A DNA stretch of 64,000 bases from positions 147,501 to 211,500 of the forward strand of contig NZ_CP076443.1 of the NCBI RefSeq assembly GCF_018866345.1, written 5' to 3'. The notes beneath the pieces were generated by a model. That model had not been told where the DNA came from, searched no databases, and saw nothing but the letters and a program-made list of their open reading frames with translations. The stretch's first letter is position 1, and each line of letters opens with the position of its first letter. This DNA is from Gemella sp. zg-570. Lineage in GTDB: Bacteria; Bacillota; Bacilli; Staphylococcales; Gemellaceae. The translations under genes were made by a program, and so were the position numbers. Below, piece after piece: positions 1-64,000 of the stretch.

Positions 1-30
1 GTGGGGGTTCGACTCCCTTCACCCGCACCA
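1..30 (+). tRNA. 3' end of a tRNA, probably tRNA-Leu(TAG), cut by window edge
   Basis: Only the T arm, the 3' acceptor strand (CACCCGC), discriminator A27 and an encoded CCA (28-30) are present. The T arm/acceptor resembles tRNA-Leu(TAG) of staphylococci, and the Leu-Gly-Leu-Arg-Pro-Ala order of Bacillota tRNA clusters fits. The anticodon is outside the window, so the identity is inferred. Confidence 0.6.
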
Positions 31-39
31 TTTAAAAAT

Positions 40-114
40 GCGAAAGTAGTTCAGGGGTAGAATATCACCTTGCCAAGGTGAGGGTCGCGGGTTCGAATCC
101 CGTCTTTCGCTCCA
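40..114 (+). tRNA. tRNA-Gly(GCC)
   Basis: Cloverleaf with acceptor GCGAAAG/CTTTCGC, anticodon loop TTGCCAA with GCC at 72-74, T loop TTCGAAT, discriminator T and encoded CCA. Second gene of the cluster. Confidence 0.95.
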
Positions 115-129
115 TTTTTCTAATATAAT

Positions 130-216
130 GCCGGGGTGGCGGAACTGGCAGACGCACAGGACTTAAAATCCTGCGGTAGCAATACCGTACCGGTTCGATT
201 CCGGTTCTCGGCACCA
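130..216 (+). tRNA. tRNA-Leu(TAA)
   Basis: Class II tRNA with a long variable arm. Acceptor begins GCCGGGG, anticodon stem CAGGA/TCCTG encloses CTTAAAA (anticodon TAA), discriminator A and encoded CCA. Confidence 0.95.
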
Positions 217-224
217 TTATATTA

Positions 225-298
225 GCGCCCATAGCTCAATTGGATAGAGCGTTTGACTACGGATCAAGAGGTTAGGGGTTCGACTCCTCTTGGGCGCG
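225..298 (+). tRNA. tRNA-Arg(ACG)
   Basis: Acceptor GCGCCCA/TGGGCGC, anticodon loop CTACGGA (ACG, presumably deaminated to ICG), discriminator G298. The next bases are TA, so CCA is not encoded and must be added by tRNA nucleotidyltransferase. Confidence 0.93.
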
Positions 299-312
299 TA
301 TGAATAAAAATT

Positions 313-389
313 CGGGAAGTAGCTCAGCTTGGTAGAGCACTTGGTTTGGGACCAAGGGGTCGCAGGTTCGAATCCTGTCTTCCCGACCA
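313..389 (+). tRNA. tRNA-Pro(TGG)
   Basis: Acceptor CGGGAAG/CTTCCCG, anticodon stem CTTGG/CCAAG around TTTGGGA (TGG), encoded CCA. Confidence 0.95.
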
Positions 390-405
390 TTTATAACCTA
401 AAAAA

Positions 406-481
406 GGGGCCTTAGCTCAGCTGGGAGAGCGCCTGCTTTGCACGCAGGAGGTCAGGAGTTCGATCCTCCTAGGCTCCACCA
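406..481 (+). tRNA. tRNA-Ala(TGC)
   Basis: Acceptor GGGGCCT with the GGGGC start typical of Ala, anticodon loop TTTGCAC (TGC), encoded CCA. Confidence 0.95.
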
Positions 482-509
482 TTTTGAAAATAAGTATGTA
501 AATTTTATT

Positions 510-586
510 GGCGGTGTAGCTCAGCTGGCTAGAGCATACGGTTCATACCCGTAAGGTCGGGGGTTCGATCCCCTCTGCCGCCACCA
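510..586 (+). tRNA. tRNA-Met(CAT), elongator
   Basis: Acceptor GGCGGTG/TGCCGCC-type, anticodon stem TACGG/CCGTA around TTCATAC (CAT), encoded CCA. Fully paired first base pair, so not an initiator. It closely resembles the B. subtilis elongator Met gene found at the same place in the cluster. Confidence 0.88.
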
Positions 587-606
587 ATAATATTATCTTG
601 AATTTT

Positions 607-683
607 GGACTCTTAGCTCAGTTGGTCAGAGCTATCGGCTCATAACCGATCGGTCGTAGGTTCGAGTCCTACAGAGTCCACCA
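607..683 (+). tRNA. tRNA with CAT anticodon, probably tRNA-Ile2 (lysidine)
   Basis: Acceptor GGACTCT/AGAGTCC, anticodon stem ATCGG/CCGAT around CTCATAA, encoded CCA. Position after elongator Met and before Ser matches tRNA-Ile2 in Bacillus/Staphylococcus clusters, whose CAT is converted to lysidine-AT by TilS to read ATA. A second Met gene cannot be excluded from sequence alone. Confidence 0.75.
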
Positions 684-686
684 TAT

Positions 687-779
687 GGAGGAATACCCAA
701 GTCTGGCTGAAGGGATCGGTCTTGAAAACCGACAGGAGTGTAAAAGCTCGCAGGGGTTCGAATCCCCTTTCCTCCTCCA
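687..779 (+). tRNA. tRNA-Ser(TGA)
   Basis: Class II tRNA with a long variable arm; acceptor GGAGGAA/TTCCTCC, anticodon loop CTTGAAA (TGA), encoded CCA. The discriminator (776) is T, whereas Ser tRNAs of Bacillota usually carry G. Confidence 0.94.
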
Positions 780-788
780 TTTTATTAA

Positions 789-862
<74 letters not shown>

Positions 863-873
863 TTTTTTATTTT

Positions 874-949
874 GGTCCCGTGGTGTAGCGGTTATCACGC
901 CTGCCTGTCACGCAGGAGATCGCGGGTTCGATTCCCGTCGGGACCGCCA
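874..949 (+). tRNA. tRNA-Asp(GTC)
   Basis: Acceptor GGTCCCG/CGGGACC, anticodon loop CTGTCAC (GTC), discriminator G, encoded CCA. Confidence 0.95.
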
Positions 950-965
950 TTATTATATATTTAGA

Positions 966-1041
966 GCCTCGATAGCTCAGTTGGTAGAGCAATGGATTGA
1001 AGCTCCATGTGTCGGCAGTTCGACTCTGTCTCGAGGCACCA
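966..1041 (+). tRNA. tRNA-Phe(GAA)
   Basis: Acceptor GCCTCGA, anticodon stem ATGGA/TCCAT around TTGAAGC (GAA), encoded CCA. Confidence 0.94.
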
Positions 1042-1047
1042 TTATTT

Positions 1048-1120
<73 letters not shown>

Positions 1121-1130
1121 TTTTATATTT

Positions 1131-1214
1131 GGGAAGATAGCGAAGAGGCTAAACGCGACGGACTGTAAATCCGTTCCTTAGGGTTCAGTGGTTCGAATCC
1201 ACTTCTTCCCACCA
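1131..1214 (+). tRNA. tRNA-Tyr(GTA)
   Basis: Class II tRNA with a long variable arm; acceptor GGGAAGA/TCTTCCC, anticodon loop CTGTAAA (GTA), discriminator A, encoded CCA. Confidence 0.94.
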
Positions 1215-1222
1215 TTATTTTA

Positions 1223-1293
1223 AGGGGTATAGTTTAAGGGTAGAACAAAGGTCTCCAAAACCTTCGGTATGGGTTCAATTCCTGTTACCCCTG
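1223..1293 (+). tRNA. tRNA-Trp(CCA)
   Basis: Acceptor AGGGGTA/TACCCCT, anticodon loop CTCCAAA (CCA), discriminator G1293, no encoded CCA. Last gene of the cluster; a terminator follows within 40 bp. Confidence 0.93.
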
Positions 1294-1327
1294 TTTTTAA
1301 TCCGAATTATAGGGATTTTTGCCTTGT

Positions 1328-1372
1328 AAAATAATTAGTAATGATGCTTCGCATCCTTACTAATTATTTTTT
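1328..1372 (+). terminator. Rho-independent terminator of the tRNA cluster
   Basis: AATAATTAGTAA pairs with TTACTAATTATT, with an inner GATGC/GCATC helix, followed by a T-run. It closes the tRNA transcription unit. Confidence 0.85.
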
Positions 1373-2036
1373 ATTTTTATTGATAATACAAGAATTAAGT
1401 AGACTACCACATCAGAGGGACAATGACAACTGAATAAAAAATTCTACATTTATTTATAAAGGAGATTTTTAGGCTAATAGAAATATAAAATTTAAGCTTA
1501 AAATTAAAATAAAGAGATGAGTTGGAAAAAGCAAAGGCAGTTGATTTAAATATATTAGGGCATGTAAAAAATATTTTATTTAATATAGATGAAAAAAGAG
1601 ATTGAAATTAAATTTGATAACAATTTTTATACAGATATTTTAAAAGAACAGGTTAAGGGAAAAGATAAGCATATTTTAGAATTTACCAAATTATTAGATC
1701 AACATAAAAATTTTTATTAGAAGAACAAAATAAAAGCCAATTATTTATAAGGTTACCATATAAAAAATGTGGGTATTTTTGAAAAATGAATAATGTATAA
1801 ATATTAGCAAAAGAAAGCTTGCACTTAAAAAATAAAATATAAACAAGAGAAAAATTTTTTATAATTATTTAAAATAAAAAATAATTATAAGGATTCTCCT
1901 ATCATAAAATCTTTAAGAAGATTTTAAACTTGCTAGAGAAAAATTAAAAAAGGAGAACTTGAAGAATATTACTTTAAAGATGAAATTTAGTGGTATTGCT
2001 TAATAACTAATAAATGGAATAATAATAAATATTCAG
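1373..2036. other. Gene-poor spacer with decayed coding remnants
   Basis: No intact gene seen. The longest plausible reading is a 43-codon frame at 1589-1720 (start MKKEIEIKFDNN, ends HKNFY) with no clear ribosome site. Flanking short frames are broken by many stops. This looks like eroded accessory DNA between the tRNA cluster, a common integration neighbourhood, and the genes at 2048-2771. No attachment-site duplication of a tRNA 3' end was recognised. Confidence 0.4.
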
Positions 2037-2068
2037 AAAAAAGACGACTATTTAGTCGTCTTTTTTTT
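2037..2068. terminator. Bidirectional terminator with GACGACTA stem
   Basis: AAAAAAGACGACTA / TAGTCGTCTTTTTT perfect hairpin with A-run on one side and T-run on the other. Nearly the same hairpin recurs at 47418-47448, again at the 3' end of a small membrane-protein gene. The last codons of the minus-strand gene 2048-2239 lie inside the stem. Confidence 0.85.
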
Positions 2069-2239
2069 AAAAAATTTGCTGATTATTTTTACAAAAAATA
2101 TTACAAAAATAAATTTATAAATATTGTAAATTATTCTGCAAATAATATTTATATTTGTGAAATAGTCAATATAATTTTTAGGGAAAAGCATAGGTGTAAC
2201 TAAAAAAATATATATTATTATTTTTTTTTTTATATTCAT
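2048..2239 (-). CDS. Small hydrophobic membrane protein (63 aa)
   Basis: Not recognised by family. It has a lysine-rich N-terminus, two hydrophobic stretches (about residues 6-22 and 34-54) and a basic C-terminal tail (KFFKKKTTK) encoded within the terminator hairpin. It starts 7 bp after the stop of the exported-protein gene on the same strand, so the two are almost surely co-transcribed. By layout and by size and topology it could be an immunity or partner protein for the product upstream, but this is inference; no motif proves it. A similar-looking 67-residue protein ends in the same type of hairpin at 47434-47637. Confidence 0.5.
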   Translation of the reverse strand: MNIKKKIIIYIFLVTPMLFPKNYIDYFTNINIICRIIYNIYKFIFVIFFVKIISKFFKKKTTK

Positions 2240-2246
2240 TTATTTA

Positions 2247-2771
2247 TTATAGTAATATAGCAATAGATAATCTTGCTATTACTCCAGCTACATAGGGATT
2301 AATTCCTAAATTAATATAACCTTTAGTAACTATATCTTCTAATTCACCTTCAAATCCTGTTATTACATCTAATGTTTTCATAACTGTTTGGTAACTTATA
2401 TAAGCTTTGAGCCACTTAGGTATATTTTTTTCAAAAGCCTCTTTTCCTATAGCTATTAATTTATTTTTCATAGCTTTTACAGCAATTTTTACAGTTTGAT
2501 ATTTAATTCCACGTTCTTCAAATAATATACCTTTATTTTTAAAATTTTTATCATACAATAATCTATTATTAAATTCTTTTTTTATATCCTTAAAATCTTT
2601 TTCTGAAAGATTATTTAAATTTATATTTTCCTTATCATATTCTTCTATAGCTTTTGAGATTGCTTGGTTTGTAGCTTGAGCTATATTAATTTTTAAAATA
2701 TCATCTATAATTGGTGTAAATAATAAACTAGAAGTTAATATTACACTAGTAACTTTAATTTTTTTATTCAT
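2247..2771 (-). CDS. Exported small protein with signal peptide, possible bacteriocin-like or toxin-like product
   Basis: The 174-residue product begins MNKKIK followed by a hydrophobic segment and an AQA/T junction near residue 33, a good type I signal peptide. The mature part is lysine/glutamate rich with helical segments (KAMKNKLIAIGKEAFEKNI), then a tail that turns hydrophobic (GINPYVAGVIARLSIAILL) after a gene-end motif with Gly and Pro. It has no cysteines, so no disulfides. The start has a strong AGGAGG-type site (minus strand, near 2778). A small membrane protein follows 7 bp downstream. The pair, exported peptide plus hydrophobic partner, resembles bacteriocin/immunity arrangements, but no known family is recognised and the function is open. 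Confidence 0.55.
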   Translation of the reverse strand: MNKKIKVTSVILTSSLLFTPIIDDILKINIAQATNQAISKAIEEYDKENINLNNLSEKDFKDIKKEFNNRLLYDKNFKNKGILFEERGIKYQTVKIAVKAMKNKLIAIGKEAFEKNIPKWLKAYISYQTVMKTLDVITGFEGELEDIVTKGYINLGINPYVAGVIARLSIAILL

Positions 2772-3307
2772 AATTTTGTCCTCCTTTTATTAATAAAATA
2801 CATAATAACTATTTCGAACTAGGTATCAACTTAAAAACACCTACTTAAATCTACAATTTTATATTAGCACAAAAAAATAAAAAAACAATACTTATAATAA
2901 AAAATATATGATATAATAAAAAATTTTAGTGTTAAAAAGTTAAGGAAAAACTACAAAAAGCAAAAATTCATATAAAAGTTATTATAGGAAAAAAGTCCAA
3001 CAAAAATGAAATATAAAATTATCATAAAAAATACAGGAAAATAAACCAGTCTTTTTAATAAAAAGGTGGAAAAACTGATTGCTAATATAAGATTAGGAGA
3101 AGTAAGAAAACTATGAATAAAAAATTATCTTTATATATTAGGGCAGGTTTTTATTAGATAATAAATATGTAAATTATAAAGATGTTACTAACAGACTATC
3201 TCAATAATTGCTAAGGCAGGCAAAAGCTAATATTTAAAAATAGGGCTTTTTAATGCTATTTATGCTATAATAAAAGCAATATTTTAAACGAATTACTGAG
3301 TTAATAA
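2772..3307. other. Spacer with decayed remnants before the methyltransferase locus
   Basis: Contains the promoter/ribosome site of the minus-strand exported protein at its left end; the rest has only frames broken by frequent stops. A 21-bp segment at 3084-3104 occurs again exactly, inverted, at 24184-24204, suggesting both spacers hold debris of one lost element. Confidence 0.35.
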
Positions 3308-3495
3308 ATGGCTATTAGTTATAACCTTTATGGCACTTATTAGCTGAAAAAGCAATGAATAAAGAAGATTTAAAATGAGAAAGTGGAATAAGAAGTAATA
3401 TTATTCTAATAATGATTAAAGCTAACTATGTAAATCTTGCATCAATAGAAAAAATTTGTATAGCTTTGGATTTCAGACTTGAAGATGTAGTTTAA
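3308..3495 (+). pseudogene. Decayed Cro/C1-type HTH regulator
   Basis: Starts MAISYNL, then after a one-base shift reads WHLLAEKAMNKEDLK, meets an in-frame TGA, and continues ESGIRSNIILIMIKANYV followed by a tail matching the conserved LEKICxALDxxxxDVV of small YozG/Cro-type regulators. So one frameshift and one nonsense codon separate it from a roughly 65-residue DNA-binding protein. It ends 34 bp before the cytosine methyltransferase, the usual place for a controller of a restriction-modification locus, or for a regulator carried with such loci. Confidence 0.75.
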
Positions 3496-3529
3496 ATAAT
3501 TAATTTAAATCAAGAGGAGGGAAATATTC

Positions 3530-4666
3530 TTGGATAAGACATACAAAATGATTGATTTATTTGCAGGGATTGGAGGCATTAGAAAAGGTTATGAAAATAC
3601 TGGTAGATTTCAAAATGTTTTATCAGCTGAAATAGATAAATATGCCTGTGAATCTTATAAATTCTTATATGGAGATGACCCTTATAATGATGTAAGATCA
3701 GAAGAATTTAAAGAGTTAGTTAAAAGTACAGAATATGATGTTCTTCTAGGTGGTTTTCCTTGTCAAGCATTCTCGATAGCGGGCCTAAAAGAGGGATTTG
3801 AAGATGAAACAAGAGGCACATTATTTTTTGATATAGCAAAAATAATAAACATGTCTAAACCTAAGGCATTTATGCTAGAGAATGTTGAAGGACTTTTAAA
3901 GCACGACAAAGGAAATACATTTAATGTAATTGCAAGAACATTAGATGAACTTGGTTATGTTCTAGTAGGTGTTGATATAGAAGAAACACTCGTTGGTAAA
4001 AAATATTCTGCAAAAAGAGAAAATATTGTAAGAACTCCATATGATTTTGGTATTCCACAAAGGAGGGCAAGAGTTTTTATTATGGGTTTTAGAAAAGATA
4101 TTGTTCCCAAAGGATATATATTTCCTATGCTACCAAGGGGTAGAGAGTTAAATATTTATAAAGACTTAAACGATTTGATAGAAGAAGTAGTAGAACCTAA
4201 ATACTATTTATCTCAAATATATTTAGATACACTTAACAGACATAAAGATAGACATAAATCAAATAAAGCAGGTTTTGGTTATATTGTTGTAAATGATGAA
4301 CCTAATCCAATAGCAAATACTATAATGGCTACTGGCGGTTCTGGTAAAGAGAGAAATTTAATAAGACAGTATAAAGAAGATTATATTGGATTAAAGAATA
4401 TAGGGGCAAAAAAAGGAAAACTTAATTCAGAGGGTATTAGGTATATGACCCCTAAAGAATGGGGAAAATTACAAGGTTTTGTAAATTATGCTTTTATGGA
4501 AAATGGTATTGATAAATTTGAATTTCCTAAGAGTATAAGTAACAGCCAACAGTATAAGTTATTTGGGAATTCTGTATGTATTCCAGTTATAGAAAGTATG
4601 GCAGAATATATGATAGAGAGATTGGATGAATTTTATGGCAAAGGAGAAAAAGGTGGCTTTCAATAA
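3530..4666 (+). CDS. DNA (cytosine-5-)-methyltransferase
   Basis: 378 residues, normal length for the family. It starts at TTG behind a strong AAGAGGAGGG site. C5-MTase motifs are in order: motif I DLFAGIGGIRKG (residues 9-20), motif IV GGFPCQAFS with catalytic Cys78, motif VI ENVEG (117), motif VIII QRRAR (177), and motif X GNSVCIP (about 354). It transfers methyl from SAM to C5 of cytosine in a specific DNA site. The downstream gene is a broken HpaII-like nuclease overlapping by design of an operon, so CCGG-type specificity is possible but unproven. With nuclease and regulator both dead, this is now an orphan methyltransferase. Confidence 0.95.
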   Translation: MDKTYKMIDLFAGIGGIRKGYENTGRFQNVLSAEIDKYACESYKFLYGDDPYNDVRSEEFKELVKSTEYDVLLGGFPCQAFSIAGLKEGFEDETRGTLFFDIAKIINMSKPKAFMLENVEGLLKHDKGNTFNVIARTLDELGYVLVGVDIEETLVGKKYSAKRENIVRTPYDFGIPQRRARVFIMGFRKDIVPKGYIFPMLPRGRELNIYKDLNDLIEEVVEPKYYLSQIYLDTLNRHKDRHKSNKAGFGYIVVNDEPNPIANTIMATGGSGKERNLIRQYKEDYIGLKNIGAKKGKLNSEGIRYMTPKEWGKLQGFVNYAFMENGIDKFEFPKSISNSQQYKLFGNSVCIPVIESMAEYMIERLDEFYGKGEKGGFQ

Positions 4667-5110
4667 AGGGGAATGGTCTGAATTATATTCAATTTTTTAC
4701 TTATTAGCTAATAGAAAATTAAACTTAGTTGATTGTAAATTAAACCTTATTACTAATAATATTTTTTCTGTTGAAAGTATTATTTCAAAGAAAAAAAGTG
4801 GAGTAATAAAATTTAAGATTCAAAATGATATGGTAATTCCAGATATATTTGGAGAAAAAATTGAAGCAATTAAAATTGAGGAAATAATTAAATTCAAAAA
4901 TCAAGTGTTTTACAATATTATTTCTGGAAGAGCTGGTTCAGGATCATTTGAAATAGACTATGTTAATCAATGGTTAGAAAAACATAATATTTTTACTAAT
5001 TTTAAAGCAAAATCTGGAGTTAAAGAAGATATATTTTTGAAGAATTAGAAAATATAAATACTAATATTGCTAGCATACACCCTATGAAAGAACTAGTTGC
5101 TAGTGGTTAA
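4653..5110 (+). pseudogene. Truncated HpaII-like restriction endonuclease
   Basis: Best start is GTG at 4653 (MAFNKGEWSELY), six bases after AAGGAG inside the end of the methyltransferase gene; an ATG at 4626 is in frame. The open frame stops at 5048. The N-terminal KGEWSELY and the later SGSFEI...FKAKSGVKEDI segment match the pattern of HpaII-family restriction enzymes as I know it (about 350 residues), so only the first third remains. After the stop, another frame reads FEELENINTNIASIHPMKEL to a stop at 5110, a further relic. The catalytic domain is incomplete, so cleavage is not expected. Family call is moderate; truncation is clear. Confidence 0.65.
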
Positions 5111-5113
5111 ATA

Positions 5114-5143
5114 CGACTAGAAAATTATTTTCTAGTTTTTTAT
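5114..5143 (+). terminator. Terminator of the methyltransferase locus
   Basis: ACTAGAAAA/TTTTCTAGT hairpin followed by a T-run, 4 bp past the end of the nuclease relic. Confidence 0.8.
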
Positions 5144-5216
5144 TCCCAATTTATTATAAAAATTTTTATTTGTATCTTTGCTAGAAATAAAATTTTATTT
5201 TCAAAGTTTTATTAAA

Positions 5217-5424
5217 AGAAAAATTTTCAACAATCAAAACTATTAAAAAGTTTAAACTTCACTTCAACATTCAAAAATTCCTACTTATCTTTTCCTACTA
5301 AAAATATTTTAAAAATTTAATTTCAAGAAAATTTTCAACACCTCAGCCTATTAAAAAGTTTACTCCCCAATTAATTATTTAAAAACTCCTACTTATCTTT
5401 TCCTACTAAGAAGATTTTAAAAGC
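5217..5424. repeat. Two imperfect 108-bp tandem repeats, noncoding
   Basis: Two copies, roughly 5217-5318 and 5325-5424. The best-kept core, CCTACTTATCTTTTCCTACT, begins at 5280 and again at 5388, exactly 108 bp apart; AAATTTTCAAC and CTATTAAAAAGTTTA blocks repeat at about the same spacing. No frame is open. The rest of 5144-5563 is AT-rich spacer leading to the sigma-factor gene. Confidence 0.75.
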
Positions 5425-5563
5425 CAAAACCCTTTAAAAAGTTAAAATATATTTTTTAATAAATATGTCTTAAAAGTATGGTCATCTTAGGCTTTTATTG
5501 TAAAAATATTTTTATCCCATAAAATATACTTAGACGTCTAAAATTTTTACAGAGGATAGAATT

Positions 5564-6079
5564 ATGGATTATAGATTAACAGCAGAAGAAGAAGTAGAAT
5601 TTAATTTATTAGTTGCTACTTACAAGGATAAAATTAATCTGGCTCTTTACAAGTGTAATATTGCTTATCGCCAGTATGATGAATTTTATGGCAATGCCCT
5701 AGAGGGTTTATTGGTAAGTTTTTTAATTTTGAAAAAGGGGGATATTGCAGAAAAAGATTTTGACAGATTTGCCCTTGCTACAATGAAAAGAAAAATAATA
5801 GATGAATTAAGAAGACGGAGCAGATACAAGCTTTCTTGCTTTGAAGAAGTAGACAATACAAAAGTATTTGCAATAAGTGATAATAATTTAGCAAGTATAG
5901 AAATAGAAAATAGTATTAAATCTGTATTAACAGCAGAAGAATATAAAATTTACAACTTGCTAAAGCAGGGGCTAGACAGTAAAATTATTTTTTCAAAACT
6001 CAATATTTCCAAAAGCAAGGGTTATGAATTAATTGCCAGTATAAAAAGTAAATATAAGTCTCTACTGTACAATTTCTAA
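5564..6079 (+). CDS. Alternative sigma-70-family factor, ComX/SigH-like
   Basis: 171 residues. Region 2-like part lies at about residues 25-90, with a long helix (LEGLLVSFLILKKGD) then FDRFALATMKRKIIDELRRRSRY, the basic helix expected in region 2.3-2.4. A region 4-like HTH is at the C-terminus (LTAEEYKIYNLLKQG...ISKSKGYELI). Length and layout match the short competence/transition-state sigma factors (ComX of streptococci, SigH of staphylococci) more than ECF factors, which have a clearer region 4. It would redirect RNA polymerase, perhaps to competence genes; none are in this window. ATG follows AGAGGATAG-type leader. Identity as ComX specifically is inference. Confidence 0.65.
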   Translation: MDYRLTAEEEVEFNLLVATYKDKINLALYKCNIAYRQYDEFYGNALEGLLVSFLILKKGDIAEKDFDRFALATMKRKIIDELRRRSRYKLSCFEEVDNTKVFAISDNNLASIEIENSIKSVLTAEEYKIYNLLKQGLDSKIIFSKLNISKSKGYELIASIKSKYKSLLYNF

Positions 6080-6087
6080 TTTAGTGG

Positions 6088-6093
6088 TATAAT
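6088..6093 (+). promoter_or_regulatory. -10 box (TATAAT) before anchored Asn/Thr-rich protein gene
   Basis: TATAAT at 6088-6093, 32 bp before the start at 6125 and just past the sigma-factor stop, so the two genes may be transcribed separately. No convincing -35 box is seen; the -35 zone overlaps the sigma gene's last codons. Confidence 0.45.
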
Positions 6094-6124
6094 ATAGGTA
6101 ACTAATATTAAGGAGGAATTGTTA

Positions 6125-6766
6125 ATGAAAAAATCAGAAAAATTTTTAAAAATGCTTATCTTTGCAGCGGTGGGGGTTATTATTTTTTCAGTAATGGTTA
6201 TATTGATTTTGAATTTCACTTCTGTGGATAAAAAAGCAAAAAACAATTCAAACCAGAATACAAATCAAACTACAAGCAATAAAGATTCTAGCAAGGACAC
6301 AGACCAAAATAAAAAGGCTAATACAAAATCGGCAAAAGAAAGCAAGCAAAATACCAATAGCTCATCAACTACAAGCAACTCAAATACTAGCCAAAATAAA
6401 GAAAATACAAATAAAAATACAAGTCAAACTACAAACCAAAATAAAGAAAACACCAAGCAAAACACAAACAAAAATACAAGTTCAACAAATGAAAATAAAC
6501 CGACTAGCCCCAACAGCCCAGTAAAAAATAATTCTAGTGCTACAGGTAGCACTGACGGGGCAGGCAATACAGGAAAGGTTTTTACAAGTCAAGCAGAAGC
6601 CCACGATTATGCTAAGGAAGAAGTTGTGCGTAGGTCAAGAGCAGAGAAGAAATATATGGAATATGTAATCAGGGGAATTAGAGATTCGAAAGGGGCTGTT
6701 ACAGGTTGGACAGTGGATATATTCGAAGGGAAAAAACCTGAAACAACAAATAAAAATAATAACTAG
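6125..6766 (+). CDS. Membrane-anchored protein with long Asn/Thr/Ser-rich linker
   Basis: ATG at 6125 sits 8 bp after AGGAGG and is preferred to the TTG two bases after that site. 213 residues: a short basic N-terminus, one membrane segment (about residues 10-32, LIFAAVGVIIFSVMVILIL), then about 110 residues of Asn, Thr, Ser, Lys and Gln with recurring NTSQ/NKEN words, and a compact C-terminal part (VFTSQAEAHDYAKEEV...WTVDIFEGK). It is type II oriented with the C-terminal domain outside. The linker looks like a cell-wall-spanning spacer. No family recognised; the composition resembles staphylococcal/streptococcal surface proteins, but there is no LPXTG. It follows the sigma factor directly. 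Confidence 0.7.
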   Translation: MKKSEKFLKMLIFAAVGVIIFSVMVILILNFTSVDKKAKNNSNQNTNQTTSNKDSSKDTDQNKKANTKSAKESKQNTNSSSTTSNSNTSQNKENTNKNTSQTTNQNKENTKQNTNKNTSSTNENKPTSPNSPVKNNSSATGSTDGAGNTGKVFTSQAEAHDYAKEEVVRRSRAEKKYMEYVIRGIRDSKGAVTGWTVDIFEGKKPETTNKNNN

Positions 6767-6784
6767 ACCTTAATAAAACAAAAG

Positions 6785-6819
6785 CGAACGTAAAATTAAA
6801 TTTTATGTTCGTTTTTTAT
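6785..6819 (+). terminator. Rho-independent terminator
   Basis: CGAACGTAAAA / TTTTATGTTCG hairpin followed by six T, 18 bp after the anchored protein gene. Confidence 0.9.
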
Positions 6820-6907
6820 TTTAAGTATTGAAAATATACTTGAAATAGGCTAATATATAGGGTAAATAAATTTAAATTAGCGTAACAAGCAAAGAAAGAG
6901 AGTTAAA

Positions 6908-7627
6908 ATGGGTCGTAAATGGAATAATATAAAAGAAAAAAAAGCAGCAAAAGATGCAAACACGAGTAAAATATATGCAAAATTCGGACGTGAAATATAT
7001 CAAGCCGCAAAATCTGGAGAACCTGACCCAGAAATAAATAGAAATTTGAGGCTGGTTTTAGAAAGAGCCAAAACTTATCGTGTGCCAAAAAATATAATTG
7101 ATAGGGCCATAGAAAAAGCAAAAGGCGGCTCAGAAGAAAATTATGACGAATTACGTTATGAAGGATTTGGTATTGCAGGTACAATGCTTATTATCGACAC
7201 GCTAACAAATAATGTAAATCGTACAGCCGCAGAAGTAAGAACAGCCCTAGGAAAAAATGGAGGTAATTTAGGAGTTACAGGTTCTGTTAATTACATGTTT
7301 GACAATACAGCTGTAATTGGTGTGGCTGATAAAACAGAAGATGAACTTTTAGAAATTTTAATGGAAGCTGACCTTGATGTGCGTGATATTATCGCAGAAG
7401 ACGGCATGACGATTATATACGGCAAGCCAGATAATTTCCATGAACTACAAGACGCCTTGAAACAAGCAGGCATAGAAGAATTTGAAATTGCAGAAATTTC
7501 AATGTTACCACAAAATGAAGTAAGCTTAAGTCCAGAAGACAAGATTAAATTTGAAAGAATGCTTGATATGTTAGACGACTGTGATGACGTTCAACAAGTT
7601 TTCCATAATGTAGACTTAGAAGCGTAA
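6908..7627 (+). CDS. yebC: YebC/PmpR family protein (YeeI-type)
   Basis: 239 residues, full family length, beginning [20 protein letters not shown] and keeping the signature stretches [38 protein letters not shown] and DELRYEGFG. It is very like B. subtilis YeeI. The family was annotated as transcriptional regulators, but bacterial and mitochondrial (TACO1) members have since been tied to translation, relieving stalls on difficult peptides; YeeI belongs to the second bacterial subgroup. Cytoplasmic. It stands alone between two terminators, so it is monocistronic. Confidence 0.93.
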
Positions 7628-7662
7628 AATATTTTAAATGTATGAACGTATCAGAAAAGAAT

Positions 7663-7694
7663 AAAATCTTGTAACAAAAGTTACAAGATTTTTA
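7663..7694 (+). terminator. Terminator of yebC
   Basis: AAAATCTTGTAAC / GTTACAAGATTTTT perfect stem with AAAA loop, T-rich tail, 35 bp after the yebC stop. Confidence 0.9.
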
Positions 7695-7735
7695 ATTTTA
7701 CCTAGTAAAAATAAATTTATACAAAAAGAAAAAAA

Positions 7736-7960
7736 TAAGATAAGTTGTAAAAGACAAGAAGACCCACAAAAAATATAAAATAAAATATTAAAAGAAAAAT
7801 AAAATCTATAAATCAATCCAAAACAAAAATAATTAGAAATAAAAATTATTAAATAATTTCAAATAAAATATTAAAGTTAAAATAAAATAAGGCAAGTTGT
7901 AAAAACCAAAACAAACCCCACAAAAAACTATACCAAATAAAATATTTAAAAAAATAAAAT
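7736..7960. repeat. Two imperfect ~152-bp spaced repeats in A-rich spacer
   Basis: Blocks around 7736-7805 and 7887-7960 share AAGTTGTAAAA, a following CCCACAAAAAA element and an AAATAAAATATT tract; the AAGTTGTAAAA cores start at 7742 and 7894. The whole 7695-8058 spacer is extremely rich in A and poor in T and G on this strand and codes for nothing. A TATAAT at 8022-8027 may drive the next gene. Confidence 0.6.
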
Positions 7961-8058
7961 TAAACTCAAAACAATTATAAAAACAAGAAAAAATACATAG
8001 ACCTAACAAATATAAATATAGTATAATAAAACTAAAAAAACACAAAAAGGAACCCAAG

Positions 8059-8927
8059 ATGGCAAAAATAAAATCAATAGAACCCAACATAGCAGACCTA
8101 GTAAACGGCTGGCTAAAAAACTACAAGCTAGACTACAAACTCGAACAAGAAAGCCTAAATGCAGAAATAGACAAGGCACTAGACGAATACAAATCAAAAA
8201 ATGGAGGAAGTGGAGGCAACAGACCTGATGCCAAACTCCTACTACAAGACAAAAACCTAAACTACTACCCCGTCCTAATAGAATACAAAGGCTACAAAGA
8301 CAAACTCATAAAACTAGACGAAAACGGAAATGTAGACAACAGAAACAGCAAAAACTCCCCCAACTACAAAAACATAAACGACTATGCAGTAAACGGAGCA
8401 GTCCACTACGCCAATGCAATCCTACACTACACAAGCTACACCCAAGTAATAGCTATAGGAGTAACAGGCTATAAAAACGACAAAGAAGAAATCAAACACA
8501 CAATAGGAGTCTACTACGTATCAAAAGAAAACTTTGGAATAGGTCAAGAAATCGGAAAATACACAGACCTATCATTTTTAAGAAAAGAAAACTTTGACGA
8601 CTTCATAAAAAAAAAAGTGAACTATCCCTAACAACAGAAGAACTAGAAGCCCTAAAAGACAAAAGAGAAAAAGAAATCAATGCCAGTCTAGTAAAACTAA
8701 ACAACGACATATACGCAAGCGAAAAAGGACTTAGCGAAAACGACAGAGTATACCTAGTATCAGCGAGTATAATGGCAAACCTAGGAATACCTGGAGAAGT
8801 AAGCCCACTAGAAAAATCAGACCTAAAATCATCACAAGAAGAAGGCAACACAGACGGAGAAATCATAATAAGAAAAATAAAATCCTTCCTAAAAAGAAAA
8901 ACCTACCCTATACAAAACAAAAATTAA
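8059..8927 (+). pseudogene. N-terminal (nuclease) part of a frameshifted fused restriction-modification protein
   Basis: The first open stretch (8059-8631, 190 residues) carries a PD-(D/E)XK-type nuclease core: NRPDAKLLLQD followed by PVLIEYKGYK, i.e. D...ExK. It ends by frameshift in an A10 tract (8607-8616). One base later the frame resumes (SELSLTTEELEALKDKREKE ... EKSDLKSSQEEGNTDG) to a stop at 8925-8927, where a second slip in an A-rich run (8891-8900) passes the reading to the methyltransferase part. Restoring one A in each run would give a single polypeptide of about 680 residues, nuclease fused to adenine methyltransferase, like BcgI-type/type IIG systems. Dead, phase-variable, or a sequencing artefact in homopolymers. 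Confidence 0.75.
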
Positions 8928-10099
8928 TAGTAAGAAGTTTAGAAAACACCCTACTTTCAGACAACATAAACAAGGCAGTAAACGGAGAAAGCCAACTAAA
9001 AAGAATATTTGCAAAAATAATAGACGACTTAGGCATCTACTACAAAATAGGACTAACAACAGACTTCACAGGAAAACTATTTAATGAAATGTACTCTTGG
9101 TTAGGATTTACCCAAGACAAACTAAACGATGTAGTCCTAACACCCTCTTATGTAGCAAACCTACTCGTAAAACTAGCCAGAGTAGATAAAGACAGCTACG
9201 TTTGGGACTTTGCGACAGGTTCAGCCGGACTACTAGTAGCCGCAATGAACGAAATGATAATAGACGCCAAAGAAAAAATAAAATCACCAGCCGAACTAGA
9301 ACAAAAAATACTCCAAATAAAAGCCGAACAACTACTAGGACTAGAAGTCCTATCAAACATCTACATGCTAGCCATACTAAACATGATACTAATGGGAGAT
9401 GGTAGCTCAAACATACTAAACAAAGACTCACTAACAGACTTTGACGGCAAATACGGCTTTGGCAAAACAGAAGAAACCTTCCCAGCCACAGCCTTTATCC
9501 TAAACCCACCCTACTCAGCCCAAGGCAACGGCATGGTCTTTGTAGAAAAAGCCTTGTCAATGATGAACAAAGGCTATGCGGCAATCATCATACAAAACTC
9601 AGCAGGAAGTGGCAAGGCAAAAGAAATAAACCAAAAAATACTAGAAAAAAACACCCTACTAGCCAGCATAAAAATGCCAATAGACCTATTTGTCGGCAAA
9701 TCAAGCGTCCAAACCAACATATACGTCTTTAGAGTAGGAGAAAGACACCAAAAAGATGAAATAGTAAAATTCATAGACTTTTCAAATGACGGCTACACAA
9801 GAAGCAACAGAAAAAAAGCAAGCAACAACCTAAGAGATACCGACAGAGCAAAAGAAAGATACGAAGAAATAACAAACCTAGTCCGCTTTGGCAAAAGCAA
9901 ACTAAATATCTTTACAGAAAAAGAATACTATGAAGGACATATCGACCCAAACAATGGAGCAGACTGGAACCAGTCAGCCCCAATAGACACAAGACCAAAA
10001 CTAGAAGACTTTAAAAAAACCGTGGCAGATTATTTGGCTTGGGAAGTAGCAAACCTTATAAAAAATACAGACCAGGAGGAAGCAAAATCAAAAAAATAA
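8892..10099 (+). pseudogene. N6-adenine DNA methyltransferase part of the same fused restriction-modification gene
   Basis: Continues the gene in a third frame; first usable ATG is internal at 9089 (336 residues from there). Motif I is DFATGSAGLL, motif IV NPPY (in LNPPYSAQGNG), as in HsdM/N6-adenine enzymes; the C-terminal half has the conserved FIDFSNDGYTRSNRKKA block. It would methylate adenine using the specificity subunit encoded next (61-bp overlap). A protein started at 9089 might still fold, but it would lack the helical linker joining nuclease and methyltransferase. The A/C-rich base and codon use (CTA, ATA, AAC) differs strongly from neighbouring genes, a sign of transfer. Confidence 0.75.
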
Positions 10100-11280
10100 A
10101 AGCCTCACTGGATAAAAAACTAAAAAATATTCAGTGGGGCGAGTATAGGATTGGGGATTTGTTTGAGGTTAAATCATCGAAAAAAATTTTTCACGCTAAC
10201 AATATAGAGATTATGGAAGAAAAAATATTAGATAGTTATCCTTATGTTGTTAGAAAAACTGGAGAAAATGGAATTAGAGGGTATATTAAACAAAGTGAAG
10301 AATTTTTAAATCCTAAAAATACATTATCTTTTGCACAAGACACATTCACGGTTTTTTACCAAAAGGAAAAATATTTTACAGGAAATAATGTTAAAATACT
10401 TGTGCCTAAATTTTCTGAATTTAATGAAAGTATTGGAATATTCTTTGTAGGAATATTTAAACATTTATTAAGTAATTTTAGCTGGGGGACAGGCTCTACT
10501 AAAGAATGGATAAATTCATTTATTCTAAAACTCCCAATCAAAAATGGAGAAATTGATTTTGAATTTATGGACGCTTATATAAGCGAGCTAGAAGAGGAGC
10601 GTATAAGCGAGCTAGAAGAGGAGCGTATAAGCGAGCTAGCCGCTTACTTGACAGTAAGCGGCTTGGATAACTATAAGTTATCCACTCTTGAGCGTGAGGC
10701 ACTAGACCTTGTCTTAGCAGATAAACTTACTTGGGCGGAGTTTAGGATTGGAGATTTGTTTGAGAAAATCAAAACAAAAAATTTAAAAATGAAAGTAGGA
10801 GATTTATCTCCTAGAAAGACAGAAAAATTCAATCTTCCAGTTTTAACCGCAGGAATTGAAAATCAAGGACTTAATAACTACGCTCCTAAAGCAAATGCAA
10901 CTATATTAAAAAATGTAATTTCAATATCTGCTAATGGAGCAAATACTGGTGCAACATTTTATCAAAGTAAAGAATTTACAGTGTTACAAGATGCTTATGC
11001 AATATCTTGCAAGTTAGATTTTTCACTTAATGACAATCATAATTTGTTTTTAACAGGTGCAATTAGGAAATCTATATATGGTAATTTTGCTTGGACAGAT
11101 AAAGCAGGTTGGGAAAAAGTAAAAAAAGAATTTATCCAACTCCCAACCAAAAACGGTGAAATTGATTTTGAATTTATAAATACCCTAATATCAGCCGTAC
11201 AGAAGTTAGTTATTAAAGACGTGGTACTTTACGCTGATAAAAAAATTCAAGCAACTAAAGAAGTTGTGAAGAGGAAGTAA
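10039..11280 (+). CDS. Restriction-modification specificity (S) subunit, two target-recognition domains
   Basis: 413 residues in two homologous halves. Each begins with the same helix (WGEYRIGDLFE at about 35, WAEFRIGDLFE at about 235) and ends with LPxKNGEIDFEF (about 167 and about 370), the classic HsdS/BcgI-B architecture with two TRDs separated by conserved helices. It gives sequence specificity to the adjoining nuclease-methyltransferase. The central helix carries the tandem ISELEEER repeat. The start at 10039 overlaps the methyltransferase end; an internal start near 10108 cannot be excluded. Base use changes sharply near 10130, from A/C-rich to ordinary AT-rich, so this gene or its TRDs were probably exchanged independently. 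Confidence 0.88.
   Translation: MGSSKPYKKYRPGGSKIKKIKASLDKKLKNIQWGEYRIGDLFEVKSSKKIFHANNIEIMEEKILDSYPYVVRKTGENGIRGYIKQSEEFLNPKNTLSFAQDTFTVFYQKEKYFTGNNVKILVPKFSEFNESIGIFFVGIFKHLLSNFSWGTGSTKEWINSFILKLPIKNGEIDFEFMDAYISELEEERISELEEERISELAAYLTVSGLDNYKLSTLEREALDLVLADKLTWAEFRIGDLFEKIKTKNLKMKVGDLSPRKTEKFNLPVLTAGIENQGLNNYAPKANATILKNVISISANGANTGATFYQSKEFTVLQDAYAISCKLDFSLNDNHNLFLTGAIRKSIYGNFAWTDKAGWEKVKKEFIQLPTKNGEIDFEFINTLISAVQKLVIKDVVLYADKKIQATKEVVKRK
10579..10640 (+). repeat. In-frame 24-bp tandem repeat in the S-subunit gene (2.6 copies)
   Basis: Units at 10579-10602 and 10603-10626 are identical and a partial third runs to about 10640. Each encodes ISELEEER (8 residues, two helical turns) between the two recognition domains. 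In type I S subunits (EcoR124I/EcoDXXI TAEL repeats) such copy number sets the distance between half-sites. Confidence 0.92.
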
Positions 11281-11337
11281 AAAATTAACTGTCGCCATTA
11301 AAACTACAAGCATAAAAAATTAGTGAATATTATTTAA

Positions 11338-11369
11338 GATGATTATAAATTTTATAATCGTCTTTTTTT
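11338..11369 (+). terminator. Terminator after the S-subunit gene
   Basis: GATGATTATAAA / TTTATAATCGTC hairpin followed by seven T. Confidence 0.88.
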
Positions 11370-11385
11370 ATTTAGTATATGGGTG

Positions 11386-11391
11386 TATAAT
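11386..11391 (+). promoter_or_regulatory. -10 box (TATAAT) of yeiH
   Basis: TATAAT 22 bp before the ATG at 11413. Its presence argues that the upstream in-frame GTG (11383) is not the true start. No good -35 box is seen because the terminator T-run occupies that zone. Confidence 0.5.
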
Positions 11392-11412
11392 AAAGAAAAA
11401 GGGGGAGAAATA

Positions 11413-12387
11413 ATGTTTAAAGAAAAAAATTTTTATATATCATTTACTATAACTTTTATAGTATCACTTTGTGCTATGTACTTAGCCAAGCTACCATATT
11501 TAAAACTATTCGGTCATTTAGTTTTAGCCCTAGTTTTTGGTATGCTACTTCAAATAATTCTTAAGGATAACCTAAAGACCATAAAAAAAAGTACAGCTTT
11601 TATAAGTAATAAATTTTTAAGAGTGGGAATTATTTTATTAGGTTTTAAGTTGTCGGTAGATAAATTATTTTCTGAGGGAAAAATTACTATATTAATGGCA
11701 TTTTTAATAGTTCTTTTTATGATTATTTTAACTTATTTACTGTGTAAATTTTTTAAAATCGAAAATGATTTAGCCATACTTGCTTCGTGTGGGTGTGGTA
11801 TTTGTGGAGCTGCCGCAGTAATGGGTGTGAGTTCACAAATCAAGGCAAAAACAGAAGATAGTGTAGTTGCCGTTGCAGTGGTTGCCATCTTGGGAACAGT
11901 TTTTACTCTTATCGAGGTAGCTTTAAAACCATATTTAAATTTAACTGATGCAGGTTATGGAACTTTTACTGGAGCAAGTTTGCATGAAATTGCCCACGCA
12001 GTTGCTGCTGGTGGTGCAGGTGGTAGACTAGCCTTAGAGGCTTCAATCTTAATGAAACTTTCAAGAGTTCTTATGCTTGTTGTGGTTATTTTAGCCTTGG
12101 CTATATTTAAAAAAAATAATAGTAAAGAAAAAGCACCCTTGCCTTATTTTATACTCGGCTTTATCGCTATGAGTTTTATAGGTAGCTATGTTACAGTTTT
12201 AAAACCACTAAGTCCTTACTTGGTCGATACAGCCTATATCTTGCTGGGTATGGCAATGGCAGCTTTGGGAATGAATGTTGATTTTAAAGTTTTACGCCAA
12301 AAAGGCGGTAGAGTTTTAGGAGCTTGTTTTATTTCTTCATTCATCTTGATGATAGCCTGCTATTTAGTTGTAAAATTTTTACTATAA
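11413..12387 (+). CDS. yeiH: YeiH/UPF0324 family membrane protein
   Basis: ATG at 11413 follows GGGGGAGA and gives 324 residues, the usual family length. It is polytopic, with about ten hydrophobic segments and the family blocks ILASCGCGICGAAAVMG (about 125-140), TGASLHEIAHAVAAG and the C-terminal LGMAMAALGMNVDF. Family members are annotated as putative sulfate exporters; in E. coli yeiH is controlled by the LysR regulator YeiE, but no such gene is adjacent here. The substrate is not known for this protein. It is a single-gene unit between a terminator and the sepF promoter. Confidence 0.92.
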   Translation: MFKEKNFYISFTITFIVSLCAMYLAKLPYLKLFGHLVLALVFGMLLQIILKDNLKTIKKSTAFISNKFLRVGIILLGFKLSVDKLFSEGKITILMAFLIVLFMIILTYLLCKFFKIENDLAILASCGCGICGAAAVMGVSSQIKAKTEDSVVAVAVVAILGTVFTLIEVALKPYLNLTDAGYGTFTGASLHEIAHAVAAGGAGGRLALEASILMKLSRVLMLVVVILALAIFKKNNSKEKAPLPYFILGFIAMSFIGSYVTVLKPLSPYLVDTAYILLGMAMAALGMNVDFKVLRQKGGRVLGACFISSFILMIACYLVVKFLL

Positions 12388-12430
12388 AAATTTTAAATTA
12401 GTATTGTTTCTAGTTTTTTTGATTTTTATG

Positions 12431-12439
12431 TGCTATAAT
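12431..12439 (+). promoter_or_regulatory. Extended -10 promoter of sepF operon
   Basis: TGC-TATAAT, an extended -10 element with TATAAT at 12434-12439, 33 bp before the sepF ATG. No conventional -35 at 17 bp. Confidence 0.55.
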
Positions 12440-12472
12440 GAGATGATATATAAATTATAGGGGTATATAGCT

Positions 12473-12892
12473 ATGAGTATATTGAAAAAATTCAGTAGTC
12501 TTTTAGAAAATGAAGAAGACCAAGTATATGATGAACTAGATAAAGATGAAATAGTAGAAAAAAAGGAAAGTGAAATTAGTAGAGTGCAAAATAATAAATC
12601 AAGTAGAAAAGTAGGTATCTCACAAGGTATGGCGAAAAAAGGTGATGTAGTTTTAGTAGAGCCCTTAGTTTTTGCAGACAGCAAAGATGTTCTTGACGAT
12701 ATTAAGGCTAATAAGGTAGTTATTTTAAATTTAACAAAATTAGATTTAGAAACTTCAGACAGGTTATTAGATTTTATATCTGGTGGAATTTATGCCATGG
12801 ATGCAAAATTAAAAACAATCGGTGATGAAATATATCTTTGCGTTCCTCACGGAGTAGACGTAGAGGGTGAATTTTCAGAAGGAGAATATTAA
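12473..12892 (+). CDS. sepF: Cell division protein SepF
   Basis: 139 residues. The N-terminal amphipathic helix (MSILKKFSSLL) binds membrane, then comes a charged linker and the conserved SepF domain from about residue 55 (VVLVEPLVFADSKDVLDDIK, VVILNLTKLD, RLLDFISGGIYAMDAKLK, IYLCVP). SepF tethers FtsZ filaments and shapes the septum in Bacillota. It is first of a sepF-yggT-ylmH unit, with the conserved order seen in Bacillus and Streptococcus. Confidence 0.96.
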   Translation: MSILKKFSSLLENEEDQVYDELDKDEIVEKKESEISRVQNNKSSRKVGISQGMAKKGDVVLVEPLVFADSKDVLDDIKANKVVILNLTKLDLETSDRLLDFISGGIYAMDAKLKTIGDEIYLCVPHGVDVEGEFSEGEY

Positions 12893-12893
12893 T

Positions 12894-13178
12894 TTGGATA
12901 GTAGTTTTTACATTTGGATATACAAGGTTATTAGTTACACTTTTAGGTTTTATGAGGGAGCCTTACTAATCTATATTTTTTCGTCTTGGTTTCCCATCTC
13001 AAGAGAAAATATAATAATCAGATTTTTAGAAGATATTTGTGAACCCTACTTAAAATTATTTAGAAAAATATTACCTCCACTTGCCATGGTAGATTTTTCT
13101 CCTATCCTAGCCTTTATAGCCCTAGGATTTATAGAAAGATTAATATATGCTCTTGTCTTTGGAGTGTCAATTTTCTAG
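12894..13178 (+). CDS. ylmG: YggT/YlmG family membrane protein
   Basis: TTG at 12894 lies 8 bp after AAGGAGA and gives 94 residues; an ATG 27 bp upstream within sepF lacks a site. Two membrane segments (about 5-30 and 65-90) flank the family motif FSSWFPIS...FLEDICEPYLKLFRKILPP. The family is linked to cell division and, in chloroplasts, to nucleoid and thylakoid organisation; its exact role is unknown. It is placed tightly between sepF and ylmH. Confidence 0.88.
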   Translation: MDSSFYIWIYKVISYTFRFYEGALLIYIFSSWFPISRENIIIRFLEDICEPYLKLFRKILPPLAMVDFSPILAFIALGFIERLIYALVFGVSIF

Positions 13179-13179
13179 T

Positions 13180-13953
13180 ATGAAAAATTTATTTAATAAT
13201 AATATTTTTTCCAAAGAAGAGCAGGAGATAGCAAAAGATTTATTAAATACCATAAATTTAAAGAGTGGTAAAAATGAAATTTCTCCTTTTTTAAGTCAGG
13301 TAGAACAAAAACTTTTAGAAAAAATTATAAATTATTCTTATAGTAATATAAAATTAGATTTTTTTGGTGGAACTTTAGATAACGAGCGTAAACGTGCCAA
13401 ACTGCTTATTAATGATAACTACGATATTGACTATAATATAGTCTGTTTAGTAGCAAATTTTAATACTAAATTTCACAAGATAGGACACAGGGACGTTTTA
13501 GGAGCAGTCCACAATCTAGGCTTAAATTTTAACCGTATCGGAGATATTATTGTTGAAGATGACAAGATATTTATTTTTGTTGACGCTGGTATTGCCGAAT
13601 ATCTAATAATGAATTTTAGTAAAATCGGTAGGGCTGTTTTAAATTTTAGCATAGAGGAAAATCTGGCTGCTATTAAAATAGAAAAAAAATATCAAAGTCT
13701 TAGTATTGTTTGCTCATCGCATAGGCTGGATTCTATCGTTTCAAAAATTATAAATAAAAGTCGCAGTAAAACAAAGGAAGTCTTGCAAAAAGAATTTGTA
13801 AAAGTAAATCACACCCTAGTTACTGACGGCGAAAAAAATTGTAAGATTGGCGATATGATTTCTATTCGCAAGTATGGGAGATATACCCTAAAAGAATCAA
13901 GTCAAAATACAAAATCTTTAAAATATAGAATAATCTTAGATAAACTTGTCTAA
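13180..13953 (+). CDS. ylmH: YlmH, S4-domain RNA-binding protein
   Basis: Most likely start is ATG 13180, directly after the ylmG stop (258 residues), though no strong ribosome site is close; an in-frame ATG at 13147 overlaps ylmG. The middle holds the family block FGGTLDNERKRAKLLIND and HRDVLGAVHNLGL...RIGDI; the C-terminal S4 fold is SKIINKSRSKTKEVLQKEFVKVNHTLV...IGDMISIRKYGRY. YlmH belongs to the ribosome-associated quality-control helpers that act with peptidyl-tRNA stuck on 50S subunits. It is the last gene of the division unit; the divIVA gene that commonly follows is missing. Confidence 0.92.
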   Translation: MKNLFNNNIFSKEEQEIAKDLLNTINLKSGKNEISPFLSQVEQKLLEKIINYSYSNIKLDFFGGTLDNERKRAKLLINDNYDIDYNIVCLVANFNTKFHKIGHRDVLGAVHNLGLNFNRIGDIIVEDDKIFIFVDAGIAEYLIMNFSKIGRAVLNFSIEENLAAIKIEKKYQSLSIVCSSHRLDSIVSKIINKSRSKTKEVLQKEFVKVNHTLVTDGEKNCKIGDMISIRKYGRYTLKESSQNTKSLKYRIILDKLV

Positions 13954-13964
13954 GATTATTTTTT
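13929..13964 (+). terminator. Terminator overlapping the ylmH 3' end
   Basis: AATAATCTTAGA / TCTAAGATTATT hairpin with T-run; the 5' arm lies within the last codons of ylmH. Confidence 0.88.
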
Positions 13965-14084
13965 ATTTTCTAAAATAAATGATTAATATTAGGGCTGGGA
14001 ATAAATTTTTTTTAATATGGACAGGGGAATTAAATTTTTTATAAATTTACTTACTATAAAATATTTTTGCTAGTTTTTATTAGC

Positions 14085-14560
14085 TGTATTGCCAAAGGCA
14101 AGATATTTTTTATAAAACCTATTAGCAAATAATTATTATAAACTTTAAAATCTAGGTTTTATTAGATAAAATTTTTATCAAATAAATTTTAAAATCTAAA
14201 TTTTGCTAGATAAAAATTTTTTCAAGAAAGTTTGTCTAAAATTTTTAATTGCCAACTTATATATTTTTTGTGAATTTTTACAAAATCTATTAGCAAAAAA
14301 TTATTATAAACTTTAAAATCTAGGTTTTACTAGATAAAATTTTTTATCAAATAAATTTTAAAATCTAAATTTTGCTAGATAAAAATTTTTTTAAGAAAGT
14401 TGGTCTATAATTTTTAACTGCCAACCTAAATATTTTTTGTGAATTTTTATAAAATCTATTAGCAAAGAATTATTATAAATTTTAAAATCTAAATTTTACT
14501 AGATAAAAATTTTTAAGAAAGTTGGTCTGAATTTTTTAATTGCCAGCTTAAATATTTTTT
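14085..14560. repeat. Three-copy ~168-bp tandem repeat array, noncoding
   Basis: TATTAGCAAA recurs at 14120, 14288 and 14457, spaced 168 and 169 bp. Each unit includes a TTTTTTATAAAA/TGTGAATTTT block, an AATTATTATAAA block and a CTAGATAAAA block; within a unit, a ~45-bp sub-block (AAAATCTA...TAGATAAAA) is itself doubled in copies 1 and 2 and single in copy 3. Every frame is closed. It fills the gap where divIVA commonly sits, upstream of the ileS T-box; 13965-14084 is plain AT-rich spacer. Confidence 0.85.
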
Positions 14561-14664
14561 ATAAATTTTTGTCAAATAATTTTTAAAACTTTTTCAACTG
14601 GGAAAAATATTTTTTCAATTTTATATTTTAAATTTTCACTAATCACTTGCTAATTTTTAGAAAA

Positions 14665-14670
14665 TATAAT
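14665..14670 (+). promoter_or_regulatory. -10 box (TATAAT) of ileS leader
   Basis: TATAAT about 20 bp before the start of the T-box leader; no clear -35 at the standard spacing. Confidence 0.45.
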
Positions 14671-14689
14671 ATAATTAAATAAATTTAAT

Positions 14690-14870
14690 AAAGACAAGAT
14701 TTTTAAATTATGTTTATAGAGAGAAACTGGTTGGTGCAAAGTTTTAACAAGATTTAAAAATTATCACTTTATTTAAAAAATTAATAATTAAAAGAGCTGC
14801 TCCTAAAGTGAGTTAATAGAGGTGGTACCGTGGATTTTTTCGCCCTCTGATTTATTTTAGGAGTTTTTTA
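14690..14870 (+). promoter_or_regulatory. T-box leader of ileS
   Basis: The stem I apical signature AGAGA...GGTTGGTGCAAAG is at 14720-14742. A candidate specifier codon ATC (Ile) followed by A lies at 14763-14765. The T-box core AGAGGTGGTACCGTGG is at 14818-14833, and the terminator pairs CTCCTAAA (near 14800) with TTTTAGGAG followed by T6 (14855-14868). Uncharged tRNA-Ile binding the specifier and the TGGT bulge would favour the antiterminator and allow ileS expression. Confidence 0.93.
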
Positions 14871-14889
14871 TTTTGAAAGGAGATAGGAC

Positions 14890-17619
14890 ATGGAAGTTAA
14901 AGACACACTACTTATGCCCAAAACAGCTTTTCCAATGCGAGGCAATTTACCAAACAAGGAGCCGGAATTTTTAAAACGTTGGGACGAAATGGACTTATAC
15001 AGAAAGGTTTTAGCGAAAAATGAGGGGAAACCGACATATGTTTTACATGACGGTCCACCCTATGCAAATGGTAACATTCATATCGGACATTCTCTGAATA
15101 AAATCCTAAAAGATTTTATCGTGAAGTATAAAAATATGAATGGCTACCTATCGAACTTTGTTCCTGGTTGGGATACGCACGGTTTACCAATCGAGCAAGT
15201 TTTGGTAAATAATGGCGTTGATAGAAAGTCTATGCCAGCCTACAAGTTTAGAAACAAGTGTAAAGATTATGCCCTAAAGCAAATTGATAAGCAAAGAGTA
15301 GACTTTAAAAAATTAGGTGTTATCGGAGATTGGGACAATCCTTATGTAACCTTGGATCCAAAATTTGAAGCTGAGCAGATTAGAGTTTTTGGAAAAATGG
15401 TGAGCAAGGGCTATATTTACAAGGGACTAAAACCTATTTACTGGTCGCCATCTTCTGAATCTGCCCTGGCAGAAGCGGAAATTGAATATAAGGAACACAC
15501 TTCGCCGTCAATCTATGTAGGTTTTGAACTTATCAGCGATACTGAACTTGTTGACAAGGGAACTAAGTTTCTTATTTGGACAACTACGCCTTGGACTTTG
15601 CCAGCCAATGTTGCCATTGCAGTAAATAAGGATTTTTTATATCAAGTAGTTGCCGTTAATGACCAAAAATATTTAGTGGCAAAAGATTTGCTAGATAAGT
15701 TAGCAAAAGAATTTGCCTGGGAAAGTTACCAAATAGTCAATGAAGTAAACGGTGCAGACCTAGAATACCTACTATGTAAACATCCTTTCTTGGATAGAGA
15801 ATCAATGCTAATAGTAGGCGACCACGTTACGCTCGAAGCAGGGACGGGGCTTGTTCACACTGCACCAGGCCACGGGGTTGACGACTACAATGTAGGTTTT
15901 TTACAATACAAACTACCCGTAATTTCTCCGGTTGACAATCAAGGAATTTTCACAGAAGAAGCAGGAATGTTTGCTGGAAAATTTGTTTTTGATGCCAACA
16001 AGGATATTATTGAACATCTAGCGAGTTTAGGCGCCTTGTTAAAACAAGAAACTATTACCCACTCATACCCGCACGACTGGCGTAGTAAAAAACCTATTAT
16101 CTTCAGGGCAACACCTCAATGGTTCTGTTCGGTCGATGCCTTTCGTGGAGAACTCTTAGACGCTATCGACAGAACCAAATTTTATAGTGAATGGGGGAAA
16201 CCTCGTCTTTATAACATGATTCGCGACCGTGGAGACTGGGTAATATCTCGTCAGAGAGTTTGGGGAGTTCCTATTCCAGTATTCTATGCAGAAAACGGAC
16301 AACCAATTTTAGATAGCGACCTAATCGAACACGTTGCAAAAATCTTTGAAGTAGAGGGTTCTAATGTTTGGTTTAATAAAGAAGCCGAAGAACTACTACC
16401 AGCAGGCTACACTCACCCGGACAGCCCAAACGGCAAATTCACAAAAGAAATGGATATAATGGACGTGTGGTTCGACTCTGGAACATCACACCAAGGCTGT
16501 TGTGCAGTGCGTGAAGACTTAACATATCCAGCCGACCTTTACCTAGAGGGAAGCGACCAATATCGAGGTTGGTTTAACTCATCACTAATAAATTCTGTTG
16601 CTGTCTCTGGACAAGCTCCCTACAAAGAATTAGTTTCTGCTGGTTTTGTTGTGGACGGTAACGGCCATAAGATGAGTAAATCTCTAGGAAATGTTATTTC
16701 TCCAAATGATGTAGGAAAACAACTAGGAGCAGAAATTATCCGTCTATGGTCAGCAAGTGTTGACTACACACAAGACGTGCGTATTTCAAATGACATATTA
16801 AAACAGGTTTCAGAATCTTATAGAAAATTACGTAACACATACCGTTTCTTACTAGGAAATTTATTCAACGGAAAATTTGATAACAGAAAAGACCTATTAG
16901 CCTATGAAGACTTATTAGAATTAGATAAGTATATGCTGATAAAATTTGAACAAGTTGTTAGTAAAATGCTAAAATACTATGAAAATTACCAGTTCAACTA
17001 TGTAATGAGCGAGCTAACAAACTTCTTTAATATCGAACTATCTTCTTTCTACCTAGATTACGGAAAAGATATTCTTTATATCGAGTCAGAAGATTCTCAC
17101 ATTCGTAGAAGTATGCTGACAGTTCTATATACAGTCCTAAGTAAAACAGTAAGATTAATAGCACCGATACTATCATTTACTGCTGAAGAAGTATATGACA
17201 ACATGCCTTATGAAGAAGCTGACTCGGTACACCTAACAGACTTCCCAGCCGAAAACCTTATCGACGACAAAGAACTAGAGGCTAAGTGGGATAAATTATT
17301 AGAAATTCGTGATGACGTTCTTAAAGCCCTAGAAGAAAGCCGTAACGAAAAAGTAATCGGTAAATCACTAGAAGCAAAAATAGAAATTTATGCAAAAGAT
17401 TTAGAAATAGTAAACCTATTAAAATCAGTAGATAATTTACATCAATTATTTATTGTAAGTAAGGCAGATGTTAAGGAAAATGGCGGCAAAGAATATGACT
17501 ATACAGCAGTGAGCGTAACAAGAGCAGAGGGTTATAAATGCCAACGTTGCTGGACAATAGTTGATGAAGTAGATGAAGACGGCTTATGCCCACGTTGCCA
17601 TAACATTTTAAAAAAATAA
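14890..17619 (+). CDS. ileS: Isoleucyl-tRNA synthetase
   Basis: 909 residues, class I synthetase of the bacterial type. HIGH motif is in PYANGNIHIGHSLNK (about residue 65), followed by the CP1 editing domain (WTTTPWTLPANVAIAV, GTGLVHTAPGHG), KMSKS in GHKMSKSLGN (about 594) and a C-terminal zinc finger CQRCW...CPRCH. It charges tRNA-Ile with isoleucine and edits mischarged valine. The start follows GAAAGGAG. Controlled by the T-box just upstream. Confidence 0.98.
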   Translation: MEVKDTLLMPKTAFPMRGNLPNKEPEFLKRWDEMDLYRKVLAKNEGKPTYVLHDGPPYANGNIHIGHSLNKILKDFIVKYKNMNGYLSNFVPGWDTHGLPIEQVLVNNGVDRKSMPAYKFRNKCKDYALKQIDKQRVDFKKLGVIGDWDNPYVTLDPKFEAEQIRVFGKMVSKGYIYKGLKPIYWSPSSESALAEAEIEYKEHTSPSIYVGFELISDTELVDKGTKFLIWTTTPWTLPANVAIAVNKDFLYQVVAVNDQKYLVAKDLLDKLAKEFAWESYQIVNEVNGADLEYLLCKHPFLDRESMLIVGDHVTLEAGTGLVHTAPGHGVDDYNVGFLQYKLPVISPVDNQGIFTEEAGMFAGKFVFDANKDIIEHLASLGALLKQETITHSYPHDWRSKKPIIFRATPQWFCSVDAFRGELLDAIDRTKFYSEWGKPRLYNMIRDRGDWVISRQRVWGVPIPVFYAENGQPILDSDLIEHVAKIFEVEGSNVWFNKEAEELLPAGYTHPDSPNGKFTKEMDIMDVWFDSGTSHQGCCAVREDLTYPADLYLEGSDQYRGWFNSSLINSVAVSGQAPYKELVSAGFVVDGNGHKMSKSLGNVISPNDVGKQLGAEIIRLWSASVDYTQDVRISNDILKQVSESYRKLRNTYRFLLGNLFNGKFDNRKDLLAYEDLLELDKYMLIKFEQVVSKMLKYYENYQFNYVMSELTNFFNIELSSFYLDYGKDILYIESEDSHIRRSMLTVLYTVLSKTVRLIAPILSFTAEEVYDNMPYEEADSVHLTDFPAENLIDDKELEAKWDKLLEIRDDVLKALEESRNEKVIGKSLEAKIEIYAKDLEIVNLLKSVDNLHQLFIVSKADVKENGGKEYDYTAVSVTRAEGYKCQRCWTIVDEVDEDGLCPRCHNILKK

Positions 17620-17622
17620 GAT

Positions 17623-17651
17623 AAAACTACCTAAATTTAGGTAGTTTTTTT
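17623..17651 (+). terminator. Terminator of ileS
   Basis: AAACTACCTAAA / TTTAGGTAGTTT hairpin with T-run, 4 bp after the stop. Confidence 0.92.
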
Positions 17652-17914
17652 ATTTAAAGGGAAAAGATATTTTACGAAGATATGTAAAAATTTAAAAATA
17701 AATAATTATCCTAATAAGCAAGTTTAGAAAAATTGTTCCAGAAAATATACTTACTGAAGATAAGAAAGCAGTGAGTGTTAAAAAGACTGAAGAACACATC
17801 AAAAATTTAGCTTTTAAAGAAAAGAAATAGGACAAGAAAAAAGACTTAAAATTATTTTAAATCTTTTTGTTTTGCTCTCTTATTTTCAGATATTTTGTAA
17901 AATTTTTATTGTCG
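17652..17914. other. Spacer between ileS and ung with one short relic
   Basis: A short frame ending at 17830 (reads FRKIVPENILTEDKKAVSVK and on to KEKK) has no start signal and looks like debris. A weak hairpin near 17838-17868 could serve as terminator for ung from the opposite side. Otherwise nothing seen. Confidence 0.35.
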
Positions 17915-18562
17915 CTACCACTTTATTTCTTCTTTGTTTACAGATTTTAGAAATTCGTTGGTTTTTGAGAAGGGCTTGCTTCCGAAAAATCCTCTATAAG
18001 CAGACAAGGGACTTGGGTGGGCTGATTCGATAATATAATGTTTTTTAACGTCTATAAGTTTCTTTTTGCTACGAGCAAAACCTCCCCAAAGAATAAAAAC
18101 AATATTATTACACTCATTAGATATTTCTTTTATAATGTAGTCTGTAAAATCTTCCCAACCAAGATTTGAATGACTAGCTGGCTTATTTTTTTCAACCGTC
18201 AGAACAGAATTAAGCAAAAAAACTCCCTGCTTGTGCCAGGCTTCTAAGTTGCCACTTTTTCTAGGAGCTATAGCCAAGTCGTCATGCAGTTCTTTGTAAA
18301 TATTTATTAAACTTTTGGGTAGAGGTAGGCCATCTTTTACAGAAAAACTTAAACCGCAAGCCTGATTATCATTGTGATAGGGGTCTTGTCCCAGTATTAC
18401 CACCTTTATATCTTCAAGGGCTAAATTAAAAACTTTAAATACTTCATTTTGAGGAGGGAAGATTGTTGTTTTTGCCCTTTGTTTATTTATTTCATCTAGC
18501 ACATTGCCAAGGTCTTGTCGTTTAGGATAATTTTTAAAAAATTTTTTCCATGAAGTATCCAT
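17915..18562 (-). CDS. ung: Uracil-DNA glycosylase, family 1
   Basis: 215 residues, slightly short but complete. Catalytic water-activating loop GQDPYH at 58-63 (Asp60), the uracil-binding block LSFSVKDGLPLPKSL, LLNSVLTVE, and the DNA-intercalating loop HPSPLSAYRG near 182. Removes uracil from DNA as the first step of base-excision repair. It stands alone on the minus strand between convergent ileS and divergent pepF. Confidence 0.97.
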   Translation of the reverse strand: MDTSWKKFFKNYPKRQDLGNVLDEINKQRAKTTIFPPQNEVFKVFNLALEDIKVVILGQDPYHNDNQACGLSFSVKDGLPLPKSLINIYKELHDDLAIAPRKSGNLEAWHKQGVFLLNSVLTVEKNKPASHSNLGWEDFTDYIIKEISNECNNIVFILWGGFARSKKKLIDVKKHYIIESAHPSPLSAYRGFFGSKPFSKTNEFLKSVNKEEIKW

Positions 18563-18699
18563 AAAAACTCCTTAAATTTATTTTTCTTAAATATATCATA
18601 ATAAAGTTACTATGGCAATTTTCTAATAAATAGTTTATAATTTTATAATATACAAGTTAAATAAATTTTTAACGAAAATTATAGCTAAAGGAGATTATT

Positions 18700-20508
18700 A
18701 TGAGCCAAGTAAAATTAGTAGACAGAAAAGATGTCGATAAAAAATATACATGGGATATTAATTTAATTTACAAAGATGATGTAGAGTATAAGGAAGAATT
18801 AAAAAAACTAGAAAAAAATATTATTGAATTTAAGTCAGAGTTTGAAAATAAATTAGCCGACTTAAATATTTTAGATAGGGCTATTAAAACTTTTGAAGAA
18901 TTATTGTTCGATTTAACTAAGTTAGAACATTACGCCTACTTGCCAACAACGGTAGACAGATTTAATAATAAAGTTATTGAAAATTATAGCTTGTTTGAAA
19001 ATTTTGTGAGTATCTGGTCAAGTAATGCAAGTTTCTTTAGTAGTGAACTTGCTACTTTAGAAGAAGATTTTATTAAAGAATTTGTAAGTTCTAAACGCCC
19101 CGACCTAGAATATTTTTTCAGTAAAGTTTTGCGTGATAAAAAACATATGCTAAGTAAAGATACAGAACAATTATTAGCAAGCCTAGAAAGTTTACCGAGC
19201 TTTTACAATCTTTATGAAGTTACAAAATTTGAAGATATGGAATTTGATTCTTTTGAAGCAAATGGAAAAACTTTAGAAAATTCTTATGTTCTTTATGAAA
19301 ATCTACATGAAATGGATAATGACAAGGAAGTAAGACGTAATGCAGCGGCAAGTTTTTATGAAACTTTGAACCGATATAAAAATACAACAGCTACCGAATA
19401 TATATCACACATTAAAAAAGAAAAAGCCATAGCCACTGCTCGTGGTTACGAAAGTGTAATTGATTATTTATTAGATAGACAAGACGGTGATAGAGAACTT
19501 TATGACAGACAAATTAAAGTTTTAATGGAAGATTTAGCACCCCACATTCGTCGCTACATAAAATTACTTGCTCGTGAACACAAGATAGAAGATATGACTT
19601 TTGCTGATTGCAAAATCAACCTTGACCCAGAGTTTGAAGTTGACATGACAGTTGATGAGTCAAGAGAATATTTGAAAAAGGCTCTTGGAGTTTTAGGGCA
19701 AGATTACCTAGACTTAATTGATGAAAGTTATGACAAGCGTTGGACAGATTTTCCACAGAACAAGGGAAAATCTACTGGTGGCTTTTGTGCTACTGTGCCA
19801 AATATAGCTAGCTATATTCTCTTATCATGGACAGGTAAAATGAATGAAGTCTTTGTTCTTGCTCACGAATTAGGTCATGCCTTTCATTTTATGAGTACAG
19901 GTAAGCACCAAACAATGTTAAATTATGACTGTCCTCTTTACTTTGTAGAAGCTCCGTCAACTTGTAACGAAGTAATAGTTTCTAACTATCTTTTAAAAAC
20001 AAGTGAGGACGCAAGATTTAAACGCTGGGTAATTTCTAATATGATTAGTCGTACATATTTTCACAATATGGTAACTCACTACCTAGAAGCTGTTTATCAA
20101 GACAGGGTTTATAAAAAAGTTGATAATAATGAAATGCTTACTGGTGAGATATTATCAGATATTAAAGGCTCTGTAATGGAAGAATTTTTTGGAGATAGTT
20201 TAAGAGTAAATGAGGGAGCAGAATTAACTTGGATGCGTCAGCCACATTATTACATGGGACTATATCCATACACTTATTCAGCAGGACTGACAATAGGAAC
20301 AGCCATAGCAAATAAAATAGAAAAGGACACTTCAGCCGCTCAAATTTGGTTAAACACTTTAACAAAAGGAAGCAGTATGTCAGCAAAAGACTTGGCAACT
20401 TTAGGTGGTTGTGATGTAAGAACGCAAGAACCACTAAAAGAAGCAATTGCCTATGTAGGATATTTAGTAGACCAGTTGTACAGCTTGACTGATGAAGTGA
20501 ATAAATAA
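18700..20508 (+). CDS. pepF: Oligoendopeptidase F (M3B metallopeptidase)
   Basis: 602 residues, full length. Zinc-binding HELGH is at about residue 389 (FVLAHELGHAFHF) with the downstream Glu ligand region APSTCNEVIVSNYLL. The sequence GGFCATVPNIASYILLSWTG ahead of it is typical of PepF. Cytoplasmic enzyme cutting peptides of about 7-17 residues, for peptide nutrition or signal-peptide turnover. ATG follows AAAGGAG. Single gene with a TATAAT upstream (near 18643). Confidence 0.96.
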   Translation: MSQVKLVDRKDVDKKYTWDINLIYKDDVEYKEELKKLEKNIIEFKSEFENKLADLNILDRAIKTFEELLFDLTKLEHYAYLPTTVDRFNNKVIENYSLFENFVSIWSSNASFFSSELATLEEDFIKEFVSSKRPDLEYFFSKVLRDKKHMLSKDTEQLLASLESLPSFYNLYEVTKFEDMEFDSFEANGKTLENSYVLYENLHEMDNDKEVRRNAAASFYETLNRYKNTTATEYISHIKKEKAIATARGYESVIDYLLDRQDGDRELYDRQIKVLMEDLAPHIRRYIKLLAREHKIEDMTFADCKINLDPEFEVDMTVDESREYLKKALGVLGQDYLDLIDESYDKRWTDFPQNKGKSTGGFCATVPNIASYILLSWTGKMNEVFVLAHELGHAFHFMSTGKHQTMLNYDCPLYFVEAPSTCNEVIVSNYLLKTSEDARFKRWVISNMISRTYFHNMVTHYLEAVYQDRVYKKVDNNEMLTGEILSDIKGSVMEEFFGDSLRVNEGAELTWMRQPHYYMGLYPYTYSAGLTIGTAIANKIEKDTSAAQIWLNTLTKGSSMSAKDLATLGGCDVRTQEPLKEAIAYVGYLVDQLYSLTDEVNK

Positions 20509-20584
20509 AATTTATTTTAATTATATTTATGAAATATTTTTATTAAATTAAAATTATATCAAGGTATATTAATTTAGGAGATAT

Positions 20585-21418
20585 ATGAAAAATGATAATG
20601 TTATTTATCCACAACCTTTTGTAAAGTGGGTTGGTGGGAAAAGACAGGTAATAGATAAAATAAAAAATAAAATACCTTCAAATTTTAATGATTACTACGA
20701 GCCTTTTGTTGGAGGCGGAGCGGTATTATTTAATATTAATTCTGAAAATATTTTTATTAATGATATTAATGAACAATTAATAAATGTTTATCATCAAATA
20801 AAAAATAATTACAAAGAACTTGCATACCAAATAGATTGTTTAAACAGTGAAGAGGTTAATTCCATTAGGTATGAAAAATTAAGAGAATTATACAATGACA
20901 AGATAATAAATAAAGAGCTAGACTTAGAGTGTGCAGCTTTATTTATGATTATAAATAAATATTGCTTTAACGGTGTATATAGAGTCAACAAAAAAGGGCT
21001 TTACAATGTTCCTTGGAATAAAAAAACTAAGGTTAAAATTTATGAGTTAGATAATTTAAAGGCTATTTCTAAAAAGTTACAAAATGCCACTATAAAATCT
21101 GGTGATTTTTTAAATCTTCTAAAGACTGTAAAAAAAGGTGATTTTGTATTTTTTGATAGTCCTTATGCACCTTTAAATGAAACTACGTTTAATTCATATA
21201 CACAAACAGGTTTTACAAAATATGACCATAAAAGATTAGCTCAAGAATTTAAACGATTAGATGGTAAAGGGGTATATCTTATGCTAACTAATCATAATAC
21301 AAAATTAATTAGAGAGCTATATAAAGAGTATCATATTGAACTTCTTGATGTTAAAAGGGCAGTCAATAGCGATGCATCAAATAGAGTAGGCAAAGAAATT
21401 ATAATAACAAATTATTAA
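20585..21418 (+). CDS. dpnM: DpnM-like N6-adenine DNA methyltransferase (GATC)
   Basis: 277 residues, alpha-class Dam/DpnM type: N-terminal PQPFVKWVGGKRQV, motif I FVGGGA (41-46), target recognition region in the middle, motif IV at 191-194. Motif IV is DSPY rather than the almost invariant DPPY; the codons read GAT AGT CCT TAT. Methylates A in GATC, protecting DNA from the nuclease encoded 10 bp downstream. Whether the Ser keeps full activity is an open point. ATG follows TAGGAG. Confidence 0.9.
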   Translation: MKNDNVIYPQPFVKWVGGKRQVIDKIKNKIPSNFNDYYEPFVGGGAVLFNINSENIFINDINEQLINVYHQIKNNYKELAYQIDCLNSEEVNSIRYEKLRELYNDKIINKELDLECAALFMIINKYCFNGVYRVNKKGLYNVPWNKKTKVKIYELDNLKAISKKLQNATIKSGDFLNLLKTVKKGDFVFFDSPYAPLNETTFNSYTQTGFTKYDHKRLAQEFKRLDGKGVYLMLTNHNTKLIRELYKEYHIELLDVKRAVNSDASNRVGKEIIITNY

Positions 21419-21427
21419 GGAGTAAAT

Positions 21428-22288
21428 ATGGATAGAAATTTTGATATATGGTTATCTAAAATGGTTAATTCTATAGCTAGTTGGTCTTGGTATACAGATT
21501 TTGAAAAAGTGTATAAAAATATAGATAGCATAAAAATAGAGTTAAATTTGTTAAACACGCTAATTAATAGCAAGAATATAGAAGTAGAATTTAAAAATTT
21601 AGTAGAAAAATATCCTAATATTTTAAATGCAATACCAATATTAATAGCTAAAAGAGAAAACAAGATAATAATTAAAGACAATAAATGTGATTATGAATTT
21701 AATTTTAAGAAACAGAATTATGATATTAAAGATTATATTTTGTTTATGAGAAAAACAGGAATTTTTAACCTTTTAGAAAATCATATAATTTCCAATTTAT
21801 ATGATTATGTTACAGGAATAGAAGTAGGATTAGATTCTAATGCTAGGAAAAATAGAACAGGACATTTAATGGAAGATTTAGTTGAATCGTATCTGCTAAG
21901 TTCTGGTTTAGTTAAAAATGTAAATTATTTTAAAGAACTAAATAAAAGTAAGATAGAAGAATATTGGGGAATAGATTTATCAAAGCTAGGAAATAGTGGT
22001 AAAACAGAAAAGCGTTTTGACTTTGTAATAAAAACCAATAATAAAATTTATGCCATAGAAACAAATTTTTACTCCAGAGGTGATTCTAAATTGAATGAAA
22101 TTGCAAGAAGTTATAAAAATTTATTTGAAGTATGTAATAAAATAGAAAATTTTGAATTTATTTGGATTACTGACGGTCAGGGTTGGAACAAGGCTAAGAA
22201 GAATTTAGAAGAAACTTTTAATATAACTAGAAATATTTATAATATAAATGATTTGGAGAATAATATAATATTAAAATTAATTAATTAA
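21428..22288 (+). CDS. dpnB: DpnII-like type II restriction endonuclease (GATC)
   Basis: 286 residues, matching R.DpnII in length (288) and style. N-terminal WLSKMVNSIASWSWYTDFEKVY, then NRTGHLMEDLVESYL, and the catalytic region KRFDFVIKTNNKIYAIETNFY (Asp ... Glu-Thr-Asn in place of ExK), then WITDGQGWNKA. It should cut unmethylated GATC. The pair lacks dpnA, the single-strand-DNA methyltransferase found in the pneumococcal DpnII locus. Very AT-rich codon use like neighbours. ATG follows AAGGAG. Confidence 0.92.
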   Translation: MDRNFDIWLSKMVNSIASWSWYTDFEKVYKNIDSIKIELNLLNTLINSKNIEVEFKNLVEKYPNILNAIPILIAKRENKIIIKDNKCDYEFNFKKQNYDIKDYILFMRKTGIFNLLENHIISNLYDYVTGIEVGLDSNARKNRTGHLMEDLVESYLLSSGLVKNVNYFKELNKSKIEEYWGIDLSKLGNSGKTEKRFDFVIKTNNKIYAIETNFYSRGDSKLNEIARSYKNLFEVCNKIENFEFIWITDGQGWNKAKKNLEETFNITRNIYNINDLENNIILKLIN

Positions 22289-22355
22289 TTAAGTTAAGAC
22301 AGTGTTTTAATTTGCTTTTATGGTAAAAATAAAAATTTTTAAATAGTATCTAATA

Positions 22356-22396
22356 AAAATACTTTGAGATTTTAAATATTTCAAAGTATTTTTTAT
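22356..22396 (+). terminator. Terminator of the DpnII-like locus
   Basis: AATACTTTGA(A) / TTCAAAGTATT hairpin followed by a T-run, about 68 bp past the nuclease gene. Confidence 0.82.
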
Positions 22397-22488
22397 TTTG
22401 AAATATAAAATTAAAAAATAAATTATAAAAATAATTGAATATAGTTTTTTAGTGCTATAAAATAAGTATATAAGAAAGAGGTGTTAAT

Positions 22489-23589
22489 ATGAAAATAGCA
22501 GTCGTTGGTGCTGGCATAGTTGGAGCTACTTGTGCCTATTACTTGTCAAAAGAAGATGTCGAACTAAAGGTTTTTGATTACGGCTTGGGGCAAGCAACAA
22601 AGGCGTCAGCAGGAATTATCAGCCCCTGGTTTTCTAAACGTCGTAACAAGGCCTGGTACAAGATGGCAAGAATGGGGGCTGAATTTTATTTAAAATTGGT
22701 AAAAGATTTAAAAAATGACGGTTACAGCACAGATTTTTACAAGCAAACTGGAGTTTATATCCTAAAAAAAGATGAAAGTAAATTACAATACCTATTAAGT
22801 CTTGCAGAAAGTAGAAGAGAAGTTTCTGCTATGATAGGGGATTTAAAAATAGTTTCTAAGGAGGATATCAAAAAAAATATTCCAGATTTTACAGGTGCTA
22901 ATTACGCCCTTTATGCAAGTGGTGGGGGGAGAATAGAGGGAGAACTTTTTGTAAAAACACTACTCGAAGCTGCCAAGGTTGAAGTAATAAATAAAAAAGT
23001 TACACTAGAAATTCAGCAAGACAAATATATTGTTGATAATGAAGAATTTGACAAGGTAATTTTATGTACAGGGGCATGGCTTAAAGAAATACTTGAACCC
23101 CTTAATTTTGAAGTAGACGTTCGCCCACAAAAAGGACAACTTCGAGATTATCAAATTTCAGATTCTAAGAGTGGCACTTATCCCGTAATTATGCCAGAAG
23201 GTGAGTTAGATATAATCCCTTTTGAAAATGGTTTTCTCAGTATGGGAGCAAGTCACGAAAATAATATGGGCTTTGATTTAAGTGTTGACAAAGATTTATT
23301 AAATAAATTTGAAGAAGAGGCGACTAATTTTTTACCTACATTAAAAAAAGCAAGGGTAATAAATGAGCGTGTAGGAATTAGGGCATATACAAATGATTTT
23401 TCTGTCTTTTACGGTCTAGTTCCAGGCGAAAAAAATCTTTTTGTAGCAAGTGGTCTAGGCTCTTCTGGTCTAACTACTGGAGGTATAATTGCTTATAATC
23501 TTGCCATGCTTGCAGTAGGTAAAGAGGAGTTGCTAGACAGTTCGGATTATCCCACAAGTAGATATATTAGAAAAATAAAAAAATTCTGA
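22489..23589 (+). CDS. FAD-dependent oxidoreductase, D-amino-acid oxidase (DAO) family
   Basis: 366 residues. N-terminal dinucleotide-binding motif VVGAGIVGATCAYYLSK (GxGxxG), the DAO block TKASAGIISPWFSKRR, VRPQKGQLRDYQI, and the C-terminal FAD closing motif FVASGLGSSGLTTG. Family members oxidise amine groups of amino acids (DadA, ThiO, SoxB-like). The true substrate cannot be read from sequence; a ThiO role is possible in principle, but the adjacent thiamine genes are all salvage type (thiM, thiD, thiE) with no thiS, thiG or thiF here, so I do not assign it. ATG follows AAAGAGGTG. Confidence 0.85.
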   Translation: MKIAVVGAGIVGATCAYYLSKEDVELKVFDYGLGQATKASAGIISPWFSKRRNKAWYKMARMGAEFYLKLVKDLKNDGYSTDFYKQTGVYILKKDESKLQYLLSLAESRREVSAMIGDLKIVSKEDIKKNIPDFTGANYALYASGGGRIEGELFVKTLLEAAKVEVINKKVTLEIQQDKYIVDNEEFDKVILCTGAWLKEILEPLNFEVDVRPQKGQLRDYQISDSKSGTYPVIMPEGELDIIPFENGFLSMGASHENNMGFDLSVDKDLLNKFEEEATNFLPTLKKARVINERVGIRAYTNDFSVFYGLVPGEKNLFVASGLGSSGLTTGGIIAYNLAMLAVGKEELLDSSDYPTSRYIRKIKKF

Positions 23590-24458
23590 AGCTAAGTTGA
23601 GATTTTTTCTAACTTTCTATGTTTCAATCACACCCATAAAATCCATAATTATTTACAATCTCCCATCTCCCAATAAAAAATATATAAGCATCATTTAAAA
23701 CCTAACAAGACTTGGAAATATTTATTTTAAAACTTCTAGGCAACTTGGGCTACCATGATATGCCAGTTAGTTCTTTAAATTTTTATCAATTTAACATGAC
23801 TTGTATAAGCCAATGTTCCTAATTTTCCAATATATAAGAGGACTAGTATTTAATAAATAATTCTATATAACTAAAGCCATTGAAATTATAAATAATAAAT
23901 ATGGTAATAATCTATGATAACACCATTATTGTCGCTTTAATTAAGTGTATATGATAACTAAAATTTTGCAATTCGTCTTTAATAATAATGTTTAATCTTG
24001 CTAGGTTTAATATGGTAGAAAGTACTTAATCAGATGTTTTCATAAGGGATAAAAATATATAATATATAATTCATCTTTTCTCACTACTAAAATATAGTAC
24101 AATTAGCATCTAAATCACAAGTTTCTAATCCTATTTTTATTATATTCAATAAAAACAGATAATTTCTTACTAGAAATTATGGCTACTTCTCCTAATCTTA
24201 TATTTCTATATAGCAGTAGACTTGAAAATTTTATTTTTAAAATCTAGGATGAAATCATTTTTTAATATATGCCTTTTTTCGATTTCACCAATTCCAAGGA
24301 AATAAAACATAATATTCTTATATTTTACAAGAATATTTATAGCAAAAACAAGAATATTATAAATGATTATTTCAGGTATAGTTAATATTTATTTTCTAAA
24401 TTGTTTGTTTTATTTCCAGTGAAAATTAAATACAAATAATAATATATAACTCTTTTTA
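23590..24458. other. Long spacer with decayed remnants upstream of the thiamine locus
   Basis: About 870 bp with no intact frame. On the minus strand around 24110-24205 a short reading RLGEVAIISSKKLSVFIEYN ends in a stop; its DNA shares 21 bp exactly with 3084-3104. An 11-bp perfect inverted repeat (GGAAATAAAAC at 24298-24308, its complement at 24407-24417) encloses AAGAATATT dyads and could be a small nonautonomous element or simple AT-rich coincidence. Confidence 0.35.
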
Positions 24459-24487
24459 TTGAAAAAATAAAATTTTTATGCTAATAT
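24459..24487 (+). promoter_or_regulatory. Promoter for the riboswitch-thiDME transcript
   Basis: TTGAAA at 24459-24464, 17-bp spacer, TAATAT at 24482-24487, about 20 bp before the first TPP aptamer. Confidence 0.6.
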
Positions 24488-24508
24488 GAAATAAGAAATA
24501 AATTAATC

Positions 24509-24633
24509 TTATAAAAGGGGGCTGATAAATCGGCTGAGATAAGAATGTGATTCTTGACCTTCGACCTGATCTGGGTAATGCCAGCGTAGGAATTTAATTG
24601 ACGCCGCATATATCCGCAGATATATGCTTTTTT
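24509..24633 (+). promoter_or_regulatory. TPP (thi-box) riboswitch 1 with intrinsic terminator
   Basis: Contains the conserved CTGAGA of the pyrimidine-sensing arm, GACC, and the 3' core ACCTGATCTGGGTAATGCC followed by AGCGTAGGAA. Terminator GCATATATC-CGCA-GATATATGC then T6 at 24606-24633. With TPP bound, transcription should stop here. Confidence 0.96.
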
Positions 24634-24673
24634 AGTGGATTTACTTAAAAATTGTTAAAAATAATAAATTATC

Positions 24674-24798
24674 TTATAAAAGGGGGCTGATAAATCGGCT
24701 GAGATAAGAATGTGATTCTTGACCTTCGACCTGATCTGGGTAATGCCAGCGTAGGAATTTAATTGACGCCGCATATATCCATAGATATATGCTTTTTT
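24674..24798 (+). promoter_or_regulatory. TPP riboswitch 2 with intrinsic terminator
   Basis: Same aptamer as copy 1; terminator 24771-24798 has loop CATA. A transcript escaping the first gate meets this one 165 bp later. Confidence 0.96.
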
Positions 24799-24838
24799 AG
24801 TGGATTTACTTAAAAATTGTTAAAAATAATAAATTATC

Positions 24839-24963
24839 TTATAAAAGGGGGCTGATAAATCGGCTGAGATAAGAATGTGATTCTTGACCTTCGACCTGAT
24901 CTGGGTAATGCCAGCGTAGGAATTTAATTGACGCCGCATATATCCGTAGATATATGCTTTTTT
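24839..24963 (+). promoter_or_regulatory. TPP riboswitch 3 with intrinsic terminator
   Basis: Same aptamer; terminator 24936-24963 has loop CGTA. It is the last gate, followed by a 123-bp AT-rich leader to thiD. Confidence 0.96.
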
Positions 24964-25086
24964 AGTGGATTTACTTAAAAATTATTAAAAATAATAAAAT
25001 TATATTATTAAATATTGAGCTAGCATCTAACTTTTTTGAAAATAGATTAATATATTTAATTAAACATTATATATGGAGGGTAAATA

Positions 25087-25920
25087 ATGAAAAAAGTATT
25101 AACAATAGCCGGTTCTGATTCAAGTGGAGGAGCTGGGATTCAAACCGATCTAAAAACATTTGCAGCACATGGAGTTTATGGTATGAGTGTTATAACATCA
25201 ATAACAGCACAAAATACAATGGGGGTTAATTATATAGAAGATATTTCTTCAAAAGGAGTTACGTGTCAGCTAGAAGCTATTTTTACAGATATTGAAGTTG
25301 ATTCTATAAAAATAGGAATGCTGTCAAATTCAAATATAGTAGAGTCGGTTTATGACGGTTTAAAAAAATATAAAACTAATAATATAGTTTTAGACCCTGT
25401 TATGATTTCCACTTCAGGCTTTGATTTAATAGATGATGCGGCAAAAAATAAATTAATAAATACACTTTTTTCTATTGCTGATATAATTACTCCCAATATA
25501 ATGGAAGCCAAGTGTATATATAAATTATTATTTAACATAGAAGTAAATATAACTAGGGTAGAAGAAATGGTAAAAGTTGGTAAAGAAATACAAACAGTAA
25601 CAGGAAAGTATGTACTCATTAAGGGAGGGCATCTTGATGAAAATCCATGTGATGTTTTAATAGATATTAATAATAAAGAACACTACTTTACTAATAATAG
25701 AATAAAGACTAAAAATACACATGGAACAGGCTGTACATTATCTTCAGCAATTGCTGCAAATTTAGCTTTAGGCTTTGAAATGATTGATGCTGTAAAAAAA
25801 TCCAAAAAATTTATAACTATGGCTATTGAAAATTCTTTAAATATAGGTAGTGGATGTGGACCTACAAATCCTATGGGACAAATATATAAAGATTTAAACC
25901 TAAAATATAAAGGAGATTAA
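25087..25920 (+). CDS. thiD: Hydroxymethylpyrimidine/phosphomethylpyrimidine kinase
   Basis: 277 residues, ribokinase fold. N-terminal substrate loop IAGSDSSGGAGIQTDLKTF (6-24), KIGML, the DPVMIST block, and the C-terminal anion hole THGTGCTLSSAIAANL. Phosphorylates HMP to HMP-P and HMP-PP, the pyrimidine half of thiamine. First gene behind the triple TPP riboswitch; it ends 4 bp before the next gene, so both share one transcript. Confidence 0.97.
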   Translation: MKKVLTIAGSDSSGGAGIQTDLKTFAAHGVYGMSVITSITAQNTMGVNYIEDISSKGVTCQLEAIFTDIEVDSIKIGMLSNSNIVESVYDGLKKYKTNNIVLDPVMISTSGFDLIDDAAKNKLINTLFSIADIITPNIMEAKCIYKLLFNIEVNITRVEEMVKVGKEIQTVTGKYVLIKGGHLDENPCDVLIDINNKEHYFTNNRIKTKNTHGTGCTLSSAIAANLALGFEMIDAVKKSKKFITMAIENSLNIGSGCGPTNPMGQIYKDLNLKYKGD

Positions 25921-25924
25921 AAAC

Positions 25925-27361
25925 ATGAATAAAAATATAATTATAGAAGAAATTTGTAAAGCAATTAAAAAGGTTAGGGAAACAAAACCTTTAATAGAAC
26001 AAGTTACAAATTATGTTACAATAAATGATTGTGCAAATGTTACACTAGCTATTGGGGCATCACCAGTAATGGGAGATGCGTATGATGAAGTAGATCAAAT
26101 GACGAAAATAGCCAATGCACTGGTACTTAACTTTGGAATAATTAGTTCTGAATCATTAAAAACAATGATAAAAGCAGGAAAGACTGCAAATGAGAATAAT
26201 ATACCCATAGTTTTTGACCCAGTAGGCATAGGTGCAACTCCTTTTAGAAATGAAACGGTTATAGAGTTTTTAAATCAAGTGCACGTTAGTATTATTAAAG
26301 GTAACGCTTCTGAGATAATGGCATTGGCAGGAGTTAATGTAAAAACCAAAGGAGTAGATTCAAGTGTAGAAAGTACTGAAGCAATAGACGCAGCTATTTT
26401 TATAGCTAGAAAGTATAGATGTGTATGTACTGTTACTGGAAAAGTTGACATTATAACAGATGGAATAAATATTATAAAAATACAAAATGAATCAGATTCT
26501 TTAGCCTACATTACAGGAACTGGCTGTATGATTGCTTCATTGATAGGAAGTTATGTTGGAGCTAATAAAAATCCATTAATTAGTTCAGTTGCAGGTGTCT
26601 TGACTATGAGTCTATCTGGTGAAATAGCAAATAATGAAACTAAGGGTATTGCCGCTTATAAAGAAGAGGTGATGAATAATATTTTCAACTTCAATCCAGA
26701 GATGGTAATAAAAAACGCTAAAATATCTTATGAAAAAGTGAAATATCAATATGATATGTATGTAATTACAGATGAAAAAGCATGCTTGGGTAAAGATCTT
26801 TATACATCTATAGAGGAATGCATAAAAGGTGGAGCTAAGATTATTCAACTTAGAGAAAAAAAATTAGCTACTAGAGATTTTTTAAATAGAGCCATAAAGA
26901 TAAAAGAAATTTGTGCAAAATACAATGTTCCATTATTAATAAATGATAGATTGGACATAGCTATTGCTGTAGATGCGGATGGTGTACATGTAGGACAATC
27001 TGACATGCCAATAAAAAAAGTGAAGGAATTAATGGGACATAATAAAATAGTAGGAGTTTCTGTAAAAACTGTATCACAGGCACTTGAAGCTCAAAAAGAG
27101 GGAGCTGATTATATAGGAGTCGGTGCTATATTTGCTACAAATACTAAACCTGATGCTCATGTAATATCTAAAGAGACTATTATGGATATTAAAAATAATG
27201 TATATATTCCAATTTTAGCAATTGGAGGTATTAAGTTAGAAAATTTAGATGTTATTAAAGATATAGGGGTGGATGGAATCTGTGTAATATCAGATATATT
27301 AAATCAAGAAGATTGTAAAAAAAGAACAGAAGAATTAGTAGAAAAATTTTCAAACCTATAA
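25925..27361 (+). CDS. thiM/thiE: ThiM-ThiE fusion: hydroxyethylthiazole kinase and thiamine-phosphate synthase
   Basis: 478 residues, two complete domains. Residues about 1-265 are ThiM: LIEQVTNYVTINDCANVTLAIGASPVM, FDPVGIGATPFR, and TGTGCMIASL. Residues about 273-478 are ThiE: YDMYVITDE, GGAKIIQLREK, LLINDRLDIAIAVDADGVHVGQSD, GVSVKT, GVGAIFATNTK and ILAIGGI. The product phosphorylates the thiazole alcohol and joins it to HMP-PP to form thiamine phosphate. With ThiD this makes a compact salvage route for both halves of thiamine; no thiC, thiG or thiS is present here. Separate genes are the rule in Bacillota. Confidence 0.95.
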   Translation: MNKNIIIEEICKAIKKVRETKPLIEQVTNYVTINDCANVTLAIGASPVMGDAYDEVDQMTKIANALVLNFGIISSESLKTMIKAGKTANENNIPIVFDPVGIGATPFRNETVIEFLNQVHVSIIKGNASEIMALAGVNVKTKGVDSSVESTEAIDAAIFIARKYRCVCTVTGKVDIITDGINIIKIQNESDSLAYITGTGCMIASLIGSYVGANKNPLISSVAGVLTMSLSGEIANNETKGIAAYKEEVMNNIFNFNPEMVIKNAKISYEKVKYQYDMYVITDEKACLGKDLYTSIEECIKGGAKIIQLREKKLATRDFLNRAIKIKEICAKYNVPLLINDRLDIAIAVDADGVHVGQSDMPIKKVKELMGHNKIVGVSVKTVSQALEAQKEGADYIGVGAIFATNTKPDAHVISKETIMDIKNNVYIPILAIGGIKLENLDVIKDIGVDGICVISDILNQEDCKKRTEELVEKFSNL

Positions 27362-27659
27362 TAAAAAATATTAAATAAATTATATGTAAAAAGATACATA
27401 TTCCCTAAAGAGTATTATTATGAAACAAATAAAAATCATATTAATTAAATACTTGGTCAGGTTTTAGTATAAAAATAAATCTAAATATCAGCATATCAAA
27501 ATATAATTTAGAACTTGATAAATTTAATAAAGTTCTTTTAGAAAAACTTAAAAATTTTATATAAAAATTAATATAATTAATTTATAGGATTTTATAATTC
27601 AACCACAATTTGTATAACATATTAAAAAAAGACACTTCCTAATAAATATTTTAAGAGGG
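27362..27659. other. AT-rich spacer after the thiamine genes
   Basis: No open frame of note; several short broken stretches. No clear terminator hairpin recognised for the thiamine operon. Confidence 0.3.
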
Positions 27660-28046
27660 TTAGATATGGAGATCTAGCTCTCTTTTTATTGCATTATTAA
27701 TTTTAAAACAATTCACAGCATCTATAGCTTTTTCACTAGCTGGATAAAGGCTTTTATTTTCTTGTTTTAAAGGCAGGTTATGATTTTTAAAAAATTCATG
27801 GAGCTTATATTTATGATAGGCACTGCGTAAAAATCTACCGTTATGTATGGCTAGTTCTAACTGATTTTGTGTGTCGCTAGATAAAAGATTACATCAAGCA
27901 TTGGCAGTCATCAATAATTTTGTGCCAACTCTTTTTCTTTCTTCTAGTAGAAAAATTTTAAGTTTATGATTATTTAATCTATCTGCTATCATAAGAGGGC
28001 TAATCCCAGCTCCAATAATAATTAAGTCATATTTAAAATCTTTCAT
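27660..28046 (-). pseudogene. Remnant of an HI0933/BaiN-family flavoprotein
   Basis: The minus strand reads MKDFKYDLIIIGAGISPLMI, then FLLEERKRVGTKLLMTANA, an in-frame TGA, then CNLLSSDTQNQLELAIHNGRF and LRSAYHKYKLHEFFKNHNLPL. This fits the N-terminal FAD-binding part of HI0933-like proteins, where the block is normally GNGRCNLTN: TGA sits where the conserved Arg is expected, consistent with one C-to-T change (CGA to TGA). The frame is otherwise intact for 129 codons but ends far short of the roughly 400-residue family length, so the C-terminus is also lost. Ribosome site AGGAGG is still present upstream. Confidence 0.8.
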
Positions 28047-28497
28047 ACTCCTCCTAAAACTGTTATCTAATAAAATGAAATATTTTTCAAAATAGAAAAG
28101 TCAATAAATTTTTAAAAATATTTTTATTATTATTTTTGTCTTTTTAAATAAGATAAATAGATATATAACAATTATTATTTAAAAAATAAATTTTAAAGTA
28201 AAACACCATTTTTTAAAATGAAATATTCTGTTTCACTGTTTTATTTTATATGTTTCAAAAATGATATCTTGATTTATAAAAATAAGAATAAAAATAAAAA
28301 TAAATTAATTTTTATATTCAAAACAGATATATAACAGATATTTACAAATTTTTTTTTGTGTGTTAAACTTTAGGTGTAATAAATTAAGGGGCAAATTAAC
28401 TAATAAAATTAAATAATGCCTAGCAATTATTGTAATTTTTATTTTAAAATTTGTCTACTTATGAAAATTTAAATAATTTTTAAAAGGAGTCATAATC
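28047..28497. other. Leader region of adhE
   Basis: 450 bp of AT-rich noncoding DNA. It should hold the adhE promoter; GTGTAATAAAT near 28373 is a weak -10 candidate. I looked for a Rex operator (TTGTGA-N6-TCACAA type), which often controls adhE, and found only the poor half-site TTTGTGTGTTAAAC near 28352. Confidence 0.3.
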
Positions 28498-31158
28498 ATG
28501 GCAAAAGAAAAAGAAGTATTATTAGACCCAATCGAAGAAGTGAACACGCTTGTTGCAAAAGGGCAAGTAGCACTAGCTGAATTCTTGAAAATAGAAGACC
28601 AAGAAAAAATTGATGCGATAGTTCAAGCGGCCGCAGTTGCATCTTTAGAAGCCCACGGGCCTCTTGCGGTAGCAGCGGTTGAAGAAACAGGACGTGGTGT
28701 AATAGAAGATAAGGCAACTAAAAACTTATATGCTTGTGAATACATAGTAAATAGCATGCGTGGAGTTAAAACAGTTGGTGTTATAGACAGAGATGAAGTA
28801 GATGGTTTGACTGCTATAGCAGAACCTGTTGGAGTTGTATGTGGTGTAGTTCCTACTACTAATCCAACATCAACAACAATTTTCAAGTCATTAATCTGTT
28901 TGAAAACAAGAAATCCAATTATCTTTAGCTTCCACCCATCTGCTAATGAGTGTTCTAAAGAAACGGCAAGAATAGTTAGAGATGCTGCTATAAAAGCAGG
29001 AGCGCCAGAAAACTGTATTCAATTTATCGAAAAACCATCAATGGAAGGTACAAATGCCTTGATGAAACATGATGGAGTTGCAACAATTTTAGCAACTGGT
29101 GGTAATGCGATGGTTCGTGCAGCTTATTCTTGTGGTAAACCAGCCTTGGGTGTAGGTGCAGGTAACGTGCCAGCTTATGTACACAAAGATGCAAAACTTA
29201 AACAAGCGGTAAATGATATTATTTTAAGTAAAGCATTTGATAACGGAATGATTTGTGCATCAGAACAAGCGGCTATTGTCGATAAAGAATTATACGATGA
29301 ATTTATTTCTATAATGAAATCACACAGAGTTTACTTTGTAAACAAAAAAGAAAAAGCTCTTTTAGAAAAATTATTATTTGGAGTAGAAGCTAAATCACAA
29401 GATTGTGCTGGAGCAAAATTAAATTCAGTAATAGTTGGTAAACCAGCAACAGAAATTGCAAAACTAGCAGGATTTGAAGTGCCACAAGGAACTGTAATTT
29501 TAGCTGCTGAATGTAGTGAGGTAGGAATTAACGAACCACTAACTAGAGAAAAATTATCTCCAGTATTAGCAGTAATTAAGTCAAAAGATACAAAAGATGG
29601 ATTAGAAAAATCACGTCAAATGGTAGAATTTAATGGGCTAGGACATACAGCAGCTATCCATACACAAAATGCTGACGTAGCAGAAGAGTTTGGTAAATTA
29701 GTAAGAGCTTGCCGTATTGTTTGGAACTCTCCATCAACATTCGGAGGAATTGGAGATGTTTATAACGCATTTATCCCGTCTCTAACATTAGGTTGTGGTA
29801 GTTACGGACGCAACTCAGTATCAGGAAACGTATCAGCAATTAACCTAATCAACGTAAAGCTTATTGGACGCAGAAACAATAATATGCAGTGGTTCAAAGT
29901 ACCACCAAAAGTTTATTTTGAGCCAAATTCAATAAAGTACCTAAGAGAGATGGAGGGTTTGGAAAGAGTAATGATAGTAACTGACGAATCAATGGTTAAA
30001 CTAGGATTCGCTCAAAAAGTTATTGACCAATTACAAGGTCGTGCAAACAAGGTACAAATTCAAATCTTTGACCAAGTAGAACCAAACCCAGATATTAAAA
30101 CTGTAGAAGCTGGTACAGCTTTAATGAATAGCTTTAAACCAAATGCGATAGTTGCACTTGGTGGTGGTTCTCCAATGGACGCAGCTAAAATAATGTGGTT
30201 ATTCTATGAAAGACCAGATGCTGACTTTGTTGAATTAGTACAAAAATTCGGAGATATAAGAAAACGTACAGTTAAATATCCACACTTAGGAAATAAAGCT
30301 AAATTTATAGCTATTCCAACAACATCAGGTACAGGTTCAGAAGTTACTCCATTTGCCGTAATTTCTGACAAAGAAAATGATAAAAAATATCCGTTAGCTG
30401 ACTATGCACTAACTCCTCATGTGGCAATAGTAGACCCTAATCTAGTATTAACAGTTCCAGCAGGACCAACAGCAGCCACTGGTATGGATGTATTAACTCA
30501 CGCAACAGAAGCTTATGTAGCTACTCTAGCTAACGACTATACTGACGGTTTAGCTCTTAAAGCTATAAAATTAGTATTTGATAACTTAGAAAAATCAGTA
30601 AAAACTGCTGACAGAGACGCCCGTGAAAAAATGCACAACGCATCTTGTATGGCGGGAATGGCATTTGCTAACGCCTTCTTAGGAATTTGCCACTCAATGT
30701 CACACAAAATAGGTGGTAAATTCCATACAGTTCACGGTGAAAATAATGCGACCTTATTACCTTATGTAATTAAATATAACGGTACTCGTCCAGGAAAAGT
30801 TTCACTATGGCCTAAATATGAACACTACCAAGCAGCAGAAAGATATCAAGAAATTGCTCGAATGCTAGGACTAAAAGCTAGCACACCAGAAGAAGGTGTT
30901 GAATCTTATGCACAAGCTGTTTACGAACTAGGTAGAAAAGTAGGCTGTCCAATGGCATTCAAAGAACATGGTTCATTCACAAAAGGTGGTTATACTCACG
31001 AACAATTTTTAGCTTCACTAACAAAACTTGCCTTCGACTCTTATGAAGACCAATGTACGCCAGCTAACCCTCGTTTAGCGATGATTAGTGATATGAAAGA
31101 AATGTTTGAAGCGGCATGGTATGGCTACGGAGAGAAAAAATTCGTAGAAAAAATCTAA
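28498..31158 (+). CDS. adhE: Bifunctional acetaldehyde-CoA/alcohol dehydrogenase
   Basis: 886 residues, full length. The N-terminal aldehyde dehydrogenase half has its catalytic Cys in NGMICASEQA (about residue 253) and the GAGNVPAYV nucleotide region; the C-terminal iron-dependent alcohol dehydrogenase (from about 455) has GGGSPMDAAKIMW, ATGMDVLTHATEAYV and the metal-binding FLGICHSMSHKIGGKFHTVHGENN. Converts acetyl-CoA through acetaldehyde to ethanol and re-oxidises two NADH; in other bacteria AdhE forms long spirosome filaments. It is a single gene with its own terminator. Confidence 0.98.
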   Translation: MAKEKEVLLDPIEEVNTLVAKGQVALAEFLKIEDQEKIDAIVQAAAVASLEAHGPLAVAAVEETGRGVIEDKATKNLYACEYIVNSMRGVKTVGVIDRDEVDGLTAIAEPVGVVCGVVPTTNPTSTTIFKSLICLKTRNPIIFSFHPSANECSKETARIVRDAAIKAGAPENCIQFIEKPSMEGTNALMKHDGVATILATGGNAMVRAAYSCGKPALGVGAGNVPAYVHKDAKLKQAVNDIILSKAFDNGMICASEQAAIVDKELYDEFISIMKSHRVYFVNKKEKALLEKLLFGVEAKSQDCAGAKLNSVIVGKPATEIAKLAGFEVPQGTVILAAECSEVGINEPLTREKLSPVLAVIKSKDTKDGLEKSRQMVEFNGLGHTAAIHTQNADVAEEFGKLVRACRIVWNSPSTFGGIGDVYNAFIPSLTLGCGSYGRNSVSGNVSAINLINVKLIGRRNNNMQWFKVPPKVYFEPNSIKYLREMEGLERVMIVTDESMVKLGFAQKVIDQLQGRANKVQIQIFDQVEPNPDIKTVEAGTALMNSFKPNAIVALGGGSPMDAAKIMWLFYERPDADFVELVQKFGDIRKRTVKYPHLGNKAKFIAIPTTSGTGSEVTPFAVISDKENDKKYPLADYALTPHVAIVDPNLVLTVPAGPTAATGMDVLTHATEAYVATLANDYTDGLALKAIKLVFDNLEKSVKTADRDAREKMHNASCMAGMAFANAFLGICHSMSHKIGGKFHTVHGENNATLLPYVIKYNGTRPGKVSLWPKYEHYQAAERYQEIARMLGLKASTPEEGVESYAQAVYELGRKVGCPMAFKEHGSFTKGGYTHEQFLASLTKLAFDSYEDQCTPANPRLAMISDMKEMFEAAWYGYGEKKFVEKI

Positions 31159-31186
31159 TTAAAGTAACTCTCAATCAACTTTCAAT

Positions 31187-31215
31187 AAAAAATGCAGTCT
31201 TTGGACTGCATTTTT
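31187..31215 (+). terminator. Terminator of adhE
   Basis: AAAAAATGCAGTC-TTT-GGACTGCATTTTT perfect hairpin 29 bp past the stop. Confidence 0.93.
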
Positions 31216-31298
31216 GTTATATATAAAATATTTATATGAAGAAAATAGGGTTTAAATTTTATAAATATTTAAAAAGAAAATTCTATCTATGTAAAATA

Positions 31299-31346
31299 TT
31301 AAGCAATTTGTGGAGTAGATGACACTGCATATGGTAGATATAACTT
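31299..31346 (-). mobile_element. Scar of ISL3-type transposase 3' end (left side of sucrose cluster)
   Basis: The minus strand reads KLYLPYAVSSTPQIA and stop; it matches the end of the longer relic at 36703-36885, and 30 bp (31293-31322) are identical to 36697-36726. Thus two same-orientation copies of the element's end bracket scrA-scrB-scrR. Confidence 0.7.
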
Positions 31347-31375
31347 AATTTTAAGAGCTAAAACTTTTTATATGC

Positions 31376-33259
31376 TTATTTTAGTACTTTAAATAAGGCA
31401 TCACCATGTGATATTCTAGAATTTGCAAGGGCTTCAACTGCTTTAAATTCTGATGAATTTACTACTATTACCATAGTAGTATCATCAAGACCTGCAGATA
31501 CAATCTTGCTTAAATCAAACTTAGCAATAGCCGTTCCTGCTTTAACCTTATCACCTACTGCAACTAATTTCTCAAATCCCTCACCTTTCATTGATACAGT
31601 ATCAATACCGATATGAATAAGTAGTTCAGCCCCACTTGCTGTCTTCAAACCATAAGCATGCCCTGTGTCAAATACAATAGTAACTTCTGCGTCTGCTGGT
31701 GAATAAACAAGACCTTCAGATGGCTTGACAGCAACACCTTGTCCAATAGCACCTGATGAAAAAACAGGATCATTAACATTTTCAAGAGCAACAACTTCAC
31801 CTGAAAGAGGTGAAACAAATATTTCTTCTTTAACAAGTGGATTTGAAGATTTATCTATTACTTCAGTAGTTGATGCTACTTTAAAATTTTTTTCAGAAGT
31901 TACTGCTTCATCTTCAAACCCAAACATATAAGTCAATGTGAAACCAGCTATGAAGGATACTGCTACCATTAATAAATAAGGTAGAAGTTGTCCGTTCAAG
32001 TAAAGTAGTGTCCCTGGTATAATAGTAATACCGAATCCAACACCTGCAAGCCCTAGAATAGAAGCGAGAGCACCGCCTATAGCACCTGCAATCAATGAAA
32101 AGAAGAAAGGTTTACGAAAACGTAAATTCACACCAAAGATAGCTGGCTCTGTAATTCCCAGAAAAGCCGCAAGAGATGCAGGGAAAGCAAGAGCTTTCAA
32201 TTTAGGATTTTTAGTTTTCACACCAACTGCTACTGTAGCCGCTCCCTGTGCTGTCATCGCCGCAGTAATAATGGCATTAAATGGGTTTGCACCAGTATTT
32301 GCAATTAACTGAGATTCCAACAAATTGAAGATATGGTGAACACCAGAAACAACGATAACCTGATGGACCCCACCAATAAAGATGCCTGGAAGACCAAATG
32401 GAAGAGCAAGAAGAGCTTTGGTAGCTGCAAGAATATAATTCTCAACAACATGAAATACTGGGCCAATAACAAACAAACCAAGGATCGACATCACAAACAA
32501 TGTAACAAATGGTGTTACTAAAAGATCCAATACTTCGGGCACATGCTTTCGTACAAATTTTTCAAATTTAGCACCAACTATACCGATAATAAAGGCTGGG
32601 AGAACTGAGCCTTGCAAGCCAACTACTGGAACAAATCCAAAGAAAATAGTTGGTGTCGCATCACCGCCCTTAGCCACCTCCCAAGCATTTGGTAAAGAAG
32701 CAGATATTAGCATCATACCAAGTATGATACCAATAGTTTGATTTCCTCCAAATACACGGAAGGTTGACCATACTACAAGTGCTGGCAGAACAATAAAGGC
32801 TGTATCTGTCAAAATTTGAGAATAAACATTCAAATTTTGAGGTAGCGTAATACTTAAAGCAGCAAGTAATCCACGCAAGCCCATAAACAAACCAGTTGCT
32901 ACAATTACGGGTATAATTGGAACAAATACATCACCGAATGTACGAATAGCACGTTGAAATGAATTACCTTGTTTAGCAGTTTCTGCTTTCATATCATCTT
33001 TTGAAGAAGTTGGGAGGCCGAGTGCAACAACTTCATCATAAATTTTATTAACGGTTCCAGTGCCAAAGATTATTTGATATTGTCCTGAATTGAAAAAAGC
33101 TCCCTGTACTTTCTCTATATTTTCGATAAGAGTTTGGTCAATTTTATTTTTATCTTTTACCATGACACGTAGCCTAGTTGCACAGTGGGCTACACTATTA
33201 ATATTATTACATCCACCTAGAGCTTTTATGACATTTTTTGCAATTTCAGTATTGTTCAT
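31376..33259 (-). CDS. scrA: Sucrose-specific PTS enzyme IIBCA
   Basis: Start chosen at 33259 (MNNTEIAKNV) behind AAAGGAG; a longer in-frame start is unlikely. 627 residues: EIIB with phospho-Cys26 in NSVAHCATRLRV, EIIC with about ten membrane segments (about 110-460, including GGVHQVIVVSGVHHI and ITEPAIFGVNLR), and a C-terminal glucose-type EIIA with phospho-His in LLIHIGIDTV. Imports and phosphorylates sucrose to sucrose-6-phosphate. Assignment over trehalose rests on the divergent scrB and scrR. Codon use is richer in C and G than neighbours, as if acquired, possibly from a streptococcus. Confidence 0.93.
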   Translation of the reverse strand: MNNTEIAKNVIKALGGCNNINSVAHCATRLRVMVKDKNKIDQTLIENIEKVQGAFFNSGQYQIIFGTGTVNKIYDEVVALGLPTSSKDDMKAETAKQGNSFQRAIRTFGDVFVPIIPVIVATGLFMGLRGLLAALSITLPQNLNVYSQILTDTAFIVLPALVVWSTFRVFGGNQTIGIILGMMLISASLPNAWEVAKGGDATPTIFFGFVPVVGLQGSVLPAFIIGIVGAKFEKFVRKHVPEVLDLLVTPFVTLFVMSILGLFVIGPVFHVVENYILAATKALLALPFGLPGIFIGGVHQVIVVSGVHHIFNLLESQLIANTGANPFNAIITAAMTAQGAATVAVGVKTKNPKLKALAFPASLAAFLGITEPAIFGVNLRFRKPFFFSLIAGAIGGALASILGLAGVGFGITIIPGTLLYLNGQLLPYLLMVAVSFIAGFTLTYMFGFEDEAVTSEKNFKVASTTEVIDKSSNPLVKEEIFVSPLSGEVVALENVNDPVFSSGAIGQGVAVKPSEGLVYSPADAEVTIVFDTGHAYGLKTASGAELLIHIGIDTVSMKGEGFEKLVAVGDKVKAGTAIAKFDLSKIVSAGLDDTTMVIVVNSSEFKAVEALANSRISHGDALFKVLK

Positions 33260-33352
33260 ATTGTAAAAATCTCCTTTATTAAATTTTTTCTTTATTGAAT
33301 TAAAAAGCATTTTAAGACGTATATATTTTTTATTATAAACTTTTTCCTTAAT

Positions 33353-33370
33353 ATGTCAAACGTTTAATAT
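33353..33370. promoter_or_regulatory. Probable ScrR operator between scrA and scrB
   Basis: TCAAACGTTTA, a LacI-family palindrome around AAACGTTT, lies in the divergent scrA-scrB spacer, about 100 bp before each start. A natural site for the linked LacI-type repressor; only one clear copy is seen. Confidence 0.65.
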
Positions 33371-33482
33371 ATTTTTTAATAATTTAAAATTTAAGTACAA
33401 AATCTTGCTTTTTTACAAGAAAAAGTTTACTATATTAACTATATTTATAGAAAAATAACTAAAAATGAAATAAGGAGAAAAC

Positions 33483-34937
33483 ATGCTCTTAACAAATGAA
33501 GAACGATACCGTCCTTATGAAGATTGGTCAACAGAACATATTGAAAAAATCACCAAAAATACGGAGAGTTCTCCTTGGAGAACAAGCTTTCATATCGAAC
33601 CTCCACACGGTCTTTTAAACGATCCAAACGGATTTTCTTACTTTAATGGGAAATGGAATCTCTTTTATCAATACTTTCCATTTGGTGTAGCTCACGGATT
33701 AAAATCATGGTTTCATACTCAGTCAACAGATCTTGTCCACTTCGAACCTACAAGGGTCATGATATACCCCGACACTAGGCTCGACAGCCAAGGTGTTTAT
33801 TCTGGATCCGCCATGCAGTTTGAAGACAAGCTTTTTCTCTTTTACACTGGAAATGTACGTGATAAAAACTGGCTTCGCCACTCTTATCAAATTGGGGCCC
33901 TAATGAGTAAAAATGGGAAAATTCAAAAAATTGATAAGATTTTGATTGATAAACCAGACGACACAACAGATCATTTTCGCGATCCGCAGATTTTCAACTT
34001 CAAGGGCAACTGCTATGCTATTATTGGTGCTCAAAATATTAATAAAAAAGGTATCATCAAACTATACAAAGCTTTAGATAATGATTATTTAAACTGGATC
34101 TATATTAATGATTTGAATTTTGATAATGATTTGACATCTTATATGATAGAATGTCCAAACCTTGTATTTATTAATGAACAACCTATTCTACTTTATTGCC
34201 CACAAGGACTAGATAAAAATATTCTTGAATACGACAATATCTATCCAAATATGTACAAAATAGCTCAATCATTTGATCCAAAAACAGCTACAGTGTTCAA
34301 TCCTGGTCCACTTGAACAGCTGGATTACGGCTTTGAATGTTATGCGACTCAAGCAATCAATGCTCCCGACGGACGAGTACTTGCAATCAGCTGGCTTGGG
34401 CTACCCGACATTAAGTACCCTACGGAAAGATATGATTATCTTGGTTGCTTATCCTTGGTCAAAGAATTGAAAATAAATAATGGTAAACTCTACCAATACC
34501 CTGTTGAAGCTATTACTAGTCTCCGTAAAGATTCTCAAGTCTTTAAAGAAAAAAAAGAAACTAATAATGTATACGAATTGGAATTAACTGTAGAAAAAGA
34601 TGGTTATATTGAGCTGCTTCTCTTCTCAGATTTAAACAAAAAAGGGCTAAAACTAGTTATTGACCCTGCAAATGAAAAGGTATCGGTTGATCGCAAGAAC
34701 TGCGGAGAAGCTTTTGCCCTTGAATTTGGTACAAAACGCCATTGCCATATTGACAACAAGCTAACAACAACTAATATTTTCGTAGATAAGTCTGTATTTG
34801 AAATTTTTATTAATAAAGGAGAAAAAGTATTTTCTGGACGCATATTCCCTTGCCAGGGAGAGACGGGAATAACTATTCTAGCAGGGAAAGCAACTGGAAA
34901 TTACTACTCATTAGATTATGGTTGCAAAACTAACTGA
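33483..34937 (+). CDS. scrB: Sucrose-6-phosphate hydrolase (GH32)
   Basis: 484 residues. GH32 signatures: NDPNG with nucleophile Asp47 in HGLLNDPNGF, the FRDP transition-state motif near 168, and the acid/base EC in IECPNLVF near 221, with a C-terminal beta-sandwich. Splits sucrose-6-phosphate into glucose-6-phosphate and fructose, completing ScrA's work. Divergent from scrA; its last 20 bp overlap scrR. Start ATG follows AAGGAG. Confidence 0.96.
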   Translation: MLLTNEERYRPYEDWSTEHIEKITKNTESSPWRTSFHIEPPHGLLNDPNGFSYFNGKWNLFYQYFPFGVAHGLKSWFHTQSTDLVHFEPTRVMIYPDTRLDSQGVYSGSAMQFEDKLFLFYTGNVRDKNWLRHSYQIGALMSKNGKIQKIDKILIDKPDDTTDHFRDPQIFNFKGNCYAIIGAQNINKKGIIKLYKALDNDYLNWIYINDLNFDNDLTSYMIECPNLVFINEQPILLYCPQGLDKNILEYDNIYPNMYKIAQSFDPKTATVFNPGPLEQLDYGFECYATQAINAPDGRVLAISWLGLPDIKYPTERYDYLGCLSLVKELKINNGKLYQYPVEAITSLRKDSQVFKEKKETNNVYELELTVEKDGYIELLLFSDLNKKGLKLVIDPANEKVSVDRKNCGEAFALEFGTKRHCHIDNKLTTTNIFVDKSVFEIFINKGEKVFSGRIFPCQGETGITILAGKATGNYYSLDYGCKTN

Positions 34938-35880
34938 TGTCGCAAAACTAGCTGGAGTAAGTCCTACAACCGTCTCTCGTGTCATTAATAAAAAAGGATA
35001 TTTGTCTGAGAAGACGATAAAAAATGTTATCGAAGCTATGCAAAAGTTAAACTACAAACCAAACAATCTAGCTAGAGGTTTACAAGGGAAATCTCCCAAA
35101 CTAGTTGGTCTCATATTTCCAACCATCGGTAATATATTCTATGCAGAATTGATTGCTTACCTAGAAAAGGAATTATTCAATAGAGGATACAAAACTATTA
35201 TTTGCAACAGTCAGCAGGATTCTGCCAAAGAAAAAGAGTACTTAGAAATGCTAACTGCCAATCAAGTAGATGGTATTATTTCAGGAAGTCATAACCTAGG
35301 AATTAAAGATTATGACCTAGTTACAGCTCCTATTATTGCCTTTGACCGTAATTTATCACCTTCTACACCAATTGTCTCATCTGACAACTACAGCGGAGGT
35401 ATTTTAGCAGCTAAAACACTTAAAAAAGCAGGATGCCTTCATCCAATTATGATTACAGGGAATAACAATTCCAACTCTCCTACTGGTCTTCGCCAAAGAG
35501 GATTTTCTAGTATTTTTCCAAAAGCAAAGATTTACCATATCTCAAGTGATTTCTCCCCTGCTCGCAAAGAAATAGAAATCAGAACAATTCTTAAAACAAC
35601 CAAAACAGACGGTATTTTTATTTCAGATGATTTGACTGCCATACTAGTATGGAATATAATTCAATCCTTGAAATTATCTATTCCACAAGATTTAAAACTT
35701 ATAGGCTACGATGGGACTTATTTCATCGAAACACATTATCCCCAACTGACAACCATCAAACAACCGCTAGCAGATATTGCTAAACTCATGGTAGATCTTC
35801 TTTTGCAAAAAATTGAGGGTTCAAGTTTAGAAAAATCTTATCTTCTACCCGTAAGTTTGTTACCAGGTAGGAGTGTCTAA
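34918..35880 (+). CDS. scrR: LacI-family sucrose operon repressor
   Basis: 320 residues. N-terminal LacI HTH and hinge (LTDVAKLAGVSPTTVSRVIN...KLNYKPNNLARGL) and a periplasmic-binding-type core from about residue 60 (LVGLIFPTIGNIFYAEL ... LKLIGYDGTYFIE). Expected to repress scrA and scrB until sucrose-6-phosphate or fructose is present. It overlaps scrB, so it is translated from the same mRNA and regulates its own synthesis. Confidence 0.95.
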   Translation: MVAKLTDVAKLAGVSPTTVSRVINKKGYLSEKTIKNVIEAMQKLNYKPNNLARGLQGKSPKLVGLIFPTIGNIFYAELIAYLEKELFNRGYKTIICNSQQDSAKEKEYLEMLTANQVDGIISGSHNLGIKDYDLVTAPIIAFDRNLSPSTPIVSSDNYSGGILAAKTLKKAGCLHPIMITGNNNSNSPTGLRQRGFSSIFPKAKIYHISSDFSPARKEIEIRTILKTTKTDGIFISDDLTAILVWNIIQSLKLSIPQDLKLIGYDGTYFIETHYPQLTTIKQPLADIAKLMVDLLLQKIEGSSLEKSYLLPVSLLPGRSV

Positions 35881-36552
35881 TATAAAACATTCAAATTAAA
35901 ACACAGCTTTACTAAATTTATATATAAAAATAGTTTAGATTGATTGTTATATATATGATTATGGATGGTAAACAATACTTATCAAGCTGTAATGAAAGTT
36001 TATAAAGAAGAAATAGCAAATTCTGATAATTTAGAAGGTATAAAATTTATGCATATTTTTAAATGGTAATGCTGAAATAATTGACGGAGAAATTTTTTAA
36101 TTATAATTTTGAAAAATATTATATTAAGGAGTCAAATTATTTATGAGTATGTCTGTAAAAAATATAAAACCAGATATTATTATAAATAATTTTAAATTAA
36201 TAAATAAACTTGTGGAGTCATTTACATAAAAGAATTTGATAAAGAATATAGACTATTAAAAGAAATTGTTAATGATGATTATTACCAGTCTTTTATTGTT
36301 CAAAAAATCAAAAGTCTTATTTTGCCAGTGATAGAACTTTTGGAAAATGGTGAAAAAGATATAGCTATTATTCAAAAAACTTGATAAAATTACTTTGGTT
36401 ATTAATGATGTAAAATAAGAATTTTATGAAAATAATAGTTATATAGAAACTATTGCAAGTGATGATATGGTAGAAATAATTTCTGACATGCTAAATGTCT
36501 TTATATTGCTATAGGTATTTAAGATACTGTGGCTTAAAGATATTGCTAAAAT
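35881..36552. other. Decayed region between scrR and the IS scar
   Basis: Several broken readings, such as MVNNTYQAVMKVYKEEIANS near 35964 and MSMSVKNIKPDIIINNFKL at 36143 (after AAGGAGTC), each cut by stops within 30 codons, then EFDKEYRLLKEIVNDDYYQS in another frame. They do not join into a family I know. Likely relics carried with or damaged by the insertion of the sucrose cluster. Confidence 0.4.
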
Positions 36553-36593
36553 AAAATGTAGTGATTTAATATTAGTTAAGTCACTACATTTTT
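36553..36593 (+). terminator. Terminator-like hairpin
   Basis: AAAATGTAGTGA / TCACTACATTTT stem followed by T-run; could end transcription from the scr side. Confidence 0.8.
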
Positions 36594-36702
36594 ATTTTAA
36601 GTACAGCTTATGTATAATTTACCGAAATGGACACTATACATTTATCTTCCCCTAGGTTGTAAGAGAAAGGAGTTATTCTCACGTAGGTTTGTGCTTAAAA
36701 TA

Positions 36703-36885
36703 TTAAGCAATTTGTGGAGTAGATGATGCTGTATATGACACATATAACTTGCATATTAATAAAATACGATTTCTAAAATATGAATATTTATGATAATCAT
36801 AAGAATTTCTCTTTAGTATTTTAATTTTATCATTAATTCCTTCAAGTAGTGCGTTAGCGAAATGATTATAGATAAATGTGTTGTA
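36703..36885 (-). mobile_element. ISL3-type transposase C-terminal remnant
   Basis: The minus strand gives 60 codons and a stop with the ISL3 tail pattern: NHFANALLEGINDKIKILKR, NSYDYHKYSYFRNRILL. In intact ISL3 transposases this is close to SNGxxEGxNNKIKxxKRxxYGYRNFxxFRxRIL near the C-terminus. The 5' part of the transposase is absent. It shares its end with 31299-31346. The stretch 36886-37086 is AT-rich spacer with the ABC-F promoter and leader. Confidence 0.8.
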
Positions 36886-37086
36886 TAATTTTTATTTTAC
36901 AAAATTTAATGGTTAAGTAAATCTTATTTTTGAATTTTTACTCAACTAGTAAAAATATATTTTTTTTGTTATAATTAGGTGTTATGAATATAGTTTATAG
37001 TAATGTTTATTAAAAAATAATTTTAATTTTACAATTTTTATTTTGAAAATTATTTATAAAAATAAATCATTTAGAAAGGAGAGCTT

Positions 37087-39009
37087 ATGCTAATTCAATT
37101 AAATGATATTAGTAAATATTTTGTTGTTACAGAAGTATTTTCAAATGTTAAATTAGAAGTCAATGAAAAAGATAAAATTGCCATAGTCGGTCGTAACGGT
37201 GCGGGTAAATCAACACTATTAAAGATTATAGCAGGGCTGACAAGTTTTGATAGTGGGCAAAGAATGGTTGCAAAAAATACAAAAATTGGTTATCTATCCC
37301 AAGAATTTATTGTAAAAGAAGAAAGAACTATTTATGAAGAAATGCTTGACTGTTTTACAGAGATAATTGACCTAGAAAGTGATTTAGAAAAATCAGCAGC
37401 CAACCTAACGAATGAAAATATAGAAAAAGACCCAAATTTATTAAATAGATATGACAATTTACAAAATATGGTTTTAAATCATAAGGATTATCACTACAAG
37501 AGCAAGATTAAATCTGTCTTGTTCGGTTTAGATTTTTGCGAAGATGATCTGCATAAAAATATTATTAATTTTTCTGGTGGAGAAAAAACTCGTATCTCCA
37601 TGGCAAAATTATTACTTAGTGAACCCGATGTTTTAATTCTTGATGAGCCGACCAACCATCTGGATATGGAAAATGTAGCCTGGTTAGAAAATTATTTAAA
37701 TGCCTATAAGGGTGCAGTAATTATAGTAAGCCACGACCGTTATTTTCTTGATAAGATAGTTGATGTTGTTTATAATGTTGAATTTGCTACTTGTAAAAAA
37801 TATATCGGCAACTACTCAAAATTTTTAATTCAGTATGAAGAAGATTTTGAAAAACACCTAAAAGAATATATAAGTCAACAAAAGGATATAAAAAGATTAG
37901 AAGACTTTGTACAAAAAAATATAGCAAGAGCTTCTACCAGCGGTATGGCAAAAAGTCGTCAGAAGATTTTAGATAAGATAGAACGCCTAGATAATCCTCG
38001 CAAAGATGACAAGACAGCCAACATAGAATTTACAATTAGTGAACAAAGTGGACGTGACGTTCTTAGAATAGAAGATTTAAAAGTAGGTTACGACGGAAAG
38101 CAAATAGCAAAAAATTATAATTTTGATGTGTACAAGGGCGACCGTTTAGCTATTGTCGGTAAAAATGGTATCGGCAAATCAACTCTAATAAAAACAATAG
38201 CCAAAAAACAAGAAGCCCTAGCTGGAAATATCTATTATGGAAGTAAGGTGTCATTAGGTTATTACGACCAAAAACAAGCAGAATTTCAATCATCAAAAAC
38301 AGTTTTACAAGAACTGTGGGACGAATATCCGACCATGAAAGAAGCTGACGTAAGAAGTGTACTGGGAAGATTTTTATTTCCGGGAGAAGATGTACTAAAA
38401 ATAGTTAGCGACCTATCAGGAGGAGAAAAAGCTAGGTTGCAACTCGCTAAACTCATGCTTGAAAAAAATAATTTATTAATCCTAGATGAGCCGACCAACC
38501 ACCTTGATATAGCCAGCAAGCAGGTCTTAGAAGCGGCACTTGAAAACTATGAGGGAACAATAGTATTTGTTAGTCATGACAGGTACTTTATTAATAAGAT
38601 TGCTAACAAGCTTATGGATATAAATGAACAAGGTTCTAATATTTATCTTGGTAATTTTGATTACTATCTTGAAAAAAAAGAGCAAGAATTAATACTAGAA
38701 AAAATTACCCAGACAGAAAAAACTAATCCTAATCAAAAAAAAGAAATAAATGACTACACAATCAGCAAAGAAGAAAAAAAACAAGTTCGTAAACTAGAAA
38801 GAGAAAGAGATAATCTCATTTCACAAATCGAAAATTTAGAACAAGAAATTATCAGCGTAAACAATGAACTAATTAAAGAAGAAGTTTACACAGACGCAAA
38901 GAAAACTCAAGAATATAATAATATCTTGCAGGATATAAACACAAGACTAGAAGAATTAAATACTACTTGGTTAGAAGTAGAAGAAGAATTGGAAAATTTA
39001 AAATTATAG
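37087..39009 (+). CDS. ydiF: ABC-F family ATPase, YdiF-type
   Basis: 640 residues, two ABC domains without membrane segments: Walker A GRNGAGKST (about 37) and GKNGIGKST (about 358), signatures SGGEKTR and SGGEKAR, Walker B LILDEPTNHLD twice. Between them lies the P-site tRNA interaction motif region (about 240-310); a C-terminal coiled coil follows (about 545-640). ABC-F proteins bind the ribosomal E site and ease stalls or antibiotic block. Length and coiled coil fit B. subtilis YdiF rather than EttA. It heads a two-gene unit with the DUF1934 protein. Confidence 0.94.
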   Translation: MLIQLNDISKYFVVTEVFSNVKLEVNEKDKIAIVGRNGAGKSTLLKIIAGLTSFDSGQRMVAKNTKIGYLSQEFIVKEERTIYEEMLDCFTEIIDLESDLEKSAANLTNENIEKDPNLLNRYDNLQNMVLNHKDYHYKSKIKSVLFGLDFCEDDLHKNIINFSGGEKTRISMAKLLLSEPDVLILDEPTNHLDMENVAWLENYLNAYKGAVIIVSHDRYFLDKIVDVVYNVEFATCKKYIGNYSKFLIQYEEDFEKHLKEYISQQKDIKRLEDFVQKNIARASTSGMAKSRQKILDKIERLDNPRKDDKTANIEFTISEQSGRDVLRIEDLKVGYDGKQIAKNYNFDVYKGDRLAIVGKNGIGKSTLIKTIAKKQEALAGNIYYGSKVSLGYYDQKQAEFQSSKTVLQELWDEYPTMKEADVRSVLGRFLFPGEDVLKIVSDLSGGEKARLQLAKLMLEKNNLLILDEPTNHLDIASKQVLEAALENYEGTIVFVSHDRYFINKIANKLMDINEQGSNIYLGNFDYYLEKKEQELILEKITQTEKTNPNQKKEINDYTISKEEKKQVRKLERERDNLISQIENLEQEIISVNNELIKEEVYTDAKKTQEYNNILQDINTRLEELNTTWLEVEEELENLKL

Positions 39010-39029
39010 TTTTAATCTCATAGGAGCTT

Positions 39030-39410
39030 ATGATGAAAATAAATATAACAACATATATAGATAATGAAAAGCTACTCTTCGAAAAAAATATGGGAGACTT
39101 AGTAGAAAATGAAAAAAATTATATCCTAACTTATCAAGACAGTAAAAAAAATAATTTTGAAATTAAAATTGCTAAGGATGCGAGCAGGGCTGATATTATC
39201 AAAGACGGAGTAGTTCTAGCACTTAGTAAAAAACTTCAAAAAACAAACTATAAAACTGATTTTGGTATTGTATCCTTTAATACCCATTTACAAAAAATTA
39301 ATATCCTAGAAAAAAATAAATTTATACAGTTTGAGATAGATTATAAAATATATTTTTCTGACACTGACAAACAAGATAATAAATTAAAAATTCTTGTTAA
39401 TAGAAATTAA
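39030..39410 (+). CDS. DUF1934 (YwiB-like) beta-barrel protein
   Basis: 126 residues, 21 bp after the ABC-F gene; start ATG 39030 (or the next Met). The alternating short strands and the pattern of Y(x)LTYQDS...K, a middle K-L-rich block and late YKTDFGIVSFNTHL resemble DUF1934/YwiB, a small lipocalin-like family of unknown function in Bacillota. No signal peptide, so cytoplasmic. Family call is by pattern only. Confidence 0.65.
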   Translation: MMKINITTYIDNEKLLFEKNMGDLVENEKNYILTYQDSKKNNFEIKIAKDASRADIIKDGVVLALSKKLQKTNYKTDFGIVSFNTHLQKINILEKNKFIQFEIDYKIYFSDTDKQDNKLKILVNRN

Positions 39411-39469
39411 AAAAGAGATAGACGGAAATAACTCTTAATTTTGAGTTGATTTCTTTCTATCTCTTATTT
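39409..39469. terminator. Bidirectional terminator between DUF1934 gene and yjbQ
   Basis: AAAAGAGATAGA pairs with TCTATCTCTT across an inner AACTC/GAGTT helix; T-run on the plus side and A-run on the other serve the convergent units. Confidence 0.8.
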
Positions 39470-39470
39470 T

Positions 39471-39986
39471 TTATTCTCCCATTACAAGAACATTAATAGT
39501 TCTATTTCTTTCTCTTAGCATATCCCAGTCAGCAAAATATACTTTTCCAAGAGAACCCATTTGCATCTGTCCATCTTTTACGATAATTGTTTGTGAGTTT
39601 GTTCCAAAAATAGATGATTTGATGTGGGCATCTGTGTTTAGCATAGTCCATGCTTCTGGTGGATAGTTAGGACTTGTTAGGCCTAAACCAAATTCTATAT
39701 GTTCTGGACCAGGACTGAAGTATTGAGTTTCAGTTGTACATCTAGGAACGATTTTATCCATTACATTGCTAATATCTACTTGTAAATATTCATCTCCATA
39801 GTAGTTTTTATCGTGCATATATTCTTCAAAATATAATGAACAAGTTGTGTGCGAACTTGTTAATGTGATTATCCCATTTTTAATACCGCTTTTAGCAACT
39901 ATTTCTTTTGCTTGTGGAGTAATATCATGATAAGATACACGATTTTGTACAGTAGTTACCTTAATATCTTCGTGATGAAATTTCAT
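39471..39986 (-). CDS. yjbQ: YjbQ/UPF0047 family protein
   Basis: 171 residues, slightly longer than the usual 130-140. Family blocks: ITPQAKEIV, GIITLTSSHTTCSLYFEE, the histidine-rich FSPGPEHIEF...HIKSSIFG and a closing MGSLGKVYFADWD. Members have weak thiamine-phosphate synthase activity in vitro, hence the misleading label; the true role is unknown. Here it ends the polyol operon, 36 bp after the TIM paralogue, which suggests a role in sugar-phosphate chemistry rather than thiamine. Confidence 0.9.
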   Translation of the reverse strand: MKFHHEDIKVTTVQNRVSYHDITPQAKEIVAKSGIKNGIITLTSSHTTCSLYFEEYMHDKNYYGDEYLQVDISNVMDKIVPRCTTETQYFSPGPEHIEFGLGLTSPNYPPEAWTMLNTDAHIKSSIFGTNSQTIIVKDGQMQMGSLGKVYFADWDMLRERNRTINVLVMGE

Positions 39987-40022
39987 TTTTTATACCATCT
40001 GAAAAATTCAGATTTCCTTTCT

Positions 40023-40718
40023 TTATTTTTTATTTTCTCTGTCTTTGTAGGCTTTAAGCATAGCTTGTAACATGTCGTCTACGGTTTGTTTAGGGTCTTT
40101 TGCTTTTATGATACCACTTGTTCCTCCAGTAGAGTCAGCTCCCAAATAGATAGCACGGTATACATCTTCTGCAGTAGAAACACCCGCTGCTTGTAAGACT
40201 TGTGTATTAGGATTTGCTTCTTTTACGGCTTTGTTTGTTTCTATCATGTATTCATCAGAACTTGTTTGTCCAGTTCCAACTAATTCATCTGGCTCACAAA
40301 TAATAATATCTGCTCCGAGTCTTGCAGCTTTTTTAGCGTCGTTAATTCCGTTAGCACAAACAACAGATTGTATACCCAACTCTTTACATTTTGCCATAGA
40401 TTGCTCTAGTTCTTCATCGGTGATTTTGTGTTCAACGTGATTTAAGAATGTAGCACGAACTCCAACATTATAAAGCATTTCTCCAACTATTCTTCCCATA
40501 CCACGTCCCGGTGATATTCCGTCCATGTGCTGAGCTGTTATAGTAAGATACTTAGTATTTTCTGCTATTGTTTTAAGTTCTACATAAGGTGCAGTAAATA
40601 AAATATCTACATCATATTCTTTTGCCTTTTGGTCAGCAAATTTTGCCAAGTCTAATAATTCTTCACCATACAGGTATGATTTTGGATTTATTACAAGGTA
40701 AGGTACTCTTAATCCCAT
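40023..40718 (-). CDS. Triose-phosphate-isomerase-like sugar-phosphate isomerase
   Basis: 231 residues, shorter than housekeeping TIM (about 250) and of the archaeal/EryH-like size. Catalytic residues can be placed: Lys in VINPKSYLYG (about 12), His in FLNHVEHK (about 95), Glu in IICEPDELVGTG (about 140), then the phosphate-gripping GGTSGI. A TIM-barrel isomerase on a 3- or 4-carbon phosphate; TIM paralogues in erythritol pathways isomerise erythrulose phosphates. It sits 3 bp downstream of the aldolase gene and presumably acts on an aldolase product. Confidence 0.85.
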   Translation of the reverse strand: MGLRVPYLVINPKSYLYGEELLDLAKFADQKAKEYDVDILFTAPYVELKTIAENTKYLTITAQHMDGISPGRGMGRIVGEMLYNVGVRATFLNHVEHKITDEELEQSMAKCKELGIQSVVCANGINDAKKAARLGADIIICEPDELVGTGQTSSDEYMIETNKAVKEANPNTQVLQAAGVSTAEDVYRAIYLGADSTGGTSGIIKAKDPKQTVDDMLQAMLKAYKDRENKK

Positions 40719-40720
40719 AT

Positions 40721-41566
40721 TTATTCTCCTTTAGTTTCAAAAACATTGAAGTAGTGTAGTAAGGTATTTTTAATAGCTTCTTTCACTTCTTCTTTATGTT
40801 CGTAGTAGTTGTTAGATTTTGAATTGACAACTGATTTGTGTGCAGCTTTTAAAAAGTCTGTATAGATATTAATTTTTCTTATACCATTAGTTGCACAATT
40901 ATTTAAGTTTTCATCTCCAGATGATGAGCCACCATGTAAGACTAGAGGTGTATCTATTGCTGCATCTATTTCTTTTAAGCGTTCGATACTAATATTAGGT
41001 TCACCTACATAAGTTCCATGACTTGTTCCAATAGAAATTGCTAGAGAGTCTACATCAGTTTGTTTTACAAATTCTCTAGCTTCTTCTACACTTGTATAAA
41101 CATTTCCGTCGCTACCAACAGCACATTCAACTCCGATGACATCTCCGCTGCCTACATGACCAATTTCTGCTTCAACAAATATTCCTTTGCTATGAGCATA
41201 GTCAACAACTTCTTTTGTTATTCTAACATTTTCAGCAAATTCTTTTTCTGAAGCATCTATCATTACAGAAGTAAAACCTAAATCAATAGCTTTTTTTACA
41301 CTTGCTAAACTTTGCCCGTGGTCTAGGTGTAATATTATTTTTGCCTTGCTATTTTCTGCATAAAATTTTCCTAGCAGGGCAGCTTTTTCCATACTTATAT
41401 ATTCAGAGTGGGCTTCTGCAAAAGCAATTATTAGTGGTTTGTTAGTTTCTTCTGCCGCTGCAATGTATGCTTCTAACATTTCTTGGTTTATAAAGTTTGC
41501 AGCAGGTATTGCATAATTATATTTATCAGCATGATTAAATGCTTTTTTTACGTTTATTAATGTCAT
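40721..41566 (-). CDS. Class II (zinc) ketose-bisphosphate-type aldolase
   Basis: 281 residues. Class II signatures: AIPAANFINQEMLEAYIAAA, zinc ligands in ILHLDHGQS and VEAEIGHVG (His/Glu) and a later VLHGGSSSG, plus INIYTDF. Related to FbaA, GatY and KbaY, which cleave ketose (bis)phosphates to DHAP and an aldehyde or aldose. Its place in a polyol PTS operon points to splitting the oxidised, phosphorylated polyol. Which phosphate it takes cannot be told. Confidence 0.9.
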   Translation of the reverse strand: MTLINVKKAFNHADKYNYAIPAANFINQEMLEAYIAAAEETNKPLIIAFAEAHSEYISMEKAALLGKFYAENSKAKIILHLDHGQSLASVKKAIDLGFTSVMIDASEKEFAENVRITKEVVDYAHSKGIFVEAEIGHVGSGDVIGVECAVGSDGNVYTSVEEAREFVKQTDVDSLAISIGTSHGTYVGEPNISIERLKEIDAAIDTPLVLHGGSSSGDENLNNCATNGIRKINIYTDFLKAAHKSVVNSKSNNYYEHKEEVKEAIKNTLLHYFNVFETKGE

Positions 41567-41578
41567 ATTTTCTCCTTT

Positions 41579-41929
41579 TTATTTTATTTTTTCATAGAAT
41601 GATATAGCATTTATAATTGCAGCTTCGTGGGCAAATTTTTCTTTAGCCTCTTTAATAAAAAGTCCGTCTATATTTTCTATTTTCTTAAATTTAGCAAATA
41701 CTGTACGCCCCTTCATAAGTTCTCCGTATTCTATTTTTCCTGTTTTGCTTATAACTAATATTGCTATACTACCTTGTTTTAGAATTTTTTGATTTTTACC
41801 AGTTGAAATGTAAGATGTTGGATATTCTTTTTTTAGTCTAGCAGTTTTTTCCTTATATTTTTTCATTTGTTTGAATGATAGAAAAATATTTATAACATAA
41901 ACTATTACTATGGCTATCAGTATTTTCAT
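41579..41929 (-). CDS. gutM: GutM-like glucitol operon activator
   Basis: 116 residues with one N-terminal membrane segment (ILIAIVIVYVINIFLSF) and a soluble domain containing the family blocks GKNQKILKQGSIAILVI...GRTVFAKF. GutM (SrlM) assists activation of the glucitol operon in E. coli. It lies 2 bp from the regulator gene and 12 bp before the aldolase gene in the same transcript. Confidence 0.88.
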   Translation of the reverse strand: MKILIAIVIVYVINIFLSFKQMKKYKEKTARLKKEYPTSYISTGKNQKILKQGSIAILVISKTGKIEYGELMKGRTVFAKFKKIENIDGLFIKEAKEKFAHEAAIINAISFYEKIK

Positions 41930-41930
41930 T

Positions 41931-43883
41931 TTATAAGCTCCTAATTATTTGTTTAAATTCAGCAGAACTATTTGTGTTTATAAGAGAGTTCATAAGTTCT
42001 ACATCTTGACCTATATTCATTATATCATCATAAATTTTTATTATTAAGTCTGGGTCTATCATTTCTTCTTTTGGATAGGCAGTTAAAATAATAAATTTTA
42101 CTATCTTATTACAATGATAACATTCCTCTTTTAAAACACCAATAGCTATTACCGGTTCTTGTATTAATTCACTCGTATAGTGGGGAAGCATTATCCCATT
42201 ATCAAAAATAGTAGGATTAACTTCTTCTCTATCAATAATATATTTTTTAAATTTTTCATTTACCTTGTTAGAGTCTATTAAACTATCAATCATATCTACA
42301 AGAATTTCTTTGTAATCACTACTTTCATAAAAATGAATATGGTTGTCTTGAATAAATTTTAAGATAAAAGAATTATTATCTTCATTATCGTTAAAATTAT
42401 TTATATACAAAGTATTTTCAATAAGATTAAGTATTTCGTTTTCGTTAAATAAGGTATCTATCTTTATAATAGGTAACGATATAGATTGAAATACTTTTGT
42501 ATTGGGAGATATGGTTGTAAAAACTATCTGATATTCGCTATGGTCTATTTTGGCAAATTCATAGATAGAAAAAACATCAATTTTACTGTCAGAGCTAAGC
42601 ATTCTTTTTAATCTAGCTTTTAAAAGCATAGAAGTTCCCAAACCATTTTCGCAAACTAGGGCAAAGTTTTTAAGTTTAGAAACTTTGGCTTTGTTATTTT
42701 CTAGTAAGGCTCCAAAGTGAATTGCAATTAAGGCAGTTTCACTTTCTGATACATTAACTCCTAATTCATCTTCTATTATTTTTGATGATAACTCAGCTAG
42801 ACGATAGGCAAATTTATATTTCTTTTTAATGTCGTAAGTGCTAGTGTTATTGATTTGAACATTGAATATTATGCGATTAATTGAATAATTTAGGTGTAGG
42901 GCAAGATTTTTTAATAATTTTTTATCATTTATTACAAAACCTATATCCTGATTAATTTTCAACCATATCTTGTCCATAATTCTAATAACAAAGTTATCAA
43001 TATTTTCTTCGTCATATATTTCACTCACTGCAGCATTACGTGTCAAAAATGGAATTGATAGATAAATTCTACCATTTTCATTTACCTTAATATCAAAATA
43101 TTCTTCTATTAATTCTCCAACACTATCAGTATATTTACGTAAGTAAGGGTGGTTAGTTATTACAGAATGTTTTTTCTCGATATGATTTATAATATAACCT
43201 TTCTTAACCCTATAAAGCATAATAAGTATGTGTTTAATAATTTCATCAAGTATTAATTTGGTTGTATTATAATTATTTTCTGTAAGAAAATTATAAATAT
43301 CTGTTTTTAGTGATTTAATAATATGAGTTTCTAATTTGAGATATTTGTCATTAATCATTTCTATTTTGTAATTTTCACAACAGTAATTTAATATTAATAA
43401 TCTTATATCTATTTCATTATAGTCAAGATAGCTACCTATATTTTTTTTACTTTTTATTTTACAACTAAATTTCTTTAAAATTTTATCTACTTCTTTCATA
43501 TCGCCAATTAGTGTAGTTTTACCAATATTTATTTGGTAGGCTAACTCATCTAATGTGGCAATACCGTCAAGTTTAACAAAATAATCAATAATATATTTTA
43601 TTCTATCTTCTCTGCTGTTTAAAGCTAGATTTTTTTGATTGTTTTCTTTTAAAAATTTGTTGAACAAGGTTTTGTCGTAAATATTAAGATACACACCCTT
43701 TGTTCTGTGAGCTTCTATCGAAATAATATTTACAAGTTCTTCATTAATTCTTTTTATATAATTACGAATACTTCTGTCAGAAACACTTAGCTCTTGAGAT
43801 AATTTATTGATTGGAATAAATCTCTCTTCTGCTAGCAAATTAATAATTTTTAAGTCCTTGTTGTCAATTATTGGTATTTGCAT
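41931..43883 (-). CDS. PRD-containing transcriptional activator with PTS EIIB and EIIA modules
   Basis: 650 residues: N-terminal helix-turn-helix (INKLSQELSVSDRSIRNYIK, about 20-40), second HTH-like part (TLDELAYQINIGKTTL), two PTS-regulation domains with conserved His (about 200-400), a GatB-like EIIB with Cys in LVCENGLGTSMLLKARL (about 413), and a C-terminal EIIA type 2 with NGIMLPHY. This is the MtlR/LicR/GutR architecture. Phosphorylation by HPr and by the operon's PTS tells the protein whether substrate is arriving. It sits inside the operon it presumably controls. Confidence 0.93.
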   Translation of the reverse strand: MQIPIIDNKDLKIINLLAEERFIPINKLSQELSVSDRSIRNYIKRINEELVNIISIEAHRTKGVYLNIYDKTLFNKFLKENNQKNLALNSREDRIKYIIDYFVKLDGIATLDELAYQINIGKTTLIGDMKEVDKILKKFSCKIKSKKNIGSYLDYNEIDIRLLILNYCCENYKIEMINDKYLKLETHIIKSLKTDIYNFLTENNYNTTKLILDEIIKHILIMLYRVKKGYIINHIEKKHSVITNHPYLRKYTDSVGELIEEYFDIKVNENGRIYLSIPFLTRNAAVSEIYDEENIDNFVIRIMDKIWLKINQDIGFVINDKKLLKNLALHLNYSINRIIFNVQINNTSTYDIKKKYKFAYRLAELSSKIIEDELGVNVSESETALIAIHFGALLENNKAKVSKLKNFALVCENGLGTSMLLKARLKRMLSSDSKIDVFSIYEFAKIDHSEYQIVFTTISPNTKVFQSISLPIIKIDTLFNENEILNLIENTLYINNFNDNEDNNSFILKFIQDNHIHFYESSDYKEILVDMIDSLIDSNKVNEKFKKYIIDREEVNPTIFDNGIMLPHYTSELIQEPVIAIGVLKEECYHCNKIVKFIILTAYPKEEMIDPDLIIKIYDDIMNIGQDVELMNSLINTNSSAEFKQIIRSL

Positions 43884-43968
43884 AAATGCTCCTCCTTTCA
43901 GAAGTATACTAATATATAATATAACTGGATTATATCAAGTTTTAATTTTTAATGTAATATATTTTTTA

Positions 43969-45258
43969 TTAAAATAATTTTTCTTGTAGTTGTCTTAGGT
44001 GGTATAGAGTAGTAGACTTATCTATTTCTACCATATCATAAGTTATGATTTCACCTTTTTTAATATCTTTAAGAACTTTTGTTTTCTTGTCAACTAAACC
44101 AAGAGGTACTGCATTCATTTCTTTTGCATTTTCGTATGTATCTATTAAACCGTAGCAAGTGTATGCTCCGTATCCGTCCATGTATTCTCCAGCTTTTAAA
44201 TCTTTTTTAGCAACAGTAAGAACTTCTGCAACTAGTCCAGCCTTAGGAACAATAGTTGGTTTATTTTCTAAAACTGCCATTGCAACTGATAGCGGAGTTT
44301 CTAATGAACAAAGATGATATGGTCTATAGAGTACATAGTTAGGTCCATCTCCCATACTTACATATTTCATTTCATGATTAACTGATGGTAATTTGTGGGC
44401 AACTATTGCAAAAACTCCAGGAGCAATACCATTTACAAAATCTACAACTCCGTATTTATTTAATACTCCACCTTCTTCTTTCAGTGAGAATTTTTGTGGT
44501 AGGTCTTTAACGTCAGATACGATACCGTGAGCACCACGAACATCTGGTACCATTCCAGTAGCATTACACATTAAAGCCATCTCCACCATTGTTTTAGTTC
44601 CTTCTTTAAATGAAGTAATCATGTGTGGGTTTGCCCCTCTTCTTAGGGCATCTTCTCTTACTGAATCTGGATTTGCGTCAAAGTCTAGGGGATTATTTTT
44701 TCCTTTACCAATTACACGAACTTCAAATCCCATTGCGTCTGCAAAATCATATAATTCCATTACAGCACCTGGTTCATCACCGGCAGAACCTGTAAAAATA
44801 ACTCCAGCGTCGTCAGCTAATTTTTTCAGTATTGGTCCAACAACACAATCAGTTTCAGCATTTAACATTACGATATGTTTTTTATTAAGAATAGTATTAA
44901 ATGCTATTTCAGCTCCAAGAGCAACCCCACCAGTTGCGTCGACAACTGCTTGAATTTTTTCAGCCTTGCATCCAATTAAGAAATCTTTACAAACAACACG
45001 TTTTCCGCCTGCAATAGCTGCATTAGCTTCTTCTACATTATTTACTTCTACTATTTGACTTGGGTCAACTCCAGAATCAGTGAATGCTTTTTTAGCATTT
45101 TCTATATTTATATCTACAACTATTGTAGCTTCCATACCTTTCATAGTTGCCATTTGACTAACCATACCGTTACCCATTTGACCTGCACCAACTAGAGTAA
45201 CACGAATTTTTTCTCCCTTAGCTTCTAGTTCAGCTAATTTTCTATTTAAACCAAACAT
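43969..45258 (-). CDS. NAD(P)-binding oxidoreductase with C-terminal SAF domain
   Basis: 429 residues. N-terminal Rossmann motif RVTLVGAGQMGNGMV (19-33), the catalytic-type DCVVGPILKKLADDAGVIFTG block of homoserine-dehydrogenase-like proteins, GSAGDEPGAVMELYDFA, and a C-terminal SAF domain from about residue 335 (VAKKDLKAGEYMDGYG ... VLKDIKKGEIITYDMV). Proteins of this type stand near polyol or apiose-type catabolic genes and are mostly uncharacterised. Between the EIIA and the regulator genes, it takes the place where the sorbitol-6-phosphate dehydrogenase SrlD (an SDR) is found in E. coli. It probably oxidises the PTS-imported polyol phosphate. Confidence 0.85.
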   Translation of the reverse strand: MFGLNRKLAELEAKGEKIRVTLVGAGQMGNGMVSQMATMKGMEATIVVDINIENAKKAFTDSGVDPSQIVEVNNVEEANAAIAGGKRVVCKDFLIGCKAEKIQAVVDATGGVALGAEIAFNTILNKKHIVMLNAETDCVVGPILKKLADDAGVIFTGSAGDEPGAVMELYDFADAMGFEVRVIGKGKNNPLDFDANPDSVREDALRRGANPHMITSFKEGTKTMVEMALMCNATGMVPDVRGAHGIVSDVKDLPQKFSLKEEGGVLNKYGVVDFVNGIAPGVFAIVAHKLPSVNHEMKYVSMGDGPNYVLYRPYHLCSLETPLSVAMAVLENKPTIVPKAGLVAEVLTVAKKDLKAGEYMDGYGAYTCYGLIDTYENAKEMNAVPLGLVDKKTKVLKDIKKGEIITYDMVEIDKSTTLYHLRQLQEKLF

Positions 45259-45294
45259 TTTTTTCTCCTCCTAATAATGTTTTTATTTTTTAGA

Positions 45295-45651
45295 TTATTT
45301 AATAGTAAATTTATCTCCGATTTTAATATTTTTTAGTTCGCCAAAGACTGCTATCTCTCCTGGTAAATTAACTTCACCACTTCCTGTAAAACGCATAGTT
45401 AAATGACCGATATTTTTAAAAGTTTCTAGTGCGACATCACCGACAGCAGTAACGTATAATTCATTTTCGCCAATTCTTATTTCATCACCGACAGCTATAT
45501 CTTCTAATAGTTGAGATGACTTGTGAACTAAGGCAATATCTTTGAGTGATTCATCTAGGACACTGTCATTAAATAGAATTAAACTTTTAATTCCTTCATA
45601 TAATGATAGAGCCTCACCTCCGATATTAACCACTTCAGAATTATATTTCAT
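45295..45651 (-). CDS. srlB: PTS glucitol/sorbitol-family EIIA
   Basis: 118 residues with SrlB blocks: ITYS-type N-terminus, IALVHKSSQLLEDI (candidate phospho-His region), VTAVGDVALETFKNIGHLTMRF and LPGEIAVFG. Accepts phosphate from HPr and passes it to the EIIB of SrlE. Starts the minus-strand arm of the operon and diverges from srlA. Substrate may not be sorbitol; see the linked enzymes. Confidence 0.93.
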   Translation of the reverse strand: MKYNSEVVNIGGEALSLYEGIKSLILFNDSVLDESLKDIALVHKSSQLLEDIAVGDEIRIGENELYVTAVGDVALETFKNIGHLTMRFTGSGEVNLPGEIAVFGELKNIKIGDKFTIK

Positions 45652-45751
45652 CTAAAATTCCTCCCTGCTATTTAATTTATAATTTTATTGTACTTTTAAT
45701 AAAAAAAATCATAAATACATAAATTTTCCATTTGCGATGAAAAAATATGTA

Positions 45752-45780
45752 TTTATCTAAAAAAATAATATACTTATAAT
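45752..45780 (+). promoter_or_regulatory. Probable promoter of srlA-srlE
   Basis: TTTATC at 45752-45757, 17-bp spacer and TATAAT at 45775-45780. The poor -35 suits an activator-dependent promoter. The 167-bp divergent spacer also contains the EIIA promoter; no repeated operator was recognised. Confidence 0.5.
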
Positions 45781-45818
45781 GAAATCGTAAACAAATTATT
45801 TTTAGGAGGTAACATTAT

Positions 45819-46343
45819 ATGTTAGATAAAATCACACATGGTATAGAAGCTTTTATAGGTCTTTTTAAAGCTGGTGGTGAAACTTTTGTAGGTTTAGTTA
45901 CAGGAATTTTACCAACTTTAATAGTACTTATGGTTGCTATTAATTCTATTATTAAAATTATTGGTGAATCTCGTGTTGATAGATTTGCTCAAAAAATATC
46001 AAAATATTCATTTGCACGCTATTTGGTTTTACCATTTTTAGGAGTTTTCTGTTTAGCTAACCCTATGTGCTACACATTTGGTAGATTTTTAAAAGAAGAA
46101 CACAAGCCAGGTTACTACGACGCTGCTGTATCTTTTGTACATCCAATAACTGGATTATTCCCACATGCAAATCCTGGAGAACTTTTTGTATGGTTGGGTA
46201 TTTCAGCAGGACTTACAACTCTAGGGCAGTCAACTACTAAATTAGCCCTAGTATACTTATTAACAGGATTAGTTGTAATCTTTATTAGAGGAATGGTAAC
46301 AGAAAAAATTTACAAATATTTAGCAAGTAAATCTAAAAAATAA
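45819..46343 (+). CDS. srlA: PTS glucitol/sorbitol-family EIIC
   Basis: 174 residues, normal for SrlA. Polytopic, with LVTGILPTLIVLMVAINSIIKIIG, the CLANPMCYTFGRFLKEEHKPGYYDA signature and HPITGLFPHANPGELFVWLGI. Forms the membrane channel part of the transporter with SrlE. Start ATG after AGGAGG. Diverges from the rest of the operon, which is unusual for this set. Confidence 0.94.
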   Translation: MLDKITHGIEAFIGLFKAGGETFVGLVTGILPTLIVLMVAINSIIKIIGESRVDRFAQKISKYSFARYLVLPFLGVFCLANPMCYTFGRFLKEEHKPGYYDAAVSFVHPITGLFPHANPGELFVWLGISAGLTTLGQSTTKLALVYLLTGLVVIFIRGMVTEKIYKYLASKSKK

Positions 46344-46355
46344 GAGGTGGAGAAA

Positions 46356-47351
46356 ATGGCGAAAGAAGTTTTAATTCAAAAAGGTCCTTCTGGTTGGGGA
46401 GGTCCACTTAGAATAAGAAAAGAAGAAGGAAAAGATGTAATTTTATCTATGACTTCAGCAGGTATTGAACCTGTAACAGAAAAATTAGCAGAATTGTTAG
46501 ATTGTAGAATAGTTGATGGTTTTAAAACTGGAGTTGATGATAGTGAAATTTTAGTAGCTGTTATTGATTGTGGAGGAACTGCAAGATGTGGTGTTTATCC
46601 TAAGAAAAATATTTTTACAGTTAACGTAAAACCAACTGGAAAAACTGGACCACTAGCTCAATTTATTACAGAAGAGCTTTACGTTTCAGCTGTTGGTCTT
46701 GAACAAATTACAGTAACTGACGGAGCAGATGCACCAGCTCCTAAAAAAGCAGTTGTGAGTAATACAGGAGTTAAAAAACCTGAAAATTATGATGAAATTA
46801 AACGTCAAGCTAAAGAACAAGTTAGTGGAAGTTTTATTATGAAACTTGGTCAAGGAGTAGGAAATGTTGTCGCTAAATTTTATGAAGCTGGACGTGAAAC
46901 TATAAATGTTGTAATCGGAAGTGTTTTACCGTTTATGGCTTTTGTAAGTATGCTTATGGGACTAATACTAGCATCTGGACTTGGTGATTTAATTGCAAAA
47001 GGAATATCACCATTTATTGGAAATATTTTTGGTCTAGTTGGAATTTCAATTATCTGTGCTATTCCATTACTATCTCCAATATTAGGACCAGGTGCAGTTA
47101 TTGCTCAAGTAGTTGGTACTCTTATCGGTACACAAATTGGTTTAGGAGTTATTCCAGCTTACCTAGCCTTACCAGCACTATTTGCTATCAATTCACAAGT
47201 AGGTTGTGATTTCGTACCAGTAGGTTTAAGTTTGGGAGAAGCAGAAGCAGAAACAATCGAACATGGGGTTCCAGCTCTATTCTACTCAAGATTAATAACT
47301 GGACCACTGTCAGTAGTAATTGCTTATGCAGCAGCTTTATTATTCTTATAA
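46356..47351 (+). CDS. srlE: PTS glucitol/sorbitol-family EIIBC
   Basis: ATG at 46356 follows GAGGTGG; the in-frame GTG at 46347 is part of that site. 331 residues: N-terminal EIIB-type part (RIVDGFKTGVDDSEI and phospho-Cys candidate in IDCGGTARCGVYPKK) and a C-terminal membrane part (about 180-331) with VIGSVLPFMAFVSMLMGLI and LSPILGPGAVIAQVVGT. It starts 13 bp after srlA. Phosphorylates the polyol as it enters. A terminator follows. Confidence 0.93.
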   Translation: MAKEVLIQKGPSGWGGPLRIRKEEGKDVILSMTSAGIEPVTEKLAELLDCRIVDGFKTGVDDSEILVAVIDCGGTARCGVYPKKNIFTVNVKPTGKTGPLAQFITEELYVSAVGLEQITVTDGADAPAPKKAVVSNTGVKKPENYDEIKRQAKEQVSGSFIMKLGQGVGNVVAKFYEAGRETINVVIGSVLPFMAFVSMLMGLILASGLGDLIAKGISPFIGNIFGLVGISIICAIPLLSPILGPGAVIAQVVGTLIGTQIGLGVIPAYLALPALFAINSQVGCDFVPVGLSLGEAEAETIEHGVPALFYSRLITGPLSVVIAYAAALLFL

Positions 47352-47417
47352 AATTATATAAGTTATAAAAAATAATTTTTCTTTATAGACTATTAAATTT
47401 TTAAAATATATTTTGAA

Positions 47418-47448
47418 GAAAAAAGACGACTATCTAGTCGTCTTTTTT
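47418..47448. terminator. Bidirectional terminator with GACGACTA stem, second copy
   Basis: AAAAAAGACGACTA-TC-TAGTCGTCTTTTTT, nearly the same as 2037-2068. It ends srlE from one side and the small membrane-protein gene from the other. Confidence 0.9.
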
Positions 47449-47637
47449 AGATATATATTTATTGTATATGTGTAAAAATATTATAGGAGTTATTAAACTA
47501 TTTAACGATGACAGTAATACCAATAGTGTATTATCTATTATGTTATGGTTTTTCAATAGTCGGATAAGTCCATGTATTATTGCTGATGTAATAATACATA
47601 TTATGACTAAATATATTTTTGATTTTTTTCTTTCCAT
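47434..47637 (-). CDS. Small two-span membrane protein (67 aa)
   Basis: Basic start MERKKSK, membrane segments at about 8-26 and 36-57, charged tail KYISKKDD that runs into the terminator stem. A weak AGGAC site precedes the ATG. No family recognised. Lies just downstream of a broken, similar-sized hydrophobic gene (47671-47796), so this may be the survivor of a two-gene cluster of small membrane proteins. Its size, topology and terminator parallel those of the 63-residue protein at 2048-2239. Confidence 0.5.
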   Translation of the reverse strand: MERKKSKIYLVIICIITSAIIHGLIRLLKNHNIIDNTLLVLLSSLNSLITPIIFLHIYNKYISKKDD

Positions 47638-47670
47638 AATTACTTGTCCTATTTTTTAATTTATTTTTTA

Positions 47671-47796
47671 TTAATTAGTCTTGTGATTTTCTTTTTCTAA
47701 TATTTTTATGTATTTATTTACTAGTGGTGTAAAGACTAAAGAAGTTACTATTCAGAAAATTATATTTATTACAGTTATTAGAATAAGTTTTTTTAT
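47671..47796 (-). pseudogene. Broken small membrane protein
   Basis: The minus strand reads KKLILITVINIIF, in-frame TGA, then IVTSLVFTPLVNKYIKILEK and ENHKTN before the stop. The TGA may be a former TGG (Trp). At the front an ATA codon stands 4 bp after AGGAAAG, where an ATG would be expected. Both faults suggest a recently dead gene related in style to the intact one downstream. Confidence 0.4.
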
Positions 47797-48044
47797 ATAA
47801 CTTTCCTAATTTTATTTAAAGTTAAAAAATTATAGTTATTTCAATATAAAAATAAGATACAAAAATTTTAAAATCAATATGAAAATAAAGGGATAAAAAA
47901 TTTTTTAATAATACATTTGTTTAAAATATATTTAGAAAATTTTATTGTTAAAATAAAAATTACTTACTAATAAAATTACAAGATAGCTGTAAAATAATTT
48001 ATTTAAAAATCTATTTTTTATATAAGGTTCTTTTATTATTTTAT
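47797..48044. other. AT-rich spacer upstream of the pyr promoter
   Basis: No frames or hairpins of note. Confidence 0.3.
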
Positions 48045-48073
48045 TTGACAATATCTTTTTTATAATTTATAAT
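48045..48073 (+). promoter_or_regulatory. Promoter of the pyr operon
   Basis: Perfect consensus TTGACA (48045-48050), 17-bp spacer, perfect TATAAT (48068-48073), about 36 bp before the PyrR-binding leader. A strong constitutive promoter, fitting control by attenuation rather than initiation. Confidence 0.9.
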
Positions 48074-48108
48074 TATATTAATATAAAAATAATAAAAATT
48101 CTTTTAAA

Positions 48109-48209
48109 TAGTCCAGAGAGGCTAGTAAGGAAATATTTTAAGACATGGCTTGCTATGTTTATTAATGAAGATGAAATTACTACTCTGACTTAGGTCGGAG
48201 TATTTTTTT
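48109..48209 (+). promoter_or_regulatory. PyrR-dependent attenuator 1 (pyrR leader)
   Basis: The PyrR-binding anti-antiterminator element AGTCCAGAGAGGCTAGTAAGG (from 48110) has the conserved CAGAGAGGCT; the terminator TACTCTGAC-TTAG-GTCGGAGTA with T7 is at 48181-48209. UMP-bound PyrR stabilises the first hairpin, releasing the terminator. Confidence 0.93.
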
Positions 48210-48219
48210 GAGGTGAGAA

Positions 48220-48750
48220 ATGAAGAAGAGAATTTTATTCGATGAAGATACAATGTCAAGAATGATTAGCCGCCTTGCCCACGAAATTTTGGAAAAAGGT
48301 TATGAAGTAAATAGTCTTGTTTTGGTTGGAATAAAAACTCGTGGTGTTTTTCTTGCCAAACGCTTAAAAGAAAAAATAAAAGCTATTGACGGAGTTAATG
48401 TTGCTATTGAAACTTTGGATATAACTTTTTATCGTGATGATTTGGAAAAAGATTTTAGTGAACCTAAGGTTAAGAATACAAATTTCAAACTTGACTTAAC
48501 TAATAAAATAGTAGTTATAGTTGATGATGTATTATATACGGGTCGTACTGTTCGTGCAGCGATAGATGCAATAATGGATGTAGCTCGCCCAAAGGCTATT
48601 CGTTTAGCCATACTTGTTGACAGAGGTCATAGGGAGCTACCAATTCGTGCAGACTATGTAGGGAAAAATATTCCTACTTCAAGCAGAGAAAATATAAAAG
48701 TACAACTAAAAGAAGTTGATGACAAAGATATGGTTGTACTCATAACTTAA
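48220..48750 (+). CDS. pyrR: PyrR, pyr operon attenuation protein / uracil phosphoribosyltransferase
   Basis: 176 residues. Type I PRTase fold with the PRPP loop VVIVDDVLYTGRTVRAA (about 95-112) and the N-terminal RISHEI-like DEDTMSRMISRLAHEILE. Binds the leader RNA when UMP is high and shuts the operon; it also has weak uracil PRTase activity. ATG follows GAGGTGAG. Confidence 0.96.
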   Translation: MKKRILFDEDTMSRMISRLAHEILEKGYEVNSLVLVGIKTRGVFLAKRLKEKIKAIDGVNVAIETLDITFYRDDLEKDFSEPKVKNTNFKLDLTNKIVVIVDDVLYTGRTVRAAIDAIMDVARPKAIRLAILVDRGHRELPIRADYVGKNIPTSSRENIKVQLKEVDDKDMVVLIT

Positions 48751-48765
48751 TACAATATCTTTTTA

Positions 48766-48864
48766 AGGGTAGCCCTGTGAGGCTAACAAGAGATTTATAG
48801 AATTTACTAGGGTAAGTCTATTTATCACGCCTTGTTTGCTAGAGCAGATGAGGTGTTTTTATTT
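48766..48864 (+). promoter_or_regulatory. PyrR-dependent attenuator 2 (pyrR-pyrB spacer)
   Basis: GTAGCCCTGTGAGGCTAACAAG (48770-48790) is a second, more degenerate PyrR-binding element, followed by an imperfect terminator stem ending GAGGTGTTTTT near 48864. The placement matches B. subtilis attenuators in the pyrR-pyrP/pyrB spacers, but here pyrP is absent. Confidence 0.8.
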
Positions 48865-48896
48865 TGTATAATAATTTAGTCAAAGGAGAATGATAT

Positions 48897-49781
48897 ATGC
48901 CAAAAAATTTAGTAGCCATGTCTGATTTATCAAATGAAGAAGTTTACGAATTAATAAGGAGGGGGTTGGAATTAAAAAATGGGGCTAAGCCTCTAGCAAG
49001 AGAAGATTTATTTGTTGGGAATTTATTTTTTGAAAATTCAACTAGAACAAAACATAGTTTTGAAGTTGCAGAACATAAATTAAAGTTAAATGTTATTAAT
49101 TTTGAAACTTCAACATCTTCAATCAATAAGGGAGAAAGTTTATATGATACTTGCAAAACTTTGGAAATGATAGATTGTAAAATTTTGGTAATTAGACACC
49201 CAGAACGTGAGTATTATAAAAATTTAAGAAAATTAAACATTCCTATTGTATCTGGTGGGGATGGTAGCGGTGAACATCCGAGCCAGTGTTTACTAGACCT
49301 GATGACCATGTATGAACGTTTTGGAAAAATTGAAGGCTTGAATGTTGTGATAGTGGGTGATATAAAAAATTCCAGAGTAGCCCGTTCAAATTATAATATT
49401 TTAACTAGGCTTGGGGCAAAAGTAAATTTTGTATGCCCAGAAGTTTTTGTCGATAAGACGCTAGGTCAAGTAGTAGACTTTGATGAAATAATTTCTCAAG
49501 TAGATGTTTGTATGTTGCTAAGAGTGCAACACGAACGCCATGACGGACAAGTAATATTCGATAAAGAAAGTTACCACACAGGTTACGGCCTAACGCTTGA
49601 AAGATATAAAAAATTAAAAGATGGTGTAATAATAATGCACCCGGCTCCAGTAAACAGGGGAGTAGAAATAGCTGATGAACTTGTAGAAGCAGAAAAATCA
49701 TTAATATTTGAACAGATGAAAAATGGTATGTATGTTCGCCAAGCTATTTTAGAAAAAATAATAAGAGATAATAATTTATAA
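48897..49781 (+). CDS. pyrB: Aspartate carbamoyltransferase catalytic chain
   Basis: 294 residues. Carbamoyl-phosphate loop [13 protein letters not shown] (STRT at about 47-50), [12 protein letters not shown], and the flexible RVQHERHD loop. Joins carbamoyl phosphate and aspartate in step 2 of pyrimidine synthesis. No regulatory PyrI, as usual in Bacillota. Start follows AAGGAG; it ends 10 bp before pyrC. Confidence 0.97.
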
Positions 49782-49791
49782 GGAGTTTACA

Positions 49792-51069
49792 ATGATACTT
49801 TTAAAAAACGGAAAAATATTAGAAAATGGGAAATTAGTAAAAAAAGATATTCTTATTGACGGAAAATATATAAAAGAAATTGCAGATGAAATTAATGAAA
49901 GTTCAGAAAAAATTTATGACCTAAACGGAAAATTTATTTCACCAGGTTTTATTGATGTTCATGTTCATTGGCGAGAACCGGGTTTTTCTTATAAAGAAAC
50001 AATATACCAAGCATCAAGAGCAGCCGCAAGAGGTGGATTTACAACAGCCATGCCTATGCCAAATCTAAATCCAGTTCCAGATAGTTACGAAAACCTAAAA
50101 CAGCAATTAGATATTATAGAAAAAGATAGTGTAATCAGAGCCATACCTTACGGAGCAATTACCAAGGGGGAGTTGGGTCAAGACTATGCAGAATTTGAAG
50201 AATTAAATGATTATGTTTTTGCATTTTCTGATGATGGTCGTGGAGTTCAAGATGCAAATATGATGTACCAATCAATGAAAATTGCAGCCAAGTTAAACAA
50301 GGCGATAGTTGCTCACTGTGAAGATAATTCTTTAATACTGGGTGGTTGTATGCATTGTGGTAAGAGAAGTAAAGAATTAGGGCAAAAAGGTATTCCATCT
50401 GTTTGTGAATCTGTGCAGATAGCTAGAGATGTTTTACTAGCAGAAGCGGCAGGTTGCCATTACCATGTTTGCCATGTATCAACAAAAGAGTCTGTTAGGG
50501 TAATAAGAGATACTAAGTTAGCCGGAATAAAAGTTACTTGTGAAGTTTGTCCTCACCATTTAATCAGCGATGAAAATGATATTCCTGAAGCAATAGGAAT
50601 GTGGAAGATGAATCCACCTCTAAGAGCTAGCGAAGATAGACAAGCATTAATTGCTGGAGTTTTGGACGGGACGATAGATATTATAGCAACAGACCATGCA
50701 CCACATGCACCACATGAAAAAGAAGTTCCGATGGCAGAGTCAGCATTTGGAATTGTCGGTTCTGAAACAGCCTTTTCTCAACTTTATACTTACTTTGTAA
50801 AAACGGGAATTTTCACTTTGGAACAACTTGTAGATATGATGTCTAGCAAGGTGGCAAGAACATTTGATTTACCTTATGGGAAATTAGAAGCTAATGAACT
50901 AGCTGATTTAGTCGTAATAGATTTAGAACGTAAAGAAAAAATTAACCCAGATAAATTCTTATCAAAAGGACGCAACACGCCATATACAAATCAAGAAATT
51001 TATGGCATACCTGAACTAACATTTGTAGCTGGGAAAATAGCTTACTGTGATGAAGAAATTTTTAAATAA
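49792..51069 (+). CDS. pyrC: Dihydroorotase
   Basis: 425 residues, type I amidohydrolase. Zinc ligands DVHVHWREPG (HxH near 57), the bridging region, VCPHHLISDEND, and the catalytic ATDHAPHAPHEK. Cyclises carbamoyl-aspartate to dihydroorotate. Ten bp after pyrB. Confidence 0.97.
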   Translation: MILLKNGKILENGKLVKKDILIDGKYIKEIADEINESSEKIYDLNGKFISPGFIDVHVHWREPGFSYKETIYQASRAAARGGFTTAMPMPNLNPVPDSYENLKQQLDIIEKDSVIRAIPYGAITKGELGQDYAEFEELNDYVFAFSDDGRGVQDANMMYQSMKIAAKLNKAIVAHCEDNSLILGGCMHCGKRSKELGQKGIPSVCESVQIARDVLLAEAAGCHYHVCHVSTKESVRVIRDTKLAGIKVTCEVCPHHLISDENDIPEAIGMWKMNPPLRASEDRQALIAGVLDGTIDIIATDHAPHAPHEKEVPMAESAFGIVGSETAFSQLYTYFVKTGIFTLEQLVDMMSSKVARTFDLPYGKLEANELADLVVIDLERKEKINPDKFLSKGRNTPYTNQEIYGIPELTFVAGKIAYCDEEIFK

Positions 51070-51134
51070 AATATAGGTTAGCACAATTTACTAAAAAATA
51101 TTTTTACATTATTAAAAATTATACGGAGGAAAAG

Positions 51135-52226
51135 ATGTATAAGCAAGATAGACAATTAATATTAGAAGATGGAACGATATATAAGGGTTATGGATTTGGT
51201 GCCGAAACAGAAATGAAAGGTGAAGTAGTTTTTAATACTGCCATGACCGGTTATCAAGAAACTTTATCTGACCCTTCATACAATGGACAAATTGTAACAT
51301 TCACATATCCATTAATTGGTAATTACGGAATAAATAGAGATGATTATGAAACTATCAATCCGACAATAAAAGGAATGGTTGTAAGAGAAATTTGTCAAAA
51401 GCCCTCAAACTTCCGCCAAGAATTTACTTTAGATGAAGTTTTAAAAGAATTAGACATACCTGGTATTGCAGGAATTGATACTAGAAGTTTAACAAGAAAA
51501 ATCAGGGAAGCAGGAACTATAAAAGGGGTAATCACAACAATAGAAAAAAATAGTGATGAAGTTTTAGCTGAATTACGTTCTACGGATTTACCAACAGACC
51601 AAATAAACCAAGTTTCTACAAAAAAATCATTCATGTCTTCTGGTAGAGGATACAGGGTTGTACTTCTTGATTGTGGAGCAAAATCTGGGATAGTAAGAGA
51701 ACTAAACGCAAGAGATTGTGATATTATAGTCATGCCTCACAACTCTACTGCTAAAGAAATTTTACGTCAAAAACCAGACGGTATAATGTTAAGTAATGGA
51801 CCAGGCGACCCAACTGATGTACCAGAAACAATAGAAACAATAAAAGACTTAATACCACAAGTTCCTATTTTTGGAATTTGTATGGGACATCAACTTATAG
51901 CCCTAGCGAGTGGAGCAAAAACTTATAAACTAAAATTTGGGCATAGGGGAGCTAACCAACCAGTAAAAAATATTTTGACTGGTAGGGTTGATATAACTTC
52001 TCAAAATCACGGTTACGCAGTTGATATAGAATCATTAAAAGATACGGACTTAGAAGTAACTCACATAGCCGTTAATGACGGAACGTGTGAGGGAGTTAGA
52101 CACAAAAAATATCCAGTCTTTTCAGTTCAATATCACCCAGAAGCATCACCGGGACCACACGACCCAAATTATTTATTTGATGAATTTATAAATAATATGA
52201 AAAATTTTAAAGAAAGTAATAAGTAA
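51135..52226 (+). CDS. carA: Carbamoyl-phosphate synthase small (glutaminase) chain
   Basis: 363 residues. N-terminal CarA domain ([23 protein letters not shown]) and class I glutaminase with nucleophile in [13 protein letters not shown] (Cys about 250) and the His-Glu of [11 protein letters not shown]. Feeds ammonia from glutamine to CarB. Pyrimidine-linked CPSase; 12 bp before carB. Confidence 0.97.
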
Positions 52227-52237
52227 GGAGAAGAAAA

Positions 52238-55200
52238 ATGCCAAAAAGAACAGATATAAAAACTATTCTAGTAATAGGTTCAGGTCCAATCATAATTGGA
52301 CAAGCAGCAGAATTTGATTATGCAGGAACACAAGCCTGCCTATCTCTTAAAGAAGAGGGCTACAAGGTAATTTTGGTAAATTCAAATCCTGCTACCATAA
52401 TGACAGATAAAGAAATAGCAGACAAGGTTTATATAGAACCCCTTACTCCAGAATTTATTACAAAAATTATTCATAAAGAAAGACCAGATGCCTTATTGCC
52501 AACTTTAGGAGGACAGGTAGGTCTTAATATGGCAGTTGAGTTGCACAAAAGAGGAGTATTAAAAACTTATAATGTAGAATTGCTAGGAACAAAATTATCT
52601 TCTATCGAGCAAGCAGAAGACAGGGAATTATTTAGAGATTTAATGTATGAACTAGATGAGCCAGTTCCTGAATCAGAAATTATTAATAATTTGGAGCAGG
52701 CTTATAAGTTTGTAGAAAAAATTGGTTATCCAGTAATCGTTCGTCCAGCCTTTACAATGGGTGGAACAGGTGGAGGAATTTGCCATAATCCAAAAGAATT
52801 AGAAGAGATAGTAGGAAATGGATTGCACTATTCACCTGTAAATCAGTGTCTACTAGAAAAATCTATTGCTGGTTACAAAGAAATAGAATATGAAGTAATG
52901 CGTGATTCTAACGACACAGCTATTGTAGTGTGTAATATGGAAAATATTGACCCAGTAGGAATACATACAGGAGATTCTATTGTGGTAGCTCCATCACAAA
53001 CTTTAACGGATAGAGAATATCACATGCTAAGAGATGTTTCATTAAAAATAATTAGAGCCTTAAAAATTGAAGGTGGTTGTAATGTTCAATTAGCTCTTGA
53101 CCCAGAATCATTTAAGTATTATATTATCGAAGTAAATCCTAGGGTGTCTCGTTCTTCGGCTCTTGCGTCTAAAGCTACTGGTTACCCAATAGCAAAAATT
53201 GCAGCAAAAATTGCAGTAGGTTTAACTCTTGATGAAATTATAAATCCAGTTACGAAAGTTTCTTACGCTTGTTTTGAACCGGCACTTGATTATGTAGTAA
53301 GTAAAATTCCACGTTTCCCATTCGATAAATTTGAGCATGCAGACAGAAAATTAGGAACTCAGATGAAGGCCACTGGTGAAGTTATGGCAATGGGTAGAAC
53401 CTATGAAGAATCTTTACTAAAAGCTATTCGTTCATTAGAGTATGGAGTTCATCATTTAGGTTTACCTAATGGAGATGATTTTGAACTTGACTACATAATG
53501 AAACGTATCAAGCAAGCTGGAGATGAAAGATTATTCTTTATAGGAGAAGCATTAAGAAGGGGAGTAAGCACTAAAGAAATACATGATTTAACAAAAATCG
53601 ATATGTTTTTCTTGGATAAAATGCAAAATATTATAAATATTGAACATGAATTAAAAAATAATTCTAAGGATATAGACTTATTACTTTACGCTAAACGTTA
53701 TGGATTTTCAGACAAGGTAATTGCTCATAGATGGAATATGACGGAAGAAGAAATTTATAATTTGCGTAAAGATAAAAATATAAAACCAGTGTTTAAAATG
53801 GTTGATACTTGTGCGGCAGAATTTACATCATCAACACCATATTTCTATTCAACTTATGAATTTGAACAAGAATCAATAGTTAGTGATAAGAAAAAAGTTA
53901 TTGTTCTTGGTTCTGGTCCAATAAGAATTGGTCAGGGTGTAGAGTTTGACTATGCAACTGTTCATACGGTAATGGCTATTAAAGAATCAGGTTATGAAGC
54001 AATAATTATTAATAATAATCCAGAAACAGTTTCAACTGATTTTTCTATTTCTGATAAATTATATTTTGAACCATTAACAACAGAAGATGTAATGGAAATT
54101 ATTGAACATGAAAAACCTATGGGAGTTGTTGTGCAATTTGGTGGACAAACTGCCATAAATTTAGCAGACAGTTTAGCTAAAAAAGGAGTTAAAATTTTAG
54201 GAACGCCCCTAGAAGAAATAGATAATGCAGAAAATCGTGATAAGTTTGAACACCTATTACGCAAATTAGAAATTCCACAGCCTTTAGGAAAAACTGCATT
54301 CACAACAGAAGAAGCGGTACAACATGGAAAAGAAATAGGCTATCCTGTTTTAGTTCGTCCTTCTTATGTGCTTGGAGGACGAGCTATGGAAATTGTATAT
54401 AAAGAAGAAGAGTTACGCCATTACATGCAAAATGCTGTAAAAGTTTCGCCAGAACATCCAGTTCTTGTCGATAGATACTTGGTCGGAAAAGAAATAGAAG
54501 TAGATGCAATATGCGATGGACAAACAGTCGTTATACCAGGAATAATGGAACATATCGAAAGAGCAGGAGTTCACTCTGGAGATTCAATAGCAGTTTATCC
54601 ACCACAAAGTTTAAACAAAGAAGAAATAAATACACTAATTGATTATACAATTCGTTTGGCAAAAGGATTAAATATTGTAGGACTTTTAAATATTCAATAT
54701 GTTATTAGCAAAGGTGAAGTTTTTGTATTAGAAGTAAATCCAAGAAGTTCTCGTACAGTTCCATTCTTGAGTAAAATAACAAATGTTCCTATGGCAAAAC
54801 TTGCTATGCAGGCAGTCTTAGGAGAAAAATTATCAGATAAGGGCTACACTACTGGACTTGTTAAAGAAGCGGAAAAAATATATACAAAAGTTCCCGTATT
54901 TAGTTTCCAAAAATTAAAAGATGTTGATACAACATTAGGACCAGAGATGAAATCAACTGGAGAAGTAATGGGTGTTGATAAAACTTTAGAAAAATCTTTA
55001 TACAAAGGTTTGGTTGCAGCTGGAATTAAGATAAAAGATAGTGGTAATGTTTTATTTACAGTAAGTAAAGATGCTAAACCAGAAGCGTTAAAATTAGCAA
55101 AACGTTTTGCAGATATAGGCTATAATATAGTCGCAACAAAAGGAACAGCAGATTATTTATCTGAACATGGCTTGAGAATAGAAAGAGTAAACAAGATAAC

Positions 55201-55414
55201 AGAAAATGAAAATACGGTACTTGATGCAATTTATGGTGGCAAGATAGATGTGATAATAAATACAACATCAAAAGAAAAACGTAGCACGAGTGATGGCTTT
55301 AAAATAAGAAGGGCAGCAAGTGAGCAAGATGTTATTTGTTTAACTTCACTAGATACGGCTAATGCTTTAATCAGTGTCTTAGAATCAATGAGTTTTACAA
55401 TAGCAGAAGTTTAA
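52238..55414 (+). CDS. carB: Carbamoyl-phosphate synthase large chain
   Basis: 1058 residues, full length. Two homologous ATP-grasp halves: [19 protein letters not shown] at the start and [18 protein letters not shown] at about 558, ending with an MGS-like regulatory domain ([20 protein letters not shown]) from about 935. Makes carbamoyl phosphate from bicarbonate, ammonia and two ATP. The 177 bp after it is AT-rich and has no clear terminator. Confidence 0.98.
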
Positions 55415-55591
55415 AAATATAAACTAAGTAAATATAAAATATTATACAAATAATTTATTTACAAATTTAAAAAATAAAAAAATTATTTATATAAATTTTT
55501 AAAATAAAAAAAAATATTTTTAACTTAAGTATAATATTTTATATAGCTACTTATTATTTGATTTTAAAATTAAAAATCATAGGAGGAAAAA

Positions 55592-56356
55592 ATGCAAGTA
55601 GAATTAACAAAAGTTATCGAGAATAAAAATATTGCTCATAATATTTTTAAAATAACCTTGCAGGGAGATATAGTAAAAAATATGAACCAAGCAGGGCAAT
55701 TTGTAAATATTAGGATAAATAATTCAAATGAATACTTGTTAAGACGTCCAATTTCTATATGTGAAATTAATAAGGAGCAGAATACTTTTGTGATGATTTA
55801 TCGTGCAGAAGGTGCTGGAACAAAAATTATTTCTCAAATGAAAAAAGGAGATGTGGTTGATATACTTGGACCTCTCGGTAATGGATATGATATATCAAGT
55901 TTAAAAAAAGGTCAGACTGCTCTGCTTGTTGGAGGTGGCATCGGAGTACCACCCCTTTATGAACTTGCAAAAAAATTTAGGGCAGCAGGAATAAATACTA
56001 TCCACATACTAGGCTTTAATAATCAAGGTGATGTTTTTTATGAAGAAGAATTTAAAAAATTGGGTAATACTTATGTAGCAACAGCAGATGGAAGTTATGG
56101 CGAAAAAGGTTTTGTAACTGATCTTATTAAAAAATATAATTTACAGTATGACAAGTATTATAGTTGCGGACCGCTGCAAATGTTAAATGCCTTAAAAAAT
56201 TTAAATCCTGATAAGGAAGGTTATATTTCTTTAGAAGAGAGAATGGCGTGTGGAGTTGGTGCATGCTATGCCTGTGTCTGCAAAACAGAATTTGATGATA
56301 CGGCTAGAGTTTGTTATGACGGACCTGTTTTCAAGGCTGAGCAAGTTATATTTTAG
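55592..56356 (+). CDS. pyrK: Dihydroorotate dehydrogenase B electron-transfer subunit
   Basis: 254 residues. FAD-binding RRPISICEIN, NAD-binding LLVGGGIGVPPLYELAK, and a [2Fe-2S] site with four Cys in ERMACGVGACYACVCK plus a later Cys (ARVCYDG). Passes electrons from dihydroorotate oxidation to NAD. Start follows AGGAGG; 9 bp before pyrD. Confidence 0.97.
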   Translation: MQVELTKVIENKNIAHNIFKITLQGDIVKNMNQAGQFVNIRINNSNEYLLRRPISICEINKEQNTFVMIYRAEGAGTKIISQMKKGDVVDILGPLGNGYDISSLKKGQTALLVGGGIGVPPLYELAKKFRAAGINTIHILGFNNQGDVFYEEEFKKLGNTYVATADGSYGEKGFVTDLIKKYNLQYDKYYSCGPLQMLNALKNLNPDKEGYISLEERMACGVGACYACVCKTEFDDTARVCYDGPVFKAEQVIF

Positions 56357-57280
<924 letters not shown>

Positions 57281-57860
57281 AAGAATATTTAAAGAATATT
57301 TAGAAATTGTAAAAATCCAAGTCATGTTTACTTAATAAAAATATAATTAGAGAGTTATCAAGAAGAAGTAAGTATTGATAAAGTTCAATATTTTCCTAGT
57401 TTATTATAGCTTTTCAAATATTAAAAATATATATACAATTTTAGATAACAGCATTAAAATTTTTAATAGGCAATAAAAAATAATTATTTATTAGATTACG
57501 CACAAATTTTTGTAAAAAATGTATAATGTTATGATTTTACCGATAAATTTTTAAAAAGAAAATTATTTGCAAGTGTTGAAAGTAAAATGCGAGAGTTTGT
57601 TAAATAATATAGATTTCTATACGAATTATCTGGCTAATTTTAGATAGAAATTATACTGCACCTAAAGAGGTAAAATTAGAAATTATAAATCTTTTAGCTA
57701 ACTTTTTAAAAATATTAAAAAATTAGAAAAAACATGTAAATTGTATAATTAAATGTAGAATTTATTATAAGGCTTGGTTTGATTTTTTAAAGTAAGGACG
57801 ACTACAAATCTTATAAAGATTATTTGATTGAGAATAATATAGATTATTGAGGAGAAAATT
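57281..57860. other. 580-bp spacer splitting the pyr genes
   Basis: Between pyrD and pyrF there are only closed, decayed frames, for example near 57540-57740, where short pieces such as CEFVK and LEIINLLANFLKILKN appear. No PyrR element, terminator or strong promoter was recognised, so it is unclear whether pyrF-pyrE is read through from upstream. Confidence 0.35.
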
Positions 57861-58562
57861 ATGAAAAATGATGTAATAATAGCATTAGATTTTCCAACAT
57901 TAGAAGAAAGCCTAGATTTTTTGGATAAGTTTCAAGATGAAAAACCATTTGTTAAGGTAGGAATGGAATTGTATTTGCAAAATGGACCTAGAGTTTTAGA
58001 AGAAATCAAAAAAAGAGGGCATAAAATATTTTTAGATTTAAAACTTCATGACATACCCAATACAGTTTACGGAGCAAGCAAGGGGCTAGCAAAATTTTCT
58101 GTTGATATTTTAACAGTGCATGCTGCTGGTGGACAAGAAATGTTAGAAGCTGCTAAAAAAGGTATGCTTATTGGTGGAAGTTTCAAGACAAGGGTAATTG
58201 CAATTACACAATTAACATCAACATCAAAAGAAAATATGAAAAAAGAACAGCTGATAGAAAAAAGTTTAGAAGCAAGTGTTTTGAATTATGCAAAACTGGC
58301 AGAAAAAGCAAGGCTTGATGGTGTGGTATCATCTGTTCTTGAAGTTAGTAAAATAAAAGAGGTTACTAAGGAAAAATTTTTAAAAGTAACACCAGGTATT
58401 CGCCTTGCAACTGATGAGGACGGCGACCAAAAAAGAATTGCGACACCCAAGCGTGCAAGAGAAATGGGTTCTACACATATAGTAGTAGGTCGCCCCATAA
58501 CACAATCAGAAGACCCGGTAGCTGCTTATAAAAAATTTAAGAAAGAATTTTTAGGGCAATAA
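57861..58562 (+). CDS. pyrF: Orotidine-5'-phosphate decarboxylase
   Basis: 233 residues. Catalytic Lys-Asp array in FLDLKLHDIPNTV (about 58-68), N-terminal IIALDFPTLEE, and phosphate-gripping VVGRPITQSEDP near the end. Decarboxylates OMP to UMP, the last step. Start follows GAGGAG. Confidence 0.97.
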   Translation: MKNDVIIALDFPTLEESLDFLDKFQDEKPFVKVGMELYLQNGPRVLEEIKKRGHKIFLDLKLHDIPNTVYGASKGLAKFSVDILTVHAAGGQEMLEAAKKGMLIGGSFKTRVIAITQLTSTSKENMKKEQLIEKSLEASVLNYAKLAEKARLDGVVSSVLEVSKIKEVTKEKFLKVTPGIRLATDEDGDQKRIATPKRAREMGSTHIVVGRPITQSEDPVAAYKKFKKEFLGQ

Positions 58563-58604
58563 ATTTTGTAAATAGTTTTAAAAAATTAAGAAGGAGATAA
58601 TATA

Positions 58605-59225
58605 ATGACTAAGAATCTTGCTCAAGAAGTAGCAAAAAATTTATTAGAAATCAAGGCAGTGGAACTAAGACCCCACGACTATTTTACTTGGACATCAGGA
58701 ATTAAATCACCCATATACTGTGATAATAGGCTGACTATGTCTTATCCGAATGTTCGTCGCAATATAGCTAATGGCTTAGCTCAACTTATCAAAGAAAACT
58801 TTTCAGAAGTTACGGTTGTAGCAGGAACAGCTACGGCTGGTATACCTCACGCAGCATGGGTTAGTGAGCTACTAGATTTGCCAATGTCTTATGTTCGAGA
58901 CTCTAAGAAAAAACATGGAAAAACTAACCAAATTGAAGGTTTAGTGAAAAAAAATGATAAGGTGGTTGTAGTAGAAGATTTAATTTCTACTGGACTATCA
59001 TCAATAAATGTAGTAAAAGCATTAGAAGAAATAGGTTGTGAGGTTTTAGGAGTAGTAGCAATTTATAGTTATAATTTACCTAAGGCTCTAGCAGCATTTA
59101 AAGAAGCAAATGTAAAATATTTCACAATAACTAACTATGACTTGTTGATAGAAGAAGCGAGTAAGCAAGGCTACATCAAAGAAGAAGACAAAGAAGAGTT
59201 AGTTAAATGGAGAAATAATCTTTAA
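58605..59225 (+). CDS. pyrE: Orotate phosphoribosyltransferase
   Basis: 206 residues. [16 protein letters not shown] at about 27-42, PRPP motif [18 protein letters not shown] (about 120-137). Makes OMP from orotate and PRPP. 42 bp after pyrF; a terminator follows. Confidence 0.97.
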
Positions 59226-59271
59226 GAACATTAAAAATTTTTTGAGAATTAAAATTTCATAAAAAATATAT

Positions 59272-59314
59272 AATATTTAGTGTGGCTAAGAAAAATCTGC
59301 ACTAAATATTTTTT
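59272..59314 (+). terminator. Terminator of pyrF-pyrE
   Basis: AATATTTAGTG / CACTAAATATT stem with a long loop, then T-run. Confidence 0.85.
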
Positions 59315-59327
59315 ATTACTTTCTTAC

Positions 59328-59550
59328 CTACATCTATTAATAAAAAGCTGAAATTTCAAATGAATATTTTTAGCAACATATATTAATAAAGAGTAGAAAT
59401 TTCAAGCAGATATTTTTATTCCTTTTTAGCGACAGACATTAGTAAAGATATGAAATTCTAAACAAATATTTTTATTAATTTTTTATTCACATATATTAAT
59501 AAATAGCTGAAATCCAAAATAAATATTTGTTATCAACATTTATTAACAAA
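59328..59550. repeat. Four to five imperfect ~55-62-bp tandem repeats, noncoding
   Basis: The word ATTAATAAA (variants ATTAGTAAA, ATTAACAAA) followed by a GAAAT block and (A)AATATTTTTA recurs from about 59331, 59381, 59439, 59493 and partially 59541. No open frame. It lies between the pyrE and msrB terminators. Confidence 0.7.
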
Positions 59551-59551
59551 T

Positions 59552-59590
59552 AAAAATACCTTGACAAAAGACAAGGTATTTTTATTTTTC
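59552..59590. terminator. Bidirectional terminator between pyrE and msrB
   Basis: AAAAATACCTTG / CAAGGTATTTTTA hairpin with A-run and T-run; serves the minus-strand msrB. Confidence 0.9.
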
Positions 59591-60022
59591 TTCAAAAATT
59601 TCTTTCCATTTAGAGTAGCCTTCTTCATCTAATTTTTCATAGGCTATAAATTTCAAGGCTGCAGAATTTATACAGTATCTAAGTCCGCCCTTATCAAGTG
59701 GCCCATCACTAAAGACATGTCCCAAATGAGAGTTGGCTTCTTTACTGCGTACTTCTACCCTGTGCATACCGTAAGAAAAATCTGCGTGATTTGTAACCAT
59801 CTTGTTTTCTATGGGTTTAGAAAAGGCAGGCCAGCCACAACCAGAATTAAATTTATCAAGTGAAGAGAATAAGACTTCACCACTCACGACATCGACATAA
59901 ATACCCTTTTCAAAAAAGTTATCATATTTCCCAGAAAATGCTCTTTCTGTCGCAGAGTTTTGTGTAACTTCGTAGGCTAACTCGCCAATTCTTTTCTTTA
60001 AATCATCTTTATTTTCTAACAT
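59582..60022 (-). CDS. msrB: Peptide-methionine (R)-S-oxide reductase
   Basis: 146 residues. [11 protein letters not shown], the [18 protein letters not shown] block and catalytic Cys in [13 protein letters not shown] (about 117). Repairs the R-epimer of methionine sulfoxide in proteins. The two zinc CXXC pairs of some MsrBs are absent (ANSHLGH lacks them), as in many Bacillota. Stands alone on the minus strand. Confidence 0.97.
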
Positions 60023-60114
60023 ATAAACTCCTTATTAATAATAATCTATATTAAGTATAGCCCTCTTAAGATTTTTTGTCAAAATTTAGAAATTAATTTT
60101 TTATTTTTTAATGA

Positions 60115-61017
60115 TTATACATGATTTTTACAATTTTCGTGAATATCAATAAAGCTATGTTCTATACTATATTTATCTTTAAGAATATTTTTTATTTTTT
60201 GATTGGCTGCTCTGTAATTTATTTCATTAGAATTAATAAGGGCATGCATTGTTATTGTTTTTTCTTCGTCATTGGTATTCCACAGGTGACTTTCGTGAAC
60301 ATTATCCACACCAGAAATATTTAAGATATCATTACCAATATCCTTGATATTAATATTAGAATAATCCATTAATATTAAAAATGCTTTTTTGGTAATTTTA
60401 TAGCCCCCTTTAAAAAGGACAAAACTTATAAAAATACTCATAATAACATCAACTATTTTGTAGCCTGTAAAATAGATAATAATAGCTGAAATAATAAGGC
60501 CGATAGAATTTATTAAATCTCCGATAAAATGCCAAATTGCACTTTGCACATTCAAATTATTTTCTTCTTTAAGACTTTTATGCAATACCAAAGTTATCCT
60601 TATATTGAATATCAAAACGATTATAGAAATTCCTAGCATAGTTTTTAATTCTATTTCACGAGGATAAATAATAGACAAAATACCCTCGATTATCATGTAA
60701 AAAGAAATGGCGATAAGGACTAAGCCGTTGACAAATGCTGTGATAACTTCTAAACGCAGATAGCCGAATGTAAAATTATCTGTTGGCTTTTTTGCTGAAA
60801 AATATATGGCAATAGCACTTGCTCCCAAGGCTAAAACGTCAGAAAGCATGTGAAAAGAATCTCCGATTAGGGCTAGAGAATTAGATATAATACCTCCAAA
60901 TAATTCTAATAAGGCAAAAGCAAGAGTTATTATAATACTTATGTAAATAGTTTTTTAAGATTTAATTTGATTTTTATAATGTTTAGTATGATGAAAATTT
61001 GTTGTTAGTGTGTTCAT
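60115..61017 (-). pseudogene. Cation-diffusion-facilitator transporter with a nonsense codon
   Basis: A start at 61017 (MNTLTTNFHHTKHYKNQIKS) has a strong AGGAGG site, but codon 21 is TAA (60955-60957). The same frame then continues KTIYISIIITLAFALLELFGG, ISNSLALIGDSFHMLSD and so on for 301 codons. So one point change cuts off a complete CDF (CzcD/ZitB-like) protein. The surviving 244-codon frame starts at an internal Met (60849) between the His and Asp of the first metal site (DSFHMLSD), losing membrane span 1 and part of 2. Export of zinc or similar metals is therefore probably lost. Confidence 0.8.
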
Positions 61018-61098
61018 AATTATTCCTCCTCTTTACATCATACAAGTTAATTTTTTCTTTACCAGCCAATGATAGTTAATATCATTAAGACATAAAAA

Positions 61099-61136
61099 TA
61101 AAAAAGAGAATTTCTATTACTAAAAATTCTCTTTTG
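61099..61136. terminator. Terminator between DUF819 gene and CDF gene
   Basis: AAAAGAGAATTT / AAATTCTCTTTT-type stem with A- and T-rich flanks. Confidence 0.8.
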
Positions 61137-61144
61137 AATATAAT

Positions 61145-62296
61145 TTATCCTAAGTATTGACCTAAAAGCAGACCGAAGTAGGTTCCTATGATGTAACCGA
61201 GAGTTCCTACTAGCATGGCAGGAGCAACAAATTTATGCCAGCTCTTAGATATTGCCATGGCCACAGCGGTAGTAGGTCCACCAATATTTGCATTTGAAGC
61301 TATGATAGCTTCTTCAACAGTGAAATTAAAAATTTTTGCACCAATAAAAGTAACTACCATATTAACAAGAACTATTATTGCACAAAATACTACTATCAAT
61401 GGTGATTTTTCTAATATAGAAGTAATAGAAGCAGGAATACCGATTACTACAAAAAAGATGTAGATTAAAAATGTTCCAAGTTCATTACTTGATTTTATAC
61501 TTTGGAAAAATTTCGGGAAAGCACTTGTTAAAATCACGGTTATTGTAGCCAAGATTAAATATTTATTTGAAATAAATTGCATGATAGGATTTTCTCCTAG
61601 CTTTACTAAATGCTCTGATAGGGTAAAACTTAAAGCCACTATCACAGCAGAGCTTGCAAAAGAAAAGGCAATATCTCTGACTGAAGTGTTAAGATTTTTT
61701 TCTTCTTTTTTTATTTCATTTTGATTTTGGTGATTGTAGGTTGACTTAAAATGTTTTTGAAAAAATTTAGAACTAGGTATAGCGATTAATATAAAGAAGT
61801 ATATAACTGTAATTAAATAGTCGCTAACTGTAACGGCTGATACCAAATCAGATGGAGTGTTAAAGGCTGTTGTTACAGCAACAAAATTCACACTACCTCC
61901 TATGTATGAAGCTGTCATCATACCTGCTATATGATTTAAAACTGGTATGTGGTTATGTAGTAATATGTAACCTAACATAGCTCCTAATATTGTACCTAGA
62001 GAAGAAATTAAAAATATTATGGTCATGCGACCACTTTCTTTCCAAATTTGTTTAATATCACATTGAAAAAGTAACATGGGTATGGCTAATGGAATTACAT
62101 AAGACCAAATACTGTCATAAACTTCAGATTCTGTAGGAATTATTTTTAAATTACCTAGTGTCGCAGCTATTATCATAGCAATAATAGCACCGGTGATTTT
62201 TTTTGCCCATGTAAACTTATCTTCTAAATATATACTAAATGCGGCTATAAATAAAATTATAGCCCACAAAATCCAAATATTATCTGCTTGTATCAT
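61145..62296 (-). CDS. DUF819 family membrane protein (YjcL-like)
   Basis: 383 residues, about ten membrane segments. Family blocks: YVIPLAIPMLLFQCDIKQIW, GMMTASYIGGSVNFVAV, and near the end IIASNANIGGPTTAVAMAISK. These repeated GGS/GGP re-entrant motifs resemble those of secondary transporters with inverted repeats; the substrate is unknown. Start follows AGGAGG on the minus strand. 24 bp downstream of the Nudix gene on the same strand, so the two may be co-transcribed. Confidence 0.88.
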   Translation of the reverse strand: MIQADNIWILWAIILFIAAFSIYLEDKFTWAKKITGAIIAMIIAATLGNLKIIPTESEVYDSIWSYVIPLAIPMLLFQCDIKQIWKESGRMTIIFLISSLGTILGAMLGYILLHNHIPVLNHIAGMMTASYIGGSVNFVAVTTAFNTPSDLVSAVTVSDYLITVIYFFILIAIPSSKFFQKHFKSTYNHQNQNEIKKEEKNLNTSVRDIAFSFASSAVIVALSFTLSEHLVKLGENPIMQFISNKYLILATITVILTSAFPKFFQSIKSSNELGTFLIYIFFVVIGIPASITSILEKSPLIVVFCAIIVLVNMVVTFIGAKIFNFTVEEAIIASNANIGGPTTAVAMAISKSWHKFVAPAMLVGTLGYIIGTYFGLLLGQYLG

Positions 62297-62320
62297 AGAT
62301 ACCTCCTAAGTATTTTATAA

Positions 62321-62731
62321 TTATTTAGTGTAGCCAGTTATTTTTAAACATTTAATAACTTCAATTAATGTTGGTGTCAACTTACTTTTATCAGGCTTAT
62401 AAATATCTATCCACTCATAAGAAGATATTTCATTTGCTATTGCAAAATCATATTTATAGTCCACCATAAAAATATAAGATGTGATAGGTATATTTTCAAA
62501 CTGAGCTGTTGAATTTATTGTTGTTAAAAATCTTATACTATTTTCATCTACACTAATATTCAATTCTTCTTTTAACTCTCTGATAAGAGCTTCTTCTTTT
62601 GTTTCATCAACTTCTAATTTTCCACCTGGCAAAATAAAATGACTAGCATTATTTTTCTTTTTTAGGGCTAAAAGTTTTCTATCTCTAATAATTATTCCTG
62701 CTGATTTTATAATTTTATTTTCTTGATTCAT
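62321..62731 (-). CDS. Nudix hydrolase
   Basis: 136 residues. Nudix box GGKLEVDETKEEALIRELKEEL fits G(x5)E(x7)REUxEExGU in its key positions (Gly, Glu, REL, KEEL). Pyrophosphohydrolase of a nucleoside diphosphate-linked substrate; which one is not readable. Overlaps the upstream membrane-protein gene by 17 bp, so they form a tight operon. Confidence 0.9.
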   Translation of the reverse strand: MNQENKIIKSAGIIIRDRKLLALKKKNNASHFILPGGKLEVDETKEEALIRELKEELNISVDENSIRFLTTINSTAQFENIPITSYIFMVDYKYDFAIANEISSYEWIDIYKPDKSKLTPTLIEVIKCLKITGYTK

Positions 62732-63239
62732 AATTTCTATACCAAAATATTCCTATAATAGTTATTATTGCCGTTAAGTAAGGAAAGGCTAAATATATTT
62801 TTGCAGTTACACTTATACTCATAAGTATAGCCTGAATTAAGGACGGTACAAATATAATTAAAGGAACTGCCTTATTCACATTAAATTTTTTAGCTAGGTA
62901 CATAGTTGCAAGAAGCCAAACAAGTATTATGACTATACAAATTATTCGAGGAATATAAAAATTATAATTTTTAGCAAAACCAAAAGGATTAAATACCAGT
63001 AGAATTATCATAAAAATAAAAATTCCACTTTGAACATTGCTGACAGTTTGCCTATTAATATTCTGATTTATTATAAGAGAATATATTACTAAAAATCCTA
63101 GAAGTGCTAATGACAAAATCACAATTATTTCTATAATATTAGCAGGAACAAACGGATTTGTTAGCATAGGAAAAAAATAAAAAAATAAGTAAATAGAAAA
63201 TAAGAAAAGCAATCTAAATTTTTCAAACTTTTTATTCAT
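62715..63239 (-). CDS. Polytopic membrane protein of unknown function (174 aa)
   Basis: About six membrane segments from residue 10 on, short loops, and a basic C-terminal tail (YRNYESRK). No family recognised. It is in a run with the 108-residue membrane protein (2 bp away) and the Nudix gene (overlap). Confidence 0.7.
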   Translation of the reverse strand: MNKKFEKFRLLFLFSIYLFFYFFPMLTNPFVPANIIEIIVILSLALLGFLVIYSLIINQNINRQTVSNVQSGIFIFMIILLVFNPFGFAKNYNFYIPRIICIVIILVWLLATMYLAKKFNVNKAVPLIIFVPSLIQAILMSISVTAKIYLAFPYLTAIITIIGIFWYRNYESRK

Positions 63240-63241
63240 AA

Positions 63242-63568
63242 CTAGTCCTCCTTAGTAACTAATGCACCTATAAAATATCCAGCAAAAGAAAGTATAAAAA
63301 TTATAAGAAATACTACAATAACAGAATTATTATAAATAAAAAATAAGCCTGCACTACACATGGCAGATAAAAAAGGTATTTGTATTTCCTTGCCTAGCCT
63401 GTATGTGAAAAATAAATTTAGAGCAAAAGATAAAAATGCTAAAATAAGCATAATAGCAAAGGCTGCTTTGTCTAAATTATTCGTAGTATAACTAAGTATT
63501 AAGATAGGTATAGCTATATAACTAACTAAAAAAATTAAAAACATTCCAAATAAATGTTTAAAGGTCAT
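63242..63568 (-). CDS. Small membrane protein of unknown function (108 aa)
   Basis: ATG at 63568 (MTFKHLFGMF) sits behind AAAGGAGG and is preferred to a further upstream start without a site. Four hydrophobic segments. First gene of the minus-strand run membrane protein-membrane protein-Nudix-DUF819. No family recognised. The 287 bp to upp is AT-rich and holds the divergent promoters. Confidence 0.7.
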   Translation of the reverse strand: MTFKHLFGMFLIFLVSYIAIPILILSYTTNNLDKAAFAIMLILAFLSFALNLFFTYRLGKEIQIPFLSAMCSAGLFFIYNNSVIVVFLIIFILSFAGYFIGALVTKED

Positions 63569-63855
63569 TATTAACCTCCTTTTGTCGAAAATATATTTTT
63601 TCTTTATCAAAGTAAAAAATAATAAAAAATAATTTTGAAATCATTTTTAAAATTTAATGTATATAATTATACACAAATAAAAAAAAAATACAATAAATAG
63701 TTATCAAATCAAATTTAAAATAAATTTATTTGAAATGAAATATCAAAAATTTATTTTTAAATTTTATTATGATCATCTATTCTGAAATAACTTGTTAAAT
63801 ATTAAAAATTAGAGTAAAATTATTTTATAACAATTATTTTAAAGGAGTATAGAAT

Positions 63856-64000
63856 ATGTCAAAGGTACATGTATTTGATCATCCCTTAATTCAGCATAAA
63901 CTATCATTCATTAGAGATATAGAGACAAGTTCTAAAGACTTTAGACAACTAACTAATGAAGTTGGTATGTTAATGGGCTATGAATTAACTAGGGATTTAC
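63856..64000 (+). CDS. upp: Uracil phosphoribosyltransferase, N-terminal part, cut by window edge
   Basis: The first 48 codons read [40 protein letters not shown] and GYELTRDL, a close match to the start of bacterial Upp. Converts uracil and PRPP to UMP, salvage that complements the pyr operon. AAAGGAG precedes the ATG. Confidence 0.95.

Follow-up and report, generated by a model that had tools for sequence, protein, structure and literature searches.

The thiamin-salvage operon thiD, thiM-thiE of Gemella sp. zg-570 is, in all likelihood, governed by three near-identical TPP-OFF transcription attenuators arranged in series. The initial annotation had placed three complete riboswitches one after the other before thiD and thiM/thiE, and this arrangement was recovered here and is consistent with serial gates. 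Judged from sequence, the array has the layout of a pseudo-cooperative tandem, with at least two complete riboswitches of the same class in one leader and ahead of one operon. It lies within the window, by which we mean the whole 64,000-nucleotide stretch of DNA that was analysed. The three aptamers and the two genes behind them are as follows:

24506-24609, + strand, TPP aptamer 1 (RF00059, 62.8 bits)
24671-24774, + strand, TPP aptamer 2 (RF00059, 62.8 bits)
24836-24939, + strand, TPP aptamer 3 (RF00059, 62.8 bits)
25087-25920, + strand, thiD, HMP/HMP-P kinase (TIGR00097, 316.8 bits, cut-off 204.95)
25925-27361, + strand, thiM-thiE fusion, hydroxyethylthiazole kinase and thiamin-phosphate synthase (TIGR00694, 268.4 bits, cut-off 256.4; TIGR00693, 225.4 bits, cut-off 145.1)

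A search for ThiC gave no match, with the control matching in 13 of 14 genomes, so the thi genes probably serve salvage. The genome has one more TPP riboswitch (L004, 1132-1603, - strand), which precedes genes for a Thiamine_BP-domain protein, an ABC permease and an NMT1/THI5-like binding protein, a gene set that looks like thiamin-precursor uptake. As for the fused thiM-thiE gene, many of the full-length matches listed in other genomes hold one stop between the two parts and a few hold none.

Three identical aptamers in a 165-bp tandem repeat

All three RF00059 matches are full length (model positions 1-105) and exceed the cut-off of 54.3 bits, as the initial annotation had predicted for an Rfam TPP covariance search; the aptamers that it had described as complete and alike in appearance turn out to be letter-identical in all copies. 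The conserved TPP core is present, and is the same in each copy (CUGAGA; ACCUGAUC.GG.UAAU.CC.GCGUAGG.A, for copy 1 aligned to the Rfam consensus). By match, core and thi-gene context the three elements belong to the TPP riboswitch class, and they would be expected to bind TPP.

The aptamers are part of a longer repeat. Positions 24501-24998 of the window consist of a 165-bp unit present three times head-to-tail (spacing 165 and 165), with copies 2 and 3 each 98% identical to copy 1. TRF likewise reports a period of 165, 3.1 copies and 97% matches, and the exact 165-bp periodicity claimed earlier is thus found by both approaches. The units, delimited by the repeat search and copy alignment, are:

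24501-24665, + strand, repeat unit 1 (165 bp)
24666-24830, + strand, repeat unit 2
24831-24998, + strand, repeat unit 3 (repeat end about 24998)

The copy alignment has zero differences among the three copies over 24506-24615. Differences occur in the terminator loop at 24616-24617 (GC, AT and GT in copies 1, 2 and 3) and in the spacer at 24654 (G, G and A), and copy 1 alone departs at 24503 and 24505, on the left margin of the array. An assembly artefact as the source of the array is judged unlikely: the copies can be told apart by sequence, which argues against an assembly duplicate, and the genome is a single contig of 1,558,665 bases. Recent amplification, which the initial annotation had read from the near-identity, is plausible, but gene conversion between the copies would give the same picture, and the near-identity appears to fit both equally.

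Each unit pairs a terminator with a predicted, mutually exclusive antiterminator

Terminator scanning and folding identified one intrinsic terminator per unit, and transcript folding, duplex energies with controls and forced folds delineated the competing antiterminators:

24606-24633, + strand, intrinsic terminator 1 (hairpin 24606-24627, 9-bp stem, loop CGCA, U6)
24771-24798, + strand, intrinsic terminator 2 (hairpin 24771-24792, 9-bp stem, loop CATA, U6)
24936-24963, + strand, intrinsic terminator 3 (hairpin 24936-24957, 9-bp stem, loop CGTA, U6)
24573-24615, + strand, antiterminator 1 (24573-24587 paired with 24601-24615)
antiterminator 1 coordinates +165 and +330, + strand, antiterminators 2 and 3 (same folding)

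Each hairpin is followed by TTTTTT, and these T6 runs end at 24633, 24798 and 24963, where transcription stops had been proposed; scan and alignment also confirm that every aptamer has a terminator of its own, with the three loop sequences given in the initial annotation. Across 23600-25150 we found three terminator-like sites, compared with 0.4 +/- 0.6 in shuffles.

In each unit, the antiterminator pairing is incompatible with aptamer helix P4/P5 as well as with the terminator. When the growing transcript ends at 24620, 24785 or 24950, the antiterminator is the predicted lowest-energy fold in all copies, beating the fold with P4/P5 and a free arm by 4.4, 3.7 and 3.0 kcal/mol in copies 1-3, and these folds point to antitermination as the ligand-free default. 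An advantage of 3.0-4.4 kcal/mol is plausibly reversible by ligand binding. With the hairpin completed, the terminator fold beats the antiterminator (-31.3 vs -25.8 in copy 1, -31.5 vs -25.0 in copies 2 and 3); since the terminator fold wins at equilibrium, ligand-free readthrough would have to be kinetic, and kinetic control of readthrough is usual in terminator-type riboswitches.

The core-to-arm duplex has an energy of -12.7 kcal/mol, which is equalled by 58 of 9041 16-mers sampled every 7 bases over the window with the array excluded (0.6%), and by 128 out of 5000 shuffled arms (2.6%). These controls lend the predicted antiterminator modest backing that is good, not overwhelming, as such pairing is not rare by chance. 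Despite the substitutions at 24616-24617 in the loop, two outer antiterminator pairs stay standard (GC or GU; UG or UA). On these folding predictions the expression platform is one of transcription attenuation, with a terminator and a mutually exclusive antiterminator.

Three probable gates in series before one operon

The serial reading combines what we computed (aptamers, terminators, exclusive pairings, copy identity and genes) with what we infer (that TPP binds, that the terminators act, that there is one start site and that the gates are independent). In the proposed mechanism, RNA polymerase would begin ahead of copy 1. As long as TPP is absent, the 3' half of the aptamer core, GGGUAAUGCCAGCGU, would pair with the 5' arm of the terminator, ACGCCGCAUAUAUCC, and this pairing would block the terminator and allow polymerase to continue. 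With TPP, the core would be retained by the aptamer and the arm freed, and the hairpin followed by U6 would halt transcription. Reaching thiD would require three escapes, with deeper repression, onset at lower TPP and a moderate gain in steepness as the expected consequences.

We put numbers on these expectations with a model of ideal independent gates, in which expression equals (1+x)^-n. The half-repression point moves to 0.41 Kd for two gates and 0.26 Kd for three, and the 10-90% span, 81-fold with one gate, narrows to 40-fold with a second and to 32-fold with a third, where the effective Hill number is about 1.26. There is also a cost, as a readthrough of 0.9 per gate becomes 0.73 through three, giving less full-on expression. 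In the model, the main benefits of a triple gate would be reduced leak and a lower threshold, with a moderate gain in steepness. The initial annotation had expected the leak of one gate to be cubed and repression to become very steep; the former stands for ideal independent gates, but the latter is overstated given the modelled spans.

A single transcript crossing all three units is most likely, and the promoter candidates that bear on it are:

24459-24487, + strand, nearest upstream candidate promoter (TTGAAA-17-TAATAT, TG before the -10; promoter scan, weak)
24598-24626, 24652-24680, 24763-24791, 24817-24845 and 24928-24956, promoter-like sites in the array (looser scan)

The upstream candidate is the only case with a TG before the -10 among the listed + strand promoter-like sites ahead of the array, and further + strand candidates lie farther upstream; the scan as a whole was no richer than shuffles (13 sites on both strands vs 13.8 expected). 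The five sites within the array come from a looser scan for -35 elements starting with TTG, run without a shuffle control. If used, such internal sites would bypass some or all of the gates and weaken the serial reading, with 24928-24956 lying late enough to bypass all three.

Distribution among relatives and origin of the operon

TPP matches occur in 5 of 6 genomes of the genus and in 14 of 15 genomes of the family (all 29 matches covered). Adjacent TPP matches are confined to the present genome, with none in the 14 other family genomes, and the array thus appears lineage-specific within the genomes sampled. Among 20 chosen homologous thi loci (6-9 kb each), 16 have a TPP match and none has two on one strand. 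One homologous thi locus (L093, 3444-3844) holds two divergent TPP riboswitches, one per strand, separated by about 175 bp. To look for other triplets we searched 398 genomes of the class for three exact GCGTAGG at a period of 147-177, a pattern that would miss many triplets; it matched in 7 genomes, and a reversed control pattern matched in 18. The loci examined from the six other pattern-matching genomes (L104-L109, one per genome) were rejected as TPP triplets, none having an Rfam TPP match and L104 being a T-box; additional pattern matches in three of those six genomes (L111-L113) lay outside this Rfam check.

Within the genus, a ThiD match is found in the present genome only and is absent from the 5 other genomes, two of which are 66% and 72% complete. 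Scanning genome contigs with the ThiM-ThiE protein gave 4 loci at 39-50% identity, none of them a close relative. In a ThiM tree of 55 rows, made up of the best-scoring relatives, a branch with support 100/97 unites 19 rows of the order with 4 of a sister genus, and the window ThiM falls outside that branch, among rows from beyond the order, with its exact place loose (87/84) and subject to a long-branch warning. Another row of the order, L098, sits at the root of the tree on a very long branch. In a DNA search for a donor of the repeat unit, the best foreign match listed covered 82 of the 165 positions at 82%; no whole-unit donor is present among the foreign matches listed, none of which extends past unit position 102, a point still within the aptamer model.

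A gene remnant marks where the thi segment ends downstream:

27690-28034, - strand, truncated flavoprotein-gene remnant (covers residues 2-116 out of 384, with one internal stop)

This remnant has no other match in the genome, and a longer open flavoprotein gene lies before adhE in the genus member G002 (L132, 15652-16806). Similarity to three genus members starts at one place, 27692-27693. From these data we infer that the thi operon arrived by transfer or rearrangement, with loss of part of a resident gene.

Alternative explanations for the array

The array could also be a recent neutral tandem duplication, with a single gate responsible for almost all of the regulation and the remaining units carried along until they are lost. 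The copy identity of 98%, which extends to the spacer, and the lack of tandem TPP matches in the 14 other family genomes and the 20 chosen homologous thi loci would both fit such an event. We nevertheless consider it improbable, given that aptamer, antiterminator and terminator are intact in all three units and that identical copies should all act if any one does. The changes, moreover, avoid those parts: the three variable positions within the unit all fall in the loop or spacer, which make up 36 of 165 positions, with a chance of about 0.01 that rises to 0.05 if the adjacent loop changes count as one event. This estimate drops the left-edge positions 24503 and 24505, which correspond to spacer in copies 2 and 3 and leave the direction unchanged. 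The placement of these few changes is no more than suggestive of selection keeping all three units.

A further possibility, compatible with serial gates, is that the number of units shifts within the population via recombination between the 165-bp repeats, giving tunable, contingency-like thi control. The array contains perfect direct repeats over 100 bp, and repeats of this length are good recombination substrates; we hold this reading to be unlikely, if conceivable. The same low expectation attaches to its extension to a copy-number rheostat in an acquired operon, where units would expand and contract to yield heritable, quantized differences in thi repression between strains. Folding across units, with chimeric aptamers or terminators making the array one cooperative structure, is highly improbable. 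The lowest-energy full-length fold does have long-range pairs between units, and terminators 1 and 3 pair arm to arm at a mean probability of about 0.15 when the full-length RNA is folded at equilibrium, but within-copy terminator pairing dominates (0.84, 0.99 and 0.84), P4/P5 and antiterminator pairing between copies is 0.000, and a growing transcript would let each copy decide before the next is made. Three attenuators acting in series remain the preferred reading.

Relation to known tandem riboswitches

Welz and Breaker reportedly described, in 2007, tandem TPP riboswitches of Bacillus anthracis that act as serial TPP-dependent terminators. By that account, the system has the serial logic proposed here but two units instead of three.

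The initial annotation held that known tandems mostly combine two different or cooperative aptamers, and this is not supported by the same-class counts in the passages of PMC9481103 cited here: 213 TPP representatives in same-class tandem, including a single triplet, and 347 doublets plus 12 triplets of c-di-GMP-I, besides other classes. The tandem TPP elements described in those passages are, like ours, complete riboswitches with expression platforms in series; the present locus differs in having three units and letter-identical aptamers. The single TPP triplet counted there could be this locus or another. In the cited table of PMC12452182, TPP TPP TPP precedes thiE, thiD, thiM and thiC in Bacillota, with rows of 2, 3, 4 and 8%, an arrangement like the triple TPP before thiD/thiM/thiE found here. 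By the figure quoted from PMC2258182, several aptamers occur in <1% of those leaders that contain a TPP or AdoCbl riboswitch.

The triple-tandem c-di-GMP-I array Bc3-5 of Bacillus thuringiensis, as presented in the cited part of PMC4759541, likewise has three complete same-ligand riboswitches in series, but it responds to c-di-GMP and is an ON switch, c-di-GMP turning expression on. In measurements there, Bc3-5 surpassed both Bc4-5 and Bc5 alone in stringency, with beta-galactosidase rising 1.2-, 1.8- and 3.4-fold for Bc5, Bc4-5 and Bc3-5; background was lowest in the triple, and the maximum started falling with more units. The double Bc3-4 (7-fold) was no better than the single Bc4 (11-fold). 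As far as the cited parts of PMC9481103 and PMC4759541 go, the leak and threshold effects predicted by our model agree with them in direction.

Our literature search found no paper with both Gemella and a TPP riboswitch. Same-ligand tandem and triple switches are already published in the sources cited, and the present array is a new example or possibly the one already counted; going by sequence, its distinguishing mark would be perfect aptamer identity. The literature cited holds few natural riboswitches with three units for one ligand, and identical aptamers would make this one a clean test bed: with copies so nearly equal, comparing single, double and triple versions would show what copy number alone does to leak, threshold and steepness. 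An array specific to one lineage, on an operon that appears to have been acquired, would also let one ask whether riboswitch amplification tightens regulation after transfer.

Other features of the window

Upstream of the array, 20585-22288 encodes a DpnII-type restriction-modification pair (a Dam-family methylase and a DpnII endonuclease), and an FAD oxidoreductase ORF (22489-23589) sits between this pair and the array. An exact 24-bp repeat of 2.6 copies (10578-10639) lies inside a specificity-subunit ORF (10039-11280); in type I systems, repeats of this sort could alter spacing and specificity. At 8059-10099, two ORFs match parts 1-201 and 380-717 of a 721-long type IIG restriction-methyltransferase profile, and the gene looks split or decayed. 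Finally, a 140-aa ORF at 4626-5048, which follows a cytosine methylase, matches only the first third of the HpaII restriction endonuclease.
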